64,000 nucleotides of DNA from Streptomyces albireticuli (GTDB taxonomy: Bacteria; Actinomycetota; Actinomycetes; Streptomycetales; Streptomycetaceae). Positions 1 to 64,000 of this stretch are shown here, in pieces. The DNA lies in contig NZ_CP021744.1 in the NCBI RefSeq assembly GCF_002192455.1, positions 5,861,501 to 5,925,500 of the forward strand. Reading direction: 5' to 3'. Numbering within the stretch: position 1 is the stretch's first letter; each line of letters begins with the position of its first letter. Below the pieces are notes generated by a model. It searched no databases, was not told the origin of the DNA, and worked only from the letters and a program-made list of their open reading frames with translations. The position numbers and the translations under genes were made by a program.

Positions 1-32
1 GGCAGTGCAGCCGCGAGAAGGGTGGAGGGCCC

Positions 33-758
33 GTGCCGGTCGTCGTCGCCCTGGGCGCGTTCCTGATGACACTCCTCGGCGGGTGGGCCGCCCAGCGCTT
101 CACCGACCGCCGGCACCTCATCCTCGGGCTCGCCGGCGGACTGATGCTCGGCGTCGTCGGCCTCGACCTGCTGCCCGAGGCACTGGAGGCAGCCGACCGC
201 GAGATCTTCGGCGTCCCCGTCGCCCTGCTCTGCTTCGTCCTCGGCTTCCTCACCGCCCACCTCGTCGAACGGCTCCTCGCCGTCCGCCGCGCCAACCACG
301 GCATGACCGACGCGGTGCGCGCCCCCCAGGTCGGCCTCACCGCGGCCGCCGCCCTCGTCCTCCACAGCGCCATGGACGGCGTCGCCATCGGCGCCGCGTT
401 CCAGGTGGACAGCGGGGTGGCCGCCGCCGTGGCCGTGGCCGTCGTCGCCCACGACTTCGCCGACGGCTTCAACACGTACACGATCACCGACCTGTACGGG
501 AACCAGCGCCACCGCGCCCTCCTGATGCTCGCGGCCGACGCCGTCGCGCCCGTCGCCGGCGCCGCGTCCACCCTGCTCTTCACCCTTCCGGAGCAGTTCC
601 TCGGCATCTACCTCGGCTTCTTCGGGGGTGTCCTGCTCTACCTCGCCACCTCGGACATCCTCCCCGAGGCCCACCACCAGCACCCGGCCCGCTCCACGCT
701 CGCCTGCACGGTCGCCGGAGTGGCCTTCATCTGGCTCGTCGTGGGCCTCGCGAGCTGA
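33..758 (+). CDS. ZIP-family divalent metal transporter
   Basis: This 241-residue integral membrane protein is probably a Zn/Fe-type metal importer of the ZIP family. Hydrophobic segments run through the whole chain. The family signature region is around residues 108-150, where HSAMDGVAIG and a later HDFADGFNT supply the His/Asp ligands usual in the two metal-binding helices, and a third acidic/His site (EAHHQH) sits near the C-terminus. The GTG start is chosen because a GGAGG ribosome site lies 5 bases upstream. It converges with the cobalamin operon only 15 bp away, with no hairpin between the stops. Which metal it carries cannot be read from the sequence; the neighbouring cobalt-dependent pathway makes cobalt worth considering, but this is inference. 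Confidence 0.85.
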   Translation: MPVVVALGAFLMTLLGGWAAQRFTDRRHLILGLAGGLMLGVVGLDLLPEALEAADREIFGVPVALLCFVLGFLTAHLVERLLAVRRANHGMTDAVRAPQVGLTAAAALVLHSAMDGVAIGAAFQVDSGVAAAVAVAVVAHDFADGFNTYTITDLYGNQRHRALLMLAADAVAPVAGAASTLLFTLPEQFLGIYLGFFGGVLLYLATSDILPEAHHQHPARSTLACTVAGVAFIWLVVGLAS

Positions 759-773
759 ACCCGCCGGGAGCGG

Positions 774-2183
774 TCAGGGCTTCCGCAGGCCCGCCACGAA
801 GCGCTCCGCCGTGCCCGGGGCACCGGCCCAGTGCACATGGAGGTACGACGCGTGGACGCCGCCGCTCGTGAACCCCTCCACCCGGCGCGCCGGGTGCGTG
901 AACCCCCAGGCGGGCACGGCCCCCGCGCCCGGTTCCACCACCGTGCGGTGGAACTCGTGGCCGCGCACCCGGGTCCCGGCGGCGGCCAGCGGGGTGTCCG
1001 CGATCGCCACGGCCTCCCGGTAGCCGAGGGTGAGCCGCTCCGACATCCGGGCCTCGGCGTCCAGCACCCCGCACATGGGCCTGCCGTCCAGCGAACGGGC
1101 CAGGTAGAGCAGGCCCGCGCACTCCGCCGCGATCGGCGCGCCGCTCGCGGCCAGGTCGGCGACCGCCTTGCGGAGCGGCTCGTTCGCCGAGAGCTCCGGG
1201 GCGTACACCTCGGGGAAGCCACCGCCTATGACGAGGCCCGCGGTGCGGTCGGGGAGGCACTCGTCGTGGAGGGGGTCGAAGGGGACCACTTCGGCGCCGG
1301 CCGCGGTCAGGAGTTCCGTGTGCTCCGCGTACGAGAAGGTGAACGCCGGGCCGCCGGCCACGGCGATCACCGGTGCGTCGCCCGGGCGCGCATCCGTGAT
1401 CGCGTCGGATCCGTCCCGCGGTACGCCCGCCCGCGACGACGTCTCGGGGTCCCACGCCTCCGCCGTCAGCGGCGGCGCGCTGCGGGCCAGGGCCAGCAGG
1501 CCCTCCAGGTCGCAGCCCCGCCGCACCTGGTCCGCCTGCGCCGCCACCGCGGCCAGCGCCTCCGCGCTGCGTTCCGCGACGGGGACGAGGCCCAGGTGGC
1601 GGCTGGGCGTGTCGACCGCGCGGACGCGCCGCAGCGCGCCCAGCACCGGCACCCCGGACTCCTCCAGGGCCTCCCGCAGCAGCGCCTCGTGGCGGTCCGA
1701 GCCGACCTTGTTGAGGATCACGCCCGCGACCCGGACCTCCGGGTCCCAGGACGCGAAGCCGTGCACCAGCGCCGCCACCGAACGCGACTGCGACGACGCG
1801 TCGACGACCAGCACCACCGGCGCCTTCAGCAGCTTCGCCACGTGCGCCGTCGACGCCAGCTCGCCCTGCCCGCTCGCCCCGTCGTACAGGCCCATCACGC
1901 CCTCGACCAGCGCGAGGTCGCACCCCGCCGCCCCGTGCAGGAACAGCGGGGCGATCCGCTCCGGACCGCACATGTACGCGTCCAGGTTGCGGCCCGGCCG
2001 GCCGGTGGCCAGCGCGTGGTAGCCCGGGTCGATGTAGTCCGGGCCCACCTTGTGCGGCGAGACCGCGAGCCCGGCGTCCGCGAAGGCCCGCATCAGACCC
2101 GTGGCCACCGTCGTCTTGCCGCTGCCCGAGGCCGGGGCCGCGATGACCAGCCGGGGGATCCGCGAATCGGTCGTACTCACCAC
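774..2183 (-). CDS. cobB: Cobyrinate a,c-diamide synthase (CobB/CbiA)
   Basis: This enzyme amidates the a and c carboxylates of (hydrogeno)cobyrinic acid, using glutamine and ATP. The N-terminal dethiobiotin-synthetase-like domain carries APASGSGKT (about 16-24), and the C-terminal type 1 glutamine amidotransferase domain has its nucleophile Cys355 in ECAGLLYL. At 469 residues the length is normal. The start is GTG-GTG; the second GTG (2180) forms the classical GTGA overlap with the cobO stop, and the annotated start is one codon earlier. It is the last gene of the operon and is probably translated by coupling to cobO. Confidence 0.93.
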   Translation of the reverse strand: MVSTTDSRIPRLVIAAPASGSGKTTVATGLMRAFADAGLAVSPHKVGPDYIDPGYHALATGRPGRNLDAYMCGPERIAPLFLHGAAGCDLALVEGVMGLYDGASGQGELASTAHVAKLLKAPVVLVVDASSQSRSVAALVHGFASWDPEVRVAGVILNKVGSDRHEALLREALEESGVPVLGALRRVRAVDTPSRHLGLVPVAERSAEALAAVAAQADQVRRGCDLEGLLALARSAPPLTAEAWDPETSSRAGVPRDGSDAITDARPGDAPVIAVAGGPAFTFSYAEHTELLTAAGAEVVPFDPLHDECLPDRTAGLVIGGGFPEVYAPELSANEPLRKAVADLAASGAPIAAECAGLLYLARSLDGRPMCGVLDAEARMSERLTLGYREAVAIADTPLAAAGTRVRGHEFHRTVVEPGAGAVPAWGFTHPARRVEGFTSGGVHASYLHVHWAGAPGTAERFVAGLRKP

Positions 2184-2785
2184 TCGATGCCCCGCTGGCC
2201 CTTCTGACCGGTGTCCATCGGGTGCTTGACCTTCGACATGTCCGTCACCAGGTCGGCGAAGTCGACCAGCTTCTCCGGGGCGTTGCGGCCCGTGATGACC
2301 ACGTGCTGTGTCCCGGGGCGGTTCCGCAGCACCTCGATCACCTCGTCCGTGTCGATCCAGCCCCAGTGCATCGGGTAGGCGAACTCGTCGAGCACGTACA
2401 GCTTGTACGTCTCGGCGGCCAGGTCCCGCTTCACCTGCTCCCAGCCCTCGCGGGCCTTGTCCTCGTTGGTCTGCTCACCCTCGGCCGGGGCCCGCTGGAT
2501 CCACGACCAGCCCTCGCCCATCTTGTGCCAGTCGACGCTCCCGCCCTGGTCCGAATCGCCGAGCACGCGCAGCGCGTTCTCCTCGCCGACCTTCCACTTC
2601 GCCGACTTCACGAACTGGAACACCCCGACCGGCCAGCCCTGGTTCCACGCCCGCAGCGCCAGCCCGAACGCGGCGGTCGACTTGCCCTTGCCGATGCCCG
2701 TGTGCACGAACACCAGCGGCCGGTTGCGGCGCTGACGTGTGGTGAGCCCGTCGTCGGGAACGACGGTCGGCTGTCCCTGTGGCAT
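2177..2785 (-). CDS. cobO: Cob(I)yrinic acid a,c-diamide adenosyltransferase
   Basis: This enzyme transfers the 5'-deoxyadenosyl group of ATP to the reduced cobalt of corrinoids (CobA/CobO/BtuR family, 202 residues, normal length). The P-loop variant GIGKGKST lies at 30-37, and the family segments FQFVKSAKW, DEFAYPMHWGW and VITGRNAP follow in order. AGGAGG precedes the ATG by about 9 bases, and the ATG shares one base with the TAA stop of the upstream chelatase (TAATG). That gives both an own ribosome site and translational coupling. It makes adenosylcobalamin, the ligand of the riboswitch at the head of the operon. Confidence 0.95.
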   Translation of the reverse strand: MPQGQPTVVPDDGLTTRQRRNRPLVFVHTGIGKGKSTAAFGLALRAWNQGWPVGVFQFVKSAKWKVGEENALRVLGDSDQGGSVDWHKMGEGWSWIQRAPAEGEQTNEDKAREGWEQVKRDLAAETYKLYVLDEFAYPMHWGWIDTDEVIEVLRNRPGTQHVVITGRNAPEKLVDFADLVTDMSKVKHPMDTGQKGQRGIEW

Positions 2786-4890
2786 TAAGCGGCCCTCCTG
2801 GAGTCCGTGTTCCGTACGGTGCGTACGAGCGCGGAGACACTGTCCGCGCGCAGTTCGTCGAGCGTCACCACCGGGGCGCGCAGCTCGCTCCCGAGCTCGC
2901 CCGCGAGCCCGAGCCGCACCGGACCCGACTCGCAGTCCACGACCACCGACGCCGTGCCCCCGGCCGCCAGCAGCCGGGCCGCGTGCCGCGCCCGCACCAG
3001 CGGCTCCGGGCCACCGGTGGCCCGGCCGTCGGTCACCACCACCAGCAGCGGGCGCCGCGAGGGGTCGCGCAGCCGCTCCACCCGCAGCACCTCGTGCGCC
3101 TGGAGCAGCCCGGCCGCCAGCGGCGTCCGGCCGCCTGTCGGCAGCCGCTCCAGCCGCGCCGCGCCCGCGTCCACCGACGACGTCGGCGGCAGCGCCACCT
3201 CGGCGCCCGAGCCCCGGAAGGTGATCATGCCGATCTTGTCGCGGCGCTGGTACGCGTCGAGCAGCAGCGACAGCACCGCGCCCTTGACCGCGCCCATCCG
3301 CTTACGGGCGGCCATGGAACCGGAGGCGTCCACGACGAACAGCACGAGGTTGCCCTCGCGCCCCTCGCGCACCGCCTCCCGCAGATCGTCCCGGCGGACG
3401 ACCAGGCCGGGGCCGCGCCGCCCGCGCGCCCGCTGGTGCGGCGCCGCCGCCCGGACGGTCGCCGCCAGGTGCAGCTTGGACAGGGTGCCCCGGGGGCGGC
3501 GGGCGCCGGTCGTCCGGCCGTGCGCGGTACGGGCCCGCGAGCGGCGGCCGTCCGCGCCCTCGCCGAGCCCGGGGACGTCGAACTTCCGGGCGCGGAAGGG
3601 GTCCGCGGCGGCGACGGCCGGCGCCTCGGGCGCGGCACCGCCGGGCGCCGGCTCGGGAGCGCTCTCCGCAGAGGTCTCCCCGGCCGGCTCCCGCGAGGTG
3701 TCCCGCGAGCCCTCCTGGGACGTCTCCTGCGGGGAGGGCGCGCTCTCCTCCCGCTGCGGCGGCAGCTCCGGGTCGTGCGGGGGCTCGCCGCCACCGCCGT
3801 CCGGGCCGCCGTCGCCCTCGGGGCCGCCGTCGTCCGGGCCCTCCGGCTCGGGCTCCGGCTCCGGCTCCGGCTCGTCGTCCTCGAACCGCCGCAGGATCTC
3901 GTCGAGCTTGTCCTCGTCGAGGCCGGGGGCGTCGAAGGGGTTACGCCGCCGCCGGTGCGGCAGCGACAGCAGCGCGGCCTGCCGTACGTCCTCGGTGGTG
4001 ACGTCCGTACGCCCCGCCCAGGCGGCCAGCGCCGTCGCGGCCCGCGCGGTCACGATGTCCGCGCGCATGCCGTCCACCTCGAACCCGGCGCACACGGCGG
4101 CGATCCGGCGCAGCGCGCCGTCACCCAGCCGCACGTCCGGCAGCAGCGCCCGGGCGGCGGCGATCCGCTCGCGCAGCGCGTCCTCCTCGGCCGTCCACTT
4201 GGCGGCGAAGGCGGCCGGGTCCTCGTCGTAGGCGAGCCGGCGGCGCACGACCTCGACGCGCTCCTCGGTCTCACGGGAGGCGGCGACCTCGACGGTCAGC
4301 CCGAAGCGGTCGAGGAGCTGGGGGCGGAGCTCGCCCTCCTCGGGGTTCATGGTGCCGACGAGGAGGAAGCGGGACGCGTGACGGACGGAGACGCCCTCAC
4401 GCTCGACGGAGGAGGAGCCGGTGGCCGCCGCGTCGAGGAGGCTGTCGACCAGATGGTCGCCCAGCAGATTGACCTCGTCGACGTAGAGCACACCGCGGTG
4501 CGCGGCCGCCAGCAGGCCCGGCTCGAACGCCTTGACGCCCTCGCCCAGCGCCCGCTCGATGTCGAGCGCTCCCACGAGGCGGTCCTCGGAGGCGCCTACG
4601 GGCAGCTCGACCATACGGGCGGGGCGGGCCTCGCCCGGCGCGTCCTCGTGCGGCCCGTCCGGGCAGGCGGCGTCCGGGGACGCCGGGTCGCAGGAGAACC
4701 GGCAGCCGGGCACCGCGTCGACCCGCGGCAGGAGCGCCGTCAGGCCGCGGACCGTCGTCGTCTTGGCGGTGCCCTTCTCGCCGCGTACGAGCACGCCGCC
4801 GATGGACGGCGCGATCGCGTTGAGCAACAGGCCCAGCCGCATGTCGTCCATGCCGACGATCGCGGTGAACGGGTAGGTGGCCGAGGCCAT
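2785..4890 (-). CDS. Fused ChlI/ChlD-type chelatase AAA+ / VWA subunit
   Basis: This protein joins a magnesium-chelatase-type AAA+ ATPase to a von Willebrand A domain and is annotated in actinomycetes as the motor part of the aerobic cobaltochelatase. The Walker A GEKGTAKT is at 37-44 and a Walker B-like YVDEVNLL follows. After the ATPase lid comes an acidic Pro/Glu/Gly linker (roughly 325-430) and then the VWA domain, with its metal-ion site DASGSM starting at Asp521. Its ATG overlaps the cobQ stop as TGATG. The large CobN subunit that this motor would drive is not in the window, so the metal (Co versus Mg) is inferred from operon context. Confidence 0.88.
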   Translation of the reverse strand: MASATYPFTAIVGMDDMRLGLLLNAIAPSIGGVLVRGEKGTAKTTTVRGLTALLPRVDAVPGCRFSCDPASPDAACPDGPHEDAPGEARPARMVELPVGASEDRLVGALDIERALGEGVKAFEPGLLAAAHRGVLYVDEVNLLGDHLVDSLLDAAATGSSSVEREGVSVRHASRFLLVGTMNPEEGELRPQLLDRFGLTVEVAASRETEERVEVVRRRLAYDEDPAAFAAKWTAEEDALRERIAAARALLPDVRLGDGALRRIAAVCAGFEVDGMRADIVTARAATALAAWAGRTDVTTEDVRQAALLSLPHRRRRNPFDAPGLDEDKLDEILRRFEDDEPEPEPEPEPEGPDDGGPEGDGGPDGGGGEPPHDPELPPQREESAPSPQETSQEGSRDTSREPAGETSAESAPEPAPGGAAPEAPAVAAADPFRARKFDVPGLGEGADGRRSRARTAHGRTTGARRPRGTLSKLHLAATVRAAAPHQRARGRRGPGLVVRRDDLREAVREGREGNLVLFVVDASGSMAARKRMGAVKGAVLSLLLDAYQRRDKIGMITFRGSGAEVALPPTSSVDAGAARLERLPTGGRTPLAAGLLQAHEVLRVERLRDPSRRPLLVVVTDGRATGGPEPLVRARHAARLLAAGGTASVVVDCESGPVRLGLAGELGSELRAPVVTLDELRADSVSALVRTVRNTDSRRAA

Positions 4891-6611
4891 CAGGCGTTAC
4901 CCCCTTCGAGGGAATCGGTTCGACCGGGCACGTCGGTGGCCGCCGGACCCGGCGGCGTGTCACCGCGCCCGGCGCGGGCGGGGGCGAGCGGACCGTCACG
5001 GTCCGGGCCGTGTTCCCGCCGCGCGGGCAGGGACGGCGCCCCCGGCGGTAGGAACGGCAGCCCCTTCGGCACCCCGTCCTCGATCAGCCGCAGCAGCGCG
5101 TCCGTGTCCGCGTGTTCCTCGATCAGGTCGCCCAGCCGGTCCAGCTGTTCCTCGCGCAGCGCCCCGAACGACGTGTCCGGCGCCGGGACGAACGCCCGGC
5201 CCGCCGCCTCCGCGACCCGGCGCAGGAACGCCCGCCGGAAGCCGTCGCTCTCCAGCGAGCCGTGCCAGTGCGTGCCCCACACCGCGCCCGACCGGCAGCC
5301 GTCCAGGAACGGCTCGTCGCCGCCGAGGACCTCCGCGACACCGTGATGGATCTCGTAGCCCTCGACGCGCTCGCCCAGCGCCTCACCGACCGGCCGGGCC
5401 AGCGTCTTCTCGCGGGCGAACCGCACCCGCACCGGCAGCAGACCGAGGCCCGGCACCGTGCCGGCCCTCGACTCGACCTCGTCCTCGATGCGCTCGCCCA
5501 GCACCTGGAAGCCGCCGCAGATGCCCAGCACCGGGCGGCCCTCCGCCGCGCGGCGTACGAGCGCGTCGGCGAGGCCGCGCTCGCGCAGCCACGCCAGCGC
5601 CCGCACCGTGCCGCGGGTGCCCGGCACGATCACCAGGTCCGCGTCGGTGAGCTCCTCCGGCCGGTCCACGAAGCGCACGACGACGCCGGGTTCGGCGGCC
5701 AGCGCGTCGACGTCCGTGAAGTTCGACATCAGCGGCACCGCGCAGACCGCGACGCGCAGGACGTCGGCGCCGTGCGGCGGCGCGACCACCGACTCGCGGA
5801 CCGCGCCGCGCAGGGAGACGCGCAGCCCGTCCTCCTCGTCGATGCCGAGCCCGTGCGCGAACGGCAGCACGCCGACCGTCGGGCGGCCGGTCAGGTCGCG
5901 CAGCATGTCCAGGCCCGGCTCCAGCAGCGACACGTCGCCCCGGAACTTGTTGACCATGTAGCCCGCTATCAGCTCCTGGTCCGCCCGGGACAGCAGCGCC
6001 GTCGTGCCGAAGAAGGACGCGAAGACGCCGCCCCGGTCGATGTCGCCGACCACGACGACGGGCAGCCGCGCGGCCCGCGCGATGCCCATGTTGACGATGT
6101 CGGTGCGCCGCAGGTTGATCTCGGCGGGGCTGCCCGCGCCCTCGCAGATCACCGCGTCGTGGGTGCGCCGCAGCTCCTCCAGGCACTCCGTCACCGTGCC
6201 GAGCAGCTGCTCGCGCCGCCCCGCGTACAGGGAGGAGCCGCCGTCCGGCCTCCCGGGCCCCCCGAAATACCCCCGGGCGCTCAGCTCGCCGACGGGCTTG
6301 CCCAGCAGCACCACCTGGCTGCTGCGGTCGCTGCCGGGCTTGAGCAGGACGGGGTTCATGAGCGCCGTCGGCTCGACGCGGGCGGCCGCGGCCTGCATCG
6401 CCTGCGCGCGGCCTATCTCCGCGCCCTCGCGGGTCACGAACGAGTTCAGCGACATGTTCTGCGCCTTGAACGGCGCGACCTTGACGCCTTTGCGGACCAG
6501 CCAGCGGCAGATGCCGGCGGTGACCACGCTCTTGCCCGCGTCCGAGGTGGTCCCGGCCACCAGCAGGCCTCCGCCCAGCGGGCCCGTACGCCCGCTCCTG
6601 TCCGCTGTCAC
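4890..6611 (-). CDS. cobQ: Cobyric acid synthase (CobQ/CbiP)
   Basis: This enzyme performs the four amidations (b, d, e, g) that convert adenosylcobyrinate a,c-diamide to cobyric acid. The N-terminal nucleotide-binding site GTTSDAGKS is at 20-28, followed by [13 protein letters not shown]. The glutaminase Cys365 sits in GICGGFQ and the distal His is in GYEIHHG. The open frame extends upstream to 7217, but the start is the GTG at 6611: it has AGGAGG 7 bases upstream and overlaps the cobD stop as GTGA. At 573 residues it is longer than usual because of a Pro/Arg-rich tail of about 60 residues after the catalytic domain. Confidence 0.95.
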
Positions 6612-7600
6612 CGGCTGCTCCTCCTGGACGTGCTCCTGGACGTGATGGCCCTGCTGCAAAGGCTGCCCACCGTGCGCGCCGCTATCGCGGTGCCCAGGGC
6701 CAGCAGCGACACCCGGCGCGAGAGGCGCACCGCGCGTTCGATGTCCGCGACCTCCACCGGGCGGTTCTCGCCGCCGAGCACGGGCCGGTGCTCGACGCGG
6801 CCCGCGTAGGCGAGGGTGCCGCCGAGGCGGACGCCGAGGGCTCCGGCGAAGGCGGCCTCCACCGGGCCGGCGTTCGGGCTCGGGTGCCGGCCCGCGTCCC
6901 GGCGGGCCACCCGCCAGGCGCCGCGCCGGTCGGGGCCGGCGAGGACGGTCAGGGCGGCGGTGAGCCGGGCGCCCGGCCAGCCGACGACGTCGTCCAGCCG
7001 GGCGGAGGCCCAGCCGAACCGCCGGTGGCGCGGCGACTTGTGGCCGACCATCGCGTCCAGGGTGTTCACGGCCCGGAAGCCGGCCAGGCCCGGTACGCCC
7101 GCGACGGCGCCCCAGACGAGGGCGCCCACGACGGCGTCGGAGGTGTTCTCGGCGACGGACTCCACGACCGCGCGCGCGATCTGCGGGCCGTCCAGCGCCT
7201 GCGGGTCGCGCCCGCACAGGTGGGGCAGCCGCTCCCGGGCGACCTCCAGGTCGCCGGCCTCCAGCGCGCCGCCGACGGCGCGCGCCTCACGGCCCAGGGA
7301 GGTGCCGCCGAGCACCGCCCAGGTGGCGGCGGCGGTCAGGGCCACGCGGGCGCGGCGGGAGGGGCGCAGGGCGCGGGTCAGCAGCGCGGCGCCGGCCACG
7401 GTGCCGCCCGCGCAGAGCAGGGTGTGCAGGGCGCCGTAGCCGCGGTGGTCGCGCCACAGGCGCTCCTCGACGGCGTGCGCGGCCTTCCCGAAGGCGGCCA
7501 CGGGGTGGCCGCGGCGGGGGTCGCCGAGGGCGAGGTCGCCGAGGAAGCCGAGCGCGGCGCCGCACGCGAAACCGAGGTGATCGGCGTGCAAGGGACGCAT
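6608..7600 (-). CDS. cobD: Adenosylcobinamide-phosphate synthase (CobD/CbiB)
   Basis: This membrane enzyme attaches the aminopropanol (or its phosphate) arm to cobyric acid. The 330 residues begin with the family signature [18 protein letters not shown], and [26 protein letters not shown] and [12 protein letters not shown] follow in the usual order. The C-terminal 25 residues are Ser/Arg-rich and run into the GTGA overlap with cobQ. No clear ribosome-binding site stands before the ATG. Instead a short in-frame ORF stops 3 bases upstream, which suggests coupled translation. First main gene of the riboswitch-controlled operon. Confidence 0.93.
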
Positions 7601-7603
7601 CGG

Positions 7604-7681
7604 TCAGGCCGCCGTCGCGCCTCGGAAGGGGAGCCGGGGGGCGCGTGGGACGCGGGAGGGGGTGCGGCGGCAGCCGGGCAT
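7604..7681 (-). CDS. Possible 25-codon leader ORF upstream of cobD
   Basis: A short Arg/Pro-rich ORF (starting MPGCRRTPSR) begins with ATG and ends with TGA three bases before the cobD ATG, in the same frame. It has a GAGGA ribosome site about 9 bases upstream, whereas cobD has none. The site lies directly beside a small hairpin (CAGGG/CCCTG arms, 7699-7714) just after the riboswitch core, so ligand-dependent masking could act on this ORF and reach cobD by coupling. No homology was recognised. It may be only the path of the ribosome rather than a functional peptide. Confidence 0.4.
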   Translation of the reverse strand: MPGCRRTPSRVPRAPRLPFRGATAA

Positions 7682-7724
7682 GGGGGTGTGTCCTCACTCA
7701 GGGTCCGCGCCCTGGCTCGACGTG

Positions 7725-7875
7725 ACCGGCGACCAGAGTCTCCTGGCTCCCGGATCGGCGTCGTTCCGGCCTTCCGGTCCGGCAGGCGGACCGTGGCCCT
7801 CGGTGGAGGACGCTCCCCGGTGACAGTGGCGGGACCGCGCCGGACTCGCACCGGCTTCCTCTGCTGTCGCCGTTT
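7725..7875 (-). promoter_or_regulatory. Cobalamin (AdoCbl) riboswitch
   Basis: Read on the minus strand, the core contains GAAGCCGGTGCGAGTCCGGC (7858-7839), then CGGTCCCGCCACTGT, and near the 3' end the B12-box-like GAGCCAGGAGACTC (around 7749-7736). These are the hallmark blocks of the cobalamin riboswitch family. Closing stem arms CGGCGA (7872-7867) and TCGCCG (7732-7727) pair perfectly. A candidate expression hairpin lies at 7714-7699, next to the ribosome site of the leader ORF. It should repress cobD-cobQ-chlID-cobO-cobB when adenosylcobalamin is plentiful, most likely at translation initiation because no U-tract terminator is visible. Confidence 0.93.
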
Positions 7876-7970
7876 GGCCCCGGAAGTCCACCATGGGCCG
7901 TGAACGGCCGTCAACTCACCTCTGAGCTGGGGTTCGCCTCCCGGGGCGCGGGCGCGGCCCGGTACGCGGA

Positions 7971-8006
7971 ACGCCGGCCGGGCTGGAGATCCAGCCCGGC
8001 CGGCGT
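7971..8006 (-). terminator. Hairpin terminator after the phosphate transporter operon
   Basis: A perfect 16-bp stem with the 4-base loop AGAT lies 35 bases after the stop of the small membrane protein and before the riboswitch. It separates the phosphate and cobalamin transcription units. There is no T-run, as is usual in this genus. Confidence 0.8.
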
Positions 8007-8041
8007 CCGGGGCCGAGGGGTCGGGGACTCGCCCCGGGAGG

Positions 8042-8278
8042 CTAGGCGACGATCAGGTAGATGCCGTACCCGACGGCCGCCGCGCACAGCGCGAAGCAGG
8101 CGTACGCGCCGGTCCGCGCGACCGCCGTCGGCTCGGTGGCCGCGGCGTCGCCGCCGGCGGCCTCGGCCGGCTTGCGGGACGTACCGACGATGCCCAGCGT
8201 GAACACGCCGACCAGTCCGACCGTCACCACGAGGCTGACGCCGAAGACCTGGCCGAGAGCTGCCCAGTCGATCTGCAT
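8042..8278 (-). CDS. Small membrane protein downstream of phosphate transporter
   Basis: This 78-residue protein has two hydrophobic segments (about 9-31 and 57-77) joined by a polar Ala/Pro loop. AAGGAAG stands 8 bases before the ATG, and the gene starts 12 bp after the pit stop, so the two are co-transcribed. I recognise no domain. The constant pairing with a PiT transporter suggests an accessory or stabilising role in phosphate uptake, which is inference only. Confidence 0.8.
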   Translation of the reverse strand: MQIDWAALGQVFGVSLVVTVGLVGVFTLGIVGTSRKPAEAAGGDAAATEPTAVARTGAYACFALCAAAVGYGIYLIVA

Positions 8279-8290
8279 GGTGTCTCTTCC

Positions 8291-9538
8291 TTAGCTCGCC
8301 GCGGCGGCGGGTGCGCGCCCGGCTTCGGGGGCCACGGCGGCCACGGGGGAGAGGGGGCCGGCCAATGGCGGGGCGACGGCCTGGAGCGCGGCGGTGACGA
8401 CACCGGCCGGCTCGGCGGACGCGGGCTCCGGGGCGTCGATCTCGTTGACGTTGTCGTGGGTGACCGGCTTGCGGCGCGAGGCCAGCCAGATGCCGGCGGA
8501 GACGGCCACGCCGAGGACGGCGACGGTGGCGACGCCCCAGTCGCCCTGGTCGGCCAGGAGGGCCGCGCCACCGGCGACCAGACCCGCGGCCGGCAGCGTC
8601 AGGCCCCAGGCCAGGACCATGCGGCCGGCGGTCGACCAGCGGACCACGCCGCCCTTGCGGCCGAGGCCGGCGCCCATGATCGAGCCGGAGCAGACCTGGG
8701 TGGTGGAGAGCGCGAAGCCGATGTGCGAGGAGGCGAGGATCACCGTCGCGGCGCCGGTCTGGGCGGCGAAGCCCTGCGCGGGCTTGATGTCGGTGAGGCC
8801 CTTGCCGAGCGTCTGGATGATGCGCCAGCCGCCGAGGTACGTACCGGCCGCGATGGCCAGGCCCGCGGAGACGATGACCCACATCGGCGGGTCGGAGTGC
8901 GGGGCGACGACGCCGCCGGCGACCAGCGCGAGGGTGATCACGCCCATCGTCTTCTGGGCGTCGTTGGTGCCGTGGGCGAGGGAGACCAGGGCGGCCGAGG
9001 CGATCTGCCCGGTGCGGTAGCCCTTGGCGGTCTCCTTCTCGTCCCGGCCCTTGGCCAGGCGGTAGGTGAGCCGGGTCGCCAGGGTGGCGGCCAGACCGGC
9101 CACCAGCGGGGCGGCGACCGCCGGGATGAGGACCTTCATGACGACCTTGTCGGCGTTGACCGCGTCGAAGCCCACCGAGACGATGGTCGCGCCGATCAGG
9201 CCGCCGAAGAGGGCGTGCGAGGAACTCGAGGGGAGGCCGGCCAGCCAGGTCAGCAGATTCCAGACGATGGCACCGATCAGTCCCGCGAAGATCACTTCAG
9301 GTCTGATGCCCGCGGTCTCGTCGATGATCCCGCCGGAGATGGTCTTGGCCACCTCGACGGAGAGGAACGCGCCGACGAGGTTCAGCGCCGCAGACATGGC
9401 CACCGCGGTCTTGGGCTTGAGGGCCCCGGTGGAGATGGTGGTGGCCATGGCGTTGGCCGTGTCGTGGAAGCCGTTCGTAAAGTCGAACACCAAGGCCGTG
9501 ACGATCACGATCCCGATGAGAAGCGTGATGTGTTCCAT
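8291..9538 (-). CDS. pitH: Low-affinity inorganic phosphate transporter (PiT family)
   Basis: This 415-residue polytopic membrane protein is a metal-phosphate/proton symporter. Both inverted-repeat signatures of the PiT family are present: DFTNGFHDTANAMATTISTG near residue 20 and SLAHGTNDAQKTMG in the second half. The C-terminus adds a hydrophobic pair and an Ala/Pro-rich tail. No PhoU-like (DUF47) partner gene is adjacent. A two-unit PHO box lies 53 bp upstream of the ATG, so PhoP control is expected. Confidence 0.93.
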   Translation of the reverse strand: MEHITLLIGIVIVTALVFDFTNGFHDTANAMATTISTGALKPKTAVAMSAALNLVGAFLSVEVAKTISGGIIDETAGIRPEVIFAGLIGAIVWNLLTWLAGLPSSSSHALFGGLIGATIVSVGFDAVNADKVVMKVLIPAVAAPLVAGLAATLATRLTYRLAKGRDEKETAKGYRTGQIASAALVSLAHGTNDAQKTMGVITLALVAGGVVAPHSDPPMWVIVSAGLAIAAGTYLGGWRIIQTLGKGLTDIKPAQGFAAQTGAATVILASSHIGFALSTTQVCSGSIMGAGLGRKGGVVRWSTAGRMVLAWGLTLPAAGLVAGGAALLADQGDWGVATVAVLGVAVSAGIWLASRRKPVTHDNVNEIDAPEPASAEPAGVVTAALQAVAPPLAGPLSPVAAVAPEAGRAPAAAAS

Positions 9539-9591
9539 TCACCCAGGCAATCAGCTCGATGGTCAGTACAGCGGCGACCGTAAAGACCCTT

Positions 9592-9609
9592 GGTGAACGG
9601 AAGGTGAAC
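9592..9609 (-). promoter_or_regulatory. PHO box (PhoP binding site)
   Basis: On the minus strand the sequence reads GTTCACCTTCCGTTCACC: two GTTCACC heptamers exactly 11 bases apart, which matches the 11-nt direct-repeat unit known for Streptomyces PhoP. It lies between the phosphate transporter and the divergent aldolase, and closer to the former. Confidence 0.85.
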
Positions 9610-9651
9610 TGGAACGGGCGGAGCGGTGGCGTGAACCGGAGGCGAGAACCC

Positions 9652-10308
9652 ATGGAAGATCGGGAAAGCGTACGGACCGCGTGGGCGGAGGTCCTGGCCA
9701 CGGCACGGCGCACCGTCGCCGACGGGCTGGTCGTCGGCACCTCGGGCAATGTGTCCGCGCGGGTCGGCGACCTGGTGCTGGTGACCCCTAGCGGAATCCC
9801 GTACGACCGGCTCGGACCCGGGGACGCGGTCGCCGTCGACCTGGCCGGCCGGCAGGTCCTCGGCGGGCTCCCGCCCACCAGTGAGCTGCCGATGCACCTC
9901 GCCGTCTACCGCTCCACGGACGCCGGCGCCGTCGTCCACACCCACGCCGTCCACGCGACGGCCGTCTCCACCCTCGTCGACGAGCTGCCCCCGGTCCACT
10001 ACCTGACCGGGCTGCTCGGCGGCCCGGTGAGAGTCGCCGAGTACGCCCTCTACGGCAGCGACGAACTGGCCGCGAACATGCTGCGGGCGCTCGACGGCCG
10101 TAGCGGATGCCTGCTGCGGAACCACGGCACGGTGACATATGGCACAGGCCTCGACCAGGCCTACGACCGCACCGCGCAACTGGAGTGGATGTGCCGGCTC
10201 TGGCTCACGGCCTCCGGCGTCCCGGGGCGTACGCCCTCGCTGCTCACGCCGGATGAGCTGGACGCGGCGGCGGAGAAGCTCCGCGGCTACGGGAGGTCGC
10301 GCGGGTAG
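9652..10308 (+). CDS. Class II aldolase/adducin-family protein
   Basis: This 218-residue protein belongs to the L-fuculose-phosphate aldolase / ribulose-phosphate epimerase fold. It has the phosphate-binding GTSGNVSAR, the segment TPSGIPYD, the Glu of the TSELPMH motif, the zinc ligands HTHAVHA and the third His in NHGTVTYG. The ATG has GGAGG 9 bases upstream and is preferred to in-frame codons further upstream. The substrate is unknown. It diverges from the phosphate transporter and shares its PHO-box region. Confidence 0.85.
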   Translation: MEDRESVRTAWAEVLATARRTVADGLVVGTSGNVSARVGDLVLVTPSGIPYDRLGPGDAVAVDLAGRQVLGGLPPTSELPMHLAVYRSTDAGAVVHTHAVHATAVSTLVDELPPVHYLTGLLGGPVRVAEYALYGSDELAANMLRALDGRSGCLLRNHGTVTYGTGLDQAYDRTAQLEWMCRLWLTASGVPGRTPSLLTPDELDAAAEKLRGYGRSRG

Positions 10309-10329
10309 TGGGTGCGGGCGGGTGCTCTT

Positions 10330-10376
10330 TCCCCTGCCCGCCCCTTCCCGATGTCCTCAATCGCCGGACGGGCTGA
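10330..10376. repeat. Copy of a dispersed extragenic repeat
   Basis: GTCCTCAATCGCCGGACGGG (from 10353), continuing as CTGA, differs by one base from the left half of the compound palindrome at 22665-22741. Its left flank (CGCCCCTTCCCG) is also found in inverted orientation beside that element. Here the right arm is missing or degenerate; a second partial core, CGCCGGACGGGCTG, follows near 10412. It sits just after the aldolase stop, where a terminator would be expected. Confidence 0.6.
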
Positions 10377-10487
10377 GGTGGGGGCACTGGCGGGCGGGCT
10401 GGACCGCGGGAACGCCGGACGGGCTGGAGTGCGGGGCCGGGACGCGCCCACTGGCCGGGTGGGCTCGGGCGGACCACACTGGAAGGG

Positions 10488-11615
10488 ATGCGTGTACGTC
10501 CAGTGGCGGCCACGGCCGTCACCACCCTCGTAGGTGCCGGAGCGGCCGCGGTGGCGGCCGGACGGTACGCGAGCGACGTGGCCCTGCGCCCCGTCCCCGG
10601 CCGCCCGCTCCCCGGCGAGCCGGCGCTCACGGTCCACGCCGTCGACGGCGACCGCGTCACCCTCACCCGCTCGATCGCCGCGCTGCGGCGCGGCACCTAC
10701 GGCCTGACCGCGCGCGGCCTGCACGCCGTCGTCGGCCCCGTCGTCGAGGGCGCCCCGCACCCCGCCGACTGCGTCGTGCGCCGCCTGGAGCGCGTCACCC
10801 ACGGCGTCCTGGAGCCCGGCGCCAGGGTGTGGCTCACGCCGCAGGTCCACCTCGGCAACCCGCGTGACGCCCTCGGCCTCGACCACGCCGACGTCGCCGT
10901 CCCCGGCGAGCTGGGGCCCCTGCCCGCCTGGTTCGTCCCCGGCGACCGCGACACCTGGGTGATCACCGTGCACGGCCTGGGCACCACCCGGGAGCACCCC
11001 ATGGTCGTCATGCCCTTCCTGCACCGGCAGCGGCTCCCCGTCCTCGACCTCGGCTACCGCGGCGACCCGGGCGCGCCCCGGTCGCCGGACGGCATCGGCC
11101 GCTTCGGCGCCGCGGAGTGGCGCGACCTCGACGCCGCCATCCGCTACGCCGTGCGCTACGGCGCCCGCCACGTCGTCCTGCACGGCTGGTCCACCGGCGC
11201 CACCATGGCCCTCCTCGCGGCCTCGGAATCCGGTGTGCGCGACCGCGTCGGCGGCCTCGTCCTCGACTCCCCGGTCCTCGACTGGCCCGCCACGCTGCGC
11301 GCCCTCGCCGCCGCCCGCCGGCTGCCCGCCGCGCTGGTCCCGCTCGCCGTCCGCGCCGCGCAGGGCAGGACGGGCCTGGACCCCGACGCCCTCGCCCGCG
11401 CCGTCGACCCGGCGCGCCCCGACGTGCCGACCCTGATCGTGCACGGCCCCGACGACACCCTCGCGCCCTGGCACGCCTCCCGCGAACTCGCCGCCCGCCG
11501 CCCCGGTCTGATCCACCTGCACGCCGTCCGGCACGCCCCCCACGCCGCGATGTGGAATGCCCACCCGGCCGGTTACGAGGAGTCCCTGCGCCGATTCCTC
11601 ATACCGCTGATGTGA
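10488..11615 (+). CDS. Alpha/beta hydrolase
   Basis: A 375-residue serine hydrolase with an N-terminal hydrophobic segment (about 7-24) that is either a signal anchor or an uncleaved signal. The nucleophile elbow GWSTGA places Ser235, the acid is in HGPDDTLAPW (Asp322 or 323) and the catalytic His352 is in HAPHAAMW, giving a complete triad in the normal order. The domain resembles the peptidase S9/acylaminoacyl-type alpha/beta hydrolases preceded by a roughly 150-residue N-terminal extension. Substrate unknown. GGAAGGG abuts the ATG too closely to be a normal ribosome site, so initiation may be leaderless. Confidence 0.82.
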   Translation: MRVRPVAATAVTTLVGAGAAAVAAGRYASDVALRPVPGRPLPGEPALTVHAVDGDRVTLTRSIAALRRGTYGLTARGLHAVVGPVVEGAPHPADCVVRRLERVTHGVLEPGARVWLTPQVHLGNPRDALGLDHADVAVPGELGPLPAWFVPGDRDTWVITVHGLGTTREHPMVVMPFLHRQRLPVLDLGYRGDPGAPRSPDGIGRFGAAEWRDLDAAIRYAVRYGARHVVLHGWSTGATMALLAASESGVRDRVGGLVLDSPVLDWPATLRALAAARRLPAALVPLAVRAAQGRTGLDPDALARAVDPARPDVPTLIVHGPDDTLAPWHASRELAARRPGLIHLHAVRHAPHAAMWNAHPAGYEESLRRFLIPLM

Positions 11616-11714
11616 GACCTGGTCAGGCCGTATTCAGCGGCCGGTGAGGGTGGCGGAAGGCCGCCTTGTTGATTCCGATTGGGTTTTCGGAGCGTCAACG
11701 GCAAGACTGCTCCT

Positions 11715-13133
11715 GTGACGTCCCGTACTCCGCGCGACTCCCGGCTCAGACTGGTCCCCCGACAGCCGATCGCCGCTGCCCGCCGGGCCGTGGCCAATCG
11801 TGGCTCCCGACCGGCGCCCCGCCCACCCGCCGGCACCCCGGCCCCGGCGGAACTCGCCCGGCAGGCCAGATGCGGTCTCATCGGCGCCGTCCGCGTGGCC
11901 CGCTGGGCCGCCGACGAGTGCGGCCGCGGCGCCCGGCCACGTCCGGGCGAGGGCGGCGGCCTCGCCGGTACGACCGCCGAGCGGGCCGCCGCCGCCCTGG
12001 GACTGACGGCCCGGCAGGTGCGGTCCGACTGGGACCGGGCCCGGCTGGCCGGCCTCGTCGAGCTGCACGGCGACGCCGCGCGCCCCGGCTGGCGGCTGAC
12101 CGCGTGGGACCGCGACGACGGCGCCGTCCTGCGCGGCTGGGTCGCGCTCTTCGACGCCTGGTCCCTCGCCCACCCGGCGCCCGCCGGCACCGACCCGACC
12201 GTCGCCGCCGAGGTCGTCGAGGCCGCCCCGCAGCTGCTGTCGGTCATGCACCTGTCGGCCGGCCCCGTCGCCGTCCCGATGCTCCTCGACCTCCTCCAGC
12301 AGCGCGTGGCCGAGATCCGCGCCGAGCGCTGCGAGGTCCCCTACGGCACCCCCGTGCCCCCTCCCGCCCCCGACCCGGCCCGCCCGGGTGACGCCGACCC
12401 GCTGCCGGAGCTGCTCGGCTGGGCGCTGGAGGGCCTCGCCTCCGTCGGCGCCCTCGTCATGCGCGGCAGCGGCGGCCCCGGCGCCGAGGCCCAGCTGACC
12501 CCCCTCGGCAACTGGGCGGTGTGGGTCAAGCTCGAACAGATCTGCGTCGCCGCCCAGAGCCCCGCGGGCAACATCGAGCTCTCCGCCGAGGCCATGCTGC
12601 GCGGCTGCGCCGACCTCACCCCGGGCCCGGCCCGCGCCGAGTACCGCGCCTGGCTCGCCGCCCGGCCCACCCGGGGCGCCCTCGACGAGCTCCTGGACGC
12701 CGCGCGCGGCGACGACGCCCTGGTGCGGGGCCTGGCCTTCGAGGCGCTGCGCGCCGTCGGGGCGGCCGCCGAGCCCGCCGTCCGGGCCGTCGCCGACGAG
12801 CCGGGCCTGCGCCCGTACGCCCTGCTCTGGCTCGCCGAGCACGAGGGCCGCGACCCGGAGCAGGCGGCCGAGGTGCTCACCCGCGAGGAGGCCACCTGGC
12901 TCTGGGTGGACACCGCCGCGGCCGTCGCCGACCACGGCGAGAGCCGCCTCCTGGTCCGCCACCTCGACTCGGCCGTGCAGGGCACGGTCCCCGGCCTCCT
13001 GGAGGAGGTACGGGCCGTGGGGCACCCCCGCACCGTGCAGGTGCTCGTGGCCCTGGCCGCCGCCCACCCGGACCCGGCCCTGGCCAAGGCGATGCGCAGG
13101 GCGGCCTTCCAGGTCCACACGGGCGGGGTCTGA
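11715..13133 (+). CDS. Conserved hypothetical protein with helical repeats
   Basis: This protein of about 472 residues is rich in Ala, Arg and Pro. The N-terminal half includes a likely winged-helix-like block (AAAALGLTARQVRSDWDRARLAGLV), and the C-terminal 130 residues (LRAVGAAAEPAVRAVADEP and following) read like HEAT or Armadillo repeats. I do not recognise a named family. The start is uncertain: GTG at 11715 is proposed, and a TTG at 11679 is open in the same frame. Neither has a good ribosome site. Confidence 0.75.
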   Translation: MTSRTPRDSRLRLVPRQPIAAARRAVANRGSRPAPRPPAGTPAPAELARQARCGLIGAVRVARWAADECGRGARPRPGEGGGLAGTTAERAAAALGLTARQVRSDWDRARLAGLVELHGDAARPGWRLTAWDRDDGAVLRGWVALFDAWSLAHPAPAGTDPTVAAEVVEAAPQLLSVMHLSAGPVAVPMLLDLLQQRVAEIRAERCEVPYGTPVPPPAPDPARPGDADPLPELLGWALEGLASVGALVMRGSGGPGAEAQLTPLGNWAVWVKLEQICVAAQSPAGNIELSAEAMLRGCADLTPGPARAEYRAWLAARPTRGALDELLDAARGDDALVRGLAFEALRAVGAAAEPAVRAVADEPGLRPYALLWLAEHEGRDPEQAAEVLTREEATWLWVDTAAAVADHGESRLLVRHLDSAVQGTVPGLLEEVRAVGHPRTVQVLVALAAAHPDPALAKAMRRAAFQVHTGGV

Positions 13134-13144
13134 CGCCGCCCGCC

Positions 13145-13192
13145 CGTGGCGCGCGGACCGGGGCCCCGGCGGGGCCCCGGCCGGGCGCCACG
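13145..13192. terminator. Hairpin between convergent genes
   Basis: Arms CGTGGCGC and GCGCCACG enclose a GC-rich inner region of GGGGCCCC blocks. It lies between the helical-repeat gene and the VOC gene, whose stops face each other, so it probably works in both directions. Confidence 0.65.
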
Positions 13193-13193
13193 G

Positions 13194-13601
13194 TCACCCG
13201 CCGGGCACGTACGTCCCGAAGCTCCACACGTTGCCCTCCAGATCCCGCGCCATGTAGTCCCGCGAGCCGTAGTCCTGGTCCGTCGGCGGCATCAGGATCT
13301 CCACCCCGTACTCCGCCGCCCGGCGGTGGTGCGCGTCCACGTCCGCCACGACCGCGTAGACGCCCGTCGGCCCGTTGTCCGCCATCGCCTCGGCGAACAC
13401 CCCGACCCGGCCCTTCGAGCCGAGCATCACCATGCCGTTGCCGAAGGCGAGCTCGGCGTGCAGGACGGTGCCGTCCTCGGACTCGTACAGCGCGGCCTGT
13501 GTGAAGCCGAAGGCCTTGGTGAGCTGCTTGATGGCCGCCTTGGGGTCGCGGTAGAGCAGCGTGGGGTAGAGGGAGGGCGGTCCCGCGTGGGTGTCTGCCA
13601 T
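13194..13601 (-). CDS. VOC-superfamily (glyoxalase-like) protein
   Basis: A 135-residue single-module protein of the vicinal-oxygen-chelate fold. It opens with YPTLLYRDPKAAIKQLTKAFGF, carries the substrate-cavity strand DGTVLHAELAFGNGMVMLGS, and closes with DYGSRDYMARDLEGNVWSFGTY, a pattern seen in PhnB-like and bleomycin-resistance-like members. The ATG at 13601 has GGAG about 10 bases upstream; the frame extends further but without support. Catalytic role unknown. Confidence 0.85.
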   Translation of the reverse strand: MADTHAGPPSLYPTLLYRDPKAAIKQLTKAFGFTQAALYESEDGTVLHAELAFGNGMVMLGSKGRVGVFAEAMADNGPTGVYAVVADVDAHHRRAAEYGVEILMPPTDQDYGSRDYMARDLEGNVWSFGTYVPGG

Positions 13602-13644
13602 GACAGTCGCTCCTTCGGGTCGCTGGGGGTCGGGGTCTGCGGGC

Positions 13645-14532
13645 TCAGCGGAACGTGTCGCACCGCGCCACGTCGCCCGTGCGGAAACCGGTGCCGAACC
13701 ACTGCTGCCGCTGCGCGGCCGAGCCGTGCGTCCAGCTCTCCGGGGTGACACGGCCCTGGAACTTCTCCTGGATCCGGTCGTCGCCGACCGCCGCTGCGGC
13801 TGACAGCCCGTCGTCGATGTCGGCCTGCGTCAGCTCCTTGAGCAGCGGCCGGCCGGTGGACTTCTCCGGGGTCGTGGTGGCGTGCCGGGCCCAGACCCCG
13901 GCGTAGCAGTCGGCCTGGAGCTCGACCTTCACGGCGTTGCTGTCGGCGCCGGTGCGCCGGTCCTGGGAGCGGCCGAGCGTGCCCAGCAGGTTCTGGACGT
14001 GGTGCCCGTACTCGTGGGCGACGACGTACGCCTGTGCGAAGGGGCCGCCGCTCGCGCCGAACTTGCTCTTGAGCTCGTCGAAGAAGCCCAGGTCCAGATA
14101 GACCTTCCGGTCGGCCGGGCAGTAGAACGGCCCGACGGCCGAGGTGGCGGCGCCGCAGCCGGTGTTCACCCGCCCGGTGAAGAAGACCGTGGAGGCCGGG
14201 GTGTAGGCGCGGGAGCGGCGGGCGAACTCCTGGCTCCAGAACGACTGGGCGCTGTTGACCACGGCGACGATCCGGCAGTCCTCGCGGGTGTTGGCGTCCC
14301 GGCCGGTGCGGCAGTGCTGGGAGACCTGCGCGTCCGTGCTGGAGGTCGCCGCGGGGGCGGGCCCGGAGCTCAGCCCGAGCTCCTGCGGGCCGATCCCGAA
14401 GAACAGTCCGAGCACCAGTGCGACCAGGCCCACGATGCCGCCGCCGATGGTCACCCCGCCGCCCGGGATGCGGCTGCCCCGGGAGTCCTGCACCTGCGAG
14501 GTGTCCAGGTCCGCGTCGTCGTCGAACTGCAT
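13645..14532 (-). CDS. Membrane-anchored neutral zinc metallopeptidase (YpfJ family)
   Basis: This 295-residue protein has an acidic N-terminus, one hydrophobic anchor at about 28-47, and an extracytoplasmic domain with the zinc motif HEYGHH at 173-178. Family landmarks QSFWSQEF, FYCPADRKVYLDLGFF and LQADCYAGVW follow in order; the last supplies the third zinc ligand region. Four Cys residues could form disulphides outside the cell. Substrate unknown. Single-gene unit convergent with nothing; the VOC gene lies 43 bp downstream. Confidence 0.88.
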   Translation of the reverse strand: MQFDDDADLDTSQVQDSRGSRIPGGGVTIGGGIVGLVALVLGLFFGIGPQELGLSSGPAPAATSSTDAQVSQHCRTGRDANTREDCRIVAVVNSAQSFWSQEFARRSRAYTPASTVFFTGRVNTGCGAATSAVGPFYCPADRKVYLDLGFFDELKSKFGASGGPFAQAYVVAHEYGHHVQNLLGTLGRSQDRRTGADSNAVKVELQADCYAGVWARHATTTPEKSTGRPLLKELTQADIDDGLSAAAAVGDDRIQEKFQGRVTPESWTHGSAAQRQQWFGTGFRTGDVARCDTFR

Positions 14533-14611
14533 GCGGCCACCGCCCTTCCCACCCTGAGTATCGGGGAGCTCACTCCCCGCCGCCCCCGGAAATCGGCTTG
14601 CGCTCCACCGT

Positions 14612-14648
14612 TAGACTGGTCCCCATGGCATTCCTCCTCGTGCATTAG
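14612..14648 (+). promoter_or_regulatory. Promoter and leaderless 7-codon uORF before ABC-F gene
   Basis: A TAGACT -10 element (14612-14617) is followed by exactly seven bases and then ATG at 14625, the usual spacing for a leaderless start. The ATG opens the ORF MAFLLVH-stop (14625-14648). A hairpin (14675-14701) lies between it and the ABC-F start. This is the layout of a ribosome-mediated attenuator; function is inferred. Confidence 0.6.
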
Positions 14649-14674
14649 ACGGCGTCGGCCGGTCCCGCCCGCCG

Positions 14675-14701
14675 CCGCAGGCCCTGGCAGGGCCGCTGCG
14701 G
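14675..14701 (+). promoter_or_regulatory. Candidate attenuator hairpin
   Basis: CCGCAGGCCCT pairs with AGGGC-CG-CTGCGG, giving 6 + 5 bp around a 2-base bulge and a GGC loop. It starts 27 bases after the uORF stop and ends 67 bases before the ABC-F GTG. No T-run follows. Confidence 0.5.
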
Positions 14702-14768
14702 TGCGCCCGCGCGCGGCTGTGTTCATCACCCGTCCCCCTCGCCGTCCACCCGCCCAGGAGTAATTCCC

Positions 14769-16367
<1,599 letters not shown>

Positions 16368-16375
16368 CCGAGGCG

Positions 16376-16403
16376 CGCACGACCGGCCGCGGCCGGTCGT
16401 GCG
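16376..16403 (+). terminator. Terminator after ABC-F gene
   Basis: A perfect palindrome (CGCACGACCGGCC and its complement around a CG-rich tip) begins 9 bases after the stop codon. Confidence 0.75.
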
Positions 16404-16542
16404 TCCTGTGCCGGCCGGGTTCCGCCGGGCTTCCTCCGGTTCTCTTCGAGGCTTCTCCGGGGCCTCTCCCGGGCTCTCCGGAGTCTCTTCGGGGCCCGGG
16501 AAGGGCCTGGATATGCCTCTGACAGGCAACGGCTCCCCGGGT

Positions 16543-16580
16543 GATCAGTACGATCCCGATCATTCGGCCGACAGGTGATC
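16543..16580. promoter_or_regulatory. Cluster of four GATC sites upstream of gbn
   Basis: GATC occurs at 16543, 16552, 16558 and 16577, and again at 16836 just before the gene. In DNA of this composition one GATC per roughly 400 bp is expected, so four in 38 bp is unusual. Gbn is known to bind GATC, so this is a candidate autoregulatory site. The rest of the 16404-16878 gap shows only GC-rich sequence with a plausible promoter that I cannot place exactly. Confidence 0.5.
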
Positions 16581-16878
16581 CATCATCTGAGTGAGGGCGG
16601 CTCGTACCACGGCGCCCCCTACCGCCCCGGCGCACGCCCCGTGCCATGCGCCGGGGCGTTCGCATCGGCTCCCGACGGTGCCCCGCCTGACCTGCCGATT
16701 CGCTCCGCCACCCGTACGGCCGTACGAGCTGGACAGTTCGGAATTGCCTGTTCCAGCCGCTGCCGGCCCGGAAAATCGCCGAAACCTCATCCCATCGACC
16801 TTGTCGAATGGGTGGCCAGGAGGCCGTGTAGGGGTGATCATGAGAGTCAAGAGGCGCATCTCCCATGAGGAGGCACGG

Positions 16879-17100
16879 GTGGCCGAGACTCTGAAGAAGG
16901 GCAGCCGGGTAACCGGCGCCGCGCGCGAAAAGCTCGCGGCAGACCTGAAGAAGAAGTACGACTCCGGTGCGAGCATCAGGGCGCTGGCCGAAGAGACCGG
17001 CCGCTCCTACGGCTTCGTCCACCGGATGCTGAGCGAGTCCGGCGTGATCCTTCGTGGTCGCGGCGGAGCGACGCGCGGCAAGAAGGCCGCCTCGGCCTGA
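16879..17100 (+). CDS. gbn: Small nucleoid-associated HTH protein, Gbn-like
   Basis: This 73-residue basic protein starts MAETLKKGSRVTG and contains one helix-turn-helix (ASIRALAEETGRSYGFVHRM, about 34-53) and a Gly/Arg/Lys tail. It matches my memory of Gbn (S. coelicolor SCO1839), a GATC-binding nucleoid-associated protein. The GTG at 16879 is preferred because GAGGAGG lies 6-7 bases upstream; an in-frame ATG at 16840 would add 13 residues but lacks a ribosome site. It sits between the ABC-F and enoyl-CoA hydratase genes, an order also found in mycobacteria as I recall it (Rv1472-Rv1473-Rv1473A). Confidence 0.85.
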   Translation: MAETLKKGSRVTGAAREKLAADLKKKYDSGASIRALAEETGRSYGFVHRMLSESGVILRGRGGATRGKKAASA

Positions 17101-17228
17101 CGCCACGCATCCCAGGGCACCGTCGGTGCGGGCAGTGCCACCCGGTCGGTCGAGCAGTCGACCGGGTGGTTACTGTGCAGTTAACTTAGCGACTGCAGCT
17201 GCCGGTACTGAAGCCGATCGGAGCCCCG

Positions 17229-18020
17229 ATGACAGCCCGTAAGACCCTGCTCGACCAGGACGGCGTACAGCTCACCGTGGAGGAGGCGGTAGCCACCGTC
17301 ACCCTCACCAACCCCGCCAAGCGCAACGCTCAGTCGCCCGCGCTCTGGCGGGCGCTGGCCGAGGCCGGACGGCTGCTGCCGGGCAGCGTGCGGGTCGTGC
17401 TGCTCCGCGGGGAGGGCAAGTCCTTCTCCGCCGGGCTCGACCGGCAGGCGTTCACCCCCGAGGGCTTCGAGGGCGAGCCGTCCTTCCTCGACCTGGCACG
17501 TGGCACGGACGAGGCCCTCGACGCCGAGATCGCCACGTACCAGGAGGCATTCACCTGGTGGCGGCGGAACGACATCATCTCCATCGCCGCCGTACAGGGC
17601 CATGCGATAGGCGCCGGCTTCCAGCTGGCCCTCGCCTGCGACCTGCGCGTCTGCGCGGAGGACGCCCAGTTCGCCATGCGCGAGACCAGCCTGGGCCTGG
17701 TCCCCGACCTCACCGGCACCCAGCCGCTGGTGTCGCTGGTCGGCTATGCGCGCGCCCTGGAGATCTGCGCCACCGGCCGTTCCGTCCACGCGGCGGAGGC
17801 CGAGCGCACGGGCCTCGCCAATCTCGTCGTGCCGGCCGCGGAGCTCGACGCCGCCGTCCAGGACCTGGCCGCGGCGCTGCTCGCCGCGCCGCGCGACGCC
17901 GTCGTCGAGACCAAGGCCCTGCTGCGCGAGGCGGGCGGCCGGACGTTCGAGGAGCAGCGCGTCGCCGAGCGCGCCGCGCAGGGCCGCCGGCTGCGCGACC
18001 TGGCGGGTCTGGGCGAGTGA
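17229..18020 (+). CDS. Enoyl-CoA hydratase/isomerase family protein
   Basis: A 263-residue crotonase-fold enzyme. The first oxyanion-hole strand reads SFSAGLD, and the second is AVQGHAIGAGFQLALACDLRV. ETSLGLVPDLTGTQPL corresponds to the active-site acid region. In this copy the second catalytic Glu position reads as Asp (VPD), so a role as isomerase or hydrolase is possible and the substrate is open. It probably acts in fatty acid or branched-acid breakdown. It is a single gene, 128 bp after gbn. Confidence 0.88.
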   Translation: MTARKTLLDQDGVQLTVEEAVATVTLTNPAKRNAQSPALWRALAEAGRLLPGSVRVVLLRGEGKSFSAGLDRQAFTPEGFEGEPSFLDLARGTDEALDAEIATYQEAFTWWRRNDIISIAAVQGHAIGAGFQLALACDLRVCAEDAQFAMRETSLGLVPDLTGTQPLVSLVGYARALEICATGRSVHAAEAERTGLANLVVPAAELDAAVQDLAAALLAAPRDAVVETKALLREAGGRTFEEQRVAERAAQGRRLRDLAGLGE

Positions 18021-18047
18021 GCCCCGGCGCGCGGGGCGTCGTGCGCC

Positions 18048-18065
18048 GGACGGTGTGTGCCGTCC
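18048..18065. terminator. Short hairpin between convergent genes
   Basis: GGACGG and CCGTCC arms flank a 6-base loop in the 61-bp gap between the enoyl-CoA hydratase and the membrane-protein gene. Confidence 0.5.
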
Positions 18066-18081
18066 GTACGCCCCCGCGCGC

Positions 18082-18867
18082 TCAGCCCCGTATCCGCACG
18101 CCGTAGCGGGTGCGGAGCACGTGCAGTTCCCAGTAGGAGACGGCGGTGACCGACAGCGGGCCGCCCAGCACGGCGGCGAGCTGCACCGCGAGCGGGCCGT
18201 TCGGCAGCCCGTCGCCCAGTGAGACCAGGTTGAGCACCCAGACCAGCACGGCCGTGAGCACGGCCGGGAGCGAGGCGTGCACATCGGCGGTGTTGAAGGC
18301 GTAGCGGGCCGCCGCGCCGGAGGCGAAGGCGAGGAAGGCCACCAGCCAGACGGCGAAGGGCACGCCCGTCACCAGGATCACCAGATAGAGCAGCAGGCCC
18401 AGGACGTACGAGACGTCGCTCAGGTACCGGGCCAGGAAGAGGATCCCGACGGCCGCGGTGACCGCGCCGACGGGGATGCCGAGGTACCAGCCGACGGCCT
18501 TGAGCGGGTAGCGCAGCCGGGAGCGCAGCAGGGGACGGTGCTCCGCGGGCGCGTACAGGATGAAGCCGCCTATCACGAGCGGCCCGACGAGTATGAGGAT
18601 CAGGGGCGCCAGGAAGACCTTGGTTATCCCGTCCTCGAACACCTCGCTCCAGCCGCCGTCCACGCCGTACGTCCAGATCATCAGGAACGTGGTCACGGCG
18701 CCCACGGCGGCGCGCAGCTTCTGGACGCGGCCGATGACCGGGTCGGCGACGCGGCCGGGGCTCGGGGTGGCGAAGATGGCCGCGGCCTGGGCGCGCGCGG
18801 TGCCCAGGAACACCAGACAGCCCGGGGCGTCGCTCGAGAGAACCGATTGCTGCTGCCTGCTCGCCAT
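18082..18867 (-). CDS. Multi-spanning membrane protein, unknown function
   Basis: This 261-residue protein has about six hydrophobic spans after a polar 45-residue N-terminus: roughly 52-68, 88-106, 125-145, 150-178, 185-205 and 215-235. The N-terminal part reads VIGRVQKLRAAVGAVTTFL before the first span. No catalytic motif is visible. It is monocistronic and lies between the fatty-acid gene and the Asp23 cluster. I recognise no family. Confidence 0.75.
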   Translation of the reverse strand: MASRQQQSVLSSDAPGCLVFLGTARAQAAAIFATPSPGRVADPVIGRVQKLRAAVGAVTTFLMIWTYGVDGGWSEVFEDGITKVFLAPLILILVGPLVIGGFILYAPAEHRPLLRSRLRYPLKAVGWYLGIPVGAVTAAVGILFLARYLSDVSYVLGLLLYLVILVTGVPFAVWLVAFLAFASGAAARYAFNTADVHASLPAVLTAVLVWVLNLVSLGDGLPNGPLAVQLAAVLGGPLSVTAVSYWELHVLRTRYGVRIRG

Positions 18868-18941
18868 GACATGGCCTCCCCCTGGGGGACGCCCGTGCCT
18901 GTCGACTCTCCCCCCGATCCCGGTCGATTACGCGGGGGAGT

Positions 18942-19718
18942 CTATCCAGGGGTCCGGGCGGTCCCCCGCCGGGGCGGGATGACCGCGGTGACCAGCACGG
19001 ACACGGTGACGGGGCCCTGTTCGGCGGCGGTCACGGCCGCCCGTACGGCGCGGGCCACGTCCAGCGGCCGGTGGCCCGCCGTGACCGCGATCTGGATCTG
19101 TACATGACGGATATCGCCGGGGGGTGACGGGGGCGGGGCGCCGAGGACGGGGTGGAGGCGGGCGACGCCGGGGACGCCGAGGGCGGCGCGGGAGGCTGTG
19201 TCGGAGGGGGCGGGCTGCCGGCCGCTCCGGTCCGCGCCCCTGCCGGCTTCAGCCGCCTCAGGGGTATCGGCCGCCCCGGCAGCCTCGCCGGGCTCTTCGG
19301 GCTCGCTCGTGACCTCCTCCAGCAGTGCCGTCACCCGCAGGTCCACGGCGCCGACCACCAGCCCCAGCTCCCGCTCGGCCGCCGACCACAGGGCGGAGCG
19401 CAGCCGCTCCGCCACGGCGGGCAGCGGCTCGCCGGCCGTGGCCGCGAACTCGGCCGTCACCCGCAGCGGGCCCGGGGGCAACCCGCTCGGTGGAACCGGC
19501 ACCGCCGGGCGGGCGGCGGTGACCGGGTCGTCGAGGGCGAGCCGCAGCCGGCCCAGGCGGAGCCCGGGCACGGCGGCGCCGCCCGCGCGCCGCAGCGCGC
19601 CGGCCGCGGCGGACTCCGCGATCCAGGCGCCGTCCGCCGGGCCGCCGAGCGGCAGCAGCCTGCCGAGCCCGAGCTGCGCCCGTACCGCCCGTGTCCACCG
19701 GTCCGCGACCACCGTCAC
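18942..19718 (-). CDS. Conserved protein of the Asp23/Gls24 cluster (divergent gene)
   Basis: This 258-residue Ala-rich protein has two similar halves. Each ends in an Asp23-like strand pattern (VVGAVDLRVTALLEE near 127-141 and TAAEQGPVTVSVLVTAVI near 232-249), joined by a Pro/Ala/Glu-rich linker. Databases often carry a misleading virus P10 label for it. It is transcribed away from the Asp23 operon from a shared 193-bp region. A role in envelope stress is inferred only from this context and the weak internal similarity. Confidence 0.72.
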   Translation of the reverse strand: MTVVADRWTRAVRAQLGLGRLLPLGGPADGAWIAESAAAGALRRAGGAAVPGLRLGRLRLALDDPVTAARPAVPVPPSGLPPGPLRVTAEFAATAGEPLPAVAERLRSALWSAAERELGLVVGAVDLRVTALLEEVTSEPEEPGEAAGAADTPEAAEAGRGADRSGRQPAPSDTASRAALGVPGVARLHPVLGAPPPSPPGDIRHVQIQIAVTAGHRPLDVARAVRAAVTAAEQGPVTVSVLVTAVIPPRRGTARTPG

Positions 19719-19846
19719 CCCTCAGCCGTCAGGTCAGCCGTCGTCCCCAGCCTGCCCCACCCGGACGCCCCCGGCCGGTCGACTCACTCGGACAGCGGCC
19801 CGCGCCCGGCCCCCGGCCCGGGTGTCCCGAGCGGTACCCGGGAACC

Positions 19847-19859
19847 CCACCTAAGGTGG
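19847..19859. promoter_or_regulatory. Inverted repeat in the divergent Asp23 promoter region
   Basis: CCACCTAAGGTGG (6-bp arms around one base) lies in the 193-bp region between the two divergent transcripts, 53 bases before the asp23 ATG. It could be an operator for either direction. A GGGTAC-like element is present nearby on the minus strand but I cannot assign a sigma factor. Confidence 0.4.
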
Positions 19860-19911
19860 CAAATGGAGCCGTAGACGTTTTTCCTCCCCCCTGGGAAAGA
19901 GGCGATCGACG

Positions 19912-20334
19912 ATGACCGACACCACTTCGAAGGAGTCCCCGGCCGCGCCCGCCGACCGCGGCCGGACGACCATCGCCGACGGCGTCGTGGAGAAGATCGC
20001 CGGCCTGGCGGCCCGGGACGTGGTCGGGGTGCACGCGATGGGCGGCGGCCTCGCCCGCACCTTCGGCGCGGTGCGCGACCGGGTGCCCGGCGGCGGGAAG
20101 TCCGTCGCCCGTGGGGTCAAGGCGGAGGTCGGCGAGGTCCAGACGGCGCTCGATCTGGAGATCGTCGTCGATTACGGGGTCGCGATCGCGGATGTCACCC
20201 GCGTGGTGCGGGAAAACGTCATCTCAGCGGTGGAACGCATGACCGGTCTGGAGGTCGTCGAGGTCAACATCGCCGTGAGCGACGTGAAGTTGCCGGACGA
20301 GGAAGAGGACGAGCCGGAGCAGAGGCTCCAGTAG
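19912..20334 (+). CDS. Asp23/Gls24 family envelope stress protein
   Basis: This 140-residue protein has the full Asp23 domain. RTTIADGVVEKIAGLAARDVVGV starts it, DLEIVVDYGVAIADVTRVVRENV follows, and VVEVNIAVSDV closes it before an acidic tail. In Firmicutes, Asp23 is held to the membrane by AmaP, and an AmaP homologue is present in this operon. It is the first gene of a five-gene plus-strand unit. Confidence 0.9.
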   Translation: MTDTTSKESPAAPADRGRTTIADGVVEKIAGLAARDVVGVHAMGGGLARTFGAVRDRVPGGGKSVARGVKAEVGEVQTALDLEIVVDYGVAIADVTRVVRENVISAVERMTGLEVVEVNIAVSDVKLPDEEEDEPEQRLQ

Positions 20335-20345
20335 AGGAGCGCACG

Positions 20346-20537
20346 ATGAGCATGGCCGTGGTCGGCATGATCGCCGGTATGGCCCTCGCATTCGCCGGGT
20401 ACTTCGGCGGGTTCGGAGCCTTCCTGCTGGTGGCTGCCCTGGGCGCGATCGGTTTCGTGGCGGGGCGATTCCTGGACGGTGACCTGGATCCGGGCGACTT
20501 CTTCCGCCCGCGCGAGCGGGACGAGCGGCGGCGATGA
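20346..20537 (+). CDS. Small membrane protein of the Asp23 operon
   Basis: This 63-residue protein has a single long hydrophobic stretch (about 3-46, probably two spans with a Gly-rich turn) and a charged C-terminal tail DFFRPRERDERRR. GAGGAG lies before the ATG. Small proteins with this layout are regularly found next to actinobacterial asp23 genes. Function unknown. Confidence 0.82.
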   Translation: MSMAVVGMIAGMALAFAGYFGGFGAFLLVAALGAIGFVAGRFLDGDLDPGDFFRPRERDERRR

Positions 20538-20584
20538 CGGACGCGTTGGGCGCGTGGGACGCGTGAGGGGTGTGGTGAGGGCGC

Positions 20585-20923
20585 GTGGTGGAACCGGCTG
20601 AGCGCGGCGCGACCCGGATCGCCGACCGTGTCGTCGCGAAGATCGCCTCCCAGGCGGCGCGGGAAGCGCTCGGCGACGCGGCGACGGAGGGGCACACCCC
20701 GCCGTACGCGACGGTGACGGTGCACGAGGACGCGGCCCGGGTACGGGTCTCGGTGGAACTGGGCTACCCCTCGGACCTGGGCGCCCGCTGCGCCGAGGTC
20801 CGGCGGCGGATCGTGGAGCGGGTAGGGACGCTCGCGGGCATGGAGGTGCCGGAGGTGGCCGTCACGGTGGAGCGGCTGCACTCGGCGCAGACGCGCGCAC
20901 GGGGTGGGGAGCGGGTGCGATGA
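20585..20923 (+). CDS. Second Asp23/Gls24-like protein
   Basis: This 112-residue protein is a shorter, diverged Asp23 domain: GATRIADRVVAKIASQAAREALG, then VSVELGYPSDLGARCAEVRRRI, then MEVPEVAVTVERL. The start is GTG. Its stop overlaps the ATG of the next gene by four bases (ATGA), so the two are translated together. Two Asp23 paralogues in one operon suggest a hetero-oligomer, which is inference. Confidence 0.85.
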   Translation: MVEPAERGATRIADRVVAKIASQAAREALGDAATEGHTPPYATVTVHEDAARVRVSVELGYPSDLGARCAEVRRRIVERVGTLAGMEVPEVAVTVERLHSAQTRARGGERVR

Positions 20924-22005
20924 GCGGGACGGTGCCGGGCGCCGGGCCGGACGACAGCATGGGTGGTGCCCCTGCGGGTTTCCCCGCGGGGGGCCGCGCC
21001 GGCGATCCTGCCCCGGCTCGTACCGGGCTTGAGGGAGAGGGCTCCGGCCGGGGTGGTGACGCTTCGGTGGGTGGGCCTGCCGGTGTTGCTGGTCCCGGGT
21101 CCGCCGGCGGGGGTGTGCCCGTGCTTCTCGGTCCTGGCTCCGGGGAGGGTTCCGGCCGGGGTGGTGACGCTTCGGTGGGTGGGCCTGTCGGTGTTGCTGG
21201 TCCCGGGTCCGCCGGCGGGGGTGTGCCCGTGCTTCTCGGTCCTGGCTCCGGGGAGGGTTCCGGCCGGAGTGGTGACGCTCCGGCGGGTGGGCCTGCCGGT
21301 GCTGCTGGTTCAGGGTTCGCCGCGCGGTCCGGTGAGGGGACGGGCCGGGGTGGGGACGACCCGGCGGACGGGCCTGCCGGTTTCTCCGGTTCCGGGTCCG
21401 GTCCTGGCTCCGGTGGGGGGCCCGGTCACGGTGGTGATGCCCTGGAAGCGTCCCCGGGCGGTCGGCGGGCCGGGCGGTTCTGGGCGGTGCGGCGGTTGCC
21501 CGCCGCGCTCGTCGCCGCCGTGGTGCTCGGCACGGCCGGCCTCTTCCTCTACGACGTGGCGGCCGTACGGGCCGGGCGTCCCGCGATGGGCTGGCGGCGG
21601 CGGCTCGCGCACGAGCTGGCGAGCCGGCGGCTCGACGACGCCTGGATCCTCGGCGGCGCCGCGGTGGCCGTGCTCGCCGGGCTGTGGCTGATCGCCCTCG
21701 CCGTCACCCCCGGGCTGCGCCGGGTGCTGCCGATGCGGCGCGAGAACGCGGACGTCCGGGCCGGCCTGGACCGCCGGGCGGCGGCGCTGGTCCTCCGCGA
21801 CCGGGCCATGGAGGTCGCCGGGGTCCGGTCCGTCCGGGTGGACGTGGGACGCCGCCGCGTCAGGGCGCGGGCGCAGTCCCACTTCCGGGACCTGGACGAC
21901 GTACGCGCCGATCTGGACACCGTACTGGCCGAAGGCGTACGGCAGCTGGGCCTCGCCCGGCGGCCCGGGCTGTCGGTCTCCGTACGCCGGCCGGCGAAGG
22001 GGTGA
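20920..22005 (+). CDS. DUF6286-like membrane protein with Gly-rich tandem repeats
   Basis: This 361-residue protein has a disordered N-terminal half (about 1-175) of Gly, Ser and Pro, which includes two nearly identical 36-residue repeats and a third decayed one. Two membrane spans follow (near 190-210 and 240-260). The C-terminal Asp23-like domain carries MEVAGVRSVRVDVGRRRVRAR and SHFRDLDDVRADL. The C-terminal part matches the actinobacterial DUF6286 group found with alkaline-shock genes. It overlaps the previous gene (ATGA) and precedes amaP by 7 bp. The N-terminal expansion is the unusual feature. Confidence 0.82.
   Translation: MSGTVPGAGPDDSMGGAPAGFPAGGRAGDPAPARTGLEGEGSGRGGDASVGGPAGVAGPGSAGGGVPVLLGPGSGEGSGRGGDASVGGPVGVAGPGSAGGGVPVLLGPGSGEGSGRSGDAPAGGPAGAAGSGFAARSGEGTGRGGDDPADGPAGFSGSGSGPGSGGGPGHGGDALEASPGGRRAGRFWAVRRLPAALVAAVVLGTAGLFLYDVAAVRAGRPAMGWRRRLAHELASRRLDDAWILGGAAVAVLAGLWLIALAVTPGLRRVLPMRRENADVRAGLDRRAAALVLRDRAMEVAGVRSVRVDVGRRRVRARAQSHFRDLDDVRADLDTVLAEGVRQLGLARRPGLSVSVRRPAKG
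21037..21340 (+). repeat. 108-bp tandem repeat within the DUF6286-like gene
   Basis: Two units (21037-21144 and 21145-21252) are 106/108 identical, differing only at unit positions 6 and about 44. A third, diverged unit begins at 21253. The period of 108 bases equals 36 codons, so the reading frame is kept. The unit starts GAGGG(C/T)TCCGGCCGGGG. Confidence 0.9.
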
Positions 22006-22012
22006 GCGCGCG

Positions 22013-22609
22013 GTGCTGAGAGGTGTGAACCGGATCCTGACCGGGCTGGCCGGTGCCGTGCTCGTGGCGCTCGGCGCCGCGGTGCTCATCGGCTCGCTGG
22101 ACCTCCAGCGGCGCTGGGGCTTCACGCTGCCGTCCGCGTGGCCCTTCGACGCCCCCGGGGACGTCCTGCTCGGCCGGGCCGACCGGCGCAAGTGGCGCGC
22201 CGAGGGCTGGTGGTGGCCCGCGGTGATCGCGGCGCTCGCCGTCGTGGTCCTGCTGGCGCTGTGGTGGCTGCTGGCGCAGCTGCGGCGAGGCCGGCTGCGG
22301 GAGGTCCTCGTGGACAGCGGGGACGGTGAGGCCGTGGTGGTGCGGGGAAGCGCGCTGGAGGAGGTGCTGGCCGCGGAGGCGGAGTCCTCGGCCGGGGTGG
22401 AGCGGGCGCTGGTGGTCCTGCGGGGACGGCGCGTGGCACCGGAGGTGCGGGTGGGGCTGACGCTGGGGCCGCACGGGTCGCCGGAGGCGGCGGTGCGGGG
22501 GCTGTCGGCGGAGGTGCTGGCGCATGCGCGGGAGTCGACGGGGGTGGAGCGGATTCCGGCGGAGGTGCGGGTGGGGGTGGTGCGGCACCGGGCGGAGCGG
22601 GTGGGGTGA
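22013..22609 (+). CDS. amaP: Alkaline shock membrane anchor protein AmaP-like
   Basis: This 198-residue protein has the AmaP layout: an N-terminal span (about 5-24), a loop with WPFDAPGDVLLG, a second span (about 66-88) and a soluble domain with EDGEAVVVRGSALEEVL-type sequence. In S. aureus this protein anchors Asp23 to the membrane. The GTG start follows the previous stop by 7 bp. It closes the operon and is followed by the compound palindrome terminator. Confidence 0.85.
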   Translation: MLRGVNRILTGLAGAVLVALGAAVLIGSLDLQRRWGFTLPSAWPFDAPGDVLLGRADRRKWRAEGWWWPAVIAALAVVVLLALWWLLAQLRRGRLREVLVDSGDGEAVVVRGSALEEVLAAEAESSAGVERALVVLRGRRVAPEVRVGLTLGPHGSPEAAVRGLSAEVLAHARESTGVERIPAEVRVGVVRHRAERVG

Positions 22610-22664
22610 CCGGGGGCTTCCCCGGCCCGCCGGTCCCGATACCGGGGCTCCGCCCCGGACCCCG

Positions 22665-22741
22665 GTCCTCAAGCGCCGGACGGGCTGATTTTCAGCCCGT
22701 CCGGGGGCACCTCCCAGCGGTAGCTGGGGGAGCTTGAGGAC
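22665..22741. terminator. Compound palindrome; bidirectional terminator and repeat
   Basis: Outer arms GTCCTCAAGC (22665-22674) and GCTTGAGGAC (22732-22741) pair perfectly. Inside is a 13-bp hairpin with a TTT loop (22676-22704) and a 6-bp CCCAGC/GCTGGG hairpin (22713-22728). It lies between the convergent amaP and SDR genes. Related sequences occur at 10330-10376 and 60633-60680. Confidence 0.8.
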
Positions 22742-22783
22742 ATCCGGGAAGGGGCGGGGTGGGGAAAAGGCCCGCCGCAGGCG

Positions 22784-23539
22784 TCAGAACCCGTGCCGCG
22801 CACCCCCGTCCACCGGCAGCATCAGCCCCGTCAGATACGACGCCGCCGGCGACAGCAGGAACGCCGCCGCCCGCCCGAACTCCTCCGGCGTCCCGTACCG
22901 CCGCAGCGGGATCTCCGCCGAGTGCCGCGCCCGCGCGGCGTCCGCGTCGCCGGAGAGCGCGTCCAGCTCCCGCACCCGGTCGGTGTCGATGCGCGCCGGG
23001 AGCAGGCCGACCACGCGGATGCCGCGCGGGCCGAGCTCCACGGACAGCGACTTGGCGAAGCCCGCGAGCCCCGGGCGCAGGCCGTTGGAGACGGTCAGGC
23101 CGGGGATCGGCTCGTGCACCGACCCGGAGAGGACGAAGCCGATCACCCCGCCCTCGGAGAGCTCCGCGGCGGCGGTCCGCGCCATGCGGACGGCGCCGAG
23201 GAACACGGAGTCGAACGCCGCCCGCCACTGCTCGTCGGTGTTGTCGGCGGCGGAGCCGGGCGGCGGCCCGCCGACGCTGACGAGGACGCCGTCGAAGCGG
23301 CCGAAGCGCTCCCGCGCGGTGGCGATCAGGCGCGCGGCCACCTCGGGGTCGGCGTTGTCCGCCGCCACCCCCACGGCGCGCTCGCCCAGCTCCTCGGCGG
23401 CGGCCGTCACGGACTTCTCGTCCCGCCCGGTCAGCACCACCTTCGCGCCGTCGGCCACCAGCTCACGGGCCGCCGCGTTGCCCAGCCCACGGCTCGCGCC
23501 GGTGAGCACGTACACCCGGTCCTTCAGTCCAAGATCCAT
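22784..23539 (-). CDS. Short-chain dehydrogenase/reductase, divergent active site
   Basis: A 251-residue Rossmann-fold protein with the cofactor loop TGASRGLGNAA (about 13-23), the adenine-site Asp in AADNADPEVA, and SVGGPPPGSA in place of the usual NNAG. Ser is present in VLSGSVHEP, but where YxxxK is expected the sequence reads VSNGLRPGLAGFAK: the catalytic Tyr is absent and Lys is replaced by Arg. This may be a clade with another mechanism, or one that only binds cofactor. It starts 4 bp after the GH15 stop and is therefore in that operon. Confidence 0.82.
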   Translation of the reverse strand: MDLGLKDRVYVLTGASRGLGNAAARELVADGAKVVLTGRDEKSVTAAAEELGERAVGVAADNADPEVAARLIATARERFGRFDGVLVSVGGPPPGSAADNTDEQWRAAFDSVFLGAVRMARTAAAELSEGGVIGFVLSGSVHEPIPGLTVSNGLRPGLAGFAKSLSVELGPRGIRVVGLLPARIDTDRVRELDALSGDADAARARHSAEIPLRRYGTPEEFGRAAAFLLSPAASYLTGLMLPVDGGARHGF

Positions 23540-23543
23540 GGCG

Positions 23544-25328
23544 TCAGTCTGCCGTGCCCGTCCCCCTCAGGGCCAGGGCCGTCCCGACCAGTCCGATGTG
23601 GCTGAACGCCTGCGGGAAGTTGCCGAGTTGGCGCAGGGCGACGGGGTCGTACTCCTCGGAGAGCAGGCCGACGTCGTTGCGCAGGGACAGCAGCCGGTCG
23701 AAGAGCTCCCGGGCGTCCTTGGTGCGCCCGGTCAGGTGCAGGGCGTCGGCCAGCCAGAACGAGCACACGAGGAAGGCGCCCTCGCCGCCGGGCAGCCCGT
23801 CGACGGGCTTGTCGTCGAGGCTGTAGCGGCGGACCAGGCCGTCGCGCGCGAGCTCCCGGCGGACGGCGTCGACGGTGCCCACGACGCGGGGGTCGTCGGG
23901 CGGCAGGAAGCCGACGCGGGGGATGAGCAGGGTGGCCGCGTCTAGCTCGGCGGAGCCGTAGGACTGGGTGAAGGTGCCGCGTTCCTCGTCGTAGCCGTGC
24001 GCGCAGACCTCGCGGTGCACCTCGTCCCTTATGGCCCGCCAGCCGTCGAGATCGCCCCGGAGCCCGGGGTGCGCCTCCAGCGCGCGGACGGCCCGGTCGG
24101 CGGCGACCCAGGCCATCACCTTGGAGTGGACGAAGTGGCGGCGCGGCCCGCGGATCTCCCAGATGCCCTCGTCGGGCTCGCGCCAGTGGCCCTCGATGAA
24201 CTCCATGAAGCTGCGCTGGAGGTTCCAGGCGTGCGGCTCGGCGGCGATGCCGCCCTCGCGGGCGACGTGGAAGGAGTCGATGACCTCGCCGTAGACGTCG
24301 AGCTGGAGCTGACCGACGGCGCCGTTGCCGACGCGGACCGGGAAGGACCGCTCGTACCCCGCGAGCCAGGGCAGCTCGGTCTCGGGCAGCCGCCGCTCGC
24401 CCGCGAGGCCGTACATGATCTGGAGGTCGGCGGGGTCCCCGGCGACCGCGCGCAGCAGCCAGTCGCGCCAGGCGCGGGCCTCGTCGGCGAAGCCCGCGGA
24501 GAGCAGCGCGCCGAGGGTGAGGGTGGAGTCGCGCAGCCAGCAGTAGCGGTAGTCCCAGTTGCGGACGCCGCCGAGCTCCTCGGGCAGCGAGGTGGTGGGG
24601 GCCGCGACGATGCCGCCGGTCGGCGCGTACGTCAGCGCCTTGAGCGTGATCAGCGAGCGGAGGACGGCCTCCCGGTACGGGCCGTCGTAGGTGCACCGGG
24701 CCGCCCACGCGCGCCAGTCCTCCAGGCTGTGCCGGAGCGACTCCTCCGGGTCGACCAGGGCCGGCCGGGGCTCGTGCGAGGGGTGCCAGGTCATGACGAA
24801 GGCGACCCGCTCGCCCTCGGAGACGGTGAACTCGCAGCGGGTGCTGAGGCCCTTGCCGTAGGTGCGTACGGGCGGTTCGCTGCGCAGCCAGATCGAGTCG
24901 GGGCCGGCGACGGCGACGCGGTGGCCGTCGCAGCGGCGCATCCACGGCACCACGTTGCCGTAGTCGAAGCGCAGCCGGAGCACGCCCAGCATGTCGACGG
25001 AGCCGGAGACGCCCTCGACGATCCGGACGATGTCGGGGGCGGTGTCGCGCTGCGGCATGAAGTCGGTGACCTTGACGGTGCCGGTCCCCGTCTCCCACAC
25101 CGTCTCCAGGACGAGGGAGTCCGCCAGGTAGGAGCGCCGGGTGCACACCCCGGCGCCGTCGGGCGCGAGTCGCCAGTGGCCGTTCTCCTCGTCGCCCAGG
25201 AGCGCGGCGAAGCAGGCCGCGGAGTCGAAGCGGGGCAGGCAGAGCCAGTCGATCGAACCGTCCCGGCCGACAAGGGCGGCGGTCTGGAGATCGCCGATGA
25301 GCGCGTAGTCCTCGATGAGTGCTGACAC
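23544..25328 (-). CDS. Glycoside hydrolase family 15 protein (trehalase-like)
   Basis: A 594-residue cytoplasmic enzyme. It begins MSALIEDYALIGDLQTAALV and DGSIDWLCLPRFDS, the start typical of actinobacterial GH15 trehalases such as the mycobacterial enzyme, and has the (alpha/alpha)6-barrel motifs GGVRNWDYRYCWLRDST and YGEVIDSF. No signal peptide is present. GTG at 25328 is chosen because it gives the conserved N-terminus; the open frame runs on to 26192 only because the opposite SURF1 gene is GC-rich. The likely reaction is hydrolysis of trehalose or related alpha-glucosides. Confidence 0.9.
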   Translation of the reverse strand: MSALIEDYALIGDLQTAALVGRDGSIDWLCLPRFDSAACFAALLGDEENGHWRLAPDGAGVCTRRSYLADSLVLETVWETGTGTVKVTDFMPQRDTAPDIVRIVEGVSGSVDMLGVLRLRFDYGNVVPWMRRCDGHRVAVAGPDSIWLRSEPPVRTYGKGLSTRCEFTVSEGERVAFVMTWHPSHEPRPALVDPEESLRHSLEDWRAWAARCTYDGPYREAVLRSLITLKALTYAPTGGIVAAPTTSLPEELGGVRNWDYRYCWLRDSTLTLGALLSAGFADEARAWRDWLLRAVAGDPADLQIMYGLAGERRLPETELPWLAGYERSFPVRVGNGAVGQLQLDVYGEVIDSFHVAREGGIAAEPHAWNLQRSFMEFIEGHWREPDEGIWEIRGPRRHFVHSKVMAWVAADRAVRALEAHPGLRGDLDGWRAIRDEVHREVCAHGYDEERGTFTQSYGSAELDAATLLIPRVGFLPPDDPRVVGTVDAVRRELARDGLVRRYSLDDKPVDGLPGGEGAFLVCSFWLADALHLTGRTKDARELFDRLLSLRNDVGLLSEEYDPVALRQLGNFPQAFSHIGLVGTALALRGTGTAD

Positions 25329-25357
25329 GCCGAGCGTCTTCCCGCGCGACGGCGGGG

Positions 25358-26218
25358 CTACTCCGGTGAGCTGCCCGTTCGGACGGCGCCCTCGGCCCCG
25401 GCCGGTTCCGCCTCCGCCGCCTCCGCCGCTCCGGTCACCTCGGGCCCGGCCGCCCCCGCCGCCTGCTCGGCGGCTTCCGCCGCCCGGTCGCGGCGCTCGC
25501 GGCGGACGAGGATCACCCAGCCGACGGGCACGAAGCCGGTGAAGAGCCACCACTGGACGGCGTAGGCCATGTGCGGGCCGATGCTGTCGTGGTCCGGGGC
25601 CGGTACGAGCGCGGGGCCCCGGTCGCCGGGCTCGGGGGCGGTCAGCTCGATGTAGCCGCCGAGGACGGGGCGGTGCAGCTCCTTGGCCCGGCGCTCGCTG
25701 TTGACCCGCATGACCTGGCGGGGCGGCAGTCCGGCGGTGTCCTTGATGCCGCTCGCGTCCGTCTCGTCGGCCCGCAGCCGGCCGGTGACGGTGACCTTGC
25801 CGGACGGCGGGGCCGGGACCTCGGGGAAGCGGGTGAGATCGCCGGTGGCCGGGATCCAGCCCCGGTTGACGAGGACGGCGCGGCCGTCCGCCAGCACCAG
25901 GGGGGTGAGGACCCAGTAACCCGACTTGCCGTTGGCGTCGGTCCGCATCCGGACGACGACCTCGCCCTTGGTGTCGTACGTGCCGCTCGCGGTGACCTGG
26001 CGCCAGACGTCCTCGCGGGGCACGTCCCGGCCGGGCCGGGTGAGCTCGGTGACGGGCACGGGGTCGGCGGAGAGGCTGCGGGCCACCAGGTCGTTGCGCG
26101 CGACCCGGTGCTCGTGGCGGTGGAACTGCCAGAAGCCCAGTTTGATCATCACCGGGATGAGCACGAGCCCCACGAGCGTGAGGATGACCCATTGCCGGGA
26201 CAACAGGAAGCGATACAC
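25358..26218 (-). CDS. SURF1-family cytochrome oxidase assembly protein
   Basis: A 286-residue protein with the SURF1 layout: an N-terminal span (about 10-29, VILTLVGLVLIPVMIKLGFW, then QFHRHE), an extracytoplasmic domain with LVNRGWIP, and a second span (about 210-230, MAYAVQWWLFTGFVPVGWVIL). A long Ala/Glu tail follows. It probably helps haem a insertion into the aa3 oxidase. The GTG at 26218 matches the usual MYRFLLSR start; an ATG at 26257 would add 13 residues. Neither has a clear ribosome site. Confidence 0.88.
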   Translation of the reverse strand: MYRFLLSRQWVILTLVGLVLIPVMIKLGFWQFHRHEHRVARNDLVARSLSADPVPVTELTRPGRDVPREDVWRQVTASGTYDTKGEVVVRMRTDANGKSGYWVLTPLVLADGRAVLVNRGWIPATGDLTRFPEVPAPPSGKVTVTGRLRADETDASGIKDTAGLPPRQVMRVNSERRAKELHRPVLGGYIELTAPEPGDRGPALVPAPDHDSIGPHMAYAVQWWLFTGFVPVGWVILVRRERRDRAAEAAEQAAGAAGPEVTGAAEAAEAEPAGAEGAVRTGSSPE

Positions 26219-26277
26219 GCGTTTGACGGTACCTGGCGGGGTTCGCCCCATTGGCATCGGGTCGCGCGGGCCGCCCG

Positions 26278-27291
26278 TCAGCCGTTCGTGGCCGGGCCCG
26301 CCTTGCCGCCCGGGGCCGGGACCACGTGCGAGAGCAGCTGCATGAAGGCCGCCTCGTCGATCACCGGCGTGCCGAAGGAGCGCGCCTTGGTGGTCTTGGA
26401 GGTGGGGGAGCCGGGGTCGTTGGTCACCAGGAGGCTGGTGAGCCGGGACACACTTGTGGCGACGTGCAGCCCGGCCTCGACGGCCCGGTCCTCCAGGAGC
26501 TCCCGGTCGACGGAGGTGTCACCGGAGAACGCCACCCGCATGCCCTGGATGAGCTGTTCACCCGATTTGTACCGGCCGGGGTTGGGGTAGGGGCAGGCCG
26601 GCCGCTTACGGCTCGGCCGCCACGTCCCCGACCGGTAGGACGGCTGATAGCCGACCGAGGCGGAGCGCGGGGCCGCCGGCCCGTCGGACCACTCCGTCAG
26701 CGGCTGGCAGGCCAGCAGCGGCAGCCGCAGCCCCGCCTCGGCCGCCAGGTGCAGGCTGGGCCGGAACGCCTCGGCGAGCACCCGGGCGTCGTCCAGGGCG
26801 TGGTGGGCGCGCTGCTGCACGACGCCGTAGTGCGCGGCCAGGGACTCCAGCTTGTGGTTGGGCAGCGGCAGGCGCAGCTCCTTGGAGAGCGCGATGGTGC
26901 ACAGCCGCTGGCGCACGGGAGCCGTCGCCCGCGCGCGGGCGTACTCCCGGGCGAGCATCGACCAGTCGAAGGCGGCGTTGTGCGCGACCAGGACCCGGCC
27001 GTCGAGCCGCTTCGCCAGCTCGTCGGCGATCTCCGGGAAGAGCGGCGCGCCGGCGAGGACTTCGGTGGTGAGGCCGTGGATCCACACCGGACCGGGGTCC
27101 CGCTGCGGGTTCACCAGGGTGTACCAGTGGTCCTCCACCCGGCCCCTGGCGTCCAGCTGATAGACCGCGGCCGACACTATCCGGTCGTCCCGGGCGAGCC
27201 CGGTGGTCTCCACGTCGACGACCGCGTACCCCTCGGGATAGGCGGCCGGCCACGGGGTCGGCGAATCGGCGGCGGCGCGGTCTACGAGCAT
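26278..27291 (-). CDS. DEDDh 3'-5' exonuclease with C-terminal BRCT domain
   Basis: A 337-residue protein. The DnaQ-like domain has Asp26 and Glu28 in VVDVETTG, then VLVAHNAAFDWSML, and the HHALDDARVLAEAF motif supplying the later His and Asp. The C-terminal roughly 90 residues read MRVAFSGDTSVDRELLEDRAV...SLLVTNDPGSPTSKTTKAR, a BRCT domain as in NAD-dependent ligase. Such DEDDh-BRCT proteins are common in actinobacteria and probably act in DNA repair. The ATG at 27291 is chosen; upstream in-frame sequence is not protein-like. A GGGCCCGC hairpin precedes the start. Confidence 0.87.
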   Translation of the reverse strand: MLVDRAAADSPTPWPAAYPEGYAVVDVETTGLARDDRIVSAAVYQLDARGRVEDHWYTLVNPQRDPGPVWIHGLTTEVLAGAPLFPEIADELAKRLDGRVLVAHNAAFDWSMLAREYARARATAPVRQRLCTIALSKELRLPLPNHKLESLAAHYGVVQQRAHHALDDARVLAEAFRPSLHLAAEAGLRLPLLACQPLTEWSDGPAAPRSASVGYQPSYRSGTWRPSRKRPACPYPNPGRYKSGEQLIQGMRVAFSGDTSVDRELLEDRAVEAGLHVATSVSRLTSLLVTNDPGSPTSKTTKARSFGTPVIDEAAFMQLLSHVVPAPGGKAGPATNG

Positions 27292-27306
27292 GGTCACAGA
27301 GAATAC

Positions 27307-27331
27307 GGGCCCGCACTGACAGCGCGGGCCC
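27307..27331 (-). promoter_or_regulatory. Hairpin in the leader of the exonuclease gene
   Basis: Arms GGGCCCGC and GCGGGCCC (8 bp) around a 9-base loop lie 16 bases upstream of the ATG. It would occupy the ribosome-site region of the transcript, or could be a protein site. The remaining gap to 27681 shows no gene; the plus-strand promoter of the next operon is at its far end. Confidence 0.4.
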
Positions 27332-27669
27332 CGGCCGGTCCCGTAACAGGGGGTCAGGCCGGCCCGGACGGTGCCGGCCGTGACCCGCGCCACGTCCTCG
27401 CGCGCGTCGGCGGGCCCGGCGGAGAGGCGGCGCCCCGCGCCGGTCGCCTTCCCGGGCGCGGCGCTCGCGCGGGGTGAGCAGGGCACGGCGCCCGCCGGCC
27501 GTCCGCCTCCCCGGGGCAGCCGGCACCCCCGTCACCCGGAAGGTGGACGCCCGTCCACGGCGCGCGCCCGCCGGCCGGGCCGGAGCCGGGAGCCGTGAAA
27601 TCGAACTCCGGGTAACGCTGTCCGGTACCCGACGGTAACAACCCCTAGCGGAGCGCCCGTCGGCGCGTT

Positions 27670-27675
27670 TATGGT
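27670..27675 (+). promoter_or_regulatory. Probable -10 box, leaderless start
   Basis: TATGGT is followed by six bases and then the ATG of the monooxygenase-like gene, with no ribosome site in between. This spacing indicates a leaderless transcript. No convincing -35 was found. Confidence 0.5.
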
Positions 27676-27681
27676 GCGGCC

Positions 27682-28581
27682 ATGCCGCACCTTCCCGACG
27701 TCGTGCTGTGGTCCGTACCCGCCTTCCTCCTGCTCACCGCCCTGGAGTTGGTGAGCTACCGGCGGCGCCCCGCCGAGCTGACGGGCGCGGCCGGCTACTC
27801 CGCCAAGGACGCGGCGACCAGCGTCGGCATGGGCATCGGCAGCATGGCCTTCGACGCCCTCTGGAAGATCCCGATCGTCGCCGTCTACACCGCCCTCTAC
27901 GAGCTCACGCCGCTGCGCGTGCCCTTCCTGTGGTGGACGCTGCCGCTGATGCTGCTGGCGCAGGACTTCTTCTACTACTGGTCGCACCGCGGCCACCACG
28001 TCGTACGGATCCTCTGGGCCTGCCACGTGGTGCACCACTCCAGCCGGAAGTTCAACCTCACCACCGCGCTCCGCCAGCCCTGGACGACGCTGACGGTGTG
28101 GCCGTTCTACCTGCCGATGATCGCGGCCGGGGTGCACCCGGCGGCGGTGGCCTTCTGCGCGTCGGTGAACCTCGTCTACCAGTTCTGGGTGCACACCGAG
28201 CGGGTCGGGAAGCTGCCGAGACCGCTGGAGTACGTGCTGAACACGGCCTCCCACCACCGGGTGCACCACGCCTCGCAGGGCGGCTACCTCGACCGCAACT
28301 TCGGCGGCATCCTCATCGTCTGGGACCGGCTCTTCGGCTCGTTCGTCCCCGAGGGCGAGCGCCCCGTCTACGGCCTGACGAAGAACATCGACACCTACAA
28401 CCCGCTGCGCGTCGCCACCCATGAGTACGCGGCCATCCTCCGCGACCTGCGGCGGGCGCGGAGCTGGCGGGAGCGGGCCGGGCGGATCCTCCGCGGGCCC
28501 GGCTGGCAGCCCGCCCCGGCGCCCGGGGCGGAGCGCGCCCCGGATCCGGCCCCGGCACCGGCCCACGAGCGGGCCGCGTGA
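27682..28581 (+). CDS. Alkylglycerol monooxygenase-like fatty acid hydroxylase family protein
   Basis: A 299-residue di-iron membrane oxygenase. Hydrophobic spans fill residues 5-20, 65-100 and 128-160. The His clusters are H102-RGHH, HVVHHS (115-119) and HHRVHH (191-196), the set expected for two iron atoms. Segments DFFYYWSHRGHH, FNLTTALRQPW, LVYQFWVHTE, LEYVLNTASHHRVHH and GILIVWDRLFGSF closely follow animal alkylglycerol monooxygenase (AGMO/TMEM195) as I remember it, more than sterol C4/C5 oxidases. AGMO cleaves ether bonds of glycerolipids. The stop overlaps the next gene as GTGA. The substrate is inferred. Confidence 0.85.
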   Translation: MPHLPDVVLWSVPAFLLLTALELVSYRRRPAELTGAAGYSAKDAATSVGMGIGSMAFDALWKIPIVAVYTALYELTPLRVPFLWWTLPLMLLAQDFFYYWSHRGHHVVRILWACHVVHHSSRKFNLTTALRQPWTTLTVWPFYLPMIAAGVHPAAVAFCASVNLVYQFWVHTERVGKLPRPLEYVLNTASHHRVHHASQGGYLDRNFGGILIVWDRLFGSFVPEGERPVYGLTKNIDTYNPLRVATHEYAAILRDLRRARSWRERAGRILRGPGWQPAPAPGAERAPDPAPAPAHERAA

Positions 28582-29267
28582 GACTCCCCCGGGCGGCCCC
28601 CGCGCTGCTCGCGGCCTTCGCCCTGGCCGCCCTCGCCCACCTGGGCGCCCTCCTCGCGGGATCGGCCGTGGCGACCGTCACCAAGCCCGCGCTGATGCCC
28701 CTCCTCGCCGCCCACGTCCTCGCCCGCGGCGGCCCCCGGCCGCTCGCCGGCGCGCTGCTCCTGGGCTGCGCCGGCGACACCCTGCTGCTGACCGGCGGGG
28801 ACACGCCCTTCCTGCTCGGCATGGCCTCCTTCGCCGCCGGGCACGTGTGCTACCTGCTGCTGTGCGCCCGGCACGGCACACCGGGCGGCCGCCGGACGTA
28901 CGGGCTCGGCGGTGTGTACGCGGTGGCCTGGCTGGGCACGGTGGCGCTGCTCTGGCCCGGTCTGGAGCCGGGGCTGCGGGTGCCGGTCGCGCTCTACAGC
29001 CTGCTGCTGACCGCGATGGCGCTCGGCGCGAGCCGCGCGCTGCCGCGCGCCGGCGTGGGCGGGCTGCTCTTCCTGGTCTCGGACACGATCATCGCGAGCG
29101 GCGCCGCCGGCTGGCCGCAGCCGCCCGTACCCCAGTTCTGGATCATGCTCACCTACCTGCCCGCGCAGCTCCTCCTGGCGGACGGGCTGCTGCGGGCGGC
29201 CTCCGCGGACCCGGCGGGCGCGGAGCCGCGGACGCGGGCGTACGGGGTGGTGCGCACGACCTCCTGA
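28578..29267 (+). CDS. YhhN/TMEM86-family protein (lysoplasmalogenase-like)
   Basis: A 229-residue protein with about seven to eight hydrophobic spans. Family landmarks are KPALMPLLAAHVL, LLLGCAGDTLLL (with the conserved Asp), FAAGHVCYLLL (conserved His) and LFLVSDTIIAS (second conserved Asp). The family includes enzymes that hydrolyse the vinyl-ether bond of lysoplasmalogens. It overlaps the monooxygenase-like gene by four bases, so both proteins are made together. The short C-terminal tail ends in RTTS. Confidence 0.85.
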   Translation: MRLPRAAPALLAAFALAALAHLGALLAGSAVATVTKPALMPLLAAHVLARGGPRPLAGALLLGCAGDTLLLTGGDTPFLLGMASFAAGHVCYLLLCARHGTPGGRRTYGLGGVYAVAWLGTVALLWPGLEPGLRVPVALYSLLLTAMALGASRALPRAGVGGLLFLVSDTIIASGAAGWPQPPVPQFWIMLTYLPAQLLLADGLLRAASADPAGAEPRTRAYGVVRTTS

Positions 29268-29310
29268 GGGGCGGTCGAGAAGCACCGGCGCCGAGGGCGG
29301 GAGACGGCGA

Positions 29311-29340
29311 AGGGCCCGGCCGCGGAGGCGGCCGGGCCCT
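29311..29340. terminator. Hairpin between convergent genes
   Basis: A 13-bp perfect stem (AGGGCCCGGCCGC and its complement) with a GGAG loop lies between the YhhN gene and the subtilase. Confidence 0.8.
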
Positions 29341-29363
29341 CACCCGTTCTCACGACCGGTGCG

Positions 29364-30907
<1,544 letters not shown>

Positions 30908-31155
30908 GGGTTCTCCACATCATCCGAAAACCGCCGGGCGCGTGCCGCGCGCGGACGGGTACATGACGAGTGAAGCTAGCGCCGATCACCGGTCCGGAGC
31001 AATGAATTCCGGGGACAAAGACCGGTGATGGGCCCGCACGGCACCGAATCGGTATCAAATGAAGGCTCTTCGGGGCCCTTCGAGGCCCGCGGCGGGCCCC
31101 GTGCGGTCCGCCGGACCCGCGAGGGCCCGGTGGACCGGCCGGGGCGGCTCAGGGC

Positions 31156-31422
31156 TTACAGGCCCGCGTCGCGCAACGCCTCGATGCTCAGCGGCGGCAG
31201 CGGCACGCGCGGCCCGAACCAGCGGCCCGCCCTCGGGATCGCGGCCGCCCGCCCGGAGGACGGCCCGGCCACCGACGCTATGGGCGCCGTCAACCTGACG
31301 ATCCCGAACGGCCGGCGGCCGGGGGACGGCGGGGGAGGAGGTGACGCGTCGCTCACACCAGGGTCAACGAGGGGCGGGCGGGCGGTGTCGCCCGTACGGC
31401 GGCTCTTGACGAATTCGTTCAC
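31156..31422 (-). CDS. Possible small protein, unknown
   Basis: An 88-codon frame starts with GTG after a G-rich stretch and ends TAA. The second half (WFGPRVPLPPLSIEALRDAGL) looks protein-like and third positions are mostly G/C, but no domain is recognised. It diverges from the DUF485 gene. The rest of the gap (30908-31155, 31423-31520) shows nothing clear beyond promoter-like sequence. It may be spurious. Confidence 0.4.
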   Translation of the reverse strand: MNEFVKSRRTGDTARPPLVDPGVSDASPPPPPSPGRRPFGIVRLTAPIASVAGPSSGRAAAIPRAGRWFGPRVPLPPLSIEALRDAGL

Positions 31423-31520
31423 CGCCCCCCTGTCGCATACTGCGACCTGCCTCTACGATGCGTGATCCGAATCACAAGCCCGACGGCTCGCGCCCGCGCA
31501 CCCCCTTGTCAGGAGAGATC

Positions 31521-31901
31521 GTGGACACCGCACCGACCGCCACCCAGGAGCCGGAGGAGCCGGGTTGCCCCGGCGTGCCGGGCCCCTCGGCCGAACCCGA
31601 CCGCTTCAGTGACGTACAGGCCAGTGCCGAATTCGGTGAACTGCGCCGCGCCCAGCGTTCGTTCGCCTTTCCGCTCACCCTCGCCTTCGTCACCTGGTAC
31701 CTGCTGTACGTCCTGCTCTCCAATTACGCGGGCGACTTCATGGACACCACCGTCGTCGGTCATATCAACGTCGCTTTCGTTCTCGGCCTCGGCCAGTTCC
31801 TCACCACATTCCTGATCGCCTGGTGGTACTCCCGGCACGCCGCCGCGAAGCTCGACCCCAAGGCCGAGGCCCTCCGGGCGCGTCTGGAGGGCGGCGAATG
31901 A
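31521..31901 (+). CDS. DUF485 membrane protein, partner of the acetate symporter
   Basis: A 126-residue protein with a polar N-terminal 45 residues and two membrane spans (about 58-76 and 88-112). The family segment SFAFPLTLAFVTWYLLYVLL is present. The GTG at 31521 has AGGAGAG 4-10 bases upstream and is preferred over the longer frame from 31458. The stop overlaps the symporter ATG (ATGA). DUF485 proteins accompany ActP-type symporters throughout bacteria; the exact role is unknown. Confidence 0.88.
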   Translation: MDTAPTATQEPEEPGCPGVPGPSAEPDRFSDVQASAEFGELRRAQRSFAFPLTLAFVTWYLLYVLLSNYAGDFMDTTVVGHINVAFVLGLGQFLTTFLIAWWYSRHAAAKLDPKAEALRARLEGGE

Positions 31902-33544
31902 CCGGCGACCTGCACACCCTTGCCATCGGCCACCCGCTGGCCGCCACCGCGGGGGCCGGTGAGCACCGCACGCTGATCATCACGCTCTTCTCGGTCTTCG
32001 TCGCCGCGACCCTCGCCATCACCGTCTGGGCCGGCCGGCAGACCAAGGACGCCACCGACTTCTACGCCGGCGGCCGCTCCTTCACCGGATTCCAGAACGG
32101 CCTGGCCATCTCCGGCGACTACATGTCCGCCGCGTCCTTCCTCGGCATCGCCGGCGCCATCTCGCTCTTCGGCTACGACGGCTTCCTCTACTCCATCGGC
32201 TTCCTCGTCGCCTGGCTCGTCGCCCTCCTGCTGGTCGCCGAACCGCTCCGCAACTCCGGCCGCTTCACCATGGCCGACGTGCTCGCCTACCGGCTCAAGC
32301 AGCGCCCCGTGCGCACCGCCGCGGGCACCTCCACCATCGTCGTCTCGATCTTCTACCTGCTCGCCCAGATGGTCGGAGCGGGCGCGCTCGTCGCCCTCCT
32401 GCTCGGCGCCACCGGCGAGGGGTCGCGCCGCTGGATCATCGGCCTGGTCGGCCTGGTGATGGTGCTCTACGTGACCATCGGCGGCATGAAGGGCACCACC
32501 TGGGTGCAGATCGTCAAGGCCGTCCTGCTGATCGCGGGCACCCTGCTGATCACCGTCCTCGTGCTCAACAAGTTCAACTGGAACATCTCCTCCCTCCTCG
32601 GCGAGGCCGCCAAGCAGAGCGGCAAGGGCGAGGCCTTCCTCGAACCCGGCCTCCAGTACGGCAAGGACGGCACCTCCAAGCTGAACTTCATCTCGCTCGG
32701 CCTGGCGCTCGTCCTCGGCACCGCGGGCCTGCCGCACATCCTCATCCGCTTCTACACCGTGCCCACCGCCAAGGCCGCCCGTAAGTCCGTGAACTGGGCG
32801 ATCGGCATCATCGGCGCCTTCTACCTGATGACCATCGCGCTCGGGTTCGGCGCCGCCGCGCTCGTCGGTCCCAAGGCCATCACCGCCTCCAACGAGTCCG
32901 GCAACACCGCCGCCCCGCTCCTCGCCGAGGAGATCGGCGGCGGCGCCGGCTCCACCGGCGGCGCGATCCTCCTCGCCGTGATCTCGGCCGTCGCCTTCGC
33001 GACCATCCTCGCGGTGGTCGCCGGGCTCACCCTCGCCTCGTCCGCGTCCTTCGCCCACGACCTGTGGGCCAATGTCATCCGCAGGGGCCGCACGAGCGAG
33101 AAGGAGGAGATCCTCACCGCCAAGTGCGCGGCCGTCGTGATCGGCGCCGTCTCCATCGCGCTCGGCATCTTCGCCCACCGGCTCAACGCCGCGGCCCTGG
33201 TCGCCCTGGCCTTCGCCGTGGCCGCCTCCGCCAACCTCCCCACGATCCTCTACAGCCTCTTCTGGAAGCGCTTCACCACCCAGGGCGCCCTGTGGTCGAT
33301 CTACGGCGGGCTGATCTCCTCCGTCACCCTGGTGATCTTCTCGCCGGTCCTCTCCGGCAACCCCAAGGCGCTCTTCCCCGGAATGAGCTTCGACTTCTTC
33401 CCGCTCGCCAACCCGGGCCTGGTCTCCATCCCGCTCGGCTTCCTGCTCGGCTGGCTGGGCTCCCTGCTCTCCAAGGAGCAGCCGGACGCCAAGAAGTACG
33501 CCGAGCTGGAGGTCCGCTCGCTCACCGGATACGGCGCGCACTGA
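31898..33544 (+). CDS. actP: Sodium:solute symporter, cation/acetate type (ActP)
   Basis: A 548-residue sodium:solute symporter with about 13 spans. Near the N-terminus it has the SSS signature region (TDFYAGGRSFTGFQNGLAISGDYMSAASFLG), and later GLPHILIRFYTVPTAKAARKS, typical of acetate/glycolate permeases. It is coupled to the DUF485 gene by overlap and followed by a large perfect palindrome. It should import acetate or short monocarboxylates. Confidence 0.92.
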   Translation: MTGDLHTLAIGHPLAATAGAGEHRTLIITLFSVFVAATLAITVWAGRQTKDATDFYAGGRSFTGFQNGLAISGDYMSAASFLGIAGAISLFGYDGFLYSIGFLVAWLVALLLVAEPLRNSGRFTMADVLAYRLKQRPVRTAAGTSTIVVSIFYLLAQMVGAGALVALLLGATGEGSRRWIIGLVGLVMVLYVTIGGMKGTTWVQIVKAVLLIAGTLLITVLVLNKFNWNISSLLGEAAKQSGKGEAFLEPGLQYGKDGTSKLNFISLGLALVLGTAGLPHILIRFYTVPTAKAARKSVNWAIGIIGAFYLMTIALGFGAAALVGPKAITASNESGNTAAPLLAEEIGGGAGSTGGAILLAVISAVAFATILAVVAGLTLASSASFAHDLWANVIRRGRTSEKEEILTAKCAAVVIGAVSIALGIFAHRLNAAALVALAFAVAASANLPTILYSLFWKRFTTQGALWSIYGGLISSVTLVIFSPVLSGNPKALFPGMSFDFFPLANPGLVSIPLGFLLGWLGSLLSKEQPDAKKYAELEVRSLTGYGAH

Positions 33545-33564
33545 CCCGGCCGCACCGCCCTCGC

Positions 33565-33609
33565 CGATGCCCCTGGGGTTCAACGATCTGTTGAACCCCA
33601 GGGGCATCG
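33565..33609. terminator. 20-bp perfect palindrome between actP and moaA
   Basis: Two perfect 20-base arms (33565-33584 and 33590-33609) surround the loop GATCT. The arms start CGATGCCCCTGGGGTTCAAC. It begins 20 bases after the actP stop and is the likely actP terminator. The -10-like TACGCT starting 3 bases after it, in the direction of moaA, means it could also be an operator for moaA. Confidence 0.75.
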
Positions 33610-33668
33610 CGTACGCTGCGGAGCATCGAACGCATCACCGTCGCCAGTCCGCGGGAGGGGCCGTCACC

Positions 33669-34658
33669 GTGCTCATCGACACCTACGGCCGCACCGCCAC
33701 CGACCTACGCGTCTCCCTCACCGACCGCTGCAACCTCCGCTGCACCTACTGCATGCCCGAGGAAGGCCTGAGCTGGCTGGCCAAGCCCGACCTGCTCACC
33801 GACGACGAGATCCTCCGCCTGGTCCGGATCGCGGTCACCGACCTCGGCATCACCGAGGTCCGCTTCACCGGCGGCGAGCCCCTGCTCCGCCCCGGCCTCG
33901 TCTCCCTCGTCGAGCGCTGCGCCGCCCTGCTGCCCCGCCCCCGGATGTCCCTCACCACCAACGGCATCGGGCTGGCCCGTACCGCCCAGGCGCTCGCGGA
34001 CGCCGGCCTCGACCGCGTCAACGTCTCCCTCGACACCCTGCGCCCCGACGTCTTCCGGACGCTCACCCGGCGCAAGCGCCACCAGGACGTCCTGGACGGC
34101 CTCGCCGCGGCCCGCGCCGCGGGGCTCGTCCCGGTCAAGGTCAACGCCGTCCTGATGCCCGGCCTCAACGACGACGAGGCACCCGACCTCCTCGCCTGGG
34201 CCGTCGACAACGGCTACGAACTGCGCTTCATCGAGCAGATGCCGCTCGACGCCCAGCACGGCTGGAAGCGCGACGGCATGATCACCGCCGAGGACATCCT
34301 CGCGAGCCTGCGCACCCGCTTCGAGCTGACCCCCGAGGGCGGCACCGAGCGCGGCTCCGCCCCCGCCGAGCGCTGGCGGGTCGACGGCGGCCCCGCCCGG
34401 GTCGGCGTGATCGCCTCCGTCACCCGCCCCTTCTGCGCCGCCTGCGACCGCACCCGCCTCACCGCCGACGGCCAGGTGCGCACCTGCCTGTTCGCGCGCG
34501 AGGAGTCCGACCTGCGGGGCGCGCTGCGCTCCGGTGCCACGGACGAGGAGATAGCCGGGCTGTGGCGGCGGGCCATGTGGGGCAAGAAGGCCGGCTCCGG
34601 CCTCGACGACCCGGAGTTCCTCCAGCCGCAGCGGCCGATGTCGGCGATCGGCGGCTAG
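33669..34658 (+). CDS. moaA: GTP 3',8-cyclase MoaA (molybdenum cofactor)
   Basis: A 329-residue radical-SAM enzyme that converts GTP to the cyclic precursor of molybdopterin. The N-terminal cluster is Cys21-x3-Cys25-x2-Cys28 (CNLRCTYC), followed by FTGGEPLL. The second [4Fe-4S] cluster ligands are Cys256, Cys259 and Cys273 in FCAACDRTRLTADGQVRTC. The chain ends in the required Gly-Gly. GTG at 33669 has a GGGAGGGG ribosome site; the open frame runs further upstream through the palindrome, which is not coding. Confidence 0.95.
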   Translation: MLIDTYGRTATDLRVSLTDRCNLRCTYCMPEEGLSWLAKPDLLTDDEILRLVRIAVTDLGITEVRFTGGEPLLRPGLVSLVERCAALLPRPRMSLTTNGIGLARTAQALADAGLDRVNVSLDTLRPDVFRTLTRRKRHQDVLDGLAAARAAGLVPVKVNAVLMPGLNDDEAPDLLAWAVDNGYELRFIEQMPLDAQHGWKRDGMITAEDILASLRTRFELTPEGGTERGSAPAERWRVDGGPARVGVIASVTRPFCAACDRTRLTADGQVRTCLFAREESDLRGALRSGATDEEIAGLWRRAMWGKKAGSGLDDPEFLQPQRPMSAIGG

Positions 34659-34659
34659 C

Positions 34660-34678
34660 GGTCCCCGCCGCCGGGACC
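34660..34678. terminator. Short hairpin between convergent genes
   Basis: GGTCCC and GGGACC arms with a 7-base loop fill the 24-bp gap between moaA and the next minus-strand gene. Confidence 0.55.
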
Positions 34679-34682
34679 CCGG

Positions 34683-34907
34683 CTACGAGGAGGGCCGCGC
34701 CTCCCACTCCGCCAGCGTCACGACGTCCTTGAGGAACCCCCGCAGATCAAGGAAGTTGGACAGGTGCTCGCGGTGCTCCTCGCACGCGAGCCACGTCTTG
34801 CGGCGGTCGGGGGTGTGCAGCTTCGGGTTGTTCCACGCCAGCACCCACACCGCGGCGGCGCGGCAGCCCTTGGCGGAACAGATCACGGCGTCATCAGGGG
34901 AGTTCAC
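34683..34907 (-). CDS. Small Cys/His-rich conserved protein
   Basis: A 74-residue protein with the pattern C-x4-C (ICSAKGCRAAA) near the start and C-x2-H-x3-H (ACEEHREHL) in the middle, which looks like a small zinc site. It also has a Trp-rich stretch VWVLAWNNPKLH. GTG at 34907 is the proposed start. Related actinomycete proteins are sometimes mislabelled as an acetone carboxylase. Function unknown. The 270 bp between it and the DUF3099 gene hold its promoter; the distant TGTGTCC/GGACACA repeat (34932, 34988) is the only structure seen. Confidence 0.75.
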   Translation of the reverse strand: MNSPDDAVICSAKGCRAAAVWVLAWNNPKLHTPDRRKTWLACEEHREHLSNFLDLRGFLKDVVTLAEWEARPSS

Positions 34908-35178
34908 ACCCCGACTGTACGTCCCGGCCCTGTGTCCCTCGAAGCCCCGGCCGATCATGGCGGCTCGCAGGGGACGCCATCTGTGTGGACACACGGCGAC
35001 GCCGGGCAGCCACGGGGGGAGCCGCCCGGCGTCGGTCTGTCGCTCCGACGGGGGATGCGGAGCGCTTAGGAAGTATGTCACGGGGTGCCCGGCGCGCGGC
35101 ACTGAAACCACATGATTGATCTGAGGTTTTCTTGAGCTTGGCGCAGTGCCCGCGGGCCGTTTCCGCCCCCGCGGCGCA

Positions 35179-35565
35179 TCAGTCGTGGTCACGCCCCTGA
35201 TCACCGGAGGGCGACGATGTCGCCCGGCGGCCGGATTCCGACCCTGATTCCGCCATGTCCGCGGGAGGCGGGGGCGGCAGCACCGGACGGGTCGGGGCGG
35301 GCACGAACGTACCGGGCAGCGAAGGGGCGTTCTCCCGGCCCGCGTTGGCGATCACGACCGCGACGTACGGCAGCAGCGCGCCCAGGACCAGCGTGCCTAT
35401 GGCCACATAGCGCTCGACGTTCCACAGCACCACGGTGAGCACCACCGAGAGGGTGCGGATCAGCATCGAGACGACGTAGCGACGCTGGCGGCCGCGCACG
35501 TCCTCGGCCAGTCCACGACGGGCCCCGGTGATCCTGAAGACCTCCGCCCCGCCCTGCTTCCGCAT
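35179..35565 (-). CDS. DUF3099 membrane protein
   Basis: A 128-residue protein with a basic N-terminus (EVFRITGARRGLAEDVRGRQRRY), two membrane spans (about 32-50 and 55-74) and a Pro-rich disordered C-terminus. The N-terminal block is the DUF3099 signature of actinobacteria. The ATG at 35565 is directly preceded by an in-frame GTG that may be used instead. Function unknown. Confidence 0.82.
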   Translation of the reverse strand: MRKQGGAEVFRITGARRGLAEDVRGRQRRYVVSMLIRTLSVVLTVVLWNVERYVAIGTLVLGALLPYVAVVIANAGRENAPSLPGTFVPAPTRPVLPPPPPADMAESGSESGRRATSSPSGDQGRDHD

Positions 35566-35799
35566 CACGTTCCACCACCCGATCGCCGCGACGAAGCGCC
35601 TCTGTCCAGGACGTCTTCCACGTTACGCCCGGCCGGGTCCGGCGACGAGACCGGGGCACCCCCGGATCCCCCGGGGACCGCCGCCCCGACCTGGGACGAA
35701 GCCCGTACGGAAGGCGTAGGGGACGATCCGAAGTGCGGCGTAGGGACAGCGGCCCCAGAATGGCGGAGCACGCCATATCTCGCCGCACGAGGAGGCGAC

Positions 35800-36078
35800 A
35801 TGAGCTGGTTGTGGGCAATCATCGTAGGTCTGGTCCTGGGCCTCATAGCCAAGGCGATCCTGCCGGGCAAACAGCAGATCCCCCTCTGGCTGACGGTCAT
35901 CTTCGGCATGATCGGCAGCGTTCTCGGGAACTGGGCGGCCACCGGCCTCGGCATCAACGAGACCAAGGGCATCGACTGGGGCCGGCACCTGCTCCAGCTG
36001 GCGGGCGCGGTCCTCGTGGTCGCCATCGGCGACCGATTGTGGGTGGGGATGCGAGGCGGCAGGAAAACCCACGCTTGA
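35800..36078 (+). CDS. GlsB/YeaQ/YmgE-family stress membrane protein
   Basis: A 92-residue protein of the former 'transglycosylase-associated' family. It has three short spans and the repeated Gly pattern IIVGLVLGLIAKAILPGK ... FGMIGSVLGNWAATGLG. GAGGAGG stands 6 bases before the ATG. The family is induced by envelope stress and is linked elsewhere with Asp23/Gls24, which also occurs in this window. A hairpin terminator follows. Confidence 0.85.
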   Translation: MSWLWAIIVGLVLGLIAKAILPGKQQIPLWLTVIFGMIGSVLGNWAATGLGINETKGIDWGRHLLQLAGAVLVVAIGDRLWVGMRGGRKTHA

Positions 36079-36112
36079 GCCGCGCCCCCGGGCGCGAGGG
36101 CGACGAGGGACG

Positions 36113-36159
36113 CCAGGGGCGGTCCGGTACGCACCGCACGCGTACCGGACCGCCCCTGG
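36113..36159. terminator. 20-bp hairpin between convergent genes
   Basis: Perfect 20-base arms (starting CCAGGGGCGGTCCGGTACGC) with a 7-base loop ACCGCAC separate the GlsB gene and tyrS, and should stop both transcripts. Confidence 0.85.
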
Positions 36160-36180
36160 ACCGTGTGCCCGGCGGGCCCG

Positions 36181-37605
36181 TCAGACGCCGGAGAGCTGCG
36201 CGATCTTCCGGCCGGCCTTCAGGTACACCCCGGTGATCTCGCCCGCGCCGGCCCCGGCCGCGTCGGCCAGGGTCTCCTTGACGACCTCCGCCAGCGGACG
36301 GACAGCCGCGGCCTCGGCCAGCACGACCGACTCCTGGCCGCCCGCGTGCTCCACGATCAGCCGCAGGCCGTTCTGCTTGGCGACCCGGCGCGCGGCCGAG
36401 GCGCTCGGCTGGAAGCCCAGGACCTGGCTGAGCACCGTCGTCGCGGGCTCCGCGCCGTGCTCCGCGAGGTCCACCACGGGCAGCGACTCCACGTCGGTGA
36501 AGCTCTTCTTCGAGAACTGCGCGACGAACCCGGCCCGCGCCGCCATGGCCGCCTCGACGCCGTACAGCGCCGTCACGACCTCGCCGGCCAGGACCTTCTT
36601 GAGGTCCATCGGGTGCAGCGACCGGTCCTCGACCCGGGCCAGCACCAGGGCGACCTCCTGGTCCGTCCACTCGGTCCAGGCCTTGAGGTAGGGCTCCATC
36701 AGCCGGTCCGGCACCGACATGATCTTGCCGAAGACGTCGTCGGCCGGGGCGGTCAGGCCCACGTAGTTGCCCTTGGACTTGGACATCTTCGCGCCCGTGC
36801 CGTCCGTGCCCTCGATCAGCGGCATCGTGACGACGAGCTGCGGCTTCTGGCCCCGCAGCTCCATCAGCTTGCGGCCCATCTGGAGGTTGAGCAGCTGGTC
36901 CGCGCCGCCGAGCTCGACGTCGCAGTCCAGCGCGACCGAGTCCAGGCCCTGCGCGATCGGGTAGAGCAGCTCCGCCATGGAGAGGCCCGAGCCGGCCGCC
37001 AGCCGGGTGCGGAAGTCCTCGCGCTGGAGCAGCTGCGAGACCGGCACCTGGGAGAGCAGGCCGAGCAGCTCCGGGAAGGTGTACGGCGCCAGCCAGGAGC
37101 TGTTCTGGACGAACGTGACCTTCTCGAAGTCGAAGAACGGCCGGACCTGCTCGCGGTAGCCCGCCAGGTTCCGGGCGATGTCCTCGTCCGTCAGCGGCGG
37201 ACGCTCCGCCGTACGGCCCGTCGGGTCGCCGATCTTGGCCGTGAAGTCACCGATGAGCAGGGTGACGTCGTGGCCCATGCGCTGGAACCGGCTGAGGATG
37301 ATCACCGGCACGGCGTGCCCGAGGTGGACGTCGGCCGCGGTCGGGTCGATGCCCAGCTTGATCGAGAGGCCCTTGCCCTCGGCCTTCCGCGCGTCGATGC
37401 GCTCGGCGAGCTTCGCCACGCCCGGCAGCACCTCGACGGTGCGCGAGGCGATCAGCTCGGCCTGCTCCTTCGCCGACAGATCCGTCAGGTCGAGATAGCG
37501 CCGCGAGCCCGTCTCCGTGAGCAGCCGCTGGACGGTCTGGTCGGAGGAGAGGTCCTGCGCGAGGAGCTCGCTGGCGCGGGCGACGGATTCGCCGAGGCGT
37601 GTCAT
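36181..37605 (-). CDS. tyrS: Tyrosyl-tRNA synthetase
   Basis: A 474-residue class I synthetase charging tRNA-Tyr. The HIGH motif is HLGH (94-97) in DPTAADVHLGHAVP and the KMSKS loop is at 273-277 in GAKMSKSKGNYVG. The region LYPIAQGLDSVALDCDVELGGADQ forms the tyrosine pocket. The C-terminal about 100 residues (SASAARRVAKQNGLRLI...) form the S4-like tRNA-binding domain. It has an N-terminal extension of about 35 residues relative to E. coli. No T-box or other leader element is seen upstream. Confidence 0.95.
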   Translation of the reverse strand: MTRLGESVARASELLAQDLSSDQTVQRLLTETGSRRYLDLTDLSAKEQAELIASRTVEVLPGVAKLAERIDARKAEGKGLSIKLGIDPTAADVHLGHAVPVIILSRFQRMGHDVTLLIGDFTAKIGDPTGRTAERPPLTDEDIARNLAGYREQVRPFFDFEKVTFVQNSSWLAPYTFPELLGLLSQVPVSQLLQREDFRTRLAAGSGLSMAELLYPIAQGLDSVALDCDVELGGADQLLNLQMGRKLMELRGQKPQLVVTMPLIEGTDGTGAKMSKSKGNYVGLTAPADDVFGKIMSVPDRLMEPYLKAWTEWTDQEVALVLARVEDRSLHPMDLKKVLAGEVVTALYGVEAAMAARAGFVAQFSKKSFTDVESLPVVDLAEHGAEPATTVLSQVLGFQPSASAARRVAKQNGLRLIVEHAGGQESVVLAEAAAVRPLAEVVKETLADAAGAGAGEITGVYLKAGRKIAQLSGV

Positions 37606-37736
37606 GACGTTCCTGGTGATCGGTGGGAAGGATCGATGAGGGTGGAGCGGGTAGGGGCGCGGGGGCGCGGGGCCCCGGCGGCAGGGACGGACCGGACGCG
37701 GACCAGTCTATTCGGACCGGTCGCGCGCCCCGTCTG

Positions 37737-39128
37737 TCACACCCCCTGGCTGACCGAGCTCATGTTGAAGTCCGGCACGCGCAGGGCGGGCGTCGCGGCA
37801 CGGGTGAAGTAGTCGCCCCACTCGCGCGGCAGCGTCCGCTCGGTCCGCCCGGCCTCGGTGGCGCGGGAGAGCAGCGAGACCGGCGACTCGTTGAAGCGGA
37901 AGTTGTTGACCTCGCCGACGACCTCGCCGTTCTCCACCAGATAGACGCCGTCCCGGGTCAGCCCGGTGAGCAGCAGCGACGCCGGGTCGACCTCGCGGAT
38001 GTACCAGAGGCAGGTCAGCAGCAGGCCGCGCTCGGTGGCGGCGACCATCTCGTCCAGCGAGCGGGTGCCGCCCCCGTCCAGGATCAGGTTGTCGACGAAG
38101 GGGGCCACCGGCAGGTCCGTCAGACCGGCGCTGTGCCGGGTGGTCACCAGGTGCTCCAGCACCCCGTCCCGGATCCAGTCCGTGCGGCCCAGCGGCAGGC
38201 CGTTGTCGAAGACGGACGCGTCGTCGCCGGAGCTCGCGGTGAGCACGAAGGGCGCGCACTCCAGGCCCTCGGCGGCCGGGTCGCTGCGCAGCGTCAGCGG
38301 CAGCCCCGACAGCTTCTCGCCGACCCGGGTGCCGCCGCCCGCCCTGGAGAAGACCGTACGGCCCTCGGCCGCGTCCCGGGCCGCCGCCGACCACTGCTGG
38401 TAGATCAGCAGGTCGGCCACGGCGGTCGGCGGCAGCAGCGTCTCGTACCGCCCGGCGGGCAGCTCGATCCGCCGCTCGGCCCAGGAGAGCCGGCGCGCGA
38501 GGTCGGCGTCCAGCTCCAGCGGGTCGACGTCGCGGAAGTCCCGGGTGGCCCGGCCCGCCCAGGCGGAGCGCAGCCGGTCCGGGGACTTGGCGTTCAGCTC
38601 CAGCGTGCCGGTGGGCTGGTCGTGGCGGAGCCGCAGCCCCGTCGAGGTGCCGAGGTAGTGCGAGGCGACCTCGTGGTGCGCGAAGCCGTAGAGCTCGCGG
38701 CCCTCGGCGCGGGCACGGGCGAAGGACTCGCCGAGCGCGGGCGCGAAGGCGTCGAAGACCGCGGAGGAGGTCTCGGCGGGCCCGTCCGTGAAGTCGGCGG
38801 ACCGCGGCACACCGGTCACCAGCGGCCGGGCGTCCTCGGCCGGCCCGGCCTCCCGCGCGGCGGCCTCGGCGGCCCGCACCAGCGGCTCCAGCTCGGCCGC
38901 GGTGACCGCCGACCGGGAGACGACGCCGGAGGCGGTGCCCTCCGTGCCGTCGACGGTCGCGATCACGGTGACCGTACGGCCGCGGGTGACGCCGTTGGTG
39001 GTCAGGGCGTTGCCGGCCCAGCGCAGGTTGGCGGTGGACTCCTCGCTCGCGATCACCACGCAGCCGTCGGCGCGGGACAGCTCCAGGGCGCGCTCGACGA
39101 TCTCGTGGGGCTTGTGACGACGGCTCAC
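37737..39128 (-). CDS. TldE/PmbA-type metallopeptidase subunit
   Basis: A 463-residue member of the TldD/PmbA family. The protein lacks the HExxxH zinc motif, as expected for the TldE partner, and carries the family segments [20 protein letters not shown] at the start and [19 protein letters not shown] towards the end. TldD/TldE act together as a protease that processes modified peptides (microcin B17, CcdA in E. coli). GTG start; the 82 bp before it is a duplicated copy of the tldD-tldE junction. Confidence 0.9.
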
Positions 39129-39238
39129 TGAGCGGCCTCCTCGGTGGTGTTCAGGCTGTGCTTGCCCGGGGGGCGGACCCCGGGACCCCGGCCGGGGCGG
39201 TGGTGGCGGCTCACTGACCCGCCTCCTCGGTGGTGTTC
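39121..39238 (-). repeat. Duplicated tldD/tldE junction
   Basis: A 32-base segment occurs twice, at 39121-39152 and at 39207-39238, with 30/32 identity and an offset of 86 bases. Each copy contains the same stop/start motif (CAGTGAGCCG on the minus strand). The tldD copy is now used as stop and the tldE copy as start. About 54 bases of GC-rich sequence separate the copies. Confidence 0.85.
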
Positions 39239-40746
39239 AAGATGTTGACGCCCCGGAAGAGGGCCGACGGGCAGCCGTGCGAGACCGCGGCGACCTGCCC
39301 CGGCTGCGCCTTCCCGCAGTTGAACGCGCCCCCGAGGACATACGTCTGCGGGCCGCCGACGGCCGTCATGGAGCCCCAGAAGTCGGTGGTCGTCGCCTGG
39401 TAGGCGACGTCACGGAGCTGCCCGGCGAGCCGCCCGTTCTCGATCCGGAAGAACCGCTGACCGGTGAACTGGAAGTTGTACCTCTGCATGTCGATGGACC
39501 ATGAGCGGTCACCGACCACATAGATCCCCCGCTCCACACCGGAGATCAGCTCCTCCGTCGAGGGGCCGTCCGGCGCCGGCCGGAGCGAGACGTTCGCCAT
39601 CCGCTGCACGGGCACGTGCGCGGGCGAGTCGGCGTAGGCGCAGCCGTTGGACCGGCCCAGGCCGGTGAGCTTCGCGATCCGGCGGTCCAGCTGGTAGCCG
39701 GTGAGCACGCCGTCCTTGACGAGGTCCCAGGACTGGGCCGCCACGCCCTCGTCGTCGTAGCCGACGGTCGCCAGGCCGTGCTCGGCGGTCCGGTCGCCCG
39801 TCACGTTCATGATCTCCGAGCCGTACTTCAGGGTGCCCAGCTTGTCGGGCGTCGCGAACGACGTGCCCGCGTACGCCGCCTCGTAGCCGAGGGCCCGGTC
39901 GAGCTCGGTGGCGTGGCCGATCGACTCATGGATCGTCAGCCACAGGTTGGACGGGTCGACCACCAGGTCGTACGAACCGGCGCGGACGCTCGGCGCGCGC
40001 ATCTTCTCCGCCAGCAGCGCGGGCATCTCCGCGAGCTCCGCGTCCCAGTCCCAGCCCGTGCCCGTCAGGTACTCCCAGCCCCGGCCGGCCGGCGGCGCCA
40101 GGGTGCGCATCGCGTCGAAGCCGCCGCCCGCCGGGTCCACCGCGACCGCCGTCAGCTCCGGGTGCAGCCGGATCCGCTGCTGGGTGGTGGTCGTGCCGGC
40201 GGAGTCCGCGTAGAACTTGTTCTCCTGCACGGTGACCAGCGACGCGTCCGCGTGCGCGACGCCCTCGCCCGCCAGCAGCCGTCCGCTCCACTCCGCCAGC
40301 AGGGCGGTCTTCTCCGCGTCCGGCACCCCGAACGGGTTCACCTCGTACGCGGAGACCCACGTCCGCTCGGCGTGCACCGGCTCGTCGGCCAGCTCCACCC
40401 GCTCGTCGGAGCCGGCCGCCGCGATGACCTTCGCCGAGAGCCTCGCCATCGCCACGGCCTGCCCGGCCACCCGCGCCGCGGCGTCCATCGTCAGGTCCAC
40501 GCCCGCCGCGAAGCCCCAGCAGCCGCCGTGCACGACGCGCACGGCGTAACCGACGTCGGTGGTGTCCGAGGAGCCCGCCAGACGGGCGTCACGCAGCCGC
40601 CAGGAGGCGCTGCGCACCCGCTCCAGGCGGAAGTCCGCGTGCTCGGCGCCCAGGGCGCGGGCCCGCGCGAGCGCCGCGTCGGCCAGCGGCCGCAGCGGCA
40701 GGGCGAGGAATGACTCGTCGACGGAGTGGGGTGTCGGATGGGGCAC
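39211..40746 (-). CDS. tldD: TldD metallopeptidase subunit
   Basis: A 511-residue protein with the zinc motif HESIGH at 273-278 (HExxxH), followed by ATELDRALGYEAAYAGTSF, and a further conserved Cys near the C-terminus (GGAFNCGKAQPG). It is the catalytic half of the TldD/TldE protease. GTG at 40746 is chosen, with GGGAGGA 7 bases upstream; an upstream ATG at 40779 would add 11 residues. Confidence 0.92.
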   Translation of the reverse strand: MPHPTPHSVDESFLALPLRPLADAALARARALGAEHADFRLERVRSASWRLRDARLAGSSDTTDVGYAVRVVHGGCWGFAAGVDLTMDAAARVAGQAVAMARLSAKVIAAAGSDERVELADEPVHAERTWVSAYEVNPFGVPDAEKTALLAEWSGRLLAGEGVAHADASLVTVQENKFYADSAGTTTTQQRIRLHPELTAVAVDPAGGGFDAMRTLAPPAGRGWEYLTGTGWDWDAELAEMPALLAEKMRAPSVRAGSYDLVVDPSNLWLTIHESIGHATELDRALGYEAAYAGTSFATPDKLGTLKYGSEIMNVTGDRTAEHGLATVGYDDEGVAAQSWDLVKDGVLTGYQLDRRIAKLTGLGRSNGCAYADSPAHVPVQRMANVSLRPAPDGPSTEELISGVERGIYVVGDRSWSIDMQRYNFQFTGQRFFRIENGRLAGQLRDVAYQATTTDFWGSMTAVGGPQTYVLGGAFNCGKAQPGQVAAVSHGCPSALFRGVNILNTTEEAGQ

Positions 40747-40951
40747 AGGGTCCTCCCGGGGGTCGTCGCTGTGAATCATGTCGCGCCGTATCCGCCACTG
40801 ACCAGTGTTTTCTGTAGGGACCCGACAGTGACCACGATGCGCTCCTGTTTGAGGCGGGCTGCACGTAGCGTGCTCCGGCCAGATAGTTTTCGTACGGTAC
40901 AGACGATCAGCAGTCCGATATGGCAGCTATACGTGAAGGAAGGGTGGTCCC

Positions 40952-41656
40952 TTGAGCCGCTCGGTTCTCGTCACCGGAGGAAACCGGGGCATCGGCCTCG
41001 CCATCGCGCGCGCCTTCGCCGAAGCGGGCGACAAGGTCGCGATCACCTACCGCTCGGGTGAGCCGCCGGCCGGCTTCCTGGCCGTGAAGTGCGACATCAC
41101 GGACCCCGAGCAGGTCGAGCAGGCGTACAAGGAGATCGAGGAGAAGCAGGGCGCGGTCGAGGTGCTGGTGGCCAACGCCGGCGTCACCCGCGACCAGCTG
41201 CTGCTGCGCATGTCGGAGGACGACTTCACCTCCGTCGTCGACACCAACCTCACCGGCACCTTCCGGGTCGTCAAGCGCGCCTCCCGGGCCATGCTGCGCG
41301 CCCGCAAGGGCCGTATCGTGCTGATCTCCTCCGTCGTCGGCCTGCTGGGCTCGGCGGGCCAGGCCAACTACGCCGCCTCCAAGGCCGGTCTGGTCGGCTT
41401 CGCCCGCTCGATCGCCCGTGAGCTCGGCTCCCGGAACATCACCTGCAACGTCGTCGCCCCCGGTTTCGTCGACACCGACATGACCCGTGTGCTCAGCGAC
41501 GAGCAGCGGGAGAACATCACGAAGCAGGTTCCGCTCGCGCGCTACGCGCAGCCCGAGGAGATCGCCGCCTCGGTCCGCTTCCTCGCCTCGGACGAGGCCG
41601 CATACATCACTGGAGCCGTCATTCCTGTCGACGGCGGATTGGGCATGGGTCACTGA
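40952..41656 (+). CDS. fabG: 3-oxoacyl-ACP reductase FabG
   Basis: A 234-residue NADPH-dependent SDR of type II fatty acid synthesis. The cofactor loop is VTGGNRGIG (6-14), NAG is present (VANAGVTRD), and the triad is Ser in LISSVVG with Tyr/Lys in YAASK. The start is TTG with GGAAGGG upstream, and any downstream ATG would remove the cofactor loop. The gene ends 5 bp before fabI, matching the mabA-inhA order of mycobacteria. No clear operator was found upstream. Confidence 0.94.
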   Translation: MSRSVLVTGGNRGIGLAIARAFAEAGDKVAITYRSGEPPAGFLAVKCDITDPEQVEQAYKEIEEKQGAVEVLVANAGVTRDQLLLRMSEDDFTSVVDTNLTGTFRVVKRASRAMLRARKGRIVLISSVVGLLGSAGQANYAASKAGLVGFARSIARELGSRNITCNVVAPGFVDTDMTRVLSDEQRENITKQVPLARYAQPEEIAASVRFLASDEAAYITGAVIPVDGGLGMGH

Positions 41657-41661
41657 ACGTC

Positions 41662-42432
41662 ATGAGTGGAATCCTCGCAGGCAAGCGCATCCTGGTCACC
41701 GGCGTCCTCACGGAGTCGTCGATCGCCTTCCAGGCCGCCAAGGTCGCCCAGAACGAGGGCGCCGAGGTCATCCTGACCGGCTTCGGCCGGCTCAGCCTGG
41801 TCGAGCGCATCGCCAAGCGGCTGCCGAAGCCCGCTCCGGTCATCGAGCTGGACGTCACCAACCAGGAGCACCTCGACGGGCTGGCGGACAAGGTCCGTGA
41901 GCTCCAGGGCGAGGACGCCCGCCTCGACGGCATCGTGCACTCCATCGCCTTCGGCCCGCAGGGCGCCTTCAACTTCCTGGAGGCGACCTGGGAGGACGTC
42001 TCCACGGCGGTCCAGGTCTCCGCGTACTCCTACAAGTCGCTGACCATGGCCCTGCTGCCGCTGATGTCGCCGGGCGCCTCGGTCGTCGGCCTGACCTTCG
42101 ACGCGCAGGTCGCCTGGCCGAAGTACGACTGGATGGGCGTGGCCAAGGCCGCCCTGGAGGGCACCAACCGCTACCTCGCCCGCGACCTGGGCCCCCAGGG
42201 CATCCGCTGCAACCTGGTCTCGGCCGGCCCGATCAAGTCGATGGCCGCCAAGTCCATCCCGGGCTTCGAGGAGCTCGCGGACGTGTGGAACCACCGCGCC
42301 CCGATCGGCTGGGACCTGGCCGACCCGGAGCCGGCGGGCCGCGGCGTCGTCGGTCTGCTGTCCGACTTCTTCCCGCGCACCACGGGTGAGATCGTCCACG
42401 TCGACGGCGGCGTGCACATGATGGGCGCCTGA
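41662..42432 (+). CDS. fabI: Enoyl-ACP reductase FabI/InhA type
   Basis: A 256-residue NADH-dependent enoyl-ACP reductase. It opens GKRILVTGVLTESSIAFQAAK, with the SxxxF-style cofactor loop, has DGIVHSIAFGP, and places the catalytic Tyr155 and Lys162 (YDWMGVAK, Y-x6-K) as in InhA. The later SAGPIKSMAAKSIPGF forms the substrate loop. It catalyses the last step of each elongation cycle, is co-transcribed with fabG and is followed by a 19-bp terminator hairpin. Confidence 0.95.
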   Translation: MSGILAGKRILVTGVLTESSIAFQAAKVAQNEGAEVILTGFGRLSLVERIAKRLPKPAPVIELDVTNQEHLDGLADKVRELQGEDARLDGIVHSIAFGPQGAFNFLEATWEDVSTAVQVSAYSYKSLTMALLPLMSPGASVVGLTFDAQVAWPKYDWMGVAKAALEGTNRYLARDLGPQGIRCNLVSAGPIKSMAAKSIPGFEELADVWNHRAPIGWDLADPEPAGRGVVGLLSDFFPRTTGEIVHVDGGVHMMGA

Positions 42433-42447
42433 CCCTCGGCGACCCCA

Positions 42448-42491
42448 CGGGAAGGCCCGCCCGGACCCAGGCGTCCGGGCGGGCCTTCCCG
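42448..42491 (+). terminator. 19-bp terminator hairpin after fabI
   Basis: Perfect 19-base arms (beginning CGGGAAGGCCCGCCCGGAC) with a 6-base loop start 16 bases after the fabI stop. Confidence 0.85.
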
Positions 42492-42570
42492 CGTTCCCGG
42501 GTCGTGCGGCCGGGCCCCCGCCCGCACACTGGGGGAGGGGACGCTCGGGGCGGGAGGAGGTGTACCGGCC

Positions 42571-42897
42571 ATGAGGACCCCGTTCCGCCGTACGGCCGCC
42601 CTGCTGTGCACCGCGGCCGCGCTCACCGTCACCCTGGGACCGGCCGCCCGCGCGGCGCCCGCCGGGCCACCGCGGGCCGAGTGCGGCACCCGTGTCCACG
42701 GCTCGCACGCCCGGGCCGACTGCTTCAACGGCAACTCCACCCCCGACCGCGTGCAGCTGCACGTCGAGTGCGCCCGCTGGTGGGACCCCGACATGGACAC
42801 CGCCCCGGCCGCCGTCGACCCCGCCCGGCACGTCTCCCTCACCCAGCGCTGCTGGCTGGAGATACGCCGCGCCTGGGTGACGCACCAGCCTGGATGA
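42571..42897 (+). CDS. Small secreted Cys-containing protein, unknown
   Basis: A 108-residue protein with a clear signal peptide (RRTAALLCTAAALTVTLGPAARA, cleavage about 28). The mature part has four Cys (ECGTRVHG, DCFNGN, ECARWWDP, RCWLEIR), suggesting two disulphides. No family was recognised. GGAGGAGG lies upstream of the ATG. It may be a small secreted inhibitor or surface protein. Confidence 0.75.
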   Translation: MRTPFRRTAALLCTAAALTVTLGPAARAAPAGPPRAECGTRVHGSHARADCFNGNSTPDRVQLHVECARWWDPDMDTAPAAVDPARHVSLTQRCWLEIRRAWVTHQPG

Positions 42898-43018
42898 CCG
42901 GCCCGTCCCGTGGGGACGGTGGCCCGGACGACCGGTCCGTTCCCGCTCCGCGTCCCCCGTTCTCCGTCGCCCGCCCCGCGCCCGGCTGCCCGGGTGACGA
43001 CACGGGCATGATGCGTTC

Positions 43019-44317
43019 ATGGCACACATGGACGACGAACTGATCTCGGCCCCGCCCGTCACCCGTCCCCCGGACGGCGTAACGCGCCCCGGCCCGCGCG
43101 GCACCGACGACGCCCGGCTCCCCGGCGGCGGCGCACGGGGCGGGCTCCTCGTCCTGGCCCTCGTCATCGCCGCGCTCAACCTCCGGCCCACCGTCACCAG
43201 CCTCGGCCCGCTCCTGAAGGAGGTGCGCGCCGGCCTCGGCATGAGCGGCGCCGTCGCCGGCCTCCTCACCTCCGTGCCGGCCCTCTGCTTCGCCGCCTTC
43301 GGGCTCGCGGCGCCCCGGCTGTCCCGCCGCTGGGGACCGGCCGGGGTGGTGTGCGCCGGGATGGCCGCGACCGCCGCGGGCCTCGCCCTGCGGCCGTTCC
43401 TGGGCGGCGTCCCCGGCTTCCTGGCGCTCAGCGCGCTCGCCCTCGCCGGCATAGCCGTCGGCAACGTCCTGATGCCCGTGGTCGTCAAGCGCTGGTTCCC
43501 CGACCGGATCGGCCCCATGACCGGCCTCTACACGATGGCCGTCGCCGCCGGCACCTCGCTCGCCGCCGCCACGACCGTCCCGCTCACCGGCGCGCTGGGC
43601 GGCGGCTGGCGGCTCGGGCTCCTCGCCTGGGCCGCGCTCGCCGTCCTCGCGGTGCTGCCCTGGGCCGTGCTCACCGTCCGGGACCGCAGGAGCCGTGCCG
43701 CCACCCCCGCCCCCGGAGCCGCGGAGGACACCCCGCGCACCCGCATCACCCGCAGCCCCACCGCCTGGGCCCTGGCCTCCTTCTTCGGGCTCCAGGCCAC
43801 CAGCGCCTACATCGCCATGGGCTGGCTGCCGGCGATCTTCCGGGACGCGGGCGTCCCCGCCGCCACCGCCGGGGTGCTGCTCGCGGCGACGATGCTGATG
43901 GGCGTCCCCCTCTCCTTCCTCCTGCCGCGCCTCGCCGCCCGGCTCGCCCACCAGGGCGTCCTCGCCGCCGCCCTCGCGTGCTGCGGCCTGGCCGGCTACG
44001 CGGGGCTGTGGCTGGCTCCGGCCGCCGGCGCCTGGGCCTGGGTGCTGCTGCTGGGCCTCTCCAACTGCGCCTTCTCCCTTGCCCTGACCATGATCGGAAT
44101 GCGGGCGCGGACCGGCGCGGGCGTCGTCCGGCTGTCCGCCTTCGCCCAGAGCGTCGGCTACCTCCTCGCCATCCCCGGCCCGCTCCTCGTGGGCTGGCTC
44201 AACGAGACCACCGGCGGCTGGGACGCGCCGATCGCCCTGATGGCGGCCCTGATGGTGCCTCAGGCGGTGGCGGGCGTGCTGGCCGGCCGCGACCGCGTCG
44301 TCGAGGACGAGATCTGA
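43019..44317 (+). CDS. MFS transporter, CynX/NimT type
   Basis: A 432-residue major facilitator with 12 spans after a polar 38-residue N-terminus. The early LIAALNLRPTVTSLGPLL and SVPALCFAAFGLAAPRL are typical of the cyanate (CynX)/2-nitroimidazole (NimT) group. CATGAT six bases before the ATG suggests a leaderless start. The substrate is unknown; it is followed by a 38-residue membrane partner. Confidence 0.87.
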   Translation: MAHMDDELISAPPVTRPPDGVTRPGPRGTDDARLPGGGARGGLLVLALVIAALNLRPTVTSLGPLLKEVRAGLGMSGAVAGLLTSVPALCFAAFGLAAPRLSRRWGPAGVVCAGMAATAAGLALRPFLGGVPGFLALSALALAGIAVGNVLMPVVVKRWFPDRIGPMTGLYTMAVAAGTSLAAATTVPLTGALGGGWRLGLLAWAALAVLAVLPWAVLTVRDRRSRAATPAPGAAEDTPRTRITRSPTAWALASFFGLQATSAYIAMGWLPAIFRDAGVPAATAGVLLAATMLMGVPLSFLLPRLAARLAHQGVLAAALACCGLAGYAGLWLAPAAGAWAWVLLLGLSNCAFSLALTMIGMRARTGAGVVRLSAFAQSVGYLLAIPGPLLVGWLNETTGGWDAPIALMAALMVPQAVAGVLAGRDRVVEDEI

Positions 44318-44480
44318 CCCCGGGACGAGCGCCGGCCCCGGGGCCGGGATCCGGCTCCGGGGGACGGCCCGGCGTCGGCCCCGGGGCCGGGACCTCGCCC
44401 CTGACGTCGGGATATGCCCCCCGACGGTGAGATATGACCCCTGCTGTCCGGCCCCCTCGGGCCGGTGCGACACTGGTGCC

Positions 44481-44597
44481 ATGCCAGTCCTGGAACCGAA
44501 CCCCAAGAACGGGCAGAAGATGCTGCTCACCATCCTCGGCGCGATGCTCGGCATCACCGTCGTCATCGGCGTGATCGCCACCCTCGCGTCCCCCTGA
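44481..44597 (+). CDS. 38-residue membrane protein (transporter-associated)
   Basis: The ORF MPVLEPNPKNGQKMLLTILG... has one membrane span (about 14-36) and a short tail ending ASP. It matches the small 'SGM_5486 family transporter-associated' proteins that accompany this MFS gene in Streptomyces, as I remember them. A GACACT -10 lies six bases before the ATG, so it is probably leaderless and has its own promoter. Confidence 0.75.
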   Translation: MPVLEPNPKNGQKMLLTILGAMLGITVVIGVIATLASP

Positions 44598-44603
44598 GCC
44601 GGG

Positions 44604-44621
44604 GGTGGGGCTAACCCCACC
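44604..44621 (+). terminator. Hairpin after the small membrane protein
   Basis: GGTGGGG and CCCCACC arms with a CTAA loop begin 6 bases after the stop codon. Confidence 0.55.
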
Positions 44622-44746
44622 GTCCCTTAGGGGGCTGGGCTCAGGGTGAACTGGGTGGTCCTCCGGATGGGAGCGGGGCGCCGCGCTCCGTAGGTTCGTA
44701 GTACACCGCGAAGAGGCGGTGCGCCGAACCGCTCGGAGGAGATTCC

Positions 44747-44974
44747 ATGTCCGCCGGTACGAAAGCCCGGATCCGCCCCGGCACCGCGCAGACCAGGCTG
44801 CCCTGGTGGGCCCTCGTGCTGCCCGTGGTGGCCTTCGTGACCCTGCTCGCCCTGCTGACGTCCCCGGCCTCCGCCTCCGACGCCGTGGAACCGGGCGCCG
44901 GGACCGCGGGACCGGGCACCGTCACCCGTGTCGTGGACTTCGTCCAGCACGCGCTCGGCCGCCTGTCCGCCTGA
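44747..44974 (+). CDS. Small membrane or secreted protein, unknown
   Basis: A 75-residue protein with a basic N-terminus (KARIRPGTAQTR), one hydrophobic span (about 19-40, WWALVLPVVAFVTLLALL) followed by SPASASD, and a Gly/Ala tail. GGAGGAG stands 5 bases before the ATG. It may be exported or anchored. No family was recognised. Confidence 0.72.
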   Translation: MSAGTKARIRPGTAQTRLPWWALVLPVVAFVTLLALLTSPASASDAVEPGAGTAGPGTVTRVVDFVQHALGRLSA

Positions 44975-45102
44975 CGGCCGCACCGGCGGCCCGGGCCCGG
45001 GGAGACCGGACGGAGACCGCGGGAAGGTTCCGTGGAGGTCAGGGGGTGGAAGCCTCCCAACACCCCGCGCCTCGCCGTGCTTTTCATGCGAAGCTGGAAA
45101 AC

Positions 45103-45621
45103 ATGAGCGCCGAACCGACCCGCAGGATTGTTCTTCTCCGGCACGCCAAGGCCGAGTGGTCCGACGCGGACGACCACGAGCGTCCCCTCGCCGACCGCGG
45201 CCGCAAGGACGCCCCGGCCGCGGGCCGCTGGCTCGCCGGCTCCGGCATCGTCCCCGACCTCGCTCTCTGCTCCACCGCCGCCCGCACCCGCGAGACCTGG
45301 AAGCTCGCCGTCCCGGAGCTGCCGCAGCGCCCCCGGACGGTCTATGAGGACAGGCTCTACGAAGCCTCGCTCGGCGAGCTCATCGCGGTCGTCAACGAGG
45401 TCTCCGACGAGGTCGGCGACCTGCTGCTGATCGGGCACAACCCCGGGATGCACGCCCTGGCCGACGCCCTGGCGGGGGAGTCGGAGGCCGATCTCCTGCC
45501 GCGGATGAACCGCTCCGGGTTCCCCACGTCCGCGATGGCGGTCCTGACGTTCACCGGCTCCTGGAAGGGCGTCGAGCACGGTGTGGGCCGGCTGGTCGCG
45601 TTCTGGAGCCCGCACGCGTAG
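45103..45621 (+). CDS. SixA-type phosphohistidine phosphatase
   Basis: A 172-residue phosphatase of the histidine-phosphatase (PGM-like) superfamily. The nucleophile motif is LLRHAKAEW (Arg13, His14) and the second His is in LLIGHNPGMHAL. The short length and the DHERPLADRGRKDA block point to SixA-type enzymes, which remove phosphate from protein histidines. ATG at 45103 is chosen; the longer frame from 44719 has no ribosome site and overlaps the preceding gene. Confidence 0.87.
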   Translation: MSAEPTRRIVLLRHAKAEWSDADDHERPLADRGRKDAPAAGRWLAGSGIVPDLALCSTAARTRETWKLAVPELPQRPRTVYEDRLYEASLGELIAVVNEVSDEVGDLLLIGHNPGMHALADALAGESEADLLPRMNRSGFPTSAMAVLTFTGSWKGVEHGVGRLVAFWSPHA

Positions 45622-45748
45622 CGCTCGGTGCGCGCTGTCCCCGGGGGCCGGGCCGTTCGGGGACACCTCCCGGCGGCGCACCGGCGGAGTCCGGGGACCG
45701 GGTCCGGGGCGGGCCCGAAAGCGGTAGGGACCGCCCTCGCTCGCACGT

Positions 45749-46981
45749 TCACTCGTGCGTGTTCGCCGCCTCGACCTCTTCCCGCGTGACGCCCAGCAGA
45801 TACAGCACCGTGTCCAGGAACGGCACGTTCACCGCCGTGTGCGCGGCCTGCCGCACTATCGGCTTCGCGTTGAACGCCACCCCCAGACCCGCCGCGTTGA
45901 GCATGTCCAGGTCGTTCGCGCCGTCCCCGATGGCCACGGTCTGGGCGAGCGGGACGCCCGCCTCGGCGGCGAACCGGCGCAGCAGCCGGGCCTTGCCCGC
46001 CCGGTCCACGATCTCCCCGGTCACCCGGCCGGTCAGCCGGCCGTCCACCACCTCCAGGGTGTTGGCGGAGGCGAAGTCCAGACCCAGCCGCTCCTGGAGG
46101 TCGTCCGTGACCTGCGTGAAGCCGCCGGAGACCACCCCTACCTGGTAACCGAGCCGCTTCAGCGTCCGGATCAGGGTCCGGGCGCCCGGCGTGAGCCGGA
46201 CCTCCGCCCGCACCTTGTCCACCACGGACTCGTCCAGCCCGGCCAGCAGCGCCACCCGGGCGTGCAGCGACTGCTCGAAGTCCAGCTCGCCGCGCATCGC
46301 CCGCGCGGTCACCTCCGCGACCTCGGCCTCGCAGCCCGCGTGTGCCGCGAACAGCTCGATGACCTCGTCCTGGATCAGCGTCGAGTCGACGTCCATCACG
46401 ATCAGGCGCTGGGCCCGCCGCTGGAGACCCGCCGCCACGACCGCCACGTCCACCCCACGCGCTGCGGCCTCGGTGGCCAGCGCGGTGCGCAGCTCTTCCG
46501 TCTCCGCGCCCGACACCGCGAACTCCACGGCCGTCACCGGGTACTTCGCCAGCCGGAAGATGCGGTCGATGTTGCCGCCGGTGCCGGTGATGCGCGCGGC
46601 GATGGCCGCGGTCGACTCGGCGGTCAGCGGATGGCCGAGCACGGTGACGTGGGAACGCCCCGTGCCACGCGGCCGGTTGTCGCCCAGGCCGGAGATGATC
46701 TCCGCCTGGAGGTGCAGCGACTCCGCCCAGCTGTGCACGGTCGCCCGCAGCTCGCCCTCCGCCGTGGCGCCGCCGGCGGGCGCGACGACCAGGGCGCACA
46801 GGGTGATCCGGCCCCGGGTGACGACCTGCTCGATGTCGACGACGTCGACGGCGTAGGCGGCGAGGGTGTCGAAGAGCCCGGCGGTGATGCCCGGCCGGTC
46901 CTTCCCGAAGATCTTGACGAGGAGAGTCGGTACGTCGTCACCGGTGACGGGGGTGGCAGGCGAGGTCTGCGATGCGCTCAT
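45749..46981 (-). CDS. serB: Phosphoserine phosphatase
   Basis: A 410-residue enzyme for the last step of serine synthesis. Residues about 18-170 form two ACT-like regulatory modules (FGKDRPGITAGLFDTL and LGHPLTAESTAAIAARI). The HAD phosphatase domain starts at MDVDSTLIQDE, with Asp197 as nucleophile and Asp199, and ends with GDGANDLDMLNAAGLG. The ACT fusion is usual in actinobacteria and probably gives serine feedback. It is separated from the streptophobe gene by 83 bp. Confidence 0.95.
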   Translation of the reverse strand: MSASQTSPATPVTGDDVPTLLVKIFGKDRPGITAGLFDTLAAYAVDVVDIEQVVTRGRITLCALVVAPAGGATAEGELRATVHSWAESLHLQAEIISGLGDNRPRGTGRSHVTVLGHPLTAESTAAIAARITGTGGNIDRIFRLAKYPVTAVEFAVSGAETEELRTALATEAAARGVDVAVVAAGLQRRAQRLIVMDVDSTLIQDEVIELFAAHAGCEAEVAEVTARAMRGELDFEQSLHARVALLAGLDESVVDKVRAEVRLTPGARTLIRTLKRLGYQVGVVSGGFTQVTDDLQERLGLDFASANTLEVVDGRLTGRVTGEIVDRAGKARLLRRFAAEAGVPLAQTVAIGDGANDLDMLNAAGLGVAFNAKPIVRQAAHTAVNVPFLDTVLYLLGVTREEVEAANTHE

Positions 46982-47064
46982 GGTCCTCTAACCGTATCCG
47001 CACCCGCACCGGGACCGTACGGGTGTCCCACCGGCCGGACGGCGAAGACTGGACGGACTCGGCG

Positions 47065-48774
47065 TTAACGACGCCCCGGCGGCGGCCCCGGAGGTGGCCC
47101 CGGGGGCGGTCCCGGAGGCTTCCCCGGCGGCGCGGGCGGCGGGCCCGGCGGCGGAGGTCCCCCGTCCGGCATGGAGGTGCCGTACGCGTAGCCGCCCCTG
47201 GACCGCCGCCGGTGCCGGAGCGGCGGCATCGGGCTGCCGGTCCGGGTCGGCGCGCTGTAGCGGTCGTCGAGCGGCTGCCGCTTGTACGGGTTGGTGTCGT
47301 CGTGCGCGGGCCGGTGCACCGGCGAGGGGTTGTATGGCCCCGGCAGATAGGCCAGGTCCGGGTAGGTACGGGAATCCGGGGCGCCCGGCGCGGACCGGAC
47401 CGCGCGCCGTCCCGCCGCGCCGGCCGCGCACGCCAGCAGCCCGCCGGCCGCCCCGGCCGCCGCGCCCCAGGCCGCGCCCAGGCCCACGGCCGCCGGGATG
47501 CTGCCCCGCAGGTCCAGCCCGGCCCCGAAGGCGTCGAAGCCGAGCACGGACAGCCCGGCGTCCACCCGCACCCGGGTCACCAGCACCAGCACCGGCAGCG
47601 CCACGGCCGTCGCCACCCCCAGCGCCCCCGCGCACCGGGCGGCGAAGCGCACCGGCGTCAGCGCGCCCCGGGGCGTACGGACCGCGGTGAGCACCCCGGC
47701 CGCGAGCATCAGCAGCGCGCAGCCCACGGCCAGCAGCCACACCCGCCCGTCCAGCTCCGCGAGCCGTCCCAGCGTCACCGACTCGTTCATCCGGGCGGTC
47801 AGCAGTTCGTCGAGCGGGGACGGCAGCATCTGCGCCAGCGCCCCGGTCGCGGTGCCGCGCCAGGGGACGAGCATCCCGAGCGGCAGCCCCAGCCAGACGC
47901 CGTTGGGCGCCCCGAGGAGCGCGGCCCCCAGCACCCGCCCGGGGTGGTCGTCGACCGCCGCCGCGTAGCAGGCCGCCGCCAGTCCGGCGCCGACCGCGAG
48001 GACCAGCACGGCGCACAGCGCCGAGACCGCCGGGCGCACGCTCCGGTGCAGGAGCTCCCAGCCGCGCGGGAGCGGGGCCCGGCGCGCGGCCAGCAGCGTG
48101 ATCAGCAGGACGCCGAGCACCCAGCCGGCGCCCCCGGCCAGGGAGGGCCCGGTCCGCACCGAGAACCCGACGGACGCCTTGGCACCGGCCAGCCCCGCGA
48201 GCCGGTCGGGGAGGCCGCCGATGTTGCCGAGGTCGCCTATTCCGGGGATCACCAGATGGGGCCCGCCGCCCCCTCCGCCGGTGCCGCCCCCTCCGCCGAG
48301 GCCGAGGGCCGCCCCGTCGATGGTGACGCTGTCCTCGCCGGCCCAGGCCAGCCCGCCGAGGAGCAGCAGGAAGAGCACGGCCACCGTGCCCGTCCGCAGG
48401 ACGAGCTCGCCCGCGCGCACGGTGGGGCCGGCCGACCGCAGCGACCGCGCGAAGATCGTTCCCAGCAGGAGCGCGCCCGCCAGGCTCACGCCCAGTGGCG
48501 CGATCTCGATGGCGGTGTGCGCCGCCGCGCCCTTCAGACCGAAGGCTTCCACCGCACCCGATGGGGTGACGGATCCACCCACCGCGAGGACGACGGCCGC
48601 CGCCGTCATCGGGCCGAGCGCGCCCGCCGTATCCGCCCCGAGCAGATGCAGACCCAGCGCCGAAATTCCGGCCATGGCGAGAAAAGCCCAGCTCACAGCC
48701 GCTATGGAGGAAAGGAGAAGCTCCGCGGCGGATATCCGGCCGCGTGGTTGCCGCGCGTCGTTGCCCTTGGTCAT
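47065..48774 (-). CDS. Streptophobe-family membrane protein
   Basis: A 569-residue protein with around ten to twelve membrane spans. A long loop near 180-215 is Gly-rich (GGGGGTGGGGGGPHLVIPGIGDLG), and the C-terminal about 120 residues are disordered, proline-rich and end PPPGPPPGRR. The ATG at 48774 has GGGGGG upstream. The family is known mainly from Streptomyces and has no assigned function. The proline tail may bind partners in the cytoplasm. Confidence 0.82.
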   Translation of the reverse strand: MTKGNDARQPRGRISAAELLLSSIAAVSWAFLAMAGISALGLHLLGADTAGALGPMTAAAVVLAVGGSVTPSGAVEAFGLKGAAAHTAIEIAPLGVSLAGALLLGTIFARSLRSAGPTVRAGELVLRTGTVAVLFLLLLGGLAWAGEDSVTIDGAALGLGGGGGTGGGGGGPHLVIPGIGDLGNIGGLPDRLAGLAGAKASVGFSVRTGPSLAGGAGWVLGVLLITLLAARRAPLPRGWELLHRSVRPAVSALCAVLVLAVGAGLAAACYAAAVDDHPGRVLGAALLGAPNGVWLGLPLGMLVPWRGTATGALAQMLPSPLDELLTARMNESVTLGRLAELDGRVWLLAVGCALLMLAAGVLTAVRTPRGALTPVRFAARCAGALGVATAVALPVLVLVTRVRVDAGLSVLGFDAFGAGLDLRGSIPAAVGLGAAWGAAAGAAGGLLACAAGAAGRRAVRSAPGAPDSRTYPDLAYLPGPYNPSPVHRPAHDDTNPYKRQPLDDRYSAPTRTGSPMPPLRHRRRSRGGYAYGTSMPDGGPPPPGPPPAPPGKPPGPPPGPPPGPPPGRR

Positions 48775-48953
48775 GGCGCCCCCCGTTGCCGACCGGTGCC
48801 CGGATTGCGCATGATCCGTACGCATCCGTGGCGGTACCTACTCTCAGGGCGTGTTTCGCCGCCGTCAACGGCGCCTGTTACACGGTTGCGTCAGTCCCGA
48901 GTTTCGGTTCGGCGACTGTGCCTGAAATAGTTCCTCCCGATGTTCGCCATCCC

Positions 48954-48959
48954 TAGACT
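48954..48959 (+). promoter_or_regulatory. Probable -10 box of the FHA-ABC gene
   Basis: TAGACT lies 33 bases before the GTG. The -35 position holds only a weak match. The divergent streptophobe gene shares this 217-bp region. Confidence 0.4.
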
Positions 48960-48991
48960 CCCTGTGCAGGGGGCTCATCGGGGGACAAGTA

Positions 48992-51643
48992 GTGGGGCAT
49001 GGAGTGCCGGAACTCGTACTGGAATTGAATGGACAGACCTGGACGCTCGATCCGTCCAGGTCGTACACCCTGGGTCGTGATCCGCAGGGCGACATGGTGC
49101 TGCAGGACGCCCGTGTCTCGTGGCGGCACGCCACCGTGCGGTGGGGCGGCCGCAGTTGGGTCATCGAGGACCACGGCAGCACCAACGGCACCTATGTGCA
49201 GGGCCAGCGGATCCACCAGATGGAGATCGGCCCCGGCTCGACCGTCCACCTGGGCAACGCGACGGACGGCCCGCGGCTGAATCTCGCCGCCGCCGGGGCC
49301 GGGATCGGCGCACCCGCCGGGGACCTCTACAGCGCGCAGACCGCGATGGCCCCGCAGGTTCCCGGGCACCACCAGCCCCAGCACCACCAGCCCCAGCACC
49401 ACCAGCCGCCGCAGCACCAGCAGCCCGGCGGCTGGCAGCAGCAGCCCCCGTACCAGCAGCCGGCGCCGGACGCCTGGCAGCAGCAGGCGGCGCACCAGCA
49501 GGCTCAGCACCAGGCGCACCAGCAGGCATCTCAGCAGGCACATCAGCAGGCGTACGTCCCGCACCAGAACCCCGAGCCCGCGCACCAGCCCCCGGCACAC
49601 GGCGGTGCCCCCTCGCAGGGCGGCGCCCCGCCCGTCTACGGCGACCGCAGCCCGACCAGCTTCCACCAGATGGCCGTGGGCCGGGTGATGCGCATCGGTC
49701 GTGCGCTGGAGAACGAGCTGGTCGTCTCCGACCTCCAGGTCTCCCGGCACCACGCCGAATTCCGGGCCACCGGCGACGGCCGCTTCGAGATCGTCGACCT
49801 CGGCAGCCACAACGGCACCTATGTCAACGGTCAGCCGGTCCGCCAGCAGATCATCGGCCCCCACGACATCGTCGGTGTCGGTCACTCCACCTTCCGCCTC
49901 GTCGGCGACCGGCTGGAGGAGTTCGTCGACACCGGCGACGTCTCCTTCTCCGCCCGCCACCTCACCGTGACGGTCGACGGCGGCAAGCAGATCCTCAAGG
50001 ACGTCTCCTTCGGCGTCCCCGAGAAGTCGCTGATCGCGGTCATCGGCCCGTCCGGCTCCGGCAAGTCCACCCTGCTGAAGGCGCTCACCGGCTATCGCCC
50101 GGCCAACGAGGGCGACGTCCTCTACGACAACCGGAACCTCTACAAGCAGTTCGCCGAGCTGCGCCAGCGCATCGGTCTGGTCCCGCAGGACGACATCCTG
50201 CACAAGGAGCTCACCGTCCGGAAGGCGCTGCGCTACGCCGCCAAGCTCCGCTTCCCGGGCGACACCGCGGCCTCCGAGCGCGAGGCCCGGATAGGCGAGG
50301 TGCTCACCGAGCTCAAGCTCGACATCCACGCCGAGAAGAAGGTCACCTCCCTCTCCGGCGGTCAGCGCAAGCGCGTCTCCGTCGCCCTGGAGCTGCTCAC
50401 CAAGCCGTCGCTGATCTTCCTGGACGAGCCCACCTCGGGCCTCGACCCGGGCATGGACCGCGACGTCATGCAGCTGCTGCGCGGCCTCGCCGACGACGGC
50501 CGCACGGTCCTGGTGGTCACCCACTCCGTCGCCGAGCTGGGCATCTGCGACAAGCTGCTGGTGATGGCGCCGGGCGGCTCGGTCGCCTACTTCGGTCCGC
50601 CCGAGGAAGCGCTGAACTTCTTCGGCTACGAGACCTGGGCGGACGTCTTCTCGGCCTTCGAGAACTACCGCGACTACGACTGGGCGGGCCGCTGGAAGGG
50701 CTCGCAGCACTACCAGATGTACGCCGCGGACATCGACGCCGTCGCCCCGCAGTCGGTGCACGTCCAGCCGCAGATGATCCAGCCGCCCAAGGCCCAGAGC
50801 TGGGGCTCCCAGCTGTGGACCCTGATGCGCCGCTATGTCTCGGTGATCGCCTCCGACCGGGGCTTCCTGGCCCTGATGCTGATCCTGCCCGCCGTGCTCG
50901 GCGCGGTGAGCACGGTCATCCCGGCCGACTTCGGCCTCGGCCCCGGCCCGGCGAAGTCCCACTTCACCAACCGCGACGCCGGCACCATCCTGCTGATCCT
51001 CGCGGTCGGCGCCTGTTTCGCGGGCGCGGCCAACTCCGTCCGTGAGCTGATCAAGGAACGGGTGATCTACGAACGCGAGCGGGCGACGGGCCTCTCCCGC
51101 TCGGCGTACCTGATGTCGAAGGTCGTCGTCCTGGGCTTCATCACCGTCATCCAGGGCGCGCTCATCAGCGCCATCGGCTTCGGGGTCCGGGGGGAGAAGA
51201 TGCCGAAGGAAGGCGTCATCCTCACCAGCCTGCCGGCGGTCGAGATGACCCTGGTGGTCATGGCCCTGGGCTTCACCTCGATGATGTTCGGCCTGATCAT
51301 CTCCTCGCTGGTGAAGACCGCCGAGAAGACCATGCCGCTGCTGGTGATGTTCGCGATCGTCCAGGTCGTCTTCACCGGTGTGCTCTTCCAGATCTTCGAC
51401 AAGCCCGGCGTGGAGCAGATCGCCTGGCTGATGCCCTCCCGCTGGGCGATCGGCGCCGCCGGATCCACGGCCGACCTCAATGTGCTGATGCCGTGGCCGG
51501 GCGCGGGCCCCGACCCCCTGTGGGAGCACACCGCGGCCCAGTACCTGCTCGACATGGGCGTCCTGCTCGGCCTCGGCGTCGCCTGCGGCTTCGTCGTCGC
51601 CCGCCTGCTGCGCCGGCACGAGCCCGAGGTCATGCGGAAGTAA
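48992..51643 (+). CDS. FHA-domain ABC transporter (ATPase plus permease)
   Basis: An 883-residue fusion. FHA domain 1 (about 22-90) has GRDPQGD and STNGTYV. A Gln/His/Pro-rich linker of about 90 residues (125-210) follows, then FHA domain 2 (about 228-300, IGRALENELVVSDLQVSRHH). The ABC ATPase has Walker A GPSGSGKS near 352 and signature SLSGGQRKR near 454. The C-terminal ABC-2 permease has about six spans (600-880). FHA domains bind phosphothreonine, so a Ser/Thr kinase probably controls it. The substrate is unknown. The mycobacterial Rv1747 exporter has the same layout. GTG start; an in-frame GTG at 49004 is an alternative. Confidence 0.92.
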   Translation: MGHGVPELVLELNGQTWTLDPSRSYTLGRDPQGDMVLQDARVSWRHATVRWGGRSWVIEDHGSTNGTYVQGQRIHQMEIGPGSTVHLGNATDGPRLNLAAAGAGIGAPAGDLYSAQTAMAPQVPGHHQPQHHQPQHHQPPQHQQPGGWQQQPPYQQPAPDAWQQQAAHQQAQHQAHQQASQQAHQQAYVPHQNPEPAHQPPAHGGAPSQGGAPPVYGDRSPTSFHQMAVGRVMRIGRALENELVVSDLQVSRHHAEFRATGDGRFEIVDLGSHNGTYVNGQPVRQQIIGPHDIVGVGHSTFRLVGDRLEEFVDTGDVSFSARHLTVTVDGGKQILKDVSFGVPEKSLIAVIGPSGSGKSTLLKALTGYRPANEGDVLYDNRNLYKQFAELRQRIGLVPQDDILHKELTVRKALRYAAKLRFPGDTAASEREARIGEVLTELKLDIHAEKKVTSLSGGQRKRVSVALELLTKPSLIFLDEPTSGLDPGMDRDVMQLLRGLADDGRTVLVVTHSVAELGICDKLLVMAPGGSVAYFGPPEEALNFFGYETWADVFSAFENYRDYDWAGRWKGSQHYQMYAADIDAVAPQSVHVQPQMIQPPKAQSWGSQLWTLMRRYVSVIASDRGFLALMLILPAVLGAVSTVIPADFGLGPGPAKSHFTNRDAGTILLILAVGACFAGAANSVRELIKERVIYERERATGLSRSAYLMSKVVVLGFITVIQGALISAIGFGVRGEKMPKEGVILTSLPAVEMTLVVMALGFTSMMFGLIISSLVKTAEKTMPLLVMFAIVQVVFTGVLFQIFDKPGVEQIAWLMPSRWAIGAAGSTADLNVLMPWPGAGPDPLWEHTAAQYLLDMGVLLGLGVACGFVVARLLRRHEPEVMRK

Positions 51644-51648
51644 CCGCG

Positions 51649-51707
51649 CGCGTAGAACGCCGAAGGGCGGCACCCGATCCGGGTGCCGCCCTTCGGCGTT
51701 CTACGCG
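51649..51707. terminator. 28-bp hairpin between convergent genes
   Basis: Perfect 28-base arms around a 3-base loop (centre 51678) separate the FHA-ABC gene from the SLT gene. It is the longest perfect stem in the window and should terminate both transcripts. Confidence 0.9.
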
Positions 51708-51725
51708 GCTGTGCGTTCCCTCGGC

Positions 51726-52421
51726 CTAGTAGGCGGAGTTCACGTTGTCCATCGAGCCGTAGACCTTCCACGCGTAGTTGCACGCGGCGGTGATGTTGGC
51801 GACCGGGTCGTAGATGTCCCAGGACGTGCCCTCGACGTGGTACGCCTTGAAGGTCGGGTCGATCACCTGGAGCAGGCCCTTGGAGGGGATGCCCTTGGCG
51901 GCGTTGGAGTCCCAGTTGTTGATCGCCCGGGGGTTGCCGGTCGACTCGCGCATGATGTTGCGCTTGATGCCCTCGTACGAGCCGGGGATGCCCTTGGCCT
52001 TCATGACGTCCAGGGCCTCGCGGATCCAGCCGTCCAGGTTGTCCGCGTAGACCGGCTTCGCGGGGGCGGCGGGCGCGGCCTGGACCGGCTTGCGCTCCTC
52101 GGAACGGCTCGCGGCCTCCTTGTCGGCCCGCTCCTTGTCGGCCTTGGCCTTCGCCTCGGCGCGCTGCTTGGCCTCGGCCTCCGCCTTCGCCAGCTTGGCG
52201 GCGTTGTCGGACTGCTTGCCGAGCTGCTCCTGCTGGCCCTGCACACCCAGGTCGGCGGAGCTCCAGGCGACCGGCTTCACGGCGATGGACTGCGTCTCGG
52301 CGTCCGCGGAACCGGGCAGGGCGGCGAACGTCAGTGCCGCGACGCCCGCGGCGGCGATGCCGGCGGCGGAGAACTTGTGGACCTTGGTAAGGCGGCTATA
52401 GCCAGAGATGGGGGAGCGCAT
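51726..52421 (-). CDS. Secreted SLT-domain muralytic transglycosylase
   Basis: A 231-residue protein with a signal peptide (HKFSAAGIAAAGVAALTFAA, cleavage near SADA, about 40), then a Lys/Ala/Glu-rich coiled-coil segment (about 65-120), and a C-terminal lytic transglycosylase-type domain. The catalytic Glu is in IMRESTGNPRAINNWDSN, followed by SKGLLQVIDPTFKAYH. It resembles the small Streptomyces cell-wall hydrolases active in germination and sporulation. ATG at 52421. Transcription passes through a candidate attenuator (see next). Confidence 0.9.
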   Translation of the reverse strand: MRSPISGYSRLTKVHKFSAAGIAAAGVAALTFAALPGSADAETQSIAVKPVAWSSADLGVQGQQEQLGKQSDNAAKLAKAEAEAKQRAEAKAKADKERADKEAASRSEERKPVQAAPAAPAKPVYADNLDGWIREALDVMKAKGIPGSYEGIKRNIMRESTGNPRAINNWDSNAAKGIPSKGLLQVIDPTFKAYHVEGTSWDIYDPVANITAACNYAWKVYGSMDNVNSAY

Positions 52422-52474
52422 GCTGAGCTGAACCTCTTCCGATCGCTTGAGTCGCAGTGGCCCGGATCGGCGCG

Positions 52475-52516
52475 AAAAAAGACGCCGCGTCTCGATCGAC
52501 GGCGCCCTGCGACGTC
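52475..52516 (-). promoter_or_regulatory. Candidate intrinsic terminator/attenuator in the SLT leader
   Basis: On the minus strand GACGTCGC (52516-52509) pairs with GCGGCGTC (52488-52481), with one G-U pair, and a run of six T follows (52480-52475). The stop point is 54 bases before the SLT ATG. True U-tract terminators are rare in this genus. The gap 52422-52762 otherwise holds GC-rich pairs (e.g. CACCGGGTGAGACC) and promoter sequence that I could not define. Confidence 0.6.
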
Positions 52517-52762
52517 GCAATTCTTAGCGGCAGCAAAAAGCTCTGGCAAAGAAGCTGAGTACTACCCGGCATCGTTGCGGAGGGGCCTGCGGAGAACCCG
52601 CGGAAGAGGGTGGAAACGGGCCTGCTACCCGCTTACGGAGGCCTTACACATCCACTAGCCGAGGTCGTAGGTGACCTGGGTCCTATGCCCGGCGTCACAC
52701 CGGGGGCCCGAGGGTCTCACCCGGTGTGACGGCGCTTGCGCTTTGCGTATGTGATCGTTTGC

Positions 52763-53464
52763 TCAGATCTCGACCAGTACCTGGTCCAGGCTCTTGCGGA
52801 CCAGATCGGGCACCTGGCAGTCCGCCGCCGGGTACCCCACCGGGATCACCGCGAAGGCCTTCTCGTTCGCCGGCCGCCCCAGCACCTCCGACAGGAAGCG
52901 CATGGGACTCGGGGTGTGCACCAGCGCCGCCAGCCCCGACAGGTGCAGCGCCGACAGCAGCATCCCCACCGCGATGCCGACCGACTCGTCCACGTAGTAG
53001 TGCTTGCGCTTGTCACCGGCCTCGCCCAGCCAGTAGCGCTGCTGGAAGACCACGATCAGCGCGGGCGCGTCCGTCAGGTGCGGCTTGACCTCGTCCGTGC
53101 CCAGCGGCCGCAGCGCCGCCAGCCACTCCTCGCCCAGCCGCCCCTCGTAGGAGAGGCGCTCCTCGGCCTCCGCCGCCTCCCGGATCCGCCGCCGCACCTC
53201 CGGGTCCCGCACCAGGGCGAACGTCCACGGCTGCTGGTGCGCCCCCGACGGAGCGGTGGCCGCGCACGCGATCGCGTCGCGCACCACCTGCTCCGGCACC
53301 GGGTCGGCCGAGAACTGCCGGACGGTCCGGCGCCGGTCCATCCGCTCCCGGAGCTCCGCCGCGCGGGCGAGCGACTCGGCGGCCGGCATCCGCTCGGGGC
53401 GATAGGGAACCGGCCGGTAGGGATCGCCGTGGGTCGGTGTCCACTGTGTCGTTGGTATAGACAT
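52763..53464 (-). CDS. Nitroreductase-family flavoprotein
   Basis: A 233-residue FMN-binding oxidoreductase. RRTVRQFSADPVPEQVVRDAI marks the FMN-phosphate site, followed by APSGAHQQPWTFALV and later VGIAVGMLLSALHLSGL, ending with VIPVGYPAAD. ATG at 53464 is chosen. The substrate is unknown; the family includes BluB, but no cobalamin link is suggested by its neighbours here. Confidence 0.88.
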   Translation of the reverse strand: MSIPTTQWTPTHGDPYRPVPYRPERMPAAESLARAAELRERMDRRRTVRQFSADPVPEQVVRDAIACAATAPSGAHQQPWTFALVRDPEVRRRIREAAEAEERLSYEGRLGEEWLAALRPLGTDEVKPHLTDAPALIVVFQQRYWLGEAGDKRKHYYVDESVGIAVGMLLSALHLSGLAALVHTPSPMRFLSEVLGRPANEKAFAVIPVGYPAADCQVPDLVRKSLDQVLVEI

Positions 53465-53664
53465 GTTCCGAGTCTGGCCGCCGGCCGGCGCCTGTGGGGG
53501 CCACATGCGGGAACTCGTCGCCCTTCCTCCCCGGCGGCCCGGCCGTGGGCTCCCGTGAGCCCACCCGGAGCCCCCGCCGGGCCGTACGGCCTAGGCCGCG
53601 CGCCCTAGGTGCCTGCCGCCGCCGGTCCGATACGCCCCTTCCCTCACCTCGGTACCGTGAAGCC

Positions 53665-54921
53665 ATGACCAATGGCCCACGCTCCGGCCTGACCGCCGTG
53701 AGCACCGCGCTCCTCGCCATGAGCCGGCACCTCCAGGTGCGCGACGTACTCAAGACGATCGTCGTCTCCGCCCGGGAGCTGCTCGACGCCGAGTACGCGG
53801 CCCTCGGCGTCCCCGACGACCACGGCGGCTTCGCCCAGTTCGTCGTCGACGGCGTCAGCGAGGCGCAGTGGAAGGCCATCGGACCGCTGCCCCGCCAGCA
53901 CGGCATCCTCGCCGCGATGATCCAGGACGCCACCCCGCAGCGCCTCGCCGACGTCAGCAAGGACCCCCGCTTCGGCGGCTGGCCCGCCGCGCACCCGCCG
54001 ATGCACGACTTCATCGGCATGCCGGTCGCGGACGGGGAGGAGATCCTCGGCGCGCTCTTCCTCGCCAACAAGAAGGGCAAGGGCAGGGACCCGGCGGCCA
54101 AGCCCGGCTGCGGCTTCACCGCGGAGGACGAGGAACTCCTGCGCGTGCTCGCCCAGCACGCCGCCATAGCCCTCACCAACGCCCGGCTCTACGAGCGCAG
54201 CCGCGAGCTGACCATCGCGGGGGAGCGCGCCCGCCTCGCCCACGAGCTGCACGACGCCGTGGCCCAGAAGCTCTTCTCCCTCCGGCTCACCGCCCAGGCC
54301 GCCACCGCGCTCGTCGACCGCGACCCGGCCCGCGCCAAGGAGGAGCTGCACGAGGTGGGGCGGCTCGCCGCCGAGGCCGCCGACGAGCTCCGCGCCGCCG
54401 TCGTGGAGCTGCGCCCGGCGGGCCTGGACGAGGACGGGCTCGTCGCCACCCTGCGGACCCAGATCCAGGTCCTGGACCGGGCGCACGCCGCCCACGTCAC
54501 CTTCGACTCCCCGGGCGTACGGGCGCTGCCGGCGGCCCAGGAGGAGGCGCTCCTGCGGGTCGCCCAGGAGGCCCTGCACAACGCCCTGCGGCACTCCGGG
54601 GCCGAGCGGGTCACCGTCACCCTCCACCGCTCCGGAGGGGACGCCACCGACCGTAAGGGCGGCAGGACGGCCGATGCCGGCGGGACCGGAAAGACCGGCA
54701 AGGCAGGCAAGGCGGACAAGGCGGGCAAGGGGTGCCAGGGCGTCGTGCTGCGCGTGACGGACGACGGGTGCGGTTTCGACCCCTCCGCCGTCCGCCGGGC
54801 GGGCCGCCACCTCGGGCTCGTCTCCATGCGGGACCGCGCCGGTGGCGTCGGCGGCGGTCTGACCGTTACCTCGGAGCCCGGGAAGGGCACCACGATCGAG
54901 ATGGAGGTCCCCGGTGGCTGA
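53665..54921 (+). CDS. GAF-domain sensor histidine kinase
   Basis: A 418-residue soluble kinase. The GAF domain spans about 20-170 (LDAEYAALGVPDDHGG, FIGMPVADGEEILGALFLANK). The HisKA_3 domain has the phospho-accepting His196 in LAHELHDAVAQKLFSL. The ATPase domain has the N-box QEALHNALRHSGA and G-boxes DDGCGFDPSA and GLVSMRDRAG. Between them is a Lys/Gly/Asp-rich insert of about 30 residues (KTGKAGKADKAGKG) with a 9-base repeat. No membrane span, so it senses an internal signal. It overlaps its regulator by 8 bases. Confidence 0.92.
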   Translation: MTNGPRSGLTAVSTALLAMSRHLQVRDVLKTIVVSARELLDAEYAALGVPDDHGGFAQFVVDGVSEAQWKAIGPLPRQHGILAAMIQDATPQRLADVSKDPRFGGWPAAHPPMHDFIGMPVADGEEILGALFLANKKGKGRDPAAKPGCGFTAEDEELLRVLAQHAAIALTNARLYERSRELTIAGERARLAHELHDAVAQKLFSLRLTAQAATALVDRDPARAKEELHEVGRLAAEAADELRAAVVELRPAGLDEDGLVATLRTQIQVLDRAHAAHVTFDSPGVRALPAAQEEALLRVAQEALHNALRHSGAERVTVTLHRSGGDATDRKGGRTADAGGTGKTGKAGKADKAGKGCQGVVLRVTDDGCGFDPSAVRRAGRHLGLVSMRDRAGGVGGGLTVTSEPGKGTTIEMEVPGG

Positions 54922-55558
54922 CGGAGTCATCAGGGTGGTGCTGGTGGACGACCACCAGGTGGTCCGCAGAGGGCTGCGCACCTTTCTGGAGGTCCAGGAC
55001 GACATCGAGGTCGTGGGGGAGGCCGCGGACGGCGCGGAGGGCGTCCAGCGGGCCGAGGAGCTGCGCCCCGACGTCGTCCTCATGGACGTGAAGATGCCGG
55101 GCACCGACGGCATCGAGGCGCTGCGCAAGCTCCGCGAGCTGGCGAACCCGGCCCGGGTGCTGGTCGTCACCAGCTTCACGGAGCAGCGGACCGTGATCCC
55201 CGCCCTGCGCGCGGGCGCGGCCGGCTACGTCTACAAGGACGTCGACCCGGACGCCCTGGCCGGCGCGATCCGGTCCGTGCACGCCGGGCACGTCCTGCTC
55301 CAGCCCGAGGTGGCCGGTGCCCTGCTGTCCCAGGACGAGGCGGGCGGCGGCACCGGGCGGGGCAACGCCCTCACGGAGCGGGAGCGCGAGGTGCTCGCCC
55401 TGATCGCGGACGGGCGGTCCAACCGGGAGATCGCGAGGGCGCTCGTGCTGTCCGAGAAGACTGTCAAGACCCACGTCTCGAACATCCTGATGAAGCTGGA
55501 CCTCGCCGACCGCACGCAGGCGGCCCTGTGGGCCGTGCGACATGGGATCGGAGCATGA
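54914..55558 (+). CDS. NarL/LuxR-type response regulator
   Basis: A 214-residue regulator with an N-terminal receiver domain (VVLVDDHQVVRRGL, phosphorylated Asp58 in VVLMDVKMPGTDG, Lys in VYKD) and a C-terminal LuxR helix-turn-helix (LTEREREVLALIADGRSNREI and VKTHVSNILMKL). GTG start inside the kinase gene end. The pair is co-translated. Targets are unknown; chaplin genes lie just downstream. Confidence 0.93.
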   Translation: MADGVIRVVLVDDHQVVRRGLRTFLEVQDDIEVVGEAADGAEGVQRAEELRPDVVLMDVKMPGTDGIEALRKLRELANPARVLVVTSFTEQRTVIPALRAGAAGYVYKDVDPDALAGAIRSVHAGHVLLQPEVAGALLSQDEAGGGTGRGNALTEREREVLALIADGRSNREIARALVLSEKTVKTHVSNILMKLDLADRTQAALWAVRHGIGA

Positions 55559-55709
55559 TCCCGGCCGTAGCGGAATGTCGTCTTCCTATCAGAGATTCAT
55601 ACGGTCGTGTGGCGATCGACCTGGCCCCGCAACCTGACCGAACGTGACCCGTTTTCCATGGCGTACCGCGGCGGCTGGCCGTGGCAACTCCAGGAAGGTC
55701 ACAAGAAGA

Positions 55710-55949
55710 GTGAAGAACATGAAGAAGGCCGCTGCTGTCACGATCGCCGCCGGCGGTCTCGCCCTCGCGGGCGCCGGTGCGGCCTCCGCCCACGCCCAGG
55801 CCGACGGCCACGCCCAGAACTCCCCGGGCGTCGTCTCCGGCAACGTCATCCAGGTGCCCGTCAAGGTCCCGGTGAACGTGTGCGGCAACACCATCAACGT
55901 GGTCGGCCTGTTCAACCCGGCCGTCGGCAACCACTGCGTCAACAACTAA
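55710..55949 (+). CDS. Short chaplin (secreted amyloid surface protein)
   Basis: A 79-residue precursor with a signal peptide (KKAAAVTIAAGGLALAGAGAASA, cleaved near 28) and one chaplin domain: SPGVVSGNVIQVPVKVPVNV, then CGN, VVGLFNPAVGNHCVNN. It has the two Cys that form the intramolecular disulphide. Chaplins lower surface tension for aerial growth. GTG at 55710 gives the usual MKNMKK start; ATG at 55719 is an alternative. Confidence 0.92.
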   Translation: MKNMKKAAAVTIAAGGLALAGAGAASAHAQADGHAQNSPGVVSGNVIQVPVKVPVNVCGNTINVVGLFNPAVGNHCVNN

Positions 55950-56159
55950 GCAACCGCTCCCCCGCTCCGCGGGGCTGCCCAGCAGTTGCAGCCGGTCTGC
56001 CTGGCTCCGACACCACGTAGCCGGGCAGACGAGGGCGATCAATCGTCCGAAAGAGGGCAAACACCGCCGATGGCCGTGCCATCGGCGGTGCGCTGGCGTT
56101 CATCACTACGCGACCCCGCGGCTGGGGTCGTCAAGGACATCAGCAGAAGGAAGACCCTC

Positions 56160-56426
56160 ATGAACAGTGTCAAGAAGGCCGCCGTCGTCATGGCCGTGTC
56201 CGGCCTGGCCGCCGGTGCCTCTGTCAGCGCCGCGACCGCCAACGACGACGGCCCTCGTCACAAGGGTGCCATCGCCCACGGTGTCGCCAAGGGCTCGCCC
56301 GGTGTCGTCTCCGGCAACGTCATCCAGGTCCCGGTCCAGGTCCCGCTGAATGTCTGCGGCAACACCATCGACATCCTCATCGGGCTCCTCAACCCGACCT
56401 TCGGCAACACCTGCGTCAACGCCTGA
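56160..56426 (+). CDS. Second short chaplin
   Basis: An 88-residue precursor: signal peptide (KKAAVVMAVSGLAAGASVSAATA), a longer charged His/Lys stretch (DDGPRHKGAIAHGVAKG), then the chaplin domain GSPGVVSGNVIQVPVQVP, LNVCGNTID, LLNPTFGNTCVNA with two Cys. AAGGAAG lies 6 bases before the ATG. It is separated from the first chaplin by 210 bp, which may hold its own promoter, so the two may be regulated separately. Confidence 0.92.
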   Translation: MNSVKKAAVVMAVSGLAAGASVSAATANDDGPRHKGAIAHGVAKGSPGVVSGNVIQVPVQVPLNVCGNTIDILIGLLNPTFGNTCVNA

Positions 56427-56465
56427 TCCTCCGGGCCGACGCGCACGACGTACACGCGGTACGGC

Positions 56466-56499
56466 GAAGGCCCCGCGGACCCCGGTCCGCGGGGCCTTC
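56466..56499. terminator. 15-bp hairpin between convergent genes
   Basis: Perfect 15-base arms with a CCCG loop lie between the second chaplin and the next minus-strand gene. Confidence 0.8.
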
Positions 56500-56509
56500 C
56501 CCGCTTCGG

Positions 56510-57316
56510 TCAGCGCGAGCCGCGCTCCCGCTCCTCCACCATGGCGTTGTACGCGGCCACCTGCGCCCGCCGGGCCGTCCGCTCCACCGGGCGCAGCGCA
56601 TGGGCCCGGGCGGCCATCTCCGACGCGCTCACGGCGCCGCCGTGCTCCCGGCCCTCGTGGCCCCCCGGGGCGTAGGCGATCGAGATCAGCGCGCCCACCC
56701 GCTGCGCCAGCTCCAGCACCCGCACCGCGCGCGGCGGATAGCCCGGGGCCAGCACCTCGCGCCCGGCCTCCGCCCGCGCCCGGTAGGCCTCCAGGGCGGC
56801 CTGCGCCACGGGCCCCGAGCCGGCCACGTCCAGCCGGGTGAGCACCTCGGTCGCCTCCCGGAGCGCCTCGGCGAGCTCCCGCTCGGCCTCGCCCAGCGAG
56901 GGCACGTCGGCCGGCGGCGCGTCCCGCACGGCCATGCAGTGCCACTCCACCTCGACGTGCACATCGCCCTCGGGCCCCGCCTCGTACACCTCCGGCACGA
57001 GCCCGAGCGCGGCCCCGGTGGCGACGACCGCCTCCTCGGCCTCCAGCGCACGCGCGTTGAACTCCGGCGGGCCGGTCAGCCCCAGCAGGTGGCCGGGGAC
57101 CGGAAGCGCGAGCCGCAGACCGGTCGCCCCGAGGGCGCGGAGGCGGCCGAGCGCCAGCGTGAGGCCGACGGGACCGGACTCGCCGGGCAGGCCGGTGACG
57201 CGGTGCGCGGCGTCGTCACCCTTGATGTGATGGGCTACGTCATCGGGTGAGGCAAATCCGGCAATGAGGGCATTTCCCCATGCGGTGAGCCGCCCTGAGC
57301 GGTGTTCATCCAGCAT
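56510..57316 (-). CDS. Conserved actinomycete protein, unknown
   Basis: A 268-residue soluble protein beginning MLDEHRSGRLTAWGNALIAG. It has a middle region rich in Leu/Gly (LRALGATGLRLALPVPGHLLGL) and a long Ala/Glu/Arg-rich helical C-terminal part ending AAYNAMVEERERG. No motif was recognised. ATG at 57316 is preferred to an upstream in-frame start. It diverges from the ABC ATPase gene across 110 bp. Confidence 0.78.
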   Translation of the reverse strand: MLDEHRSGRLTAWGNALIAGFASPDDVAHHIKGDDAAHRVTGLPGESGPVGLTLALGRLRALGATGLRLALPVPGHLLGLTGPPEFNARALEAEEAVVATGAALGLVPEVYEAGPEGDVHVEVEWHCMAVRDAPPADVPSLGEAERELAEALREATEVLTRLDVAGSGPVAQAALEAYRARAEAGREVLAPGYPPRAVRVLELAQRVGALISIAYAPGGHEGREHGGAVSASEMAARAHALRPVERTARRAQVAAYNAMVEERERGSR

Positions 57317-57426
57317 GGGCACCAGCCTAAGGACTGGTGCCGACAACCGGTGGCGTAGGTTTTCCCTAGGGGGCTTCGCCTACAGGCGCAAGCGACGACG
57401 ACACTGCAATGGGAGACAACGCGCTC

Positions 57427-58218
57427 ATGAGCGAAGTGCTGGAACTGGTGGACGTATCCGTGGTCCGCGAGGGCCGGGCTCTGGTGGACCAGGTCTCCTG
57501 GTCGGTCAAGGAAGGGGAGCGCTGGGTCGTCCTCGGCCCCAACGGCGCCGGTAAGACCACTCTTCTGAATGTCGCCTCCAGCTACCTCTTCCCGACCACG
57601 GGCACCGTCAAGGTCCTGGGCGAGAAGCTCGGCGCGGTGGACGTCTTCGAGCTCCGCCCCCGGATCGGCGTCGCGGGCATCGCCCTCGCCGACAAGCTGC
57701 CGCGCAACCAGACCGTCCTCCAGACCGTCCTCACCGCCGCCTACGGCATGACGGCCACCTGGCGCGAGGACTACGAGGAGGTCGACGAGCAGCGCGCCCG
57801 CGCCTTCCTCGACGTGCTCGGCATGACGGAGTACCTGGACCGGAAGTTCGGCACCCTCTCCGAGGGCGAGCGCAAGCGCACCCTCATCGCCCGCGCGATG
57901 ATGACCGACCCCGAGCTGCTGCTCCTCGACGAGCCCGCCGCCGGCCTCGACCTGGGCGGCCGCGAGGACCTCGTCCGCCGCCTCGGCCGGCTCGCCCGCG
58001 ACCCCCTCGCGCCCTCCATGCTCATGGTCACCCACCATGTCGAGGAGATCCCGGCCGGCTTCACCCACGTGCTGATGATCCGTCAGGGCAAGGTGCTCGC
58101 GGCCGGCCCCGTCGAGCTCGAGCTCACCTCCCGCAACCTCTCGCACTGCTTCGGCCTCCCCCTGGTCGTCGAGCGGCGCGGCGACCGCTTCACCGCCCAG
58201 GGTCTGCCCCTGTCCTGA
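57427..58218 (+). CDS. ABC transporter ATP-binding protein (lone)
   Basis: A 263-residue ABC ATPase. Walker A GPNGAGKTT, signature LSEGERKR (an unusual SEG for SGG), Walker B LLLLDEPAAGLDLGG and switch HH in MVTHHVEEIP are all present. No permease is adjacent. It resembles the YlmA/ModF-like ATPases that act without a known partner. ATG at 57427 has GGGAG upstream; an ATG at 57409 is less supported. Confidence 0.87.
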   Translation: MSEVLELVDVSVVREGRALVDQVSWSVKEGERWVVLGPNGAGKTTLLNVASSYLFPTTGTVKVLGEKLGAVDVFELRPRIGVAGIALADKLPRNQTVLQTVLTAAYGMTATWREDYEEVDEQRARAFLDVLGMTEYLDRKFGTLSEGERKRTLIARAMMTDPELLLLDEPAAGLDLGGREDLVRRLGRLARDPLAPSMLMVTHHVEEIPAGFTHVLMIRQGKVLAAGPVELELTSRNLSHCFGLPLVVERRGDRFTAQGLPLS

Positions 58219-58273
58219 CCCCGCGCGCCCGCCCGGCGCGCCGCGCGCACTGTCCGGCCACGGCCACCGCCCC

Positions 58274-58279
58274 TACCAT
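58274..58279 (+). promoter_or_regulatory. Probable -10 box, leaderless start
   Basis: TACCAT lies six bases before the GTG of the NfeD gene, and no ribosome site is present. This indicates a leaderless transcript. Confidence 0.5.
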
Positions 58280-58285
58280 GAACAC

Positions 58286-58708
58286 GTGGACACTTGGGTG
58301 TGGTGGCTCGTGGCCGCCGTCGGACTGGGCATCCCGCTGGTCGTCACCGCGATGCCCGAGTTCGGGATGCTCGCGGCAGGCGCCGTCGCCGCCGCCGTCA
58401 CCTCGGCCCTCGGCGGTGGGGCGGTGGCGCAGTTCATCGTCTTCGCCGTCGTCTCGGTCGCCCTCATCGCCGTCGTGCGGCCCATCGCCAACCGCCACCG
58501 CGACCGGCGCCCGGAGCTGGCCACCGGGGTGGACGCGATCCGCGGCCGGCAGGCCGTCGTGCTGGAGCGGGTCGACGGCCAGGGCGGCCGCGTCAAGATC
58601 GGCGGCGAGATCTGGTCGGCGCGCTCCCTCGACACCGAGCGCAGCTTCGACCCCGGCCAGCAGGTGGACGTCGTCGAGATCGACGGCGCGACGGCGGTCG
58701 TCATGTGA
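58286..58708 (+). CDS. NfeD-family membrane protein
   Basis: A 140-residue protein with two to three spans (about 4-70) and a C-terminal OB-fold domain (VDAIRGRQAVVLERVDGQGGRVKIGGEIWSAR). Short NfeD proteins of this kind pair with SPFH proteins. It precedes the SPFH gene by 104 bp and probably shares a transcript. Confidence 0.88.
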   Translation: MDTWVWWLVAAVGLGIPLVVTAMPEFGMLAAGAVAAAVTSALGGGAVAQFIVFAVVSVALIAVVRPIANRHRDRRPELATGVDAIRGRQAVVLERVDGQGGRVKIGGEIWSARSLDTERSFDPGQQVDVVEIDGATAVVM

Positions 58709-58812
58709 CCGCCCGTCGCACGGAGCGCCATCTGCCCCAAAGCCTGCACGGCGACGGCGTGTTCTGAAAGACTCAGGAATTCGATCAACCACAACAGGCG
58801 CGGGGAGCCACG

Positions 58813-59766
58813 ATGGAACCGATCATCATCGTCCTGATCATCTTGGTGGTGCTCGTCTTCATCGCCCTGATGAAGACGGTGCAGGTCATCCCACAGGCCA
58901 GCGCCGCGATCGTCGAGCGCTTCGGCAGGTACACCCGGACGCTCAACGCCGGACTGAACATCGTCGTCCCCTTCATCGACTCCATCCGCAACCGCATCGA
59001 CCTCCGTGAGCAGGTCGTGCCGTTCCCGCCGCAGCCGGTGATCACCCAGGACAACCTGGTCGTCAACATCGACACCGTCATCTACTACCAGGTGACCGAC
59101 GCCCGGGCCGCCACCTACGAGGTCTCCAGCTTCATCCAGGCCATCGAGCAGCTCACTGTCACCACCCTGCGCAACATCATCGGTGGCATGGACCTGGAGC
59201 GGACCCTCACCTCCCGCGAGGAGATCAACGCCGCCCTGCGCGGCGTCCTCGACGAGGCCACCGGCAAGTGGGGCATCCGCGTCAACCGCGTCGAGCTCAA
59301 GGCCATCGAGCCGCCCACCTCCATCCAGGACTCGATGGAGAAGCAGATGCGCGCCGACCGTGACAAGCGCGCCGCCATCCTCACCGCCGAGGGCATCCGC
59401 CAGTCGCAGATCCTCACGGCCGAGGGCGAGAAGCAGTCCGCGATCCTGCGCGCCGAGGGCGAGGCCCGGGCCGCCGCCCTGCGCGCCGAGGGCGAGGCCC
59501 AGGCCATCCGCACGGTCTTCGAGTCCATCCACGCCGGTGACCCCGACGAGAAGCTGCTCTCCTACCAGTACCTCCAGATGCTGCCGAAGATCGCCGAGGG
59601 TGACGCCAACAAGCTCTGGATCGTTCCCAGCGAGATCGGCGACGCCCTCAAGGGCCTCAGCGGTGCCGTCGGCAACTTCGGCCCCATGGGCCCGCCGCGC
59701 CCGAACAGCTCCGACGCCCGGCCGGCCAAGGAGTCGCCCCGCCGGGAGGCACCCCCCATCGACTGA
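58813..59766 (+). CDS. SPFH/band-7 domain protein (flotillin/stomatin type)
   Basis: A 317-residue membrane scaffold with one N-terminal span (about 4-20, IIVLIILVVLVFIALMK), the SPFH domain (QASAAIVERFGRYTRTLNAGLN) and the coiled-coil-forming repeats AEGE...RAEGEARAAALRAEGEAQ (about 200-250). The C-terminal tail is Pro-rich. Together with NfeD it forms lipid-domain scaffolds and may handle protease quality control. Confidence 0.92.
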   Translation: MEPIIIVLIILVVLVFIALMKTVQVIPQASAAIVERFGRYTRTLNAGLNIVVPFIDSIRNRIDLREQVVPFPPQPVITQDNLVVNIDTVIYYQVTDARAATYEVSSFIQAIEQLTVTTLRNIIGGMDLERTLTSREEINAALRGVLDEATGKWGIRVNRVELKAIEPPTSIQDSMEKQMRADRDKRAAILTAEGIRQSQILTAEGEKQSAILRAEGEARAAALRAEGEAQAIRTVFESIHAGDPDEKLLSYQYLQMLPKIAEGDANKLWIVPSEIGDALKGLSGAVGNFGPMGPPRPNSSDARPAKESPRREAPPID

Positions 59767-59837
59767 CGAGCGCCCCCTCTCCTGCATGATCAGCGTGGCC
59801 CCCCGACCTTCCACGGCGGGGAGGCGACACCCTGACC

Positions 59838-60623
59838 ATGAAGGAGATGGCCTTGTCCATCTGGGAAGCACTCGCGGTCTTCGCCGCCGGCATCGGCGCG
59901 GGCACCATCAACACCATCGTCGGATCGGGCACCCTCTTCACCTTCCCGGTGCTCCTCGCGATCGGCCTGCCGCCGGTCACCGCCAACGTCTCCAACACCC
60001 TCGGCCTCGTCACCGGCAACATCAGCGGAGCCATCGGCTACCGCCGTGAGCTCCGGGGCCAGCGCGGCCGCCTCGTACGCCTGGGAGGCACCGCGCTCGT
60101 GGGCGGCCTCGCCGGAGCGATCCTGCTCCTGGCGCTCCCGTCGGAGGCCTTCGACGCGATCGTGCCCGTCCTCATCGGCCTCGCGCTCGTCCTGGTCGTC
60201 CTCCAGCCGACCCTCGCCAAGGCCCTCGCCCGGCGCCGCGAACGCCGCGGCACGGCAGCCGCCCCGACCGACGGCGGCCTCGCCCTGCTCCTCGGCCTGC
60301 TCCTCGCGAGCGCGTACGGCGGCTACTTCGGCGCGGCCCAGGGCGTCCTCTACCTCGCCCTCATGGGCCTGCTGCTCGACGAGGACCTCCAGCGCGTCAA
60401 CGGCATCAAGAACGTCCTCGCGCTCGTCGTCAACGGCGTCGCCGCGGTGTTCTTCCTCTTCGTCGCGGACTTCGACTGGACGGCGGTCCTGCTCATCGCC
60501 GCCGGCTCCGCGCTGGGCGGCCAGATAGGCGCGAAGGTGGGACGCGGGCTGCCGCCGGTGGCGCTACGGGGGGTCATCGTGGCGGTGGGGGCCGTGGCCA
60601 TCACACAGATGCTGCTGAAGTAG
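59838..60623 (+). CDS. TauE/SafE-family transporter (sulfite exporter-like)
   Basis: A 261-residue membrane protein with eight spans. It has the family's repeated half GAGTINTIVGSGTLFTFPVLL and SNTLGLVTGNISGAIGYRREL in the N-terminal half and AAQGVLYLALMGLLLDEDLQRVNGIKN in the second. It exports or imports sulfite-type or other organic sulfonates; the substrate is unknown. It is followed by the third copy of the palindromic repeat. Confidence 0.85.
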   Translation: MKEMALSIWEALAVFAAGIGAGTINTIVGSGTLFTFPVLLAIGLPPVTANVSNTLGLVTGNISGAIGYRRELRGQRGRLVRLGGTALVGGLAGAILLLALPSEAFDAIVPVLIGLALVLVVLQPTLAKALARRRERRGTAAAPTDGGLALLLGLLLASAYGGYFGAAQGVLYLALMGLLLDEDLQRVNGIKNVLALVVNGVAAVFFLFVADFDWTAVLLIAAGSALGGQIGAKVGRGLPPVALRGVIVAVGAVAITQMLLK

Positions 60624-60632
60624 CCGGTTGTT

Positions 60633-60680
60633 TCCTCATCGCCGGCCGGGCCGGGAATCAGCCCGGCCGACGATCGAGGA
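60633..60680. terminator. Palindromic repeat and bidirectional terminator (third copy)
   Basis: Outer arms TCCTCATCG and CGATCGAGGA (one base bulged) flank the hairpin CGGCCGGGC/GCCCGGCCG (60643-60669). It lies between the convergent TauE and HNH genes and belongs to the family at 10330 and 22665. Confidence 0.75.
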
Positions 60681-60716
60681 CACCGCGCGTCAGCGCGGAA
60701 AGGGGGCCCGGGGACG

Positions 60717-61229
60717 TCAGCCCCCGGGCACGGGAAGGGGCGGGGCGAGGAAAAGCTCCTCCCGCCCCGACAACCCCACCGCCAGCACCATCGCATCCCC
60801 CGGAGACGGCTCGAACGGCAGCGCCAGCATCCGCATCCCCGCCTGCTCGGGCGTCCGGTCCGCCTTCCGGTGGTTGTCCTCCGCGCACGCCGCCACCGTG
60901 TTCAGCCAGCTGTCCTCGCCCCCACGCGAGCGCGGCACCACGTGGTCCACCGTCGTCGCGCGCCGCCCGCAGTACGCGCAGCGGTGCCGGTCCCGTACGA
61001 GCACGCCTCGCCGGGACCAGGGGGCCCGTCTTCGGAACGGCACCCGTACGTACCGGCAGAGCCTGATCACCTGGGGCACCGGCACTTCGACCGTCGCGCC
61101 CCGCACCCGGAGCTCCGGCCGGGCCCGCTCGACGACGGCCTTGCCCTGGAGCACGAGCACCACCGCCCGTCGCAGCGACACCGTCGCCAGCGGCTCGAAG
61201 CTCGCGTTGAGAACCAGCGTGTCCCGCAT
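60717..61229 (-). CDS. HNH endonuclease
   Basis: A 170-residue single-domain HNH nuclease. It begins MRDTLVLNASFEPLATV, the usual start of this family, and has the zinc-knuckle Cys84-x2-Cys87 (RCAYCGRR), the metal His96 in VDHVVPRSRGG, Asn110 and a late His120 in CAEDNHRK. The ATG at 61229 has GGGAGG 11 bases upstream. The C-terminal SGREELFLAPPLPVPGG is Pro-rich and its DNA resembles the flank of the dispersed repeat. DNA target unknown. Confidence 0.87.
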   Translation of the reverse strand: MRDTLVLNASFEPLATVSLRRAVVLVLQGKAVVERARPELRVRGATVEVPVPQVIRLCRYVRVPFRRRAPWSRRGVLVRDRHRCAYCGRRATTVDHVVPRSRGGEDSWLNTVAACAEDNHRKADRTPEQAGMRMLALPFEPSPGDAMVLAVGLSGREELFLAPPLPVPGG

Positions 61230-61649
61230 GCCGTCCACCTCCCGGACCGTCCCCGCCCCAGCGGCGAAGTGGCTCAACTGTGCCTTCGGGCACGGCCGGA
61301 AACAACGCAATTTCCTTGAAAGGAAAGGAAGTTGAAAGAGGATGAGGAGGCGGTGAGGCCGAAGGACGGGAGCCGCGGCGGGAAAGCGCCCGCAGGGCGA
61401 ACGGGGGCGACGCTCCGGGCCCTTCCCCCGTGGTGACGCACGGGCCCGGAGCGTACGGCAGCGGACGCGGCCACCCGGCCCAACACCCGGCTCCGGCAGG
61501 CGGCCGGAGCGCGAAAACGCCCCGCCGCCCCCGCCACTGCGGTGCCCACTGCCCGACGGCCATGCGGAGCCGTCAGCCATGCACCACTCTGCGATCCGGG
61601 GCGGCGGGGCGCAACGGATTTTCCGGTCGCCCGCCTCGCTCCGCGGGCC
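61230..61649. other. Intergenic region without a gene
   Basis: 420 bp upstream of the HNH gene. It contains an unusually AT-rich patch (about 61310-61340) with the inverted repeat TTTCCTTGAAAGGAAA, which could be an operator or part of the HNH promoter. Nothing else is recognisable; the many open frames here are noise from high GC. Confidence 0.55.
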
Positions 61650-62189
61650 TCAGCCCGCGGCCGGCACCTCGTACTCACCGATCAGCTGGGCCCGGCCCAG
61701 GGAGTGGAACCGCAGGTTGAAGCCCACGACCGCCGGCGAGGCGGACTCGTCCGGGCCCAGCTTCTCCTGATCCACCGCGTACACCGTGAACACGTAGCGG
61801 TGCGGGCCGTCCCCGGGCGGCGGCGCCGCGCCGCCGAAGTCCCGCGTGCCGTAGTCGTTGCGCACGTGCACCGCGCCCTCGGGCAGCCCCTTCATGCCGC
61901 CCGACCCGGCACCGGCCGGCAGCTCCGTCACCGAAGCGGGGATGTCGAAGAGCACCCAGTGCCAGAAGCCGCTGCCGGTCGGGGCGTCCGGGTCGAAGCA
62001 TGTGACGGCGAAGCTCTTCGTCTCCGCCGGGAAGCCCTCCCAGCGCAGCTGCGGCGAGACATTGCCCTCGGCGAACACCTGGGCGCCGGCGAGCTTCCCA
62101 CCCTCCGTCAGGTCCTCGCTCACCACCGTGAACGACGGCACCGGCGGGTGGAAATCATGGGGGAGCGGCGGACGCTTCTGCTCGGACAC
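61650..62189 (-). CDS. YbhB/YbcL-family PEBP (Raf kinase inhibitor-like) protein
   Basis: A 179-residue phosphatidylethanolamine-binding-fold protein. Landmarks are [26 protein letters not shown] (the DPDxP ligand loop), [13 protein letters not shown], the central [24 protein letters not shown] and the final YEVPAAG. The ligand is not known. GTG start with AGGAGG about 8 bases upstream. Confidence 0.9.
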
Positions 62190-62284
62190 CTCGACGCCTC
62201 CTGGAATACGCGGAACTACCCGCGGAACAGTGAAAGCGCCAGCCTAACCAGGCACGGGCGGCCCGGGCTGAGACGATACGAAAT

Positions 62285-62743
62285 GTGCTTCGACTGCTTG
62301 GACCATTCGGACGACGACCGGCCGGCCGCACCCTGCGCGCGCTGACCGTCCTCCTCGCCGCCCTCCCCCTGCTCCTCCTGCCCGCGTGCTCCTCCGACGG
62401 GAAGAAGGGCGGCGGCGGATCCACCTCGGCCGCCGCCACGCCCGTCCCCTCCTGGGCCAAGGGCATGAAGACCGTCTCCCGGGACCGGCTGCCCGCCGAG
62501 GCCCGCAAGACCCTCGACCTCATCGACAAGGGAGGACCGTTCCCCTACGAGAAGGACGGCACCGTCTTCGGCAACTACGAGAACCGGCTGCCGAAGCAGA
62601 CCCGCGGCTACTACCGCGAATACACCGTCCCCACCCCCGGAGCCCGCAACCGCGGCGCCCGGCGCATCATCACCGGCACACACGCCGAGCGCTACTACAC
62701 CGGTGATCACTACGAGACCTTCGAAGCGGTGGTACAACCATGA
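62285..62743 (+). CDS. Secreted/lipoprotein guanyl-specific ribonuclease (RNase Sa family)
   Basis: A 152-residue protein with a signal peptide that ends in a lipobox (LLPAC, Cys35). The microbial ribonuclease domain contains PYEKDGTVFGNYENRLP, the base Glu112 in YYREYTV, Arg126/Arg127 and His142 in TGDHYETFEAV, the catalytic set of RNase Sa. It is translated with the adjacent barstar gene through an ATGA overlap. It degrades RNA at guanosines. Confidence 0.93.
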   Translation: MLRLLGPFGRRPAGRTLRALTVLLAALPLLLLPACSSDGKKGGGGSTSAAATPVPSWAKGMKTVSRDRLPAEARKTLDLIDKGGPFPYEKDGTVFGNYENRLPKQTRGYYREYTVPTPGARNRGARRIITGTHAERYYTGDHYETFEAVVQP

Positions 62744-63171
62744 CCGGCCTGCTGCCCGCGCCCGGACTCACCGGGCTCCTTCTCGGCACCACCCCGCCCG
62801 GCATCTACCGGCTGCCCCCGGCCGACACGGCCGCCCGCGTCACGGCTCTCGCCGCCGAGGCCGAATGGCGGTCGGCCGCGCTGCACCTCGGCGGGGTGAC
62901 GACCAAGAGGGCCTTCCTCGACAGGTGCGCGACCGACCTGGAGTTCCCCGAGTGGTTCGGGCGCAACTGGGACGCCCTCGCCGACTGCCTCACCGACCTC
63001 TCGTGGTGGCGGGAGGAGGGCAAGGCCCGCGGCTATCTGCTGGTCACGGAGGACTGGGACACCTTCCGCAAGGCGGCCCCGAAGGACGCCCGCACGGCCG
63101 AGGCGATCTTCGGCGACGCCGTCGACCACTGGGCCGACGCCGAGTCGCCCCTGGCCGTGCTGCTCGGCTGA
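62740..63171 (+). CDS. Barstar-family ribonuclease inhibitor
   Basis: A 143-residue protein. Within it KRAFLDRCATDLEFPEWFGRNWDALADCLTDLSW matches the barstar fold, with Asp/Glu-rich loops that cover a ribonuclease active site. It overlaps the ribonuclease by four bases and therefore is the likely cognate inhibitor, protecting the cell before export. Known Streptomyces barstars (SaI14, SaI20) form the same kind of pair. Confidence 0.92.
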   Translation: MTGLLPAPGLTGLLLGTTPPGIYRLPPADTAARVTALAAEAEWRSAALHLGGVTTKRAFLDRCATDLEFPEWFGRNWDALADCLTDLSWWREEGKARGYLLVTEDWDTFRKAAPKDARTAEAIFGDAVDHWADAESPLAVLLG

Positions 63172-63213
63172 GCCACCGCGGGCCGGGGCACGGCCCGCGG
63201 CGGCCCCGGCCCG

Positions 63214-63996
63214 TCAGAGCCAGTTGCGACGGCCGCCGACCTCGGCGAGCCACTGGTTGAGGTAGGCGGCCCAGTCCGTCTGGCCGTAAGCGTGCAGGTC
63301 GACCGTGAAGGACCGGTACGTGTCGCTGCCCTCGGTGAACAGCCCCGGCTTCTTGTCCATCTCCAGCACGACGTCCATCTCGCGGTCGTCCGCGACGAAG
63401 GACAGCTCGACCTCGTTCAGCCCGCGGTACTGCGACGGCGCGTGGAACTCGATCTCCTGGTAGAAGGGCAGCCGCTGCCGCGTGCCACGGATGTGCCCCT
63501 TCTCCAGGTCGGCGGCCTTGAAGCCGAAGCCCAGCTGACCGAAGGCGTCGAGGATGGCCTGCTGCGCCGGCAGCGGGTGCACGTTCACCGGATCGAGGTC
63601 GCCGGAGTCCACCGCGCGCGCGATCGCGAGCTCCGTGGTCACCCCGACGTTCATACCGGTGAGGTGCCGGCCCAGGAAGGTGGTGATCGGCGTCTCCCAC
63701 GGGATCTCCAGCCCGAACGGCACCGTGTGCACCGCCCCGGCCCGCACCTCGAAGGCACCGCCCAGCTGTACGCGCGTGAACTCGACGTCCTGCTTGTACT
63801 CCTCCTCGCCGCCCTCGACCTCGACCCGCGCCTGGAGCCCGACGGAGAGCCCCTGGATCTGCTGCGCGACCGATCCGCCCTGGATCCGCACCTCACCCTG
63901 GACGACGCTGCCGGGGACGACGTTCTCCTCGAAGAGCACCGTCTCGACGGAAGCGCCTCCGGCGCCGAGGCTCGCCAGCAGTTTCTTGAAACCCAT
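63214..63996 (-). CDS. Spo0M (sporulation-control) family protein
   Basis: A 260-residue cytosolic protein with the arrestin-like fold. It begins MGFKKLLASLGAGGASVETVL, with ENVVPGSVVQGEVRIQGGSV and VPFGLEIPWETPIT typical of the family. The C-terminal half (EVELSFVADDREMDVVLEMDKK) is the Spo0M-specific domain. In B. subtilis it influences sporulation; here the role is unknown. The start is ATG near the window end, with the upstream region outside. Confidence 0.9.
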   Translation of the reverse strand: MGFKKLLASLGAGGASVETVLFEENVVPGSVVQGEVRIQGGSVAQQIQGLSVGLQARVEVEGGEEEYKQDVEFTRVQLGGAFEVRAGAVHTVPFGLEIPWETPITTFLGRHLTGMNVGVTTELAIARAVDSGDLDPVNVHPLPAQQAILDAFGQLGFGFKAADLEKGHIRGTRQRLPFYQEIEFHAPSQYRGLNEVELSFVADDREMDVVLEMDKKPGLFTEGSDTYRSFTVDLHAYGQTDWAAYLNQWLAEVGGRRNWL

Positions 63997-64000
63997 GCTT

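Follow-up and report, generated by a model that had tools for sequence, protein, structure and literature searches.

The leader of the ABC-F gene in the window, the whole stretch of 64,000 nucleotides of Streptomyces albireticuli DNA that was analysed, is probably a translational attenuator in which a leaderless upstream open reading frame (uORF) is itself the strand that masks the ribosome-binding site (RBS) of the ABC-F gene. The case is built on conservation, leaderless spacing, the structure predicted for the RNA and the lack of any terminator, all of which were computed here, and the features are collected in Table 1. If true, an antibiotic-responsive switch would need no more than a leaderless start and seven codons and could do without a conserved arrest peptide; searches for conserved peptides or for uORFs led by a Shine-Dalgarno (SD) sequence would miss such a design. 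It would also provide a concrete cis-regulator for a ribosome-protection ABC-F that 172 of the 173 good-quality genomes in the class contain and whose orthologues of the OcrA type have been linked to tolerance of linezolid and chloramphenicol in mycobacteria.

Read directly from the letters, the TAGACT box is followed by GGTCCCC (7 nt) and by an ATG at 14625-14627, which opens ATG GCA TTC CTC CTC GTG CAT TAG, seven codons for MAFLLVH with the UAG at 14646-14648, all on the forward strand. From this stop to the GTG of the ABC-F gene there are 120 nt. Box, uORF and both distances had been reported in the first-pass annotation, and all of them were confirmed. The spacing places the likely transcription start at or beside A14625, and no match to a classical sigma-70 promoter (-35/-10) was found in the leader region 14530-14800. 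Upstream of the -10 box a near-invariant GGAAAA tract and a TTGC were observed (columns -24 to -11, n = 103), the columns kept in 103 Streptomyces being AAAA at -22 to -19 and TTGC at -14 to -11 counted from the first T of the box; the tract reads GGAAAT in the window and GGAAAA in most relatives. Their spacing matches no classical -35, and they may mark an activator site or a promoter of an unusual class. The uORF and its relatives are also rich in codons that are very rare among the window's genes (ATT, CTT, CAT, GCA), possibly reflecting slower translation or AU-rich RNA between helices.

Table 1. Features of the ABC-F leader, in positions of the window.
Feature	Position	Strand	Basis or remark
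Upstream promoter elements, A-rich tract and TTGC (about 14598-14602)	14587-14604	+	Column conservation
-10 box TAGACT, leaderless promoter	14612-14617	+	TANNNT in 103/103, 6 or 7 nt before ATG in all
Leaderless uORF, MAFLLVH-stop	14625-14648	+	Direct reading, conservation
P1 5' strand AUGG	14625-14628	+	Predicted pairing with CCGU 14767-14770
P2 5' strand CUCCU (Leu-Leu codons), anti-SD	14634-14638	+	Predicted pairing with AGGAG 14756-14760
P4 5' strand GACGGCG, first base the G of the UAG stop	14648-14654	+	Helix with 14740-14746
Variable P4 loop	14655-14739	+	Holds lineage-specific insertion; P4 arms kept on either side
P4 3' strand CGCCGUC	14740-14746	+	Predicted arm-pairing probability 0.87 in the window
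ABC-F SD AGGAG, P2 3' strand	14756-14760	+	GGAG invariant in 63-sequence alignment
P1 3' strand CCGU	14767-14770	+	Overlaps ABC-F start codon GTG (14769-14771), including its first two bases
ABC-F ATPase, 532 aa, SCO1840 / OcrA (Rv1473) type	14769-16367	+	NCBIfam ribo_prot_ABC_F above cut-off

The degenerate peptide pattern ATGGCNNTNNTNNTNGTNCAYTAG matched exactly once per genome in 35 of 150 Streptomyces genomes, its reversed-pattern control giving 0 matches, and a second pattern built on promoter spacing and anti-SD, TAGAMT-N6/7-ATGGCNNNTCTCC, matched once per genome in 46 of 61 genomes, again with 0 matches for the control; single matches together with empty controls argue against chance. 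The ABC-F itself was present in 149/150 Streptomyces genomes by protein search, with best matches mostly 87-96% identical. Among 103 distinct Streptomyces upstream regions, composed of regions located through the ABC-F gene, not through the uORF, and of pattern-derived ones, TANNNT-N6/7-ATG opened an ORF of 7-14 codons in 103/103, the sequences being related to one another and the counts therefore not independent. The commonest peptides were MAILLAH, MAILLVH, MAFLLVH and MANLLAD. The stop was TAG in 100, TAA in 3 and TGA in 0 of the 103, a preference that would be explained by the G of the stop being part of helix P4 in most species. Stop and ABC-F start were 55-67 nt apart in most relatives, and the full range tolerated was 55-130 nt. 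uORFs of 7, 8, 10, 13 and 14 codons occurred, examples being a TAG changed to GAG with an immediate TAA (L111/L112) and insertions of VRVRE, WVH and PTD. That lengthened uORFs for the most part keep their stop at the base of helix P4 (L063, L071, L073, L112, L155) argues for real translation, and the start, stop and frame kept through these changes give comparative support for a translated short uORF.

Single-sequence folds gave one common design of pairings P1 to P4. In P1, AUGG at the uORF start is paired with CC(G/A)U at the ABC-F start; it is nearly complete in most leaders, its base pairs are standard in 98-101 of 101, the CC directly 5' of the ABC-F start codon is nearly invariant, and a two-sided change from G4-C to A4-U was found in one case (L102). 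For P2, about 100 of the 101 minimum-energy folds have GGAG base-paired to the uORF, and P3 is formed by GUG or GCG with CGC. P4, counted as at least 5 pairs within stop to +8, was found in 99/101 leaders and its arms survive loop insertions of 30-70 nt. P1, P2 and P4 occurred in 94-100 of the 101 leaders. The predicted probability of the SD being paired with the uORF had a mean of 0.98 and exceeded 0.5 in 91/91 Streptomyces leaders, compared with 0.43 for shuffled uORFs and 0.68 for a shuffled middle, and in ten leaders with loop insertions, the window included, the P2 probability was 0.95-1.0. Native uORF/RBS pairs were also predicted to be more stable than swapped pairs. The downstream SD is accordingly predicted to be sequestered in the uninduced RNA, as in an attenuator of the ermC/cat type, the folds being thermodynamic and taking no account of the order of co-transcriptional folding or of ribosome movement. 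When the uORF was recoded synonymously, the predicted duplex weakened from -13.9 to -12.0 kcal/mol in Streptomyces, with no effect outside the genus; because this weakening is just moderate, selection for pairing is not proven by the codons alone.

RNAalifold on a MAFFT-based alignment (A1) returned no consensus because of the gappy loops, and per-sequence partition functions and base-pair tallies were therefore used. A bulged hairpin had been noted after the uORF in the first-pass annotation; it is present (about 14671-14703) but is not a conserved element, lying within an insertion of about 60 nt that is absent from most relatives, and the conserved helix is P4 instead. No intrinsic terminator was found in 14530-14800 and no U tract follows P4, and the leader thus lacks the hallmark of a transcription attenuator. 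Rfam 15 gave no family above its gathering score, the sole match being a chance-level miRNA elsewhere.

Most Streptomycetaceae genera sampled contain the mini-ORF and a few cases are without it, the peptides of the other genera being MAVLLTD, MAVLLTDPTD, MAVLLVQ, MAALLAH, MAVLSGH, MAVDPGH and MAVNLVH. The exceptions in the family have the SD paired with other letters or the uORF missing (L150, L167; L154 long; L157, L163, L164). Outside the family, 18 of 54 loci from 31 other families carried the strict leaderless motif, while the reverse strand of the same regions (54 loci) gave 0 matches; 17 of these 18 motifs, in 9 families, open an ORF of 10 codons or fewer, and the background share of such ORFs among all A/GTG in those regions is 28%. 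These mini-ORFs of 5-8 codons, in at least nine actinobacterial families, encode unrelated peptides such as MNSVAD, MHTPD, VLRCEP and MPSVRTP, short length and leaderless start persisting. In 38 leaders outside Streptomyces, with peptides largely unrelated, the pairing of SD and uORF still exceeded that of shuffles (one-sided p = 0.003). The mini-uORF was not found in seven mycobacterial-type (f4) genomes. A leaderless mini-ORF VLRCEP/VLRCEG before the ABC-F gene is common to two families (L173 of f20; L197 and L198 of f37), and in this branch the peptide may be conserved. The idea that Ala, Ser or Thr residues cause stalling on the outgroup peptides was dropped, such residues being expected by chance in 5-7 codons.

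The closest solved chain to the ABC-F is PoxtA. An HTH_58 gene and one for an enoyl-CoA hydratase follow on the 3' side, and the f4 orthologues, 62-67% identical, likewise have an enoyl-CoA hydratase gene and an HTH gene as neighbours, presumably in the arrangement Rv1472-Rv1473-Rv1473A. The identity to these orthologues and the gene neighbourhood together indicate that the ABC-F is orthologous to the OcrA (Rv1473) type. Its locus order matches that of S. coelicolor, SCO1839 (gbn), SCO1840 and SCO1841 through SCO1845, as given in PMC11272600. The name OcrA of Rv1473 refers to resistance to oxazolidinones and chloramphenicol (PMC9159947), MAB_2736c is similar to OcrA (PMC13041422), and ribosome protection against phenicols and oxazolidinones was reported for the mycobacterial orthologues (PMC9159947, PMC13041422). 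By analogy, the Streptomyces ABC-F may be a phenicol-oxazolidinone (PhO) protection factor. In the passages of PMC7157823 that were covered, WblC control of SCO1840 did not appear. Divergently upstream of the ABC-F gene there is a neutral zinc metallopeptidase gene (PF04228; 13645-14532, reverse strand), which is also near the ABC-F in several other families and is not in the printed S. coelicolor SCO1840-1845 order. A second ABC-F, 59-63% identical, was seen in some genomes of the family (G184, G195, G240, G255, G217 and others).

In the proposed mechanism, for which we infer the precise start of transcription, in vivo translation, induction, feedback and the range of drugs, transcription would begin with the A of the uORF's AUG, and ribosomes would load on this leaderless codon without an SD. 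With the uORF empty, its own letters would pair with the ABC-F RBS (CUCC:GGAG, and AUGG:CCGU at the start codon), and P4, beginning at the G of the uORF stop, would bring uORF and RBS together and keep ABC-F translation low. Wherever on the seven codons a ribosome is delayed, it would cover the P1-P3 strand and the 5' arm of P4 and expose the ABC-F RBS; no special peptide would be needed, since the strand is so short that it would be covered entirely whichever codon the ribosome occupies. The device would sense slow early elongation, caused for example by peptidyl-transferase-centre drugs, and would close again once the ABC-F counters the drug, so that an ABC-F of OcrA type, acting against phenicols and oxazolidinones, should close its own switch. 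The predicted geometry, with the anti-SD inside the uORF, permits such stall release, and the lack of a terminator, the masked RBS and the identity of anti-RBS strand and uORF make stall-released translation the best-supported model. Phenicols and oxazolidinones arrest best with Ala at the penultimate position (PMC8987054), and the near-invariant Ala-2 would suit such an arrest. More tentatively, and with some doubt on our side, the leader could represent an old peptide-independent stall sensor of actinomycetes, in which the codons of a leaderless mini-ORF are the anti-SD and which controls, and is reset by, a near-universal ABC-F, the Streptomycetaceae having been tuned to phenicols and oxazolidinones through Ala-2. 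Under that wider reading the anti-SD role would have been kept while peptide, stop codon and loop changed freely.

The first-pass annotation had proposed a uORF governed by antibiotic-stalled ribosomes and sensing the drug through a hydrophobic arrest peptide. The former part largely stands, as a conserved and probably translated leaderless uORF before a ribosome-protection-type ABC-F, together with the predicted RNA, makes control by stalling likely. The latter part, that MAFLLVH and its relatives stall with a macrolide, phenicol or similar drug by virtue of their amino acids, is unlikely. It does draw on a family motif, M-A-x-L-L-[VA]-[HD], and the peptide comparison suggested with it found conservation as a family within the Streptomycetaceae and not beyond. 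Codon 2 is coding-like, with Ala in 94/103 and a free wobble base, and Ala-2, which alone among the uORF residues looks constrained as an amino acid, agrees through the penultimate preference (PMC8987054) with the OcrA drug spectrum. Against this, codon 3 encodes F, I, T, N, S, C, L, V, P or H, its first two bases varying freely and its third being mostly T. Codon 4 (Leu-4) is CTC in 84/85, though CTG is commoner in the window's genes. Codon 6 is mainly V or A by a GTG/GCG alternation that is neutral for the RNA, position 17 being U or C opposite a G with pairing kept and the wobble G18 fixed, and codon 7 is mainly H or D. MPHLLVH, MDTDTPHIAH and MATLHVH are tolerated, and the peptides of other families are unrelated while RNA pairing persists. 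Conserved amino acids at a stall site, as expected of an arrest peptide, were thus not found, strong conservation within the family being confined to Ala-2 and Leu-4. As judged from alignments and predicted folds, the conserved features are the pairing with the RBS and the stop-proximal helix, while the peptide drifts.

It is likewise improbable that the uORF is constitutively translated and that terminating ribosomes open the RBS or reinitiate, giving a steady level of ABC-F with no drug signal. Such coupling would fit the stop fused to the helix base, the short and fairly constant distance from stop to start and an ABC-F that is housekeeping-like in being near-universal in the class, but distances up to 130 nt are tolerated and the ABC-F has its own conserved SD, which the uORF itself is predicted to sequester. 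Least credible, and very improbable, is a constraint on the 5' end of DNA or RNA alone, in which conservation concerns the promoter and a stable helix at the 5' end of the RNA, and the ORF is incidental. Much of the conservation is indeed at the nucleotide level; however, the uORFs that are lengthened in frame and whose stop stays at the base of the helix, the ATG in 103/103 Streptomyces and the short leaderless ORFs in unrelated families (17/18 against 28% expected) speak for an ORF.

Translational attenuation of ermC and cat relies on ribosomes that stall on a short uORF and so free the sequestered SD of a resistance gene, and the same release is proposed here. Those uORFs, however, carry an SD of their own; their ribosomes stall in response to the peptide or to a set codon, and the RBS is masked by separate hairpin arms. 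In the present leader, by contrast, a leaderless uORF supplies the anti-RBS strand from its own codons, and the gene it precedes is a core chromosomal one. The polycysteine leaderless short ORFs of mycobacteria, reportedly described by Canestrari in 2020 (cited in PMC9094748), are also leaderless actinobacterial attenuators, but they respond to cysteine through Cys codons and belong to other genes. The msrD leader and the leaders regulated by EttA depend on peptide-specific stalling and act at other levels of control, unlike the leaderless uORF here. They share with our model a possible feedback, since ABC-F proteins that act on ribosomes at leader ORFs can exert feedback on expression (PMC10314930, PMC11282234). 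For the orthologous type OcrA/Rv1473 and MAB_2736c (62-67% identity, neighbourhood), a -10 motif and a transcription start 170 nt upstream were reported for MAB_2736c (PMC9159947, PMC13041422), and the seven f4 genomes gave no mini-uORF. Other Streptomyces ABC-F genes have very short uORFs as well, namely the ARE5 leaders of tiaA (MVGDDDISG, SCO0636) and are5sc (MLV, SCO6720), on which LSAP drugs stall ribosomes at the start codon (PMC12421871). These differ in gene and ABC-F subfamily, in having uORFs with their own ribosome binding sites and in following a terminator/anti-terminator model (PMC12421871), transcription attenuation having been proposed for tiaA, are5sc and lmrC. The passages available from the sole paper found naming SCO1840 describe no uORF at that gene. 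The leader would thus work like ermC/cat attenuation, be leaderless like the polycysteine ORFs and stand apart from tiaA and are5sc.

What the first reader, a model, noticed from the sequence alone, without database searches (positions are those of the whole stretch)
27682..29267. Possible ether-lipid/plasmalogen degradation operon: AGMO-like oxygenase overlapping a TMEM86-like gene
The first gene follows alkylglycerol monooxygenase closely at the His boxes (HRGHH, HVVHHS, HHRVHH) and in flanking segments (NLTTALRQPW, YQFWVHTE, LILNT/VLNTASHHRVHH). The second belongs to the YhhN/TMEM86 family, whose animal members cleave lysoplasmalogens. They overlap by GTGA behind a leaderless start, so they are made as a unit. 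Both known activities act on ether-linked glycerolipids, a pairing I do not know described in Streptomyces. AGMO needs tetrahydrobiopterin, which is not expected here, so the real substrate or cofactor may differ.
Basis: partly seen in the sequence, partly recalled or inferred. Interest (0 to 1): 0.75.

Follow-up and report, generated by a model that had tools for sequence, protein, structure and literature searches.

The report
Conserved AGMO-like/YhhN membrane-lipid operon
Two overlapping Streptomyces genes encode membrane enzymes whose best-studied relatives both cut ether-linked fats; the pair is conserved across many actinobacteria and apparently undescribed, but the first enzyme has lost the residue that in animals holds its cofactor, so its exact reaction is open.

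Summary
Window 27682-28581 encodes a 299-aa fatty-acid-hydroxylase-superfamily protein of the alkylglycerol monooxygenase (AGMO) type, and 28578-29267 a 229-aa YhhN/TMEM86 protein; they overlap by GTGA. Each is the only member of its Pfam family in the 8.14-Mb genome. The pairing is conserved: 80 of 103 YhhN-bearing Streptomycetaceae genomes have the two genes adjacent, and adjacent pairs recur in three clades of the AGMO-like tree (Streptomycetaceae/Nonomuraea; Micromonospora/Streptomyces with a GntR/FCD regulator in front; a third clade). A 4-bp stop/start overlap is possible in 23 of 26 pairs.

The residue test is split. All eight catalytic His and most further AGMO-essential residues are present, and other Streptomyces sterol-desaturase-type proteins lack several of these. 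But the glutamate that contacts tetrahydrobiopterin (human E137) is Val, Y236 is Phe, the protein is too short for human TM6-9, and the genome has no PTPS gene. YhhN keeps all five putative catalytic residues. No known plasmalogen-synthesis gene was found, so exogenous lipid is the likelier substrate.

Best reading: a membrane module that clears alkyl- and alkenyl-ether lysolipids, using an electron donor other than BH4. Functional linkage is strong; the substrate is inferred.

The parts
27682..28581 (+). AGMO-like di-iron membrane oxygenase gene (299 aa, PF04116); His ligands H102, H106, H115, H118, H119, H192, H195, H196 plus H171; V107 at the BH4-glutamate position, F207 at the Y236 position
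   Evidence: ORF; PF04116 E=2.3e-29; residue test; AF2 model pLDDT 87.3, Scs7p-like at Z 6.1
28578..29267 (+). YhhN/TMEM86-family gene (229 aa, PF07947), predicted lysoplasmalogenase; K36, D67, H89, D169, Y193 match the putative active-site residues K68, D102, H125, D211, Y234 of the M. tuberculosis enzyme
   Evidence: PF07947 E=3.4e-33; conservation; eight-helix AF2 model pLDDT 93.3 with GPCR/rhodopsin/ACER3-like fold; PMC9052158
28578..28581 (+). GTGA stop/start overlap, probable translational coupling
   Evidence: Sequence; a -4 start is possible in 23 of 26 pairs examined
27637..27681 (+). Conserved upstream region (GGTAACAACC.CTAGC ... TATGGT) ending about 6 nt before the ATG; probable promoter of a leaderless transcript
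   Evidence: Comparison of upstream 70-mers of relatives; no match to a sigma-70 consensus, so the sigma factor is unassigned

Best explanation
The two genes form a translationally coupled actinobacterial membrane module that breaks down ether-linked lysolipids. The AGMO-like protein would oxidise the carbon next to the ether oxygen of 1-O-alkyl (plasmanyl-type) lysolipids through a di-iron centre; the hemiacetal falls apart into a fatty aldehyde and a glycerol derivative. The YhhN protein would hydrate the vinyl ether of lysoplasmalogens to the same kind of products. Together they would clear saturated and vinyl ether lysolipids taken up from other organisms, for detoxification or as carbon. 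Because the BH4-contacting glutamate is Val and the genome lacks PTPS, electrons would come from another donor. Shown here: families, residues, conservation and recurrence of the pair, overlap, absence of PTPS and of a PlsA-type synthesis gene. Inferred: substrates, reactions, donor, physiological role.
For: Single copy of each family in the genome, adjacent and overlapping. In 150 Streptomycetaceae genomes 85 have both genes, 80 adjacent and 79 co-directional; co-occurrence p=5e-10, not corrected for phylogeny. Outside the genus, in a class-wide sample, 26 of 38 genomes with the AGMO-like gene have YhhN, odds ratio 15. The pair recurs in three clades of the AGMO-like tree, on a Streptomyces plasmid between transposases, and with a GntR/FCD regulator in front in Micromonospora and Streptomyces. 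All eight catalytic His, H201, Q162, D233, N235, W243 and D244 of AGMO are kept, and Q162, D233, N235 separate it from other sterol-desaturase-type proteins. YhhN keeps its five putative active-site residues; the M. tuberculosis, Legionella and human homologues are active lysoplasmalogenases (PMC9052158). M. tuberculosis has such an enzyme although it makes no plasmalogens, a precedent for exogenous substrate; likewise this genome lacks PlsA-type DUF2229 (PF09989) with working controls.
Against: E137 is Val and Y236 is Phe in the window clade, and alanine at Y236 abolishes human AGMO activity. The protein ends near human residue 328, so it lacks TM6-9. No fatty-aldehyde dehydrogenase or lipid-uptake gene sits next to the window pair. 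Mycobacteria carry both genes unlinked, and only two of 49 non-genus YhhN genomes in the class sample have them adjacent. No published Streptomyces ether lipid was found as a natural substrate. A bacterial AGMO-like enzyme, PRUB680, acts on prodigiosin.
Confidence: 0.42

Rival explanations
1. The AGMO-like enzyme has a different hydrophobic substrate (an unusual membrane lipid, hopanoid-like compound, polyketide or pigment) and uses its di-iron centre for another C-H oxidation; YhhN acts on the product or on a related lipid.
For: The AGMO-like PRUB680 of Pseudoalteromonas rubra cyclises prodigiosin (PMC7911779, PMC6667630). E137V and Y236F in the window clade argue for a changed reaction or donor. 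Ornithine-lipid hydroxylase OlsE belongs to the same superfamily, though the window protein scores only 34 bits against a cut-off of 475.
Against: The fixed partner YhhN is a family whose tested members from human, Legionella and M. tuberculosis are lysoplasmalogenases, and the AGMO-essential residues other than E137 and Y236 are kept. The genes flanking the pair in the window are not biosynthetic.
Confidence: 0.33
2. The two enzymes act in sequence on one saturated ether lipid: the AGMO-like protein introduces a 1'-2' double bond (making a vinyl ether), and YhhN completes the cleavage by hydration, so that ether cleavage is split in two steps without BH4.
For: Tight translational coupling and recurrence of the pair in three clades suit an obligate two-step pathway. 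Loss of E137 and Y236 in the clade suits altered chemistry. Membrane di-iron enzymes include both hydroxylases and desaturases (general knowledge). No PEDS1/CarF match in this genome, but no control rang either.
Against: No desaturase activity is known to me in the AGMO subfamily. Many relatives carry the AGMO-like gene without adjacent YhhN, and several genomes lack YhhN.
Confidence: 0.1
3. The pair is an ordinary operon of two lipid enzymes with independent roles, kept together only by descent in Streptomycetaceae.
For: Most of the adjacency lies in one family; mycobacteria keep both genes far apart.
Against: Adjacency recurs in three AGMO-like clades and in different families with distinct YhhN groups, and the overlap is kept although the YhhN sequences are only 35-72% identical to the window's.
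Confidence: 0.15

Closest known systems
Animal alkylglycerol monooxygenase (AGMO/TMEM195, EC 1.14.16.5)
   Same: Eight-His fatty-acid-hydroxylase motif, ninth His, Q162, D233, N235, W243, D244 at the same spacing.
   Different: Val for the BH4-contacting E137, Phe for Y236; 299 aa instead of 445, without room for TM6-9; no PTPS in the genome; activity untested.
TMEM86B / Legionella Lpg1991 / M. tuberculosis Rv1401 lysoplasmalogenases (YhhN family)
   Same: Pfam YhhN over the whole domain, eight predicted helices, K/D/H/D/Y set of putative active-site residues.
   Different: Encoded as the second gene of an overlapping pair with an AGMO-like oxygenase; activity untested.
PRUB680, AGMO-like prodigiosin cyclase of Pseudoalteromonas rubra
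   Same: Described as a bacterial AGMO-like oxygenase that carries out C-H activation (PMC6667630).
   Different: Acts on a pigment, from a locus away from the pigment cluster; its sequence was not compared here.
OlsE ornithine-lipid hydroxylase (NF052566) and other sterol-desaturase-family hydroxylases
   Same: Same Pfam superfamily and His boxes.
   Different: 34 bits against a cut-off of 475; the sterol-desaturase-type proteins compared here lack Q162, D233 and N235.

Membership tests
[quoted passage not shown]
   H102, H106, H115, H118, H119, H192, H195, H196; invariant in 98 proteins
Alkylglycerol monooxygenase (AGMO) | Further essential residues H201, Q162, D233, N235, W243, D244 | tested here: met
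   H171, Q132, D204, N206, W214, D215; positions from PMC3617469 and PMC7911779
Alkylglycerol monooxygenase (AGMO) | Essential Y236 | tested here: not met
   F207; Phe in 44 of 98, Tyr in 39, His in 15
Alkylglycerol monooxygenase (AGMO) | E137, contact to tetrahydrobiopterin, reported as present only in AGMO | tested here: not met
   V107; Glu in only 22 of 98, Val in 36 including the close Streptomyces relatives
Alkylglycerol monooxygenase (AGMO) | Tetrahydrobiopterin supply in the cell | tested here: not met
   No PTPS (PF01242) in the complete genome while nine controls rang; one Pterin_4a protein is present; salvage or a non-canonical route is not excluded
Alkylglycerol monooxygenase (AGMO) | 445-aa protein with nine transmembrane segments | tested here: not met
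   299 aa; its end falls near human residue 328, before TM6 (334-354); and the numbering
Alkylglycerol monooxygenase (AGMO) | Groups with animal AGMO in a tree | not testable with these tools
Alkylglycerol monooxygenase (AGMO) | Cleavage of alkylglycerol ethers | not testable with these tools
   Needs an assay
YhhN/TMEM86 lysoplasmalogenase | Match to the YhhN profile above the curated cut-off | tested here: met
   PF07947 115.3 bits, cut-off 25.6
YhhN/TMEM86 lysoplasmalogenase | Five conserved polar residues in the membrane helices (K68, D102, H125, D211, Y234 of M. tuberculosis) | tested here: met
   K36, D67, H89, D169, Y193, matched by motif and order; K36, D67, D169, Y193 are 98-100% conserved in 43 YhhNs
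YhhN/TMEM86 lysoplasmalogenase | Eight transmembrane helices | tested here: met
   Eight long helices in an AF2 model, pLDDT 93.3
YhhN/TMEM86 lysoplasmalogenase | Hydrolysis of lysoplasmalogen to fatty aldehyde | not testable with these tools
   Shown for homologues only (PMC9052158)
OlsE-type ornithine lipid hydroxylase | NF052566 score above the curated cut-off | tested here: not met
   34.1 bits, cut-off 475

The most novel reading that the evidence does not exclude
A two-enzyme, BH4-free route for cleaving saturated ether lipids in aerobic actinobacteria: the AGMO-like protein, with V107/F207 in place of the BH4 glutamate and tyrosine, converts alkyl ether to vinyl ether (or another intermediate) and the overlapping YhhN protein hydrolyses it.
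Probability: 0.08. Interest if true: 0.8.

Novelty: new variant of a known kind. Interest (0 to 1): 0.5.

Why it matters
If true, aerobic soil actinobacteria have a dedicated, widely conserved gene pair for degrading alkyl- and alkenyl-ether lysolipids. [quoted passage not shown] The bacterial AGMO-like set (22 of 98 with E137, the window clade with V and F) gives a natural mutant series for asking what BH4 does in AGMO. Smaller bacterial homologues may also be easier to handle than the labile animal enzyme, which has resisted purification.

Tried and rejected
OlsE or other sterol-desaturase identity: rejected on residues and scores. AGMO-YhhN gene fusion in L128 (Streptomyces sp. DHE7-1): reads in frame, but next to L130 the linker looks frameshifted, so not claimed. 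Solved-structure search by sequence, single and profile: no relative. Foldseek against the PDB gave nothing significant for the AGMO model; VIA-align gave only yeast Scs7p hydroxylase at Z 6.1 (161 aligned, rmsd 5.3), supportive of the superfamily and no more. Plasmalogen desaturase PF10520 in the genome: no match, but no control rang, so not conclusive. Conserved third gene next to the window pair: none found; the GntR/FCD regulator belongs to a different clade. Literature: no paper in the library holds both 'sterol desaturase' and 'lysoplasmalogenase'; subscription papers are not covered, so lack of description is likely but not proven. The primary PRUB680 paper is not held. Two of the extra sterol-desaturase rows (L164, L169) were fragments and carry no weight in the tree.

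Full report
OBSERVATION. Window 27682-28581 is a 299-aa ORF with ATG start and 28578-29267 a 229-aa ORF with GTG start; the stop of the first and the start of the second share GTGA. Pfam places them in FA_hydroxylase PF04116 (2.3e-29) and YhhN PF07947 (3.4e-33). Each family has this one member in the 8.14-Mb single-contig genome. Flanking genes look unrelated: an exonuclease with a BRCT domain and SURF1 on the minus strand upstream, and a subtilase on the minus strand downstream.

CONSERVATION OF THE PAIR. In 150 Streptomycetaceae genomes 99 have an AGMO-like gene of at least 41% identity, 103 have YhhN, 85 have both, and in 80 they are adjacent, 79 of them in the order AGMO-YhhN on the same strand; Fisher p=5e-10 for co-occurrence, uncorrected for phylogeny. 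Of the five genomes with both but not adjacent, two (G047, G138) have the YhhN gene at the very edge of a contig. A genome-contig scan with an alignment gave 80 loci; adjacent YhhN was found in most Streptomyces, in Kitasatospora, Streptacidiphilus, Nonomuraea and three Micromonospora. YhhN occurs elsewhere in the genome, not adjacent, in the mycobacteria, Nocardioides, Chitinophaga and Tenacibaculum examined; coordinates were compared by hand. In a class-wide sample 26 of 38 non-genus genomes with the AGMO-like gene also have YhhN, odds ratio 15, p=5e-12, again uncorrected; two of the 49 non-genus YhhN genomes have them adjacent (G248 and G377). A plasmid of Streptomyces sp. 3211 carries the pair between transposases, annotated as sterol desaturase family protein and lysoplasmalogenase.

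TREES. In a maximum-likelihood tree of 87 AGMO-like proteins the adjacent pairs fall in three places: the window clade (24 rows, 99/98), a Micromonospora/Streptomyces group inside a 17-row clade, and the L064-L066 clade (99/97). State changes number 9. In a tree of 43 YhhNs the paired ones form several groups with unpaired ones in between, though the backbone is poorly resolved. So pairing is either old and often lost, or arose more than once; either way it is maintained.

OVERLAP AND START. A YhhN start codon at -4 relative to the end of the AGMO-like stop is possible in 23 of 26 pairs, including Micromonospora; the others are -11 (Nonomuraea), +1 and -67. Upstream, relatives share GGTAACAACC.CTAGC and a TAYGGT-like hexamer about 6 nt before the ATG, which suits a leaderless start; the sigma factor is not assigned.

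AGMO RESIDUE TEST. Published mutagenesis of human AGMO (PMC3617469, PMC7911779) lists eight His, H201, Q162, D233, N235, Y236, W243, D244 and the BH4-contacting E137, said to be absent from other fatty-acid-hydroxylase proteins. At matching spacing the window has all His, Q, D, N, W and D, but V107 for E137 and F207 for Y236. Across 98 proteins the His, D233, N235 and D244 are invariant, Q162 is kept in 95 and W243 in 95; position 137 is V 36, R 26, E 22, others 14; position 236 is F 44, Y 39, H 15. The E137 state is therefore present in bacteria, for example Micromonospora L122, Polyangiaceae L135 and the YhhN-paired L064 clade. Four other sterol-desaturase-type proteins of Streptomycetaceae lack Q162, D233 and N235. 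The mapping to human numbering rests on motif spacing given in the papers, not on an alignment with the human sequence.

COFACTOR AND SUBSTRATE SUPPLY. The genome has no PTPS (PF01242; nine controls rang), one Pterin_4a protein, no PlsA-type DUF2229 (PF09989; four controls rang; that PlsA carries this domain is my own knowledge) and no PF10520 match (no control rang). Canonical BH4 synthesis and the anaerobic plasmalogen route are thus not expected. M. tuberculosis likewise makes no plasmalogens but has an active YhhN lysoplasmalogenase that protects against exogenous lysolipids (PMC9052158).

YhhN. The window protein has K36, D67, H89, D169 and Y193 at the places of the five putative active-site residues; all but the His are 98-100% conserved in 43 proteins (Micromonospora has Gln for the His). 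The AF2 model has eight long helices (pLDDT 93.3) and resembles GPCRs, rhodopsins and alkaline ceramidase 3 (Z up to 9.9, which for a helical bundle may mean only a common arrangement), in line with the published expectation of a rhodopsin-like fold. The AGMO-like model (pLDDT 87.3) matches yeast Scs7p hydroxylase at Z 6.1.

REGULATION IN A SISTER CLADE. In Micromonospora (L123, L136), Streptomyces (L128, L130), Aldersonia (L120), Patulibacter (L121) and a Tsukamurella plasmid (L173) the AGMO-like gene directly follows a GntR-family regulator, with an FCD domain in those scanned; with YhhN behind it in L123, L136, L128 and L130 this is a three-gene operon. FCD-type GntR proteins commonly sense organic acids or acyl-CoA (general knowledge), which suits a catabolic role. 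The window clade lacks this gene.

MECHANISM. AGMO chemistry hydroxylates the carbon next to the ether oxygen; the hemiacetal gives fatty aldehyde and a glycerol derivative (PMC7911779). YhhN hydrates a vinyl ether to the same type of products (PMC9052158). One membrane module handling alkyl and alkenyl lysolipids is the simplest common logic (inferred). The electron donor is unknown and unlikely to be BH4.

VERDICT. Observation confirmed; functional linkage strongly supported; ether-lipid substrate plausible but unproven; literal AGMO membership not claimed because E137, Y236 and the C-terminal region fail the test.

Noticed in passing
window 29361-30907 (minus strand): Subtilase (S8) gene next to the pair: N-terminal and C-terminal parts, the latter with GTSMASPHVAGVAALL, lie in different frames, so the gene is frameshifted or the sequence has an error there.
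   Followed up: partly
L120, L121, L123, L128, L130, L136, L173: GntR/FCD regulator directly upstream of a sister clade of AGMO-like genes, making a GntR-AGMO-YhhN operon in four of them.
   Followed up: partly
L170 (Streptomyces sp. 3211 plasmid p3211-1): The AGMO-like/YhhN pair lies between transposase genes on a linear plasmid, so it may move as a unit.
   Followed up: no
L172 (P. aeruginosa plasmid pF076): A 407-aa AGMO-like protein with Glu at the E137 position (HRMGHE) sits between transposases.
   Followed up: no
L122, L123, L135, L139, L064 and others: 22 of 98 bacterial AGMO-like proteins carry the glutamate that a 2013 review held to be unique to AGMO; whether those hosts make BH4 was not tested.
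   Followed up: no
L128:5917-7527: AGMO-like and YhhN read as one open frame; linker looks like a frameshift rather than a real fusion.
   Followed up: partly
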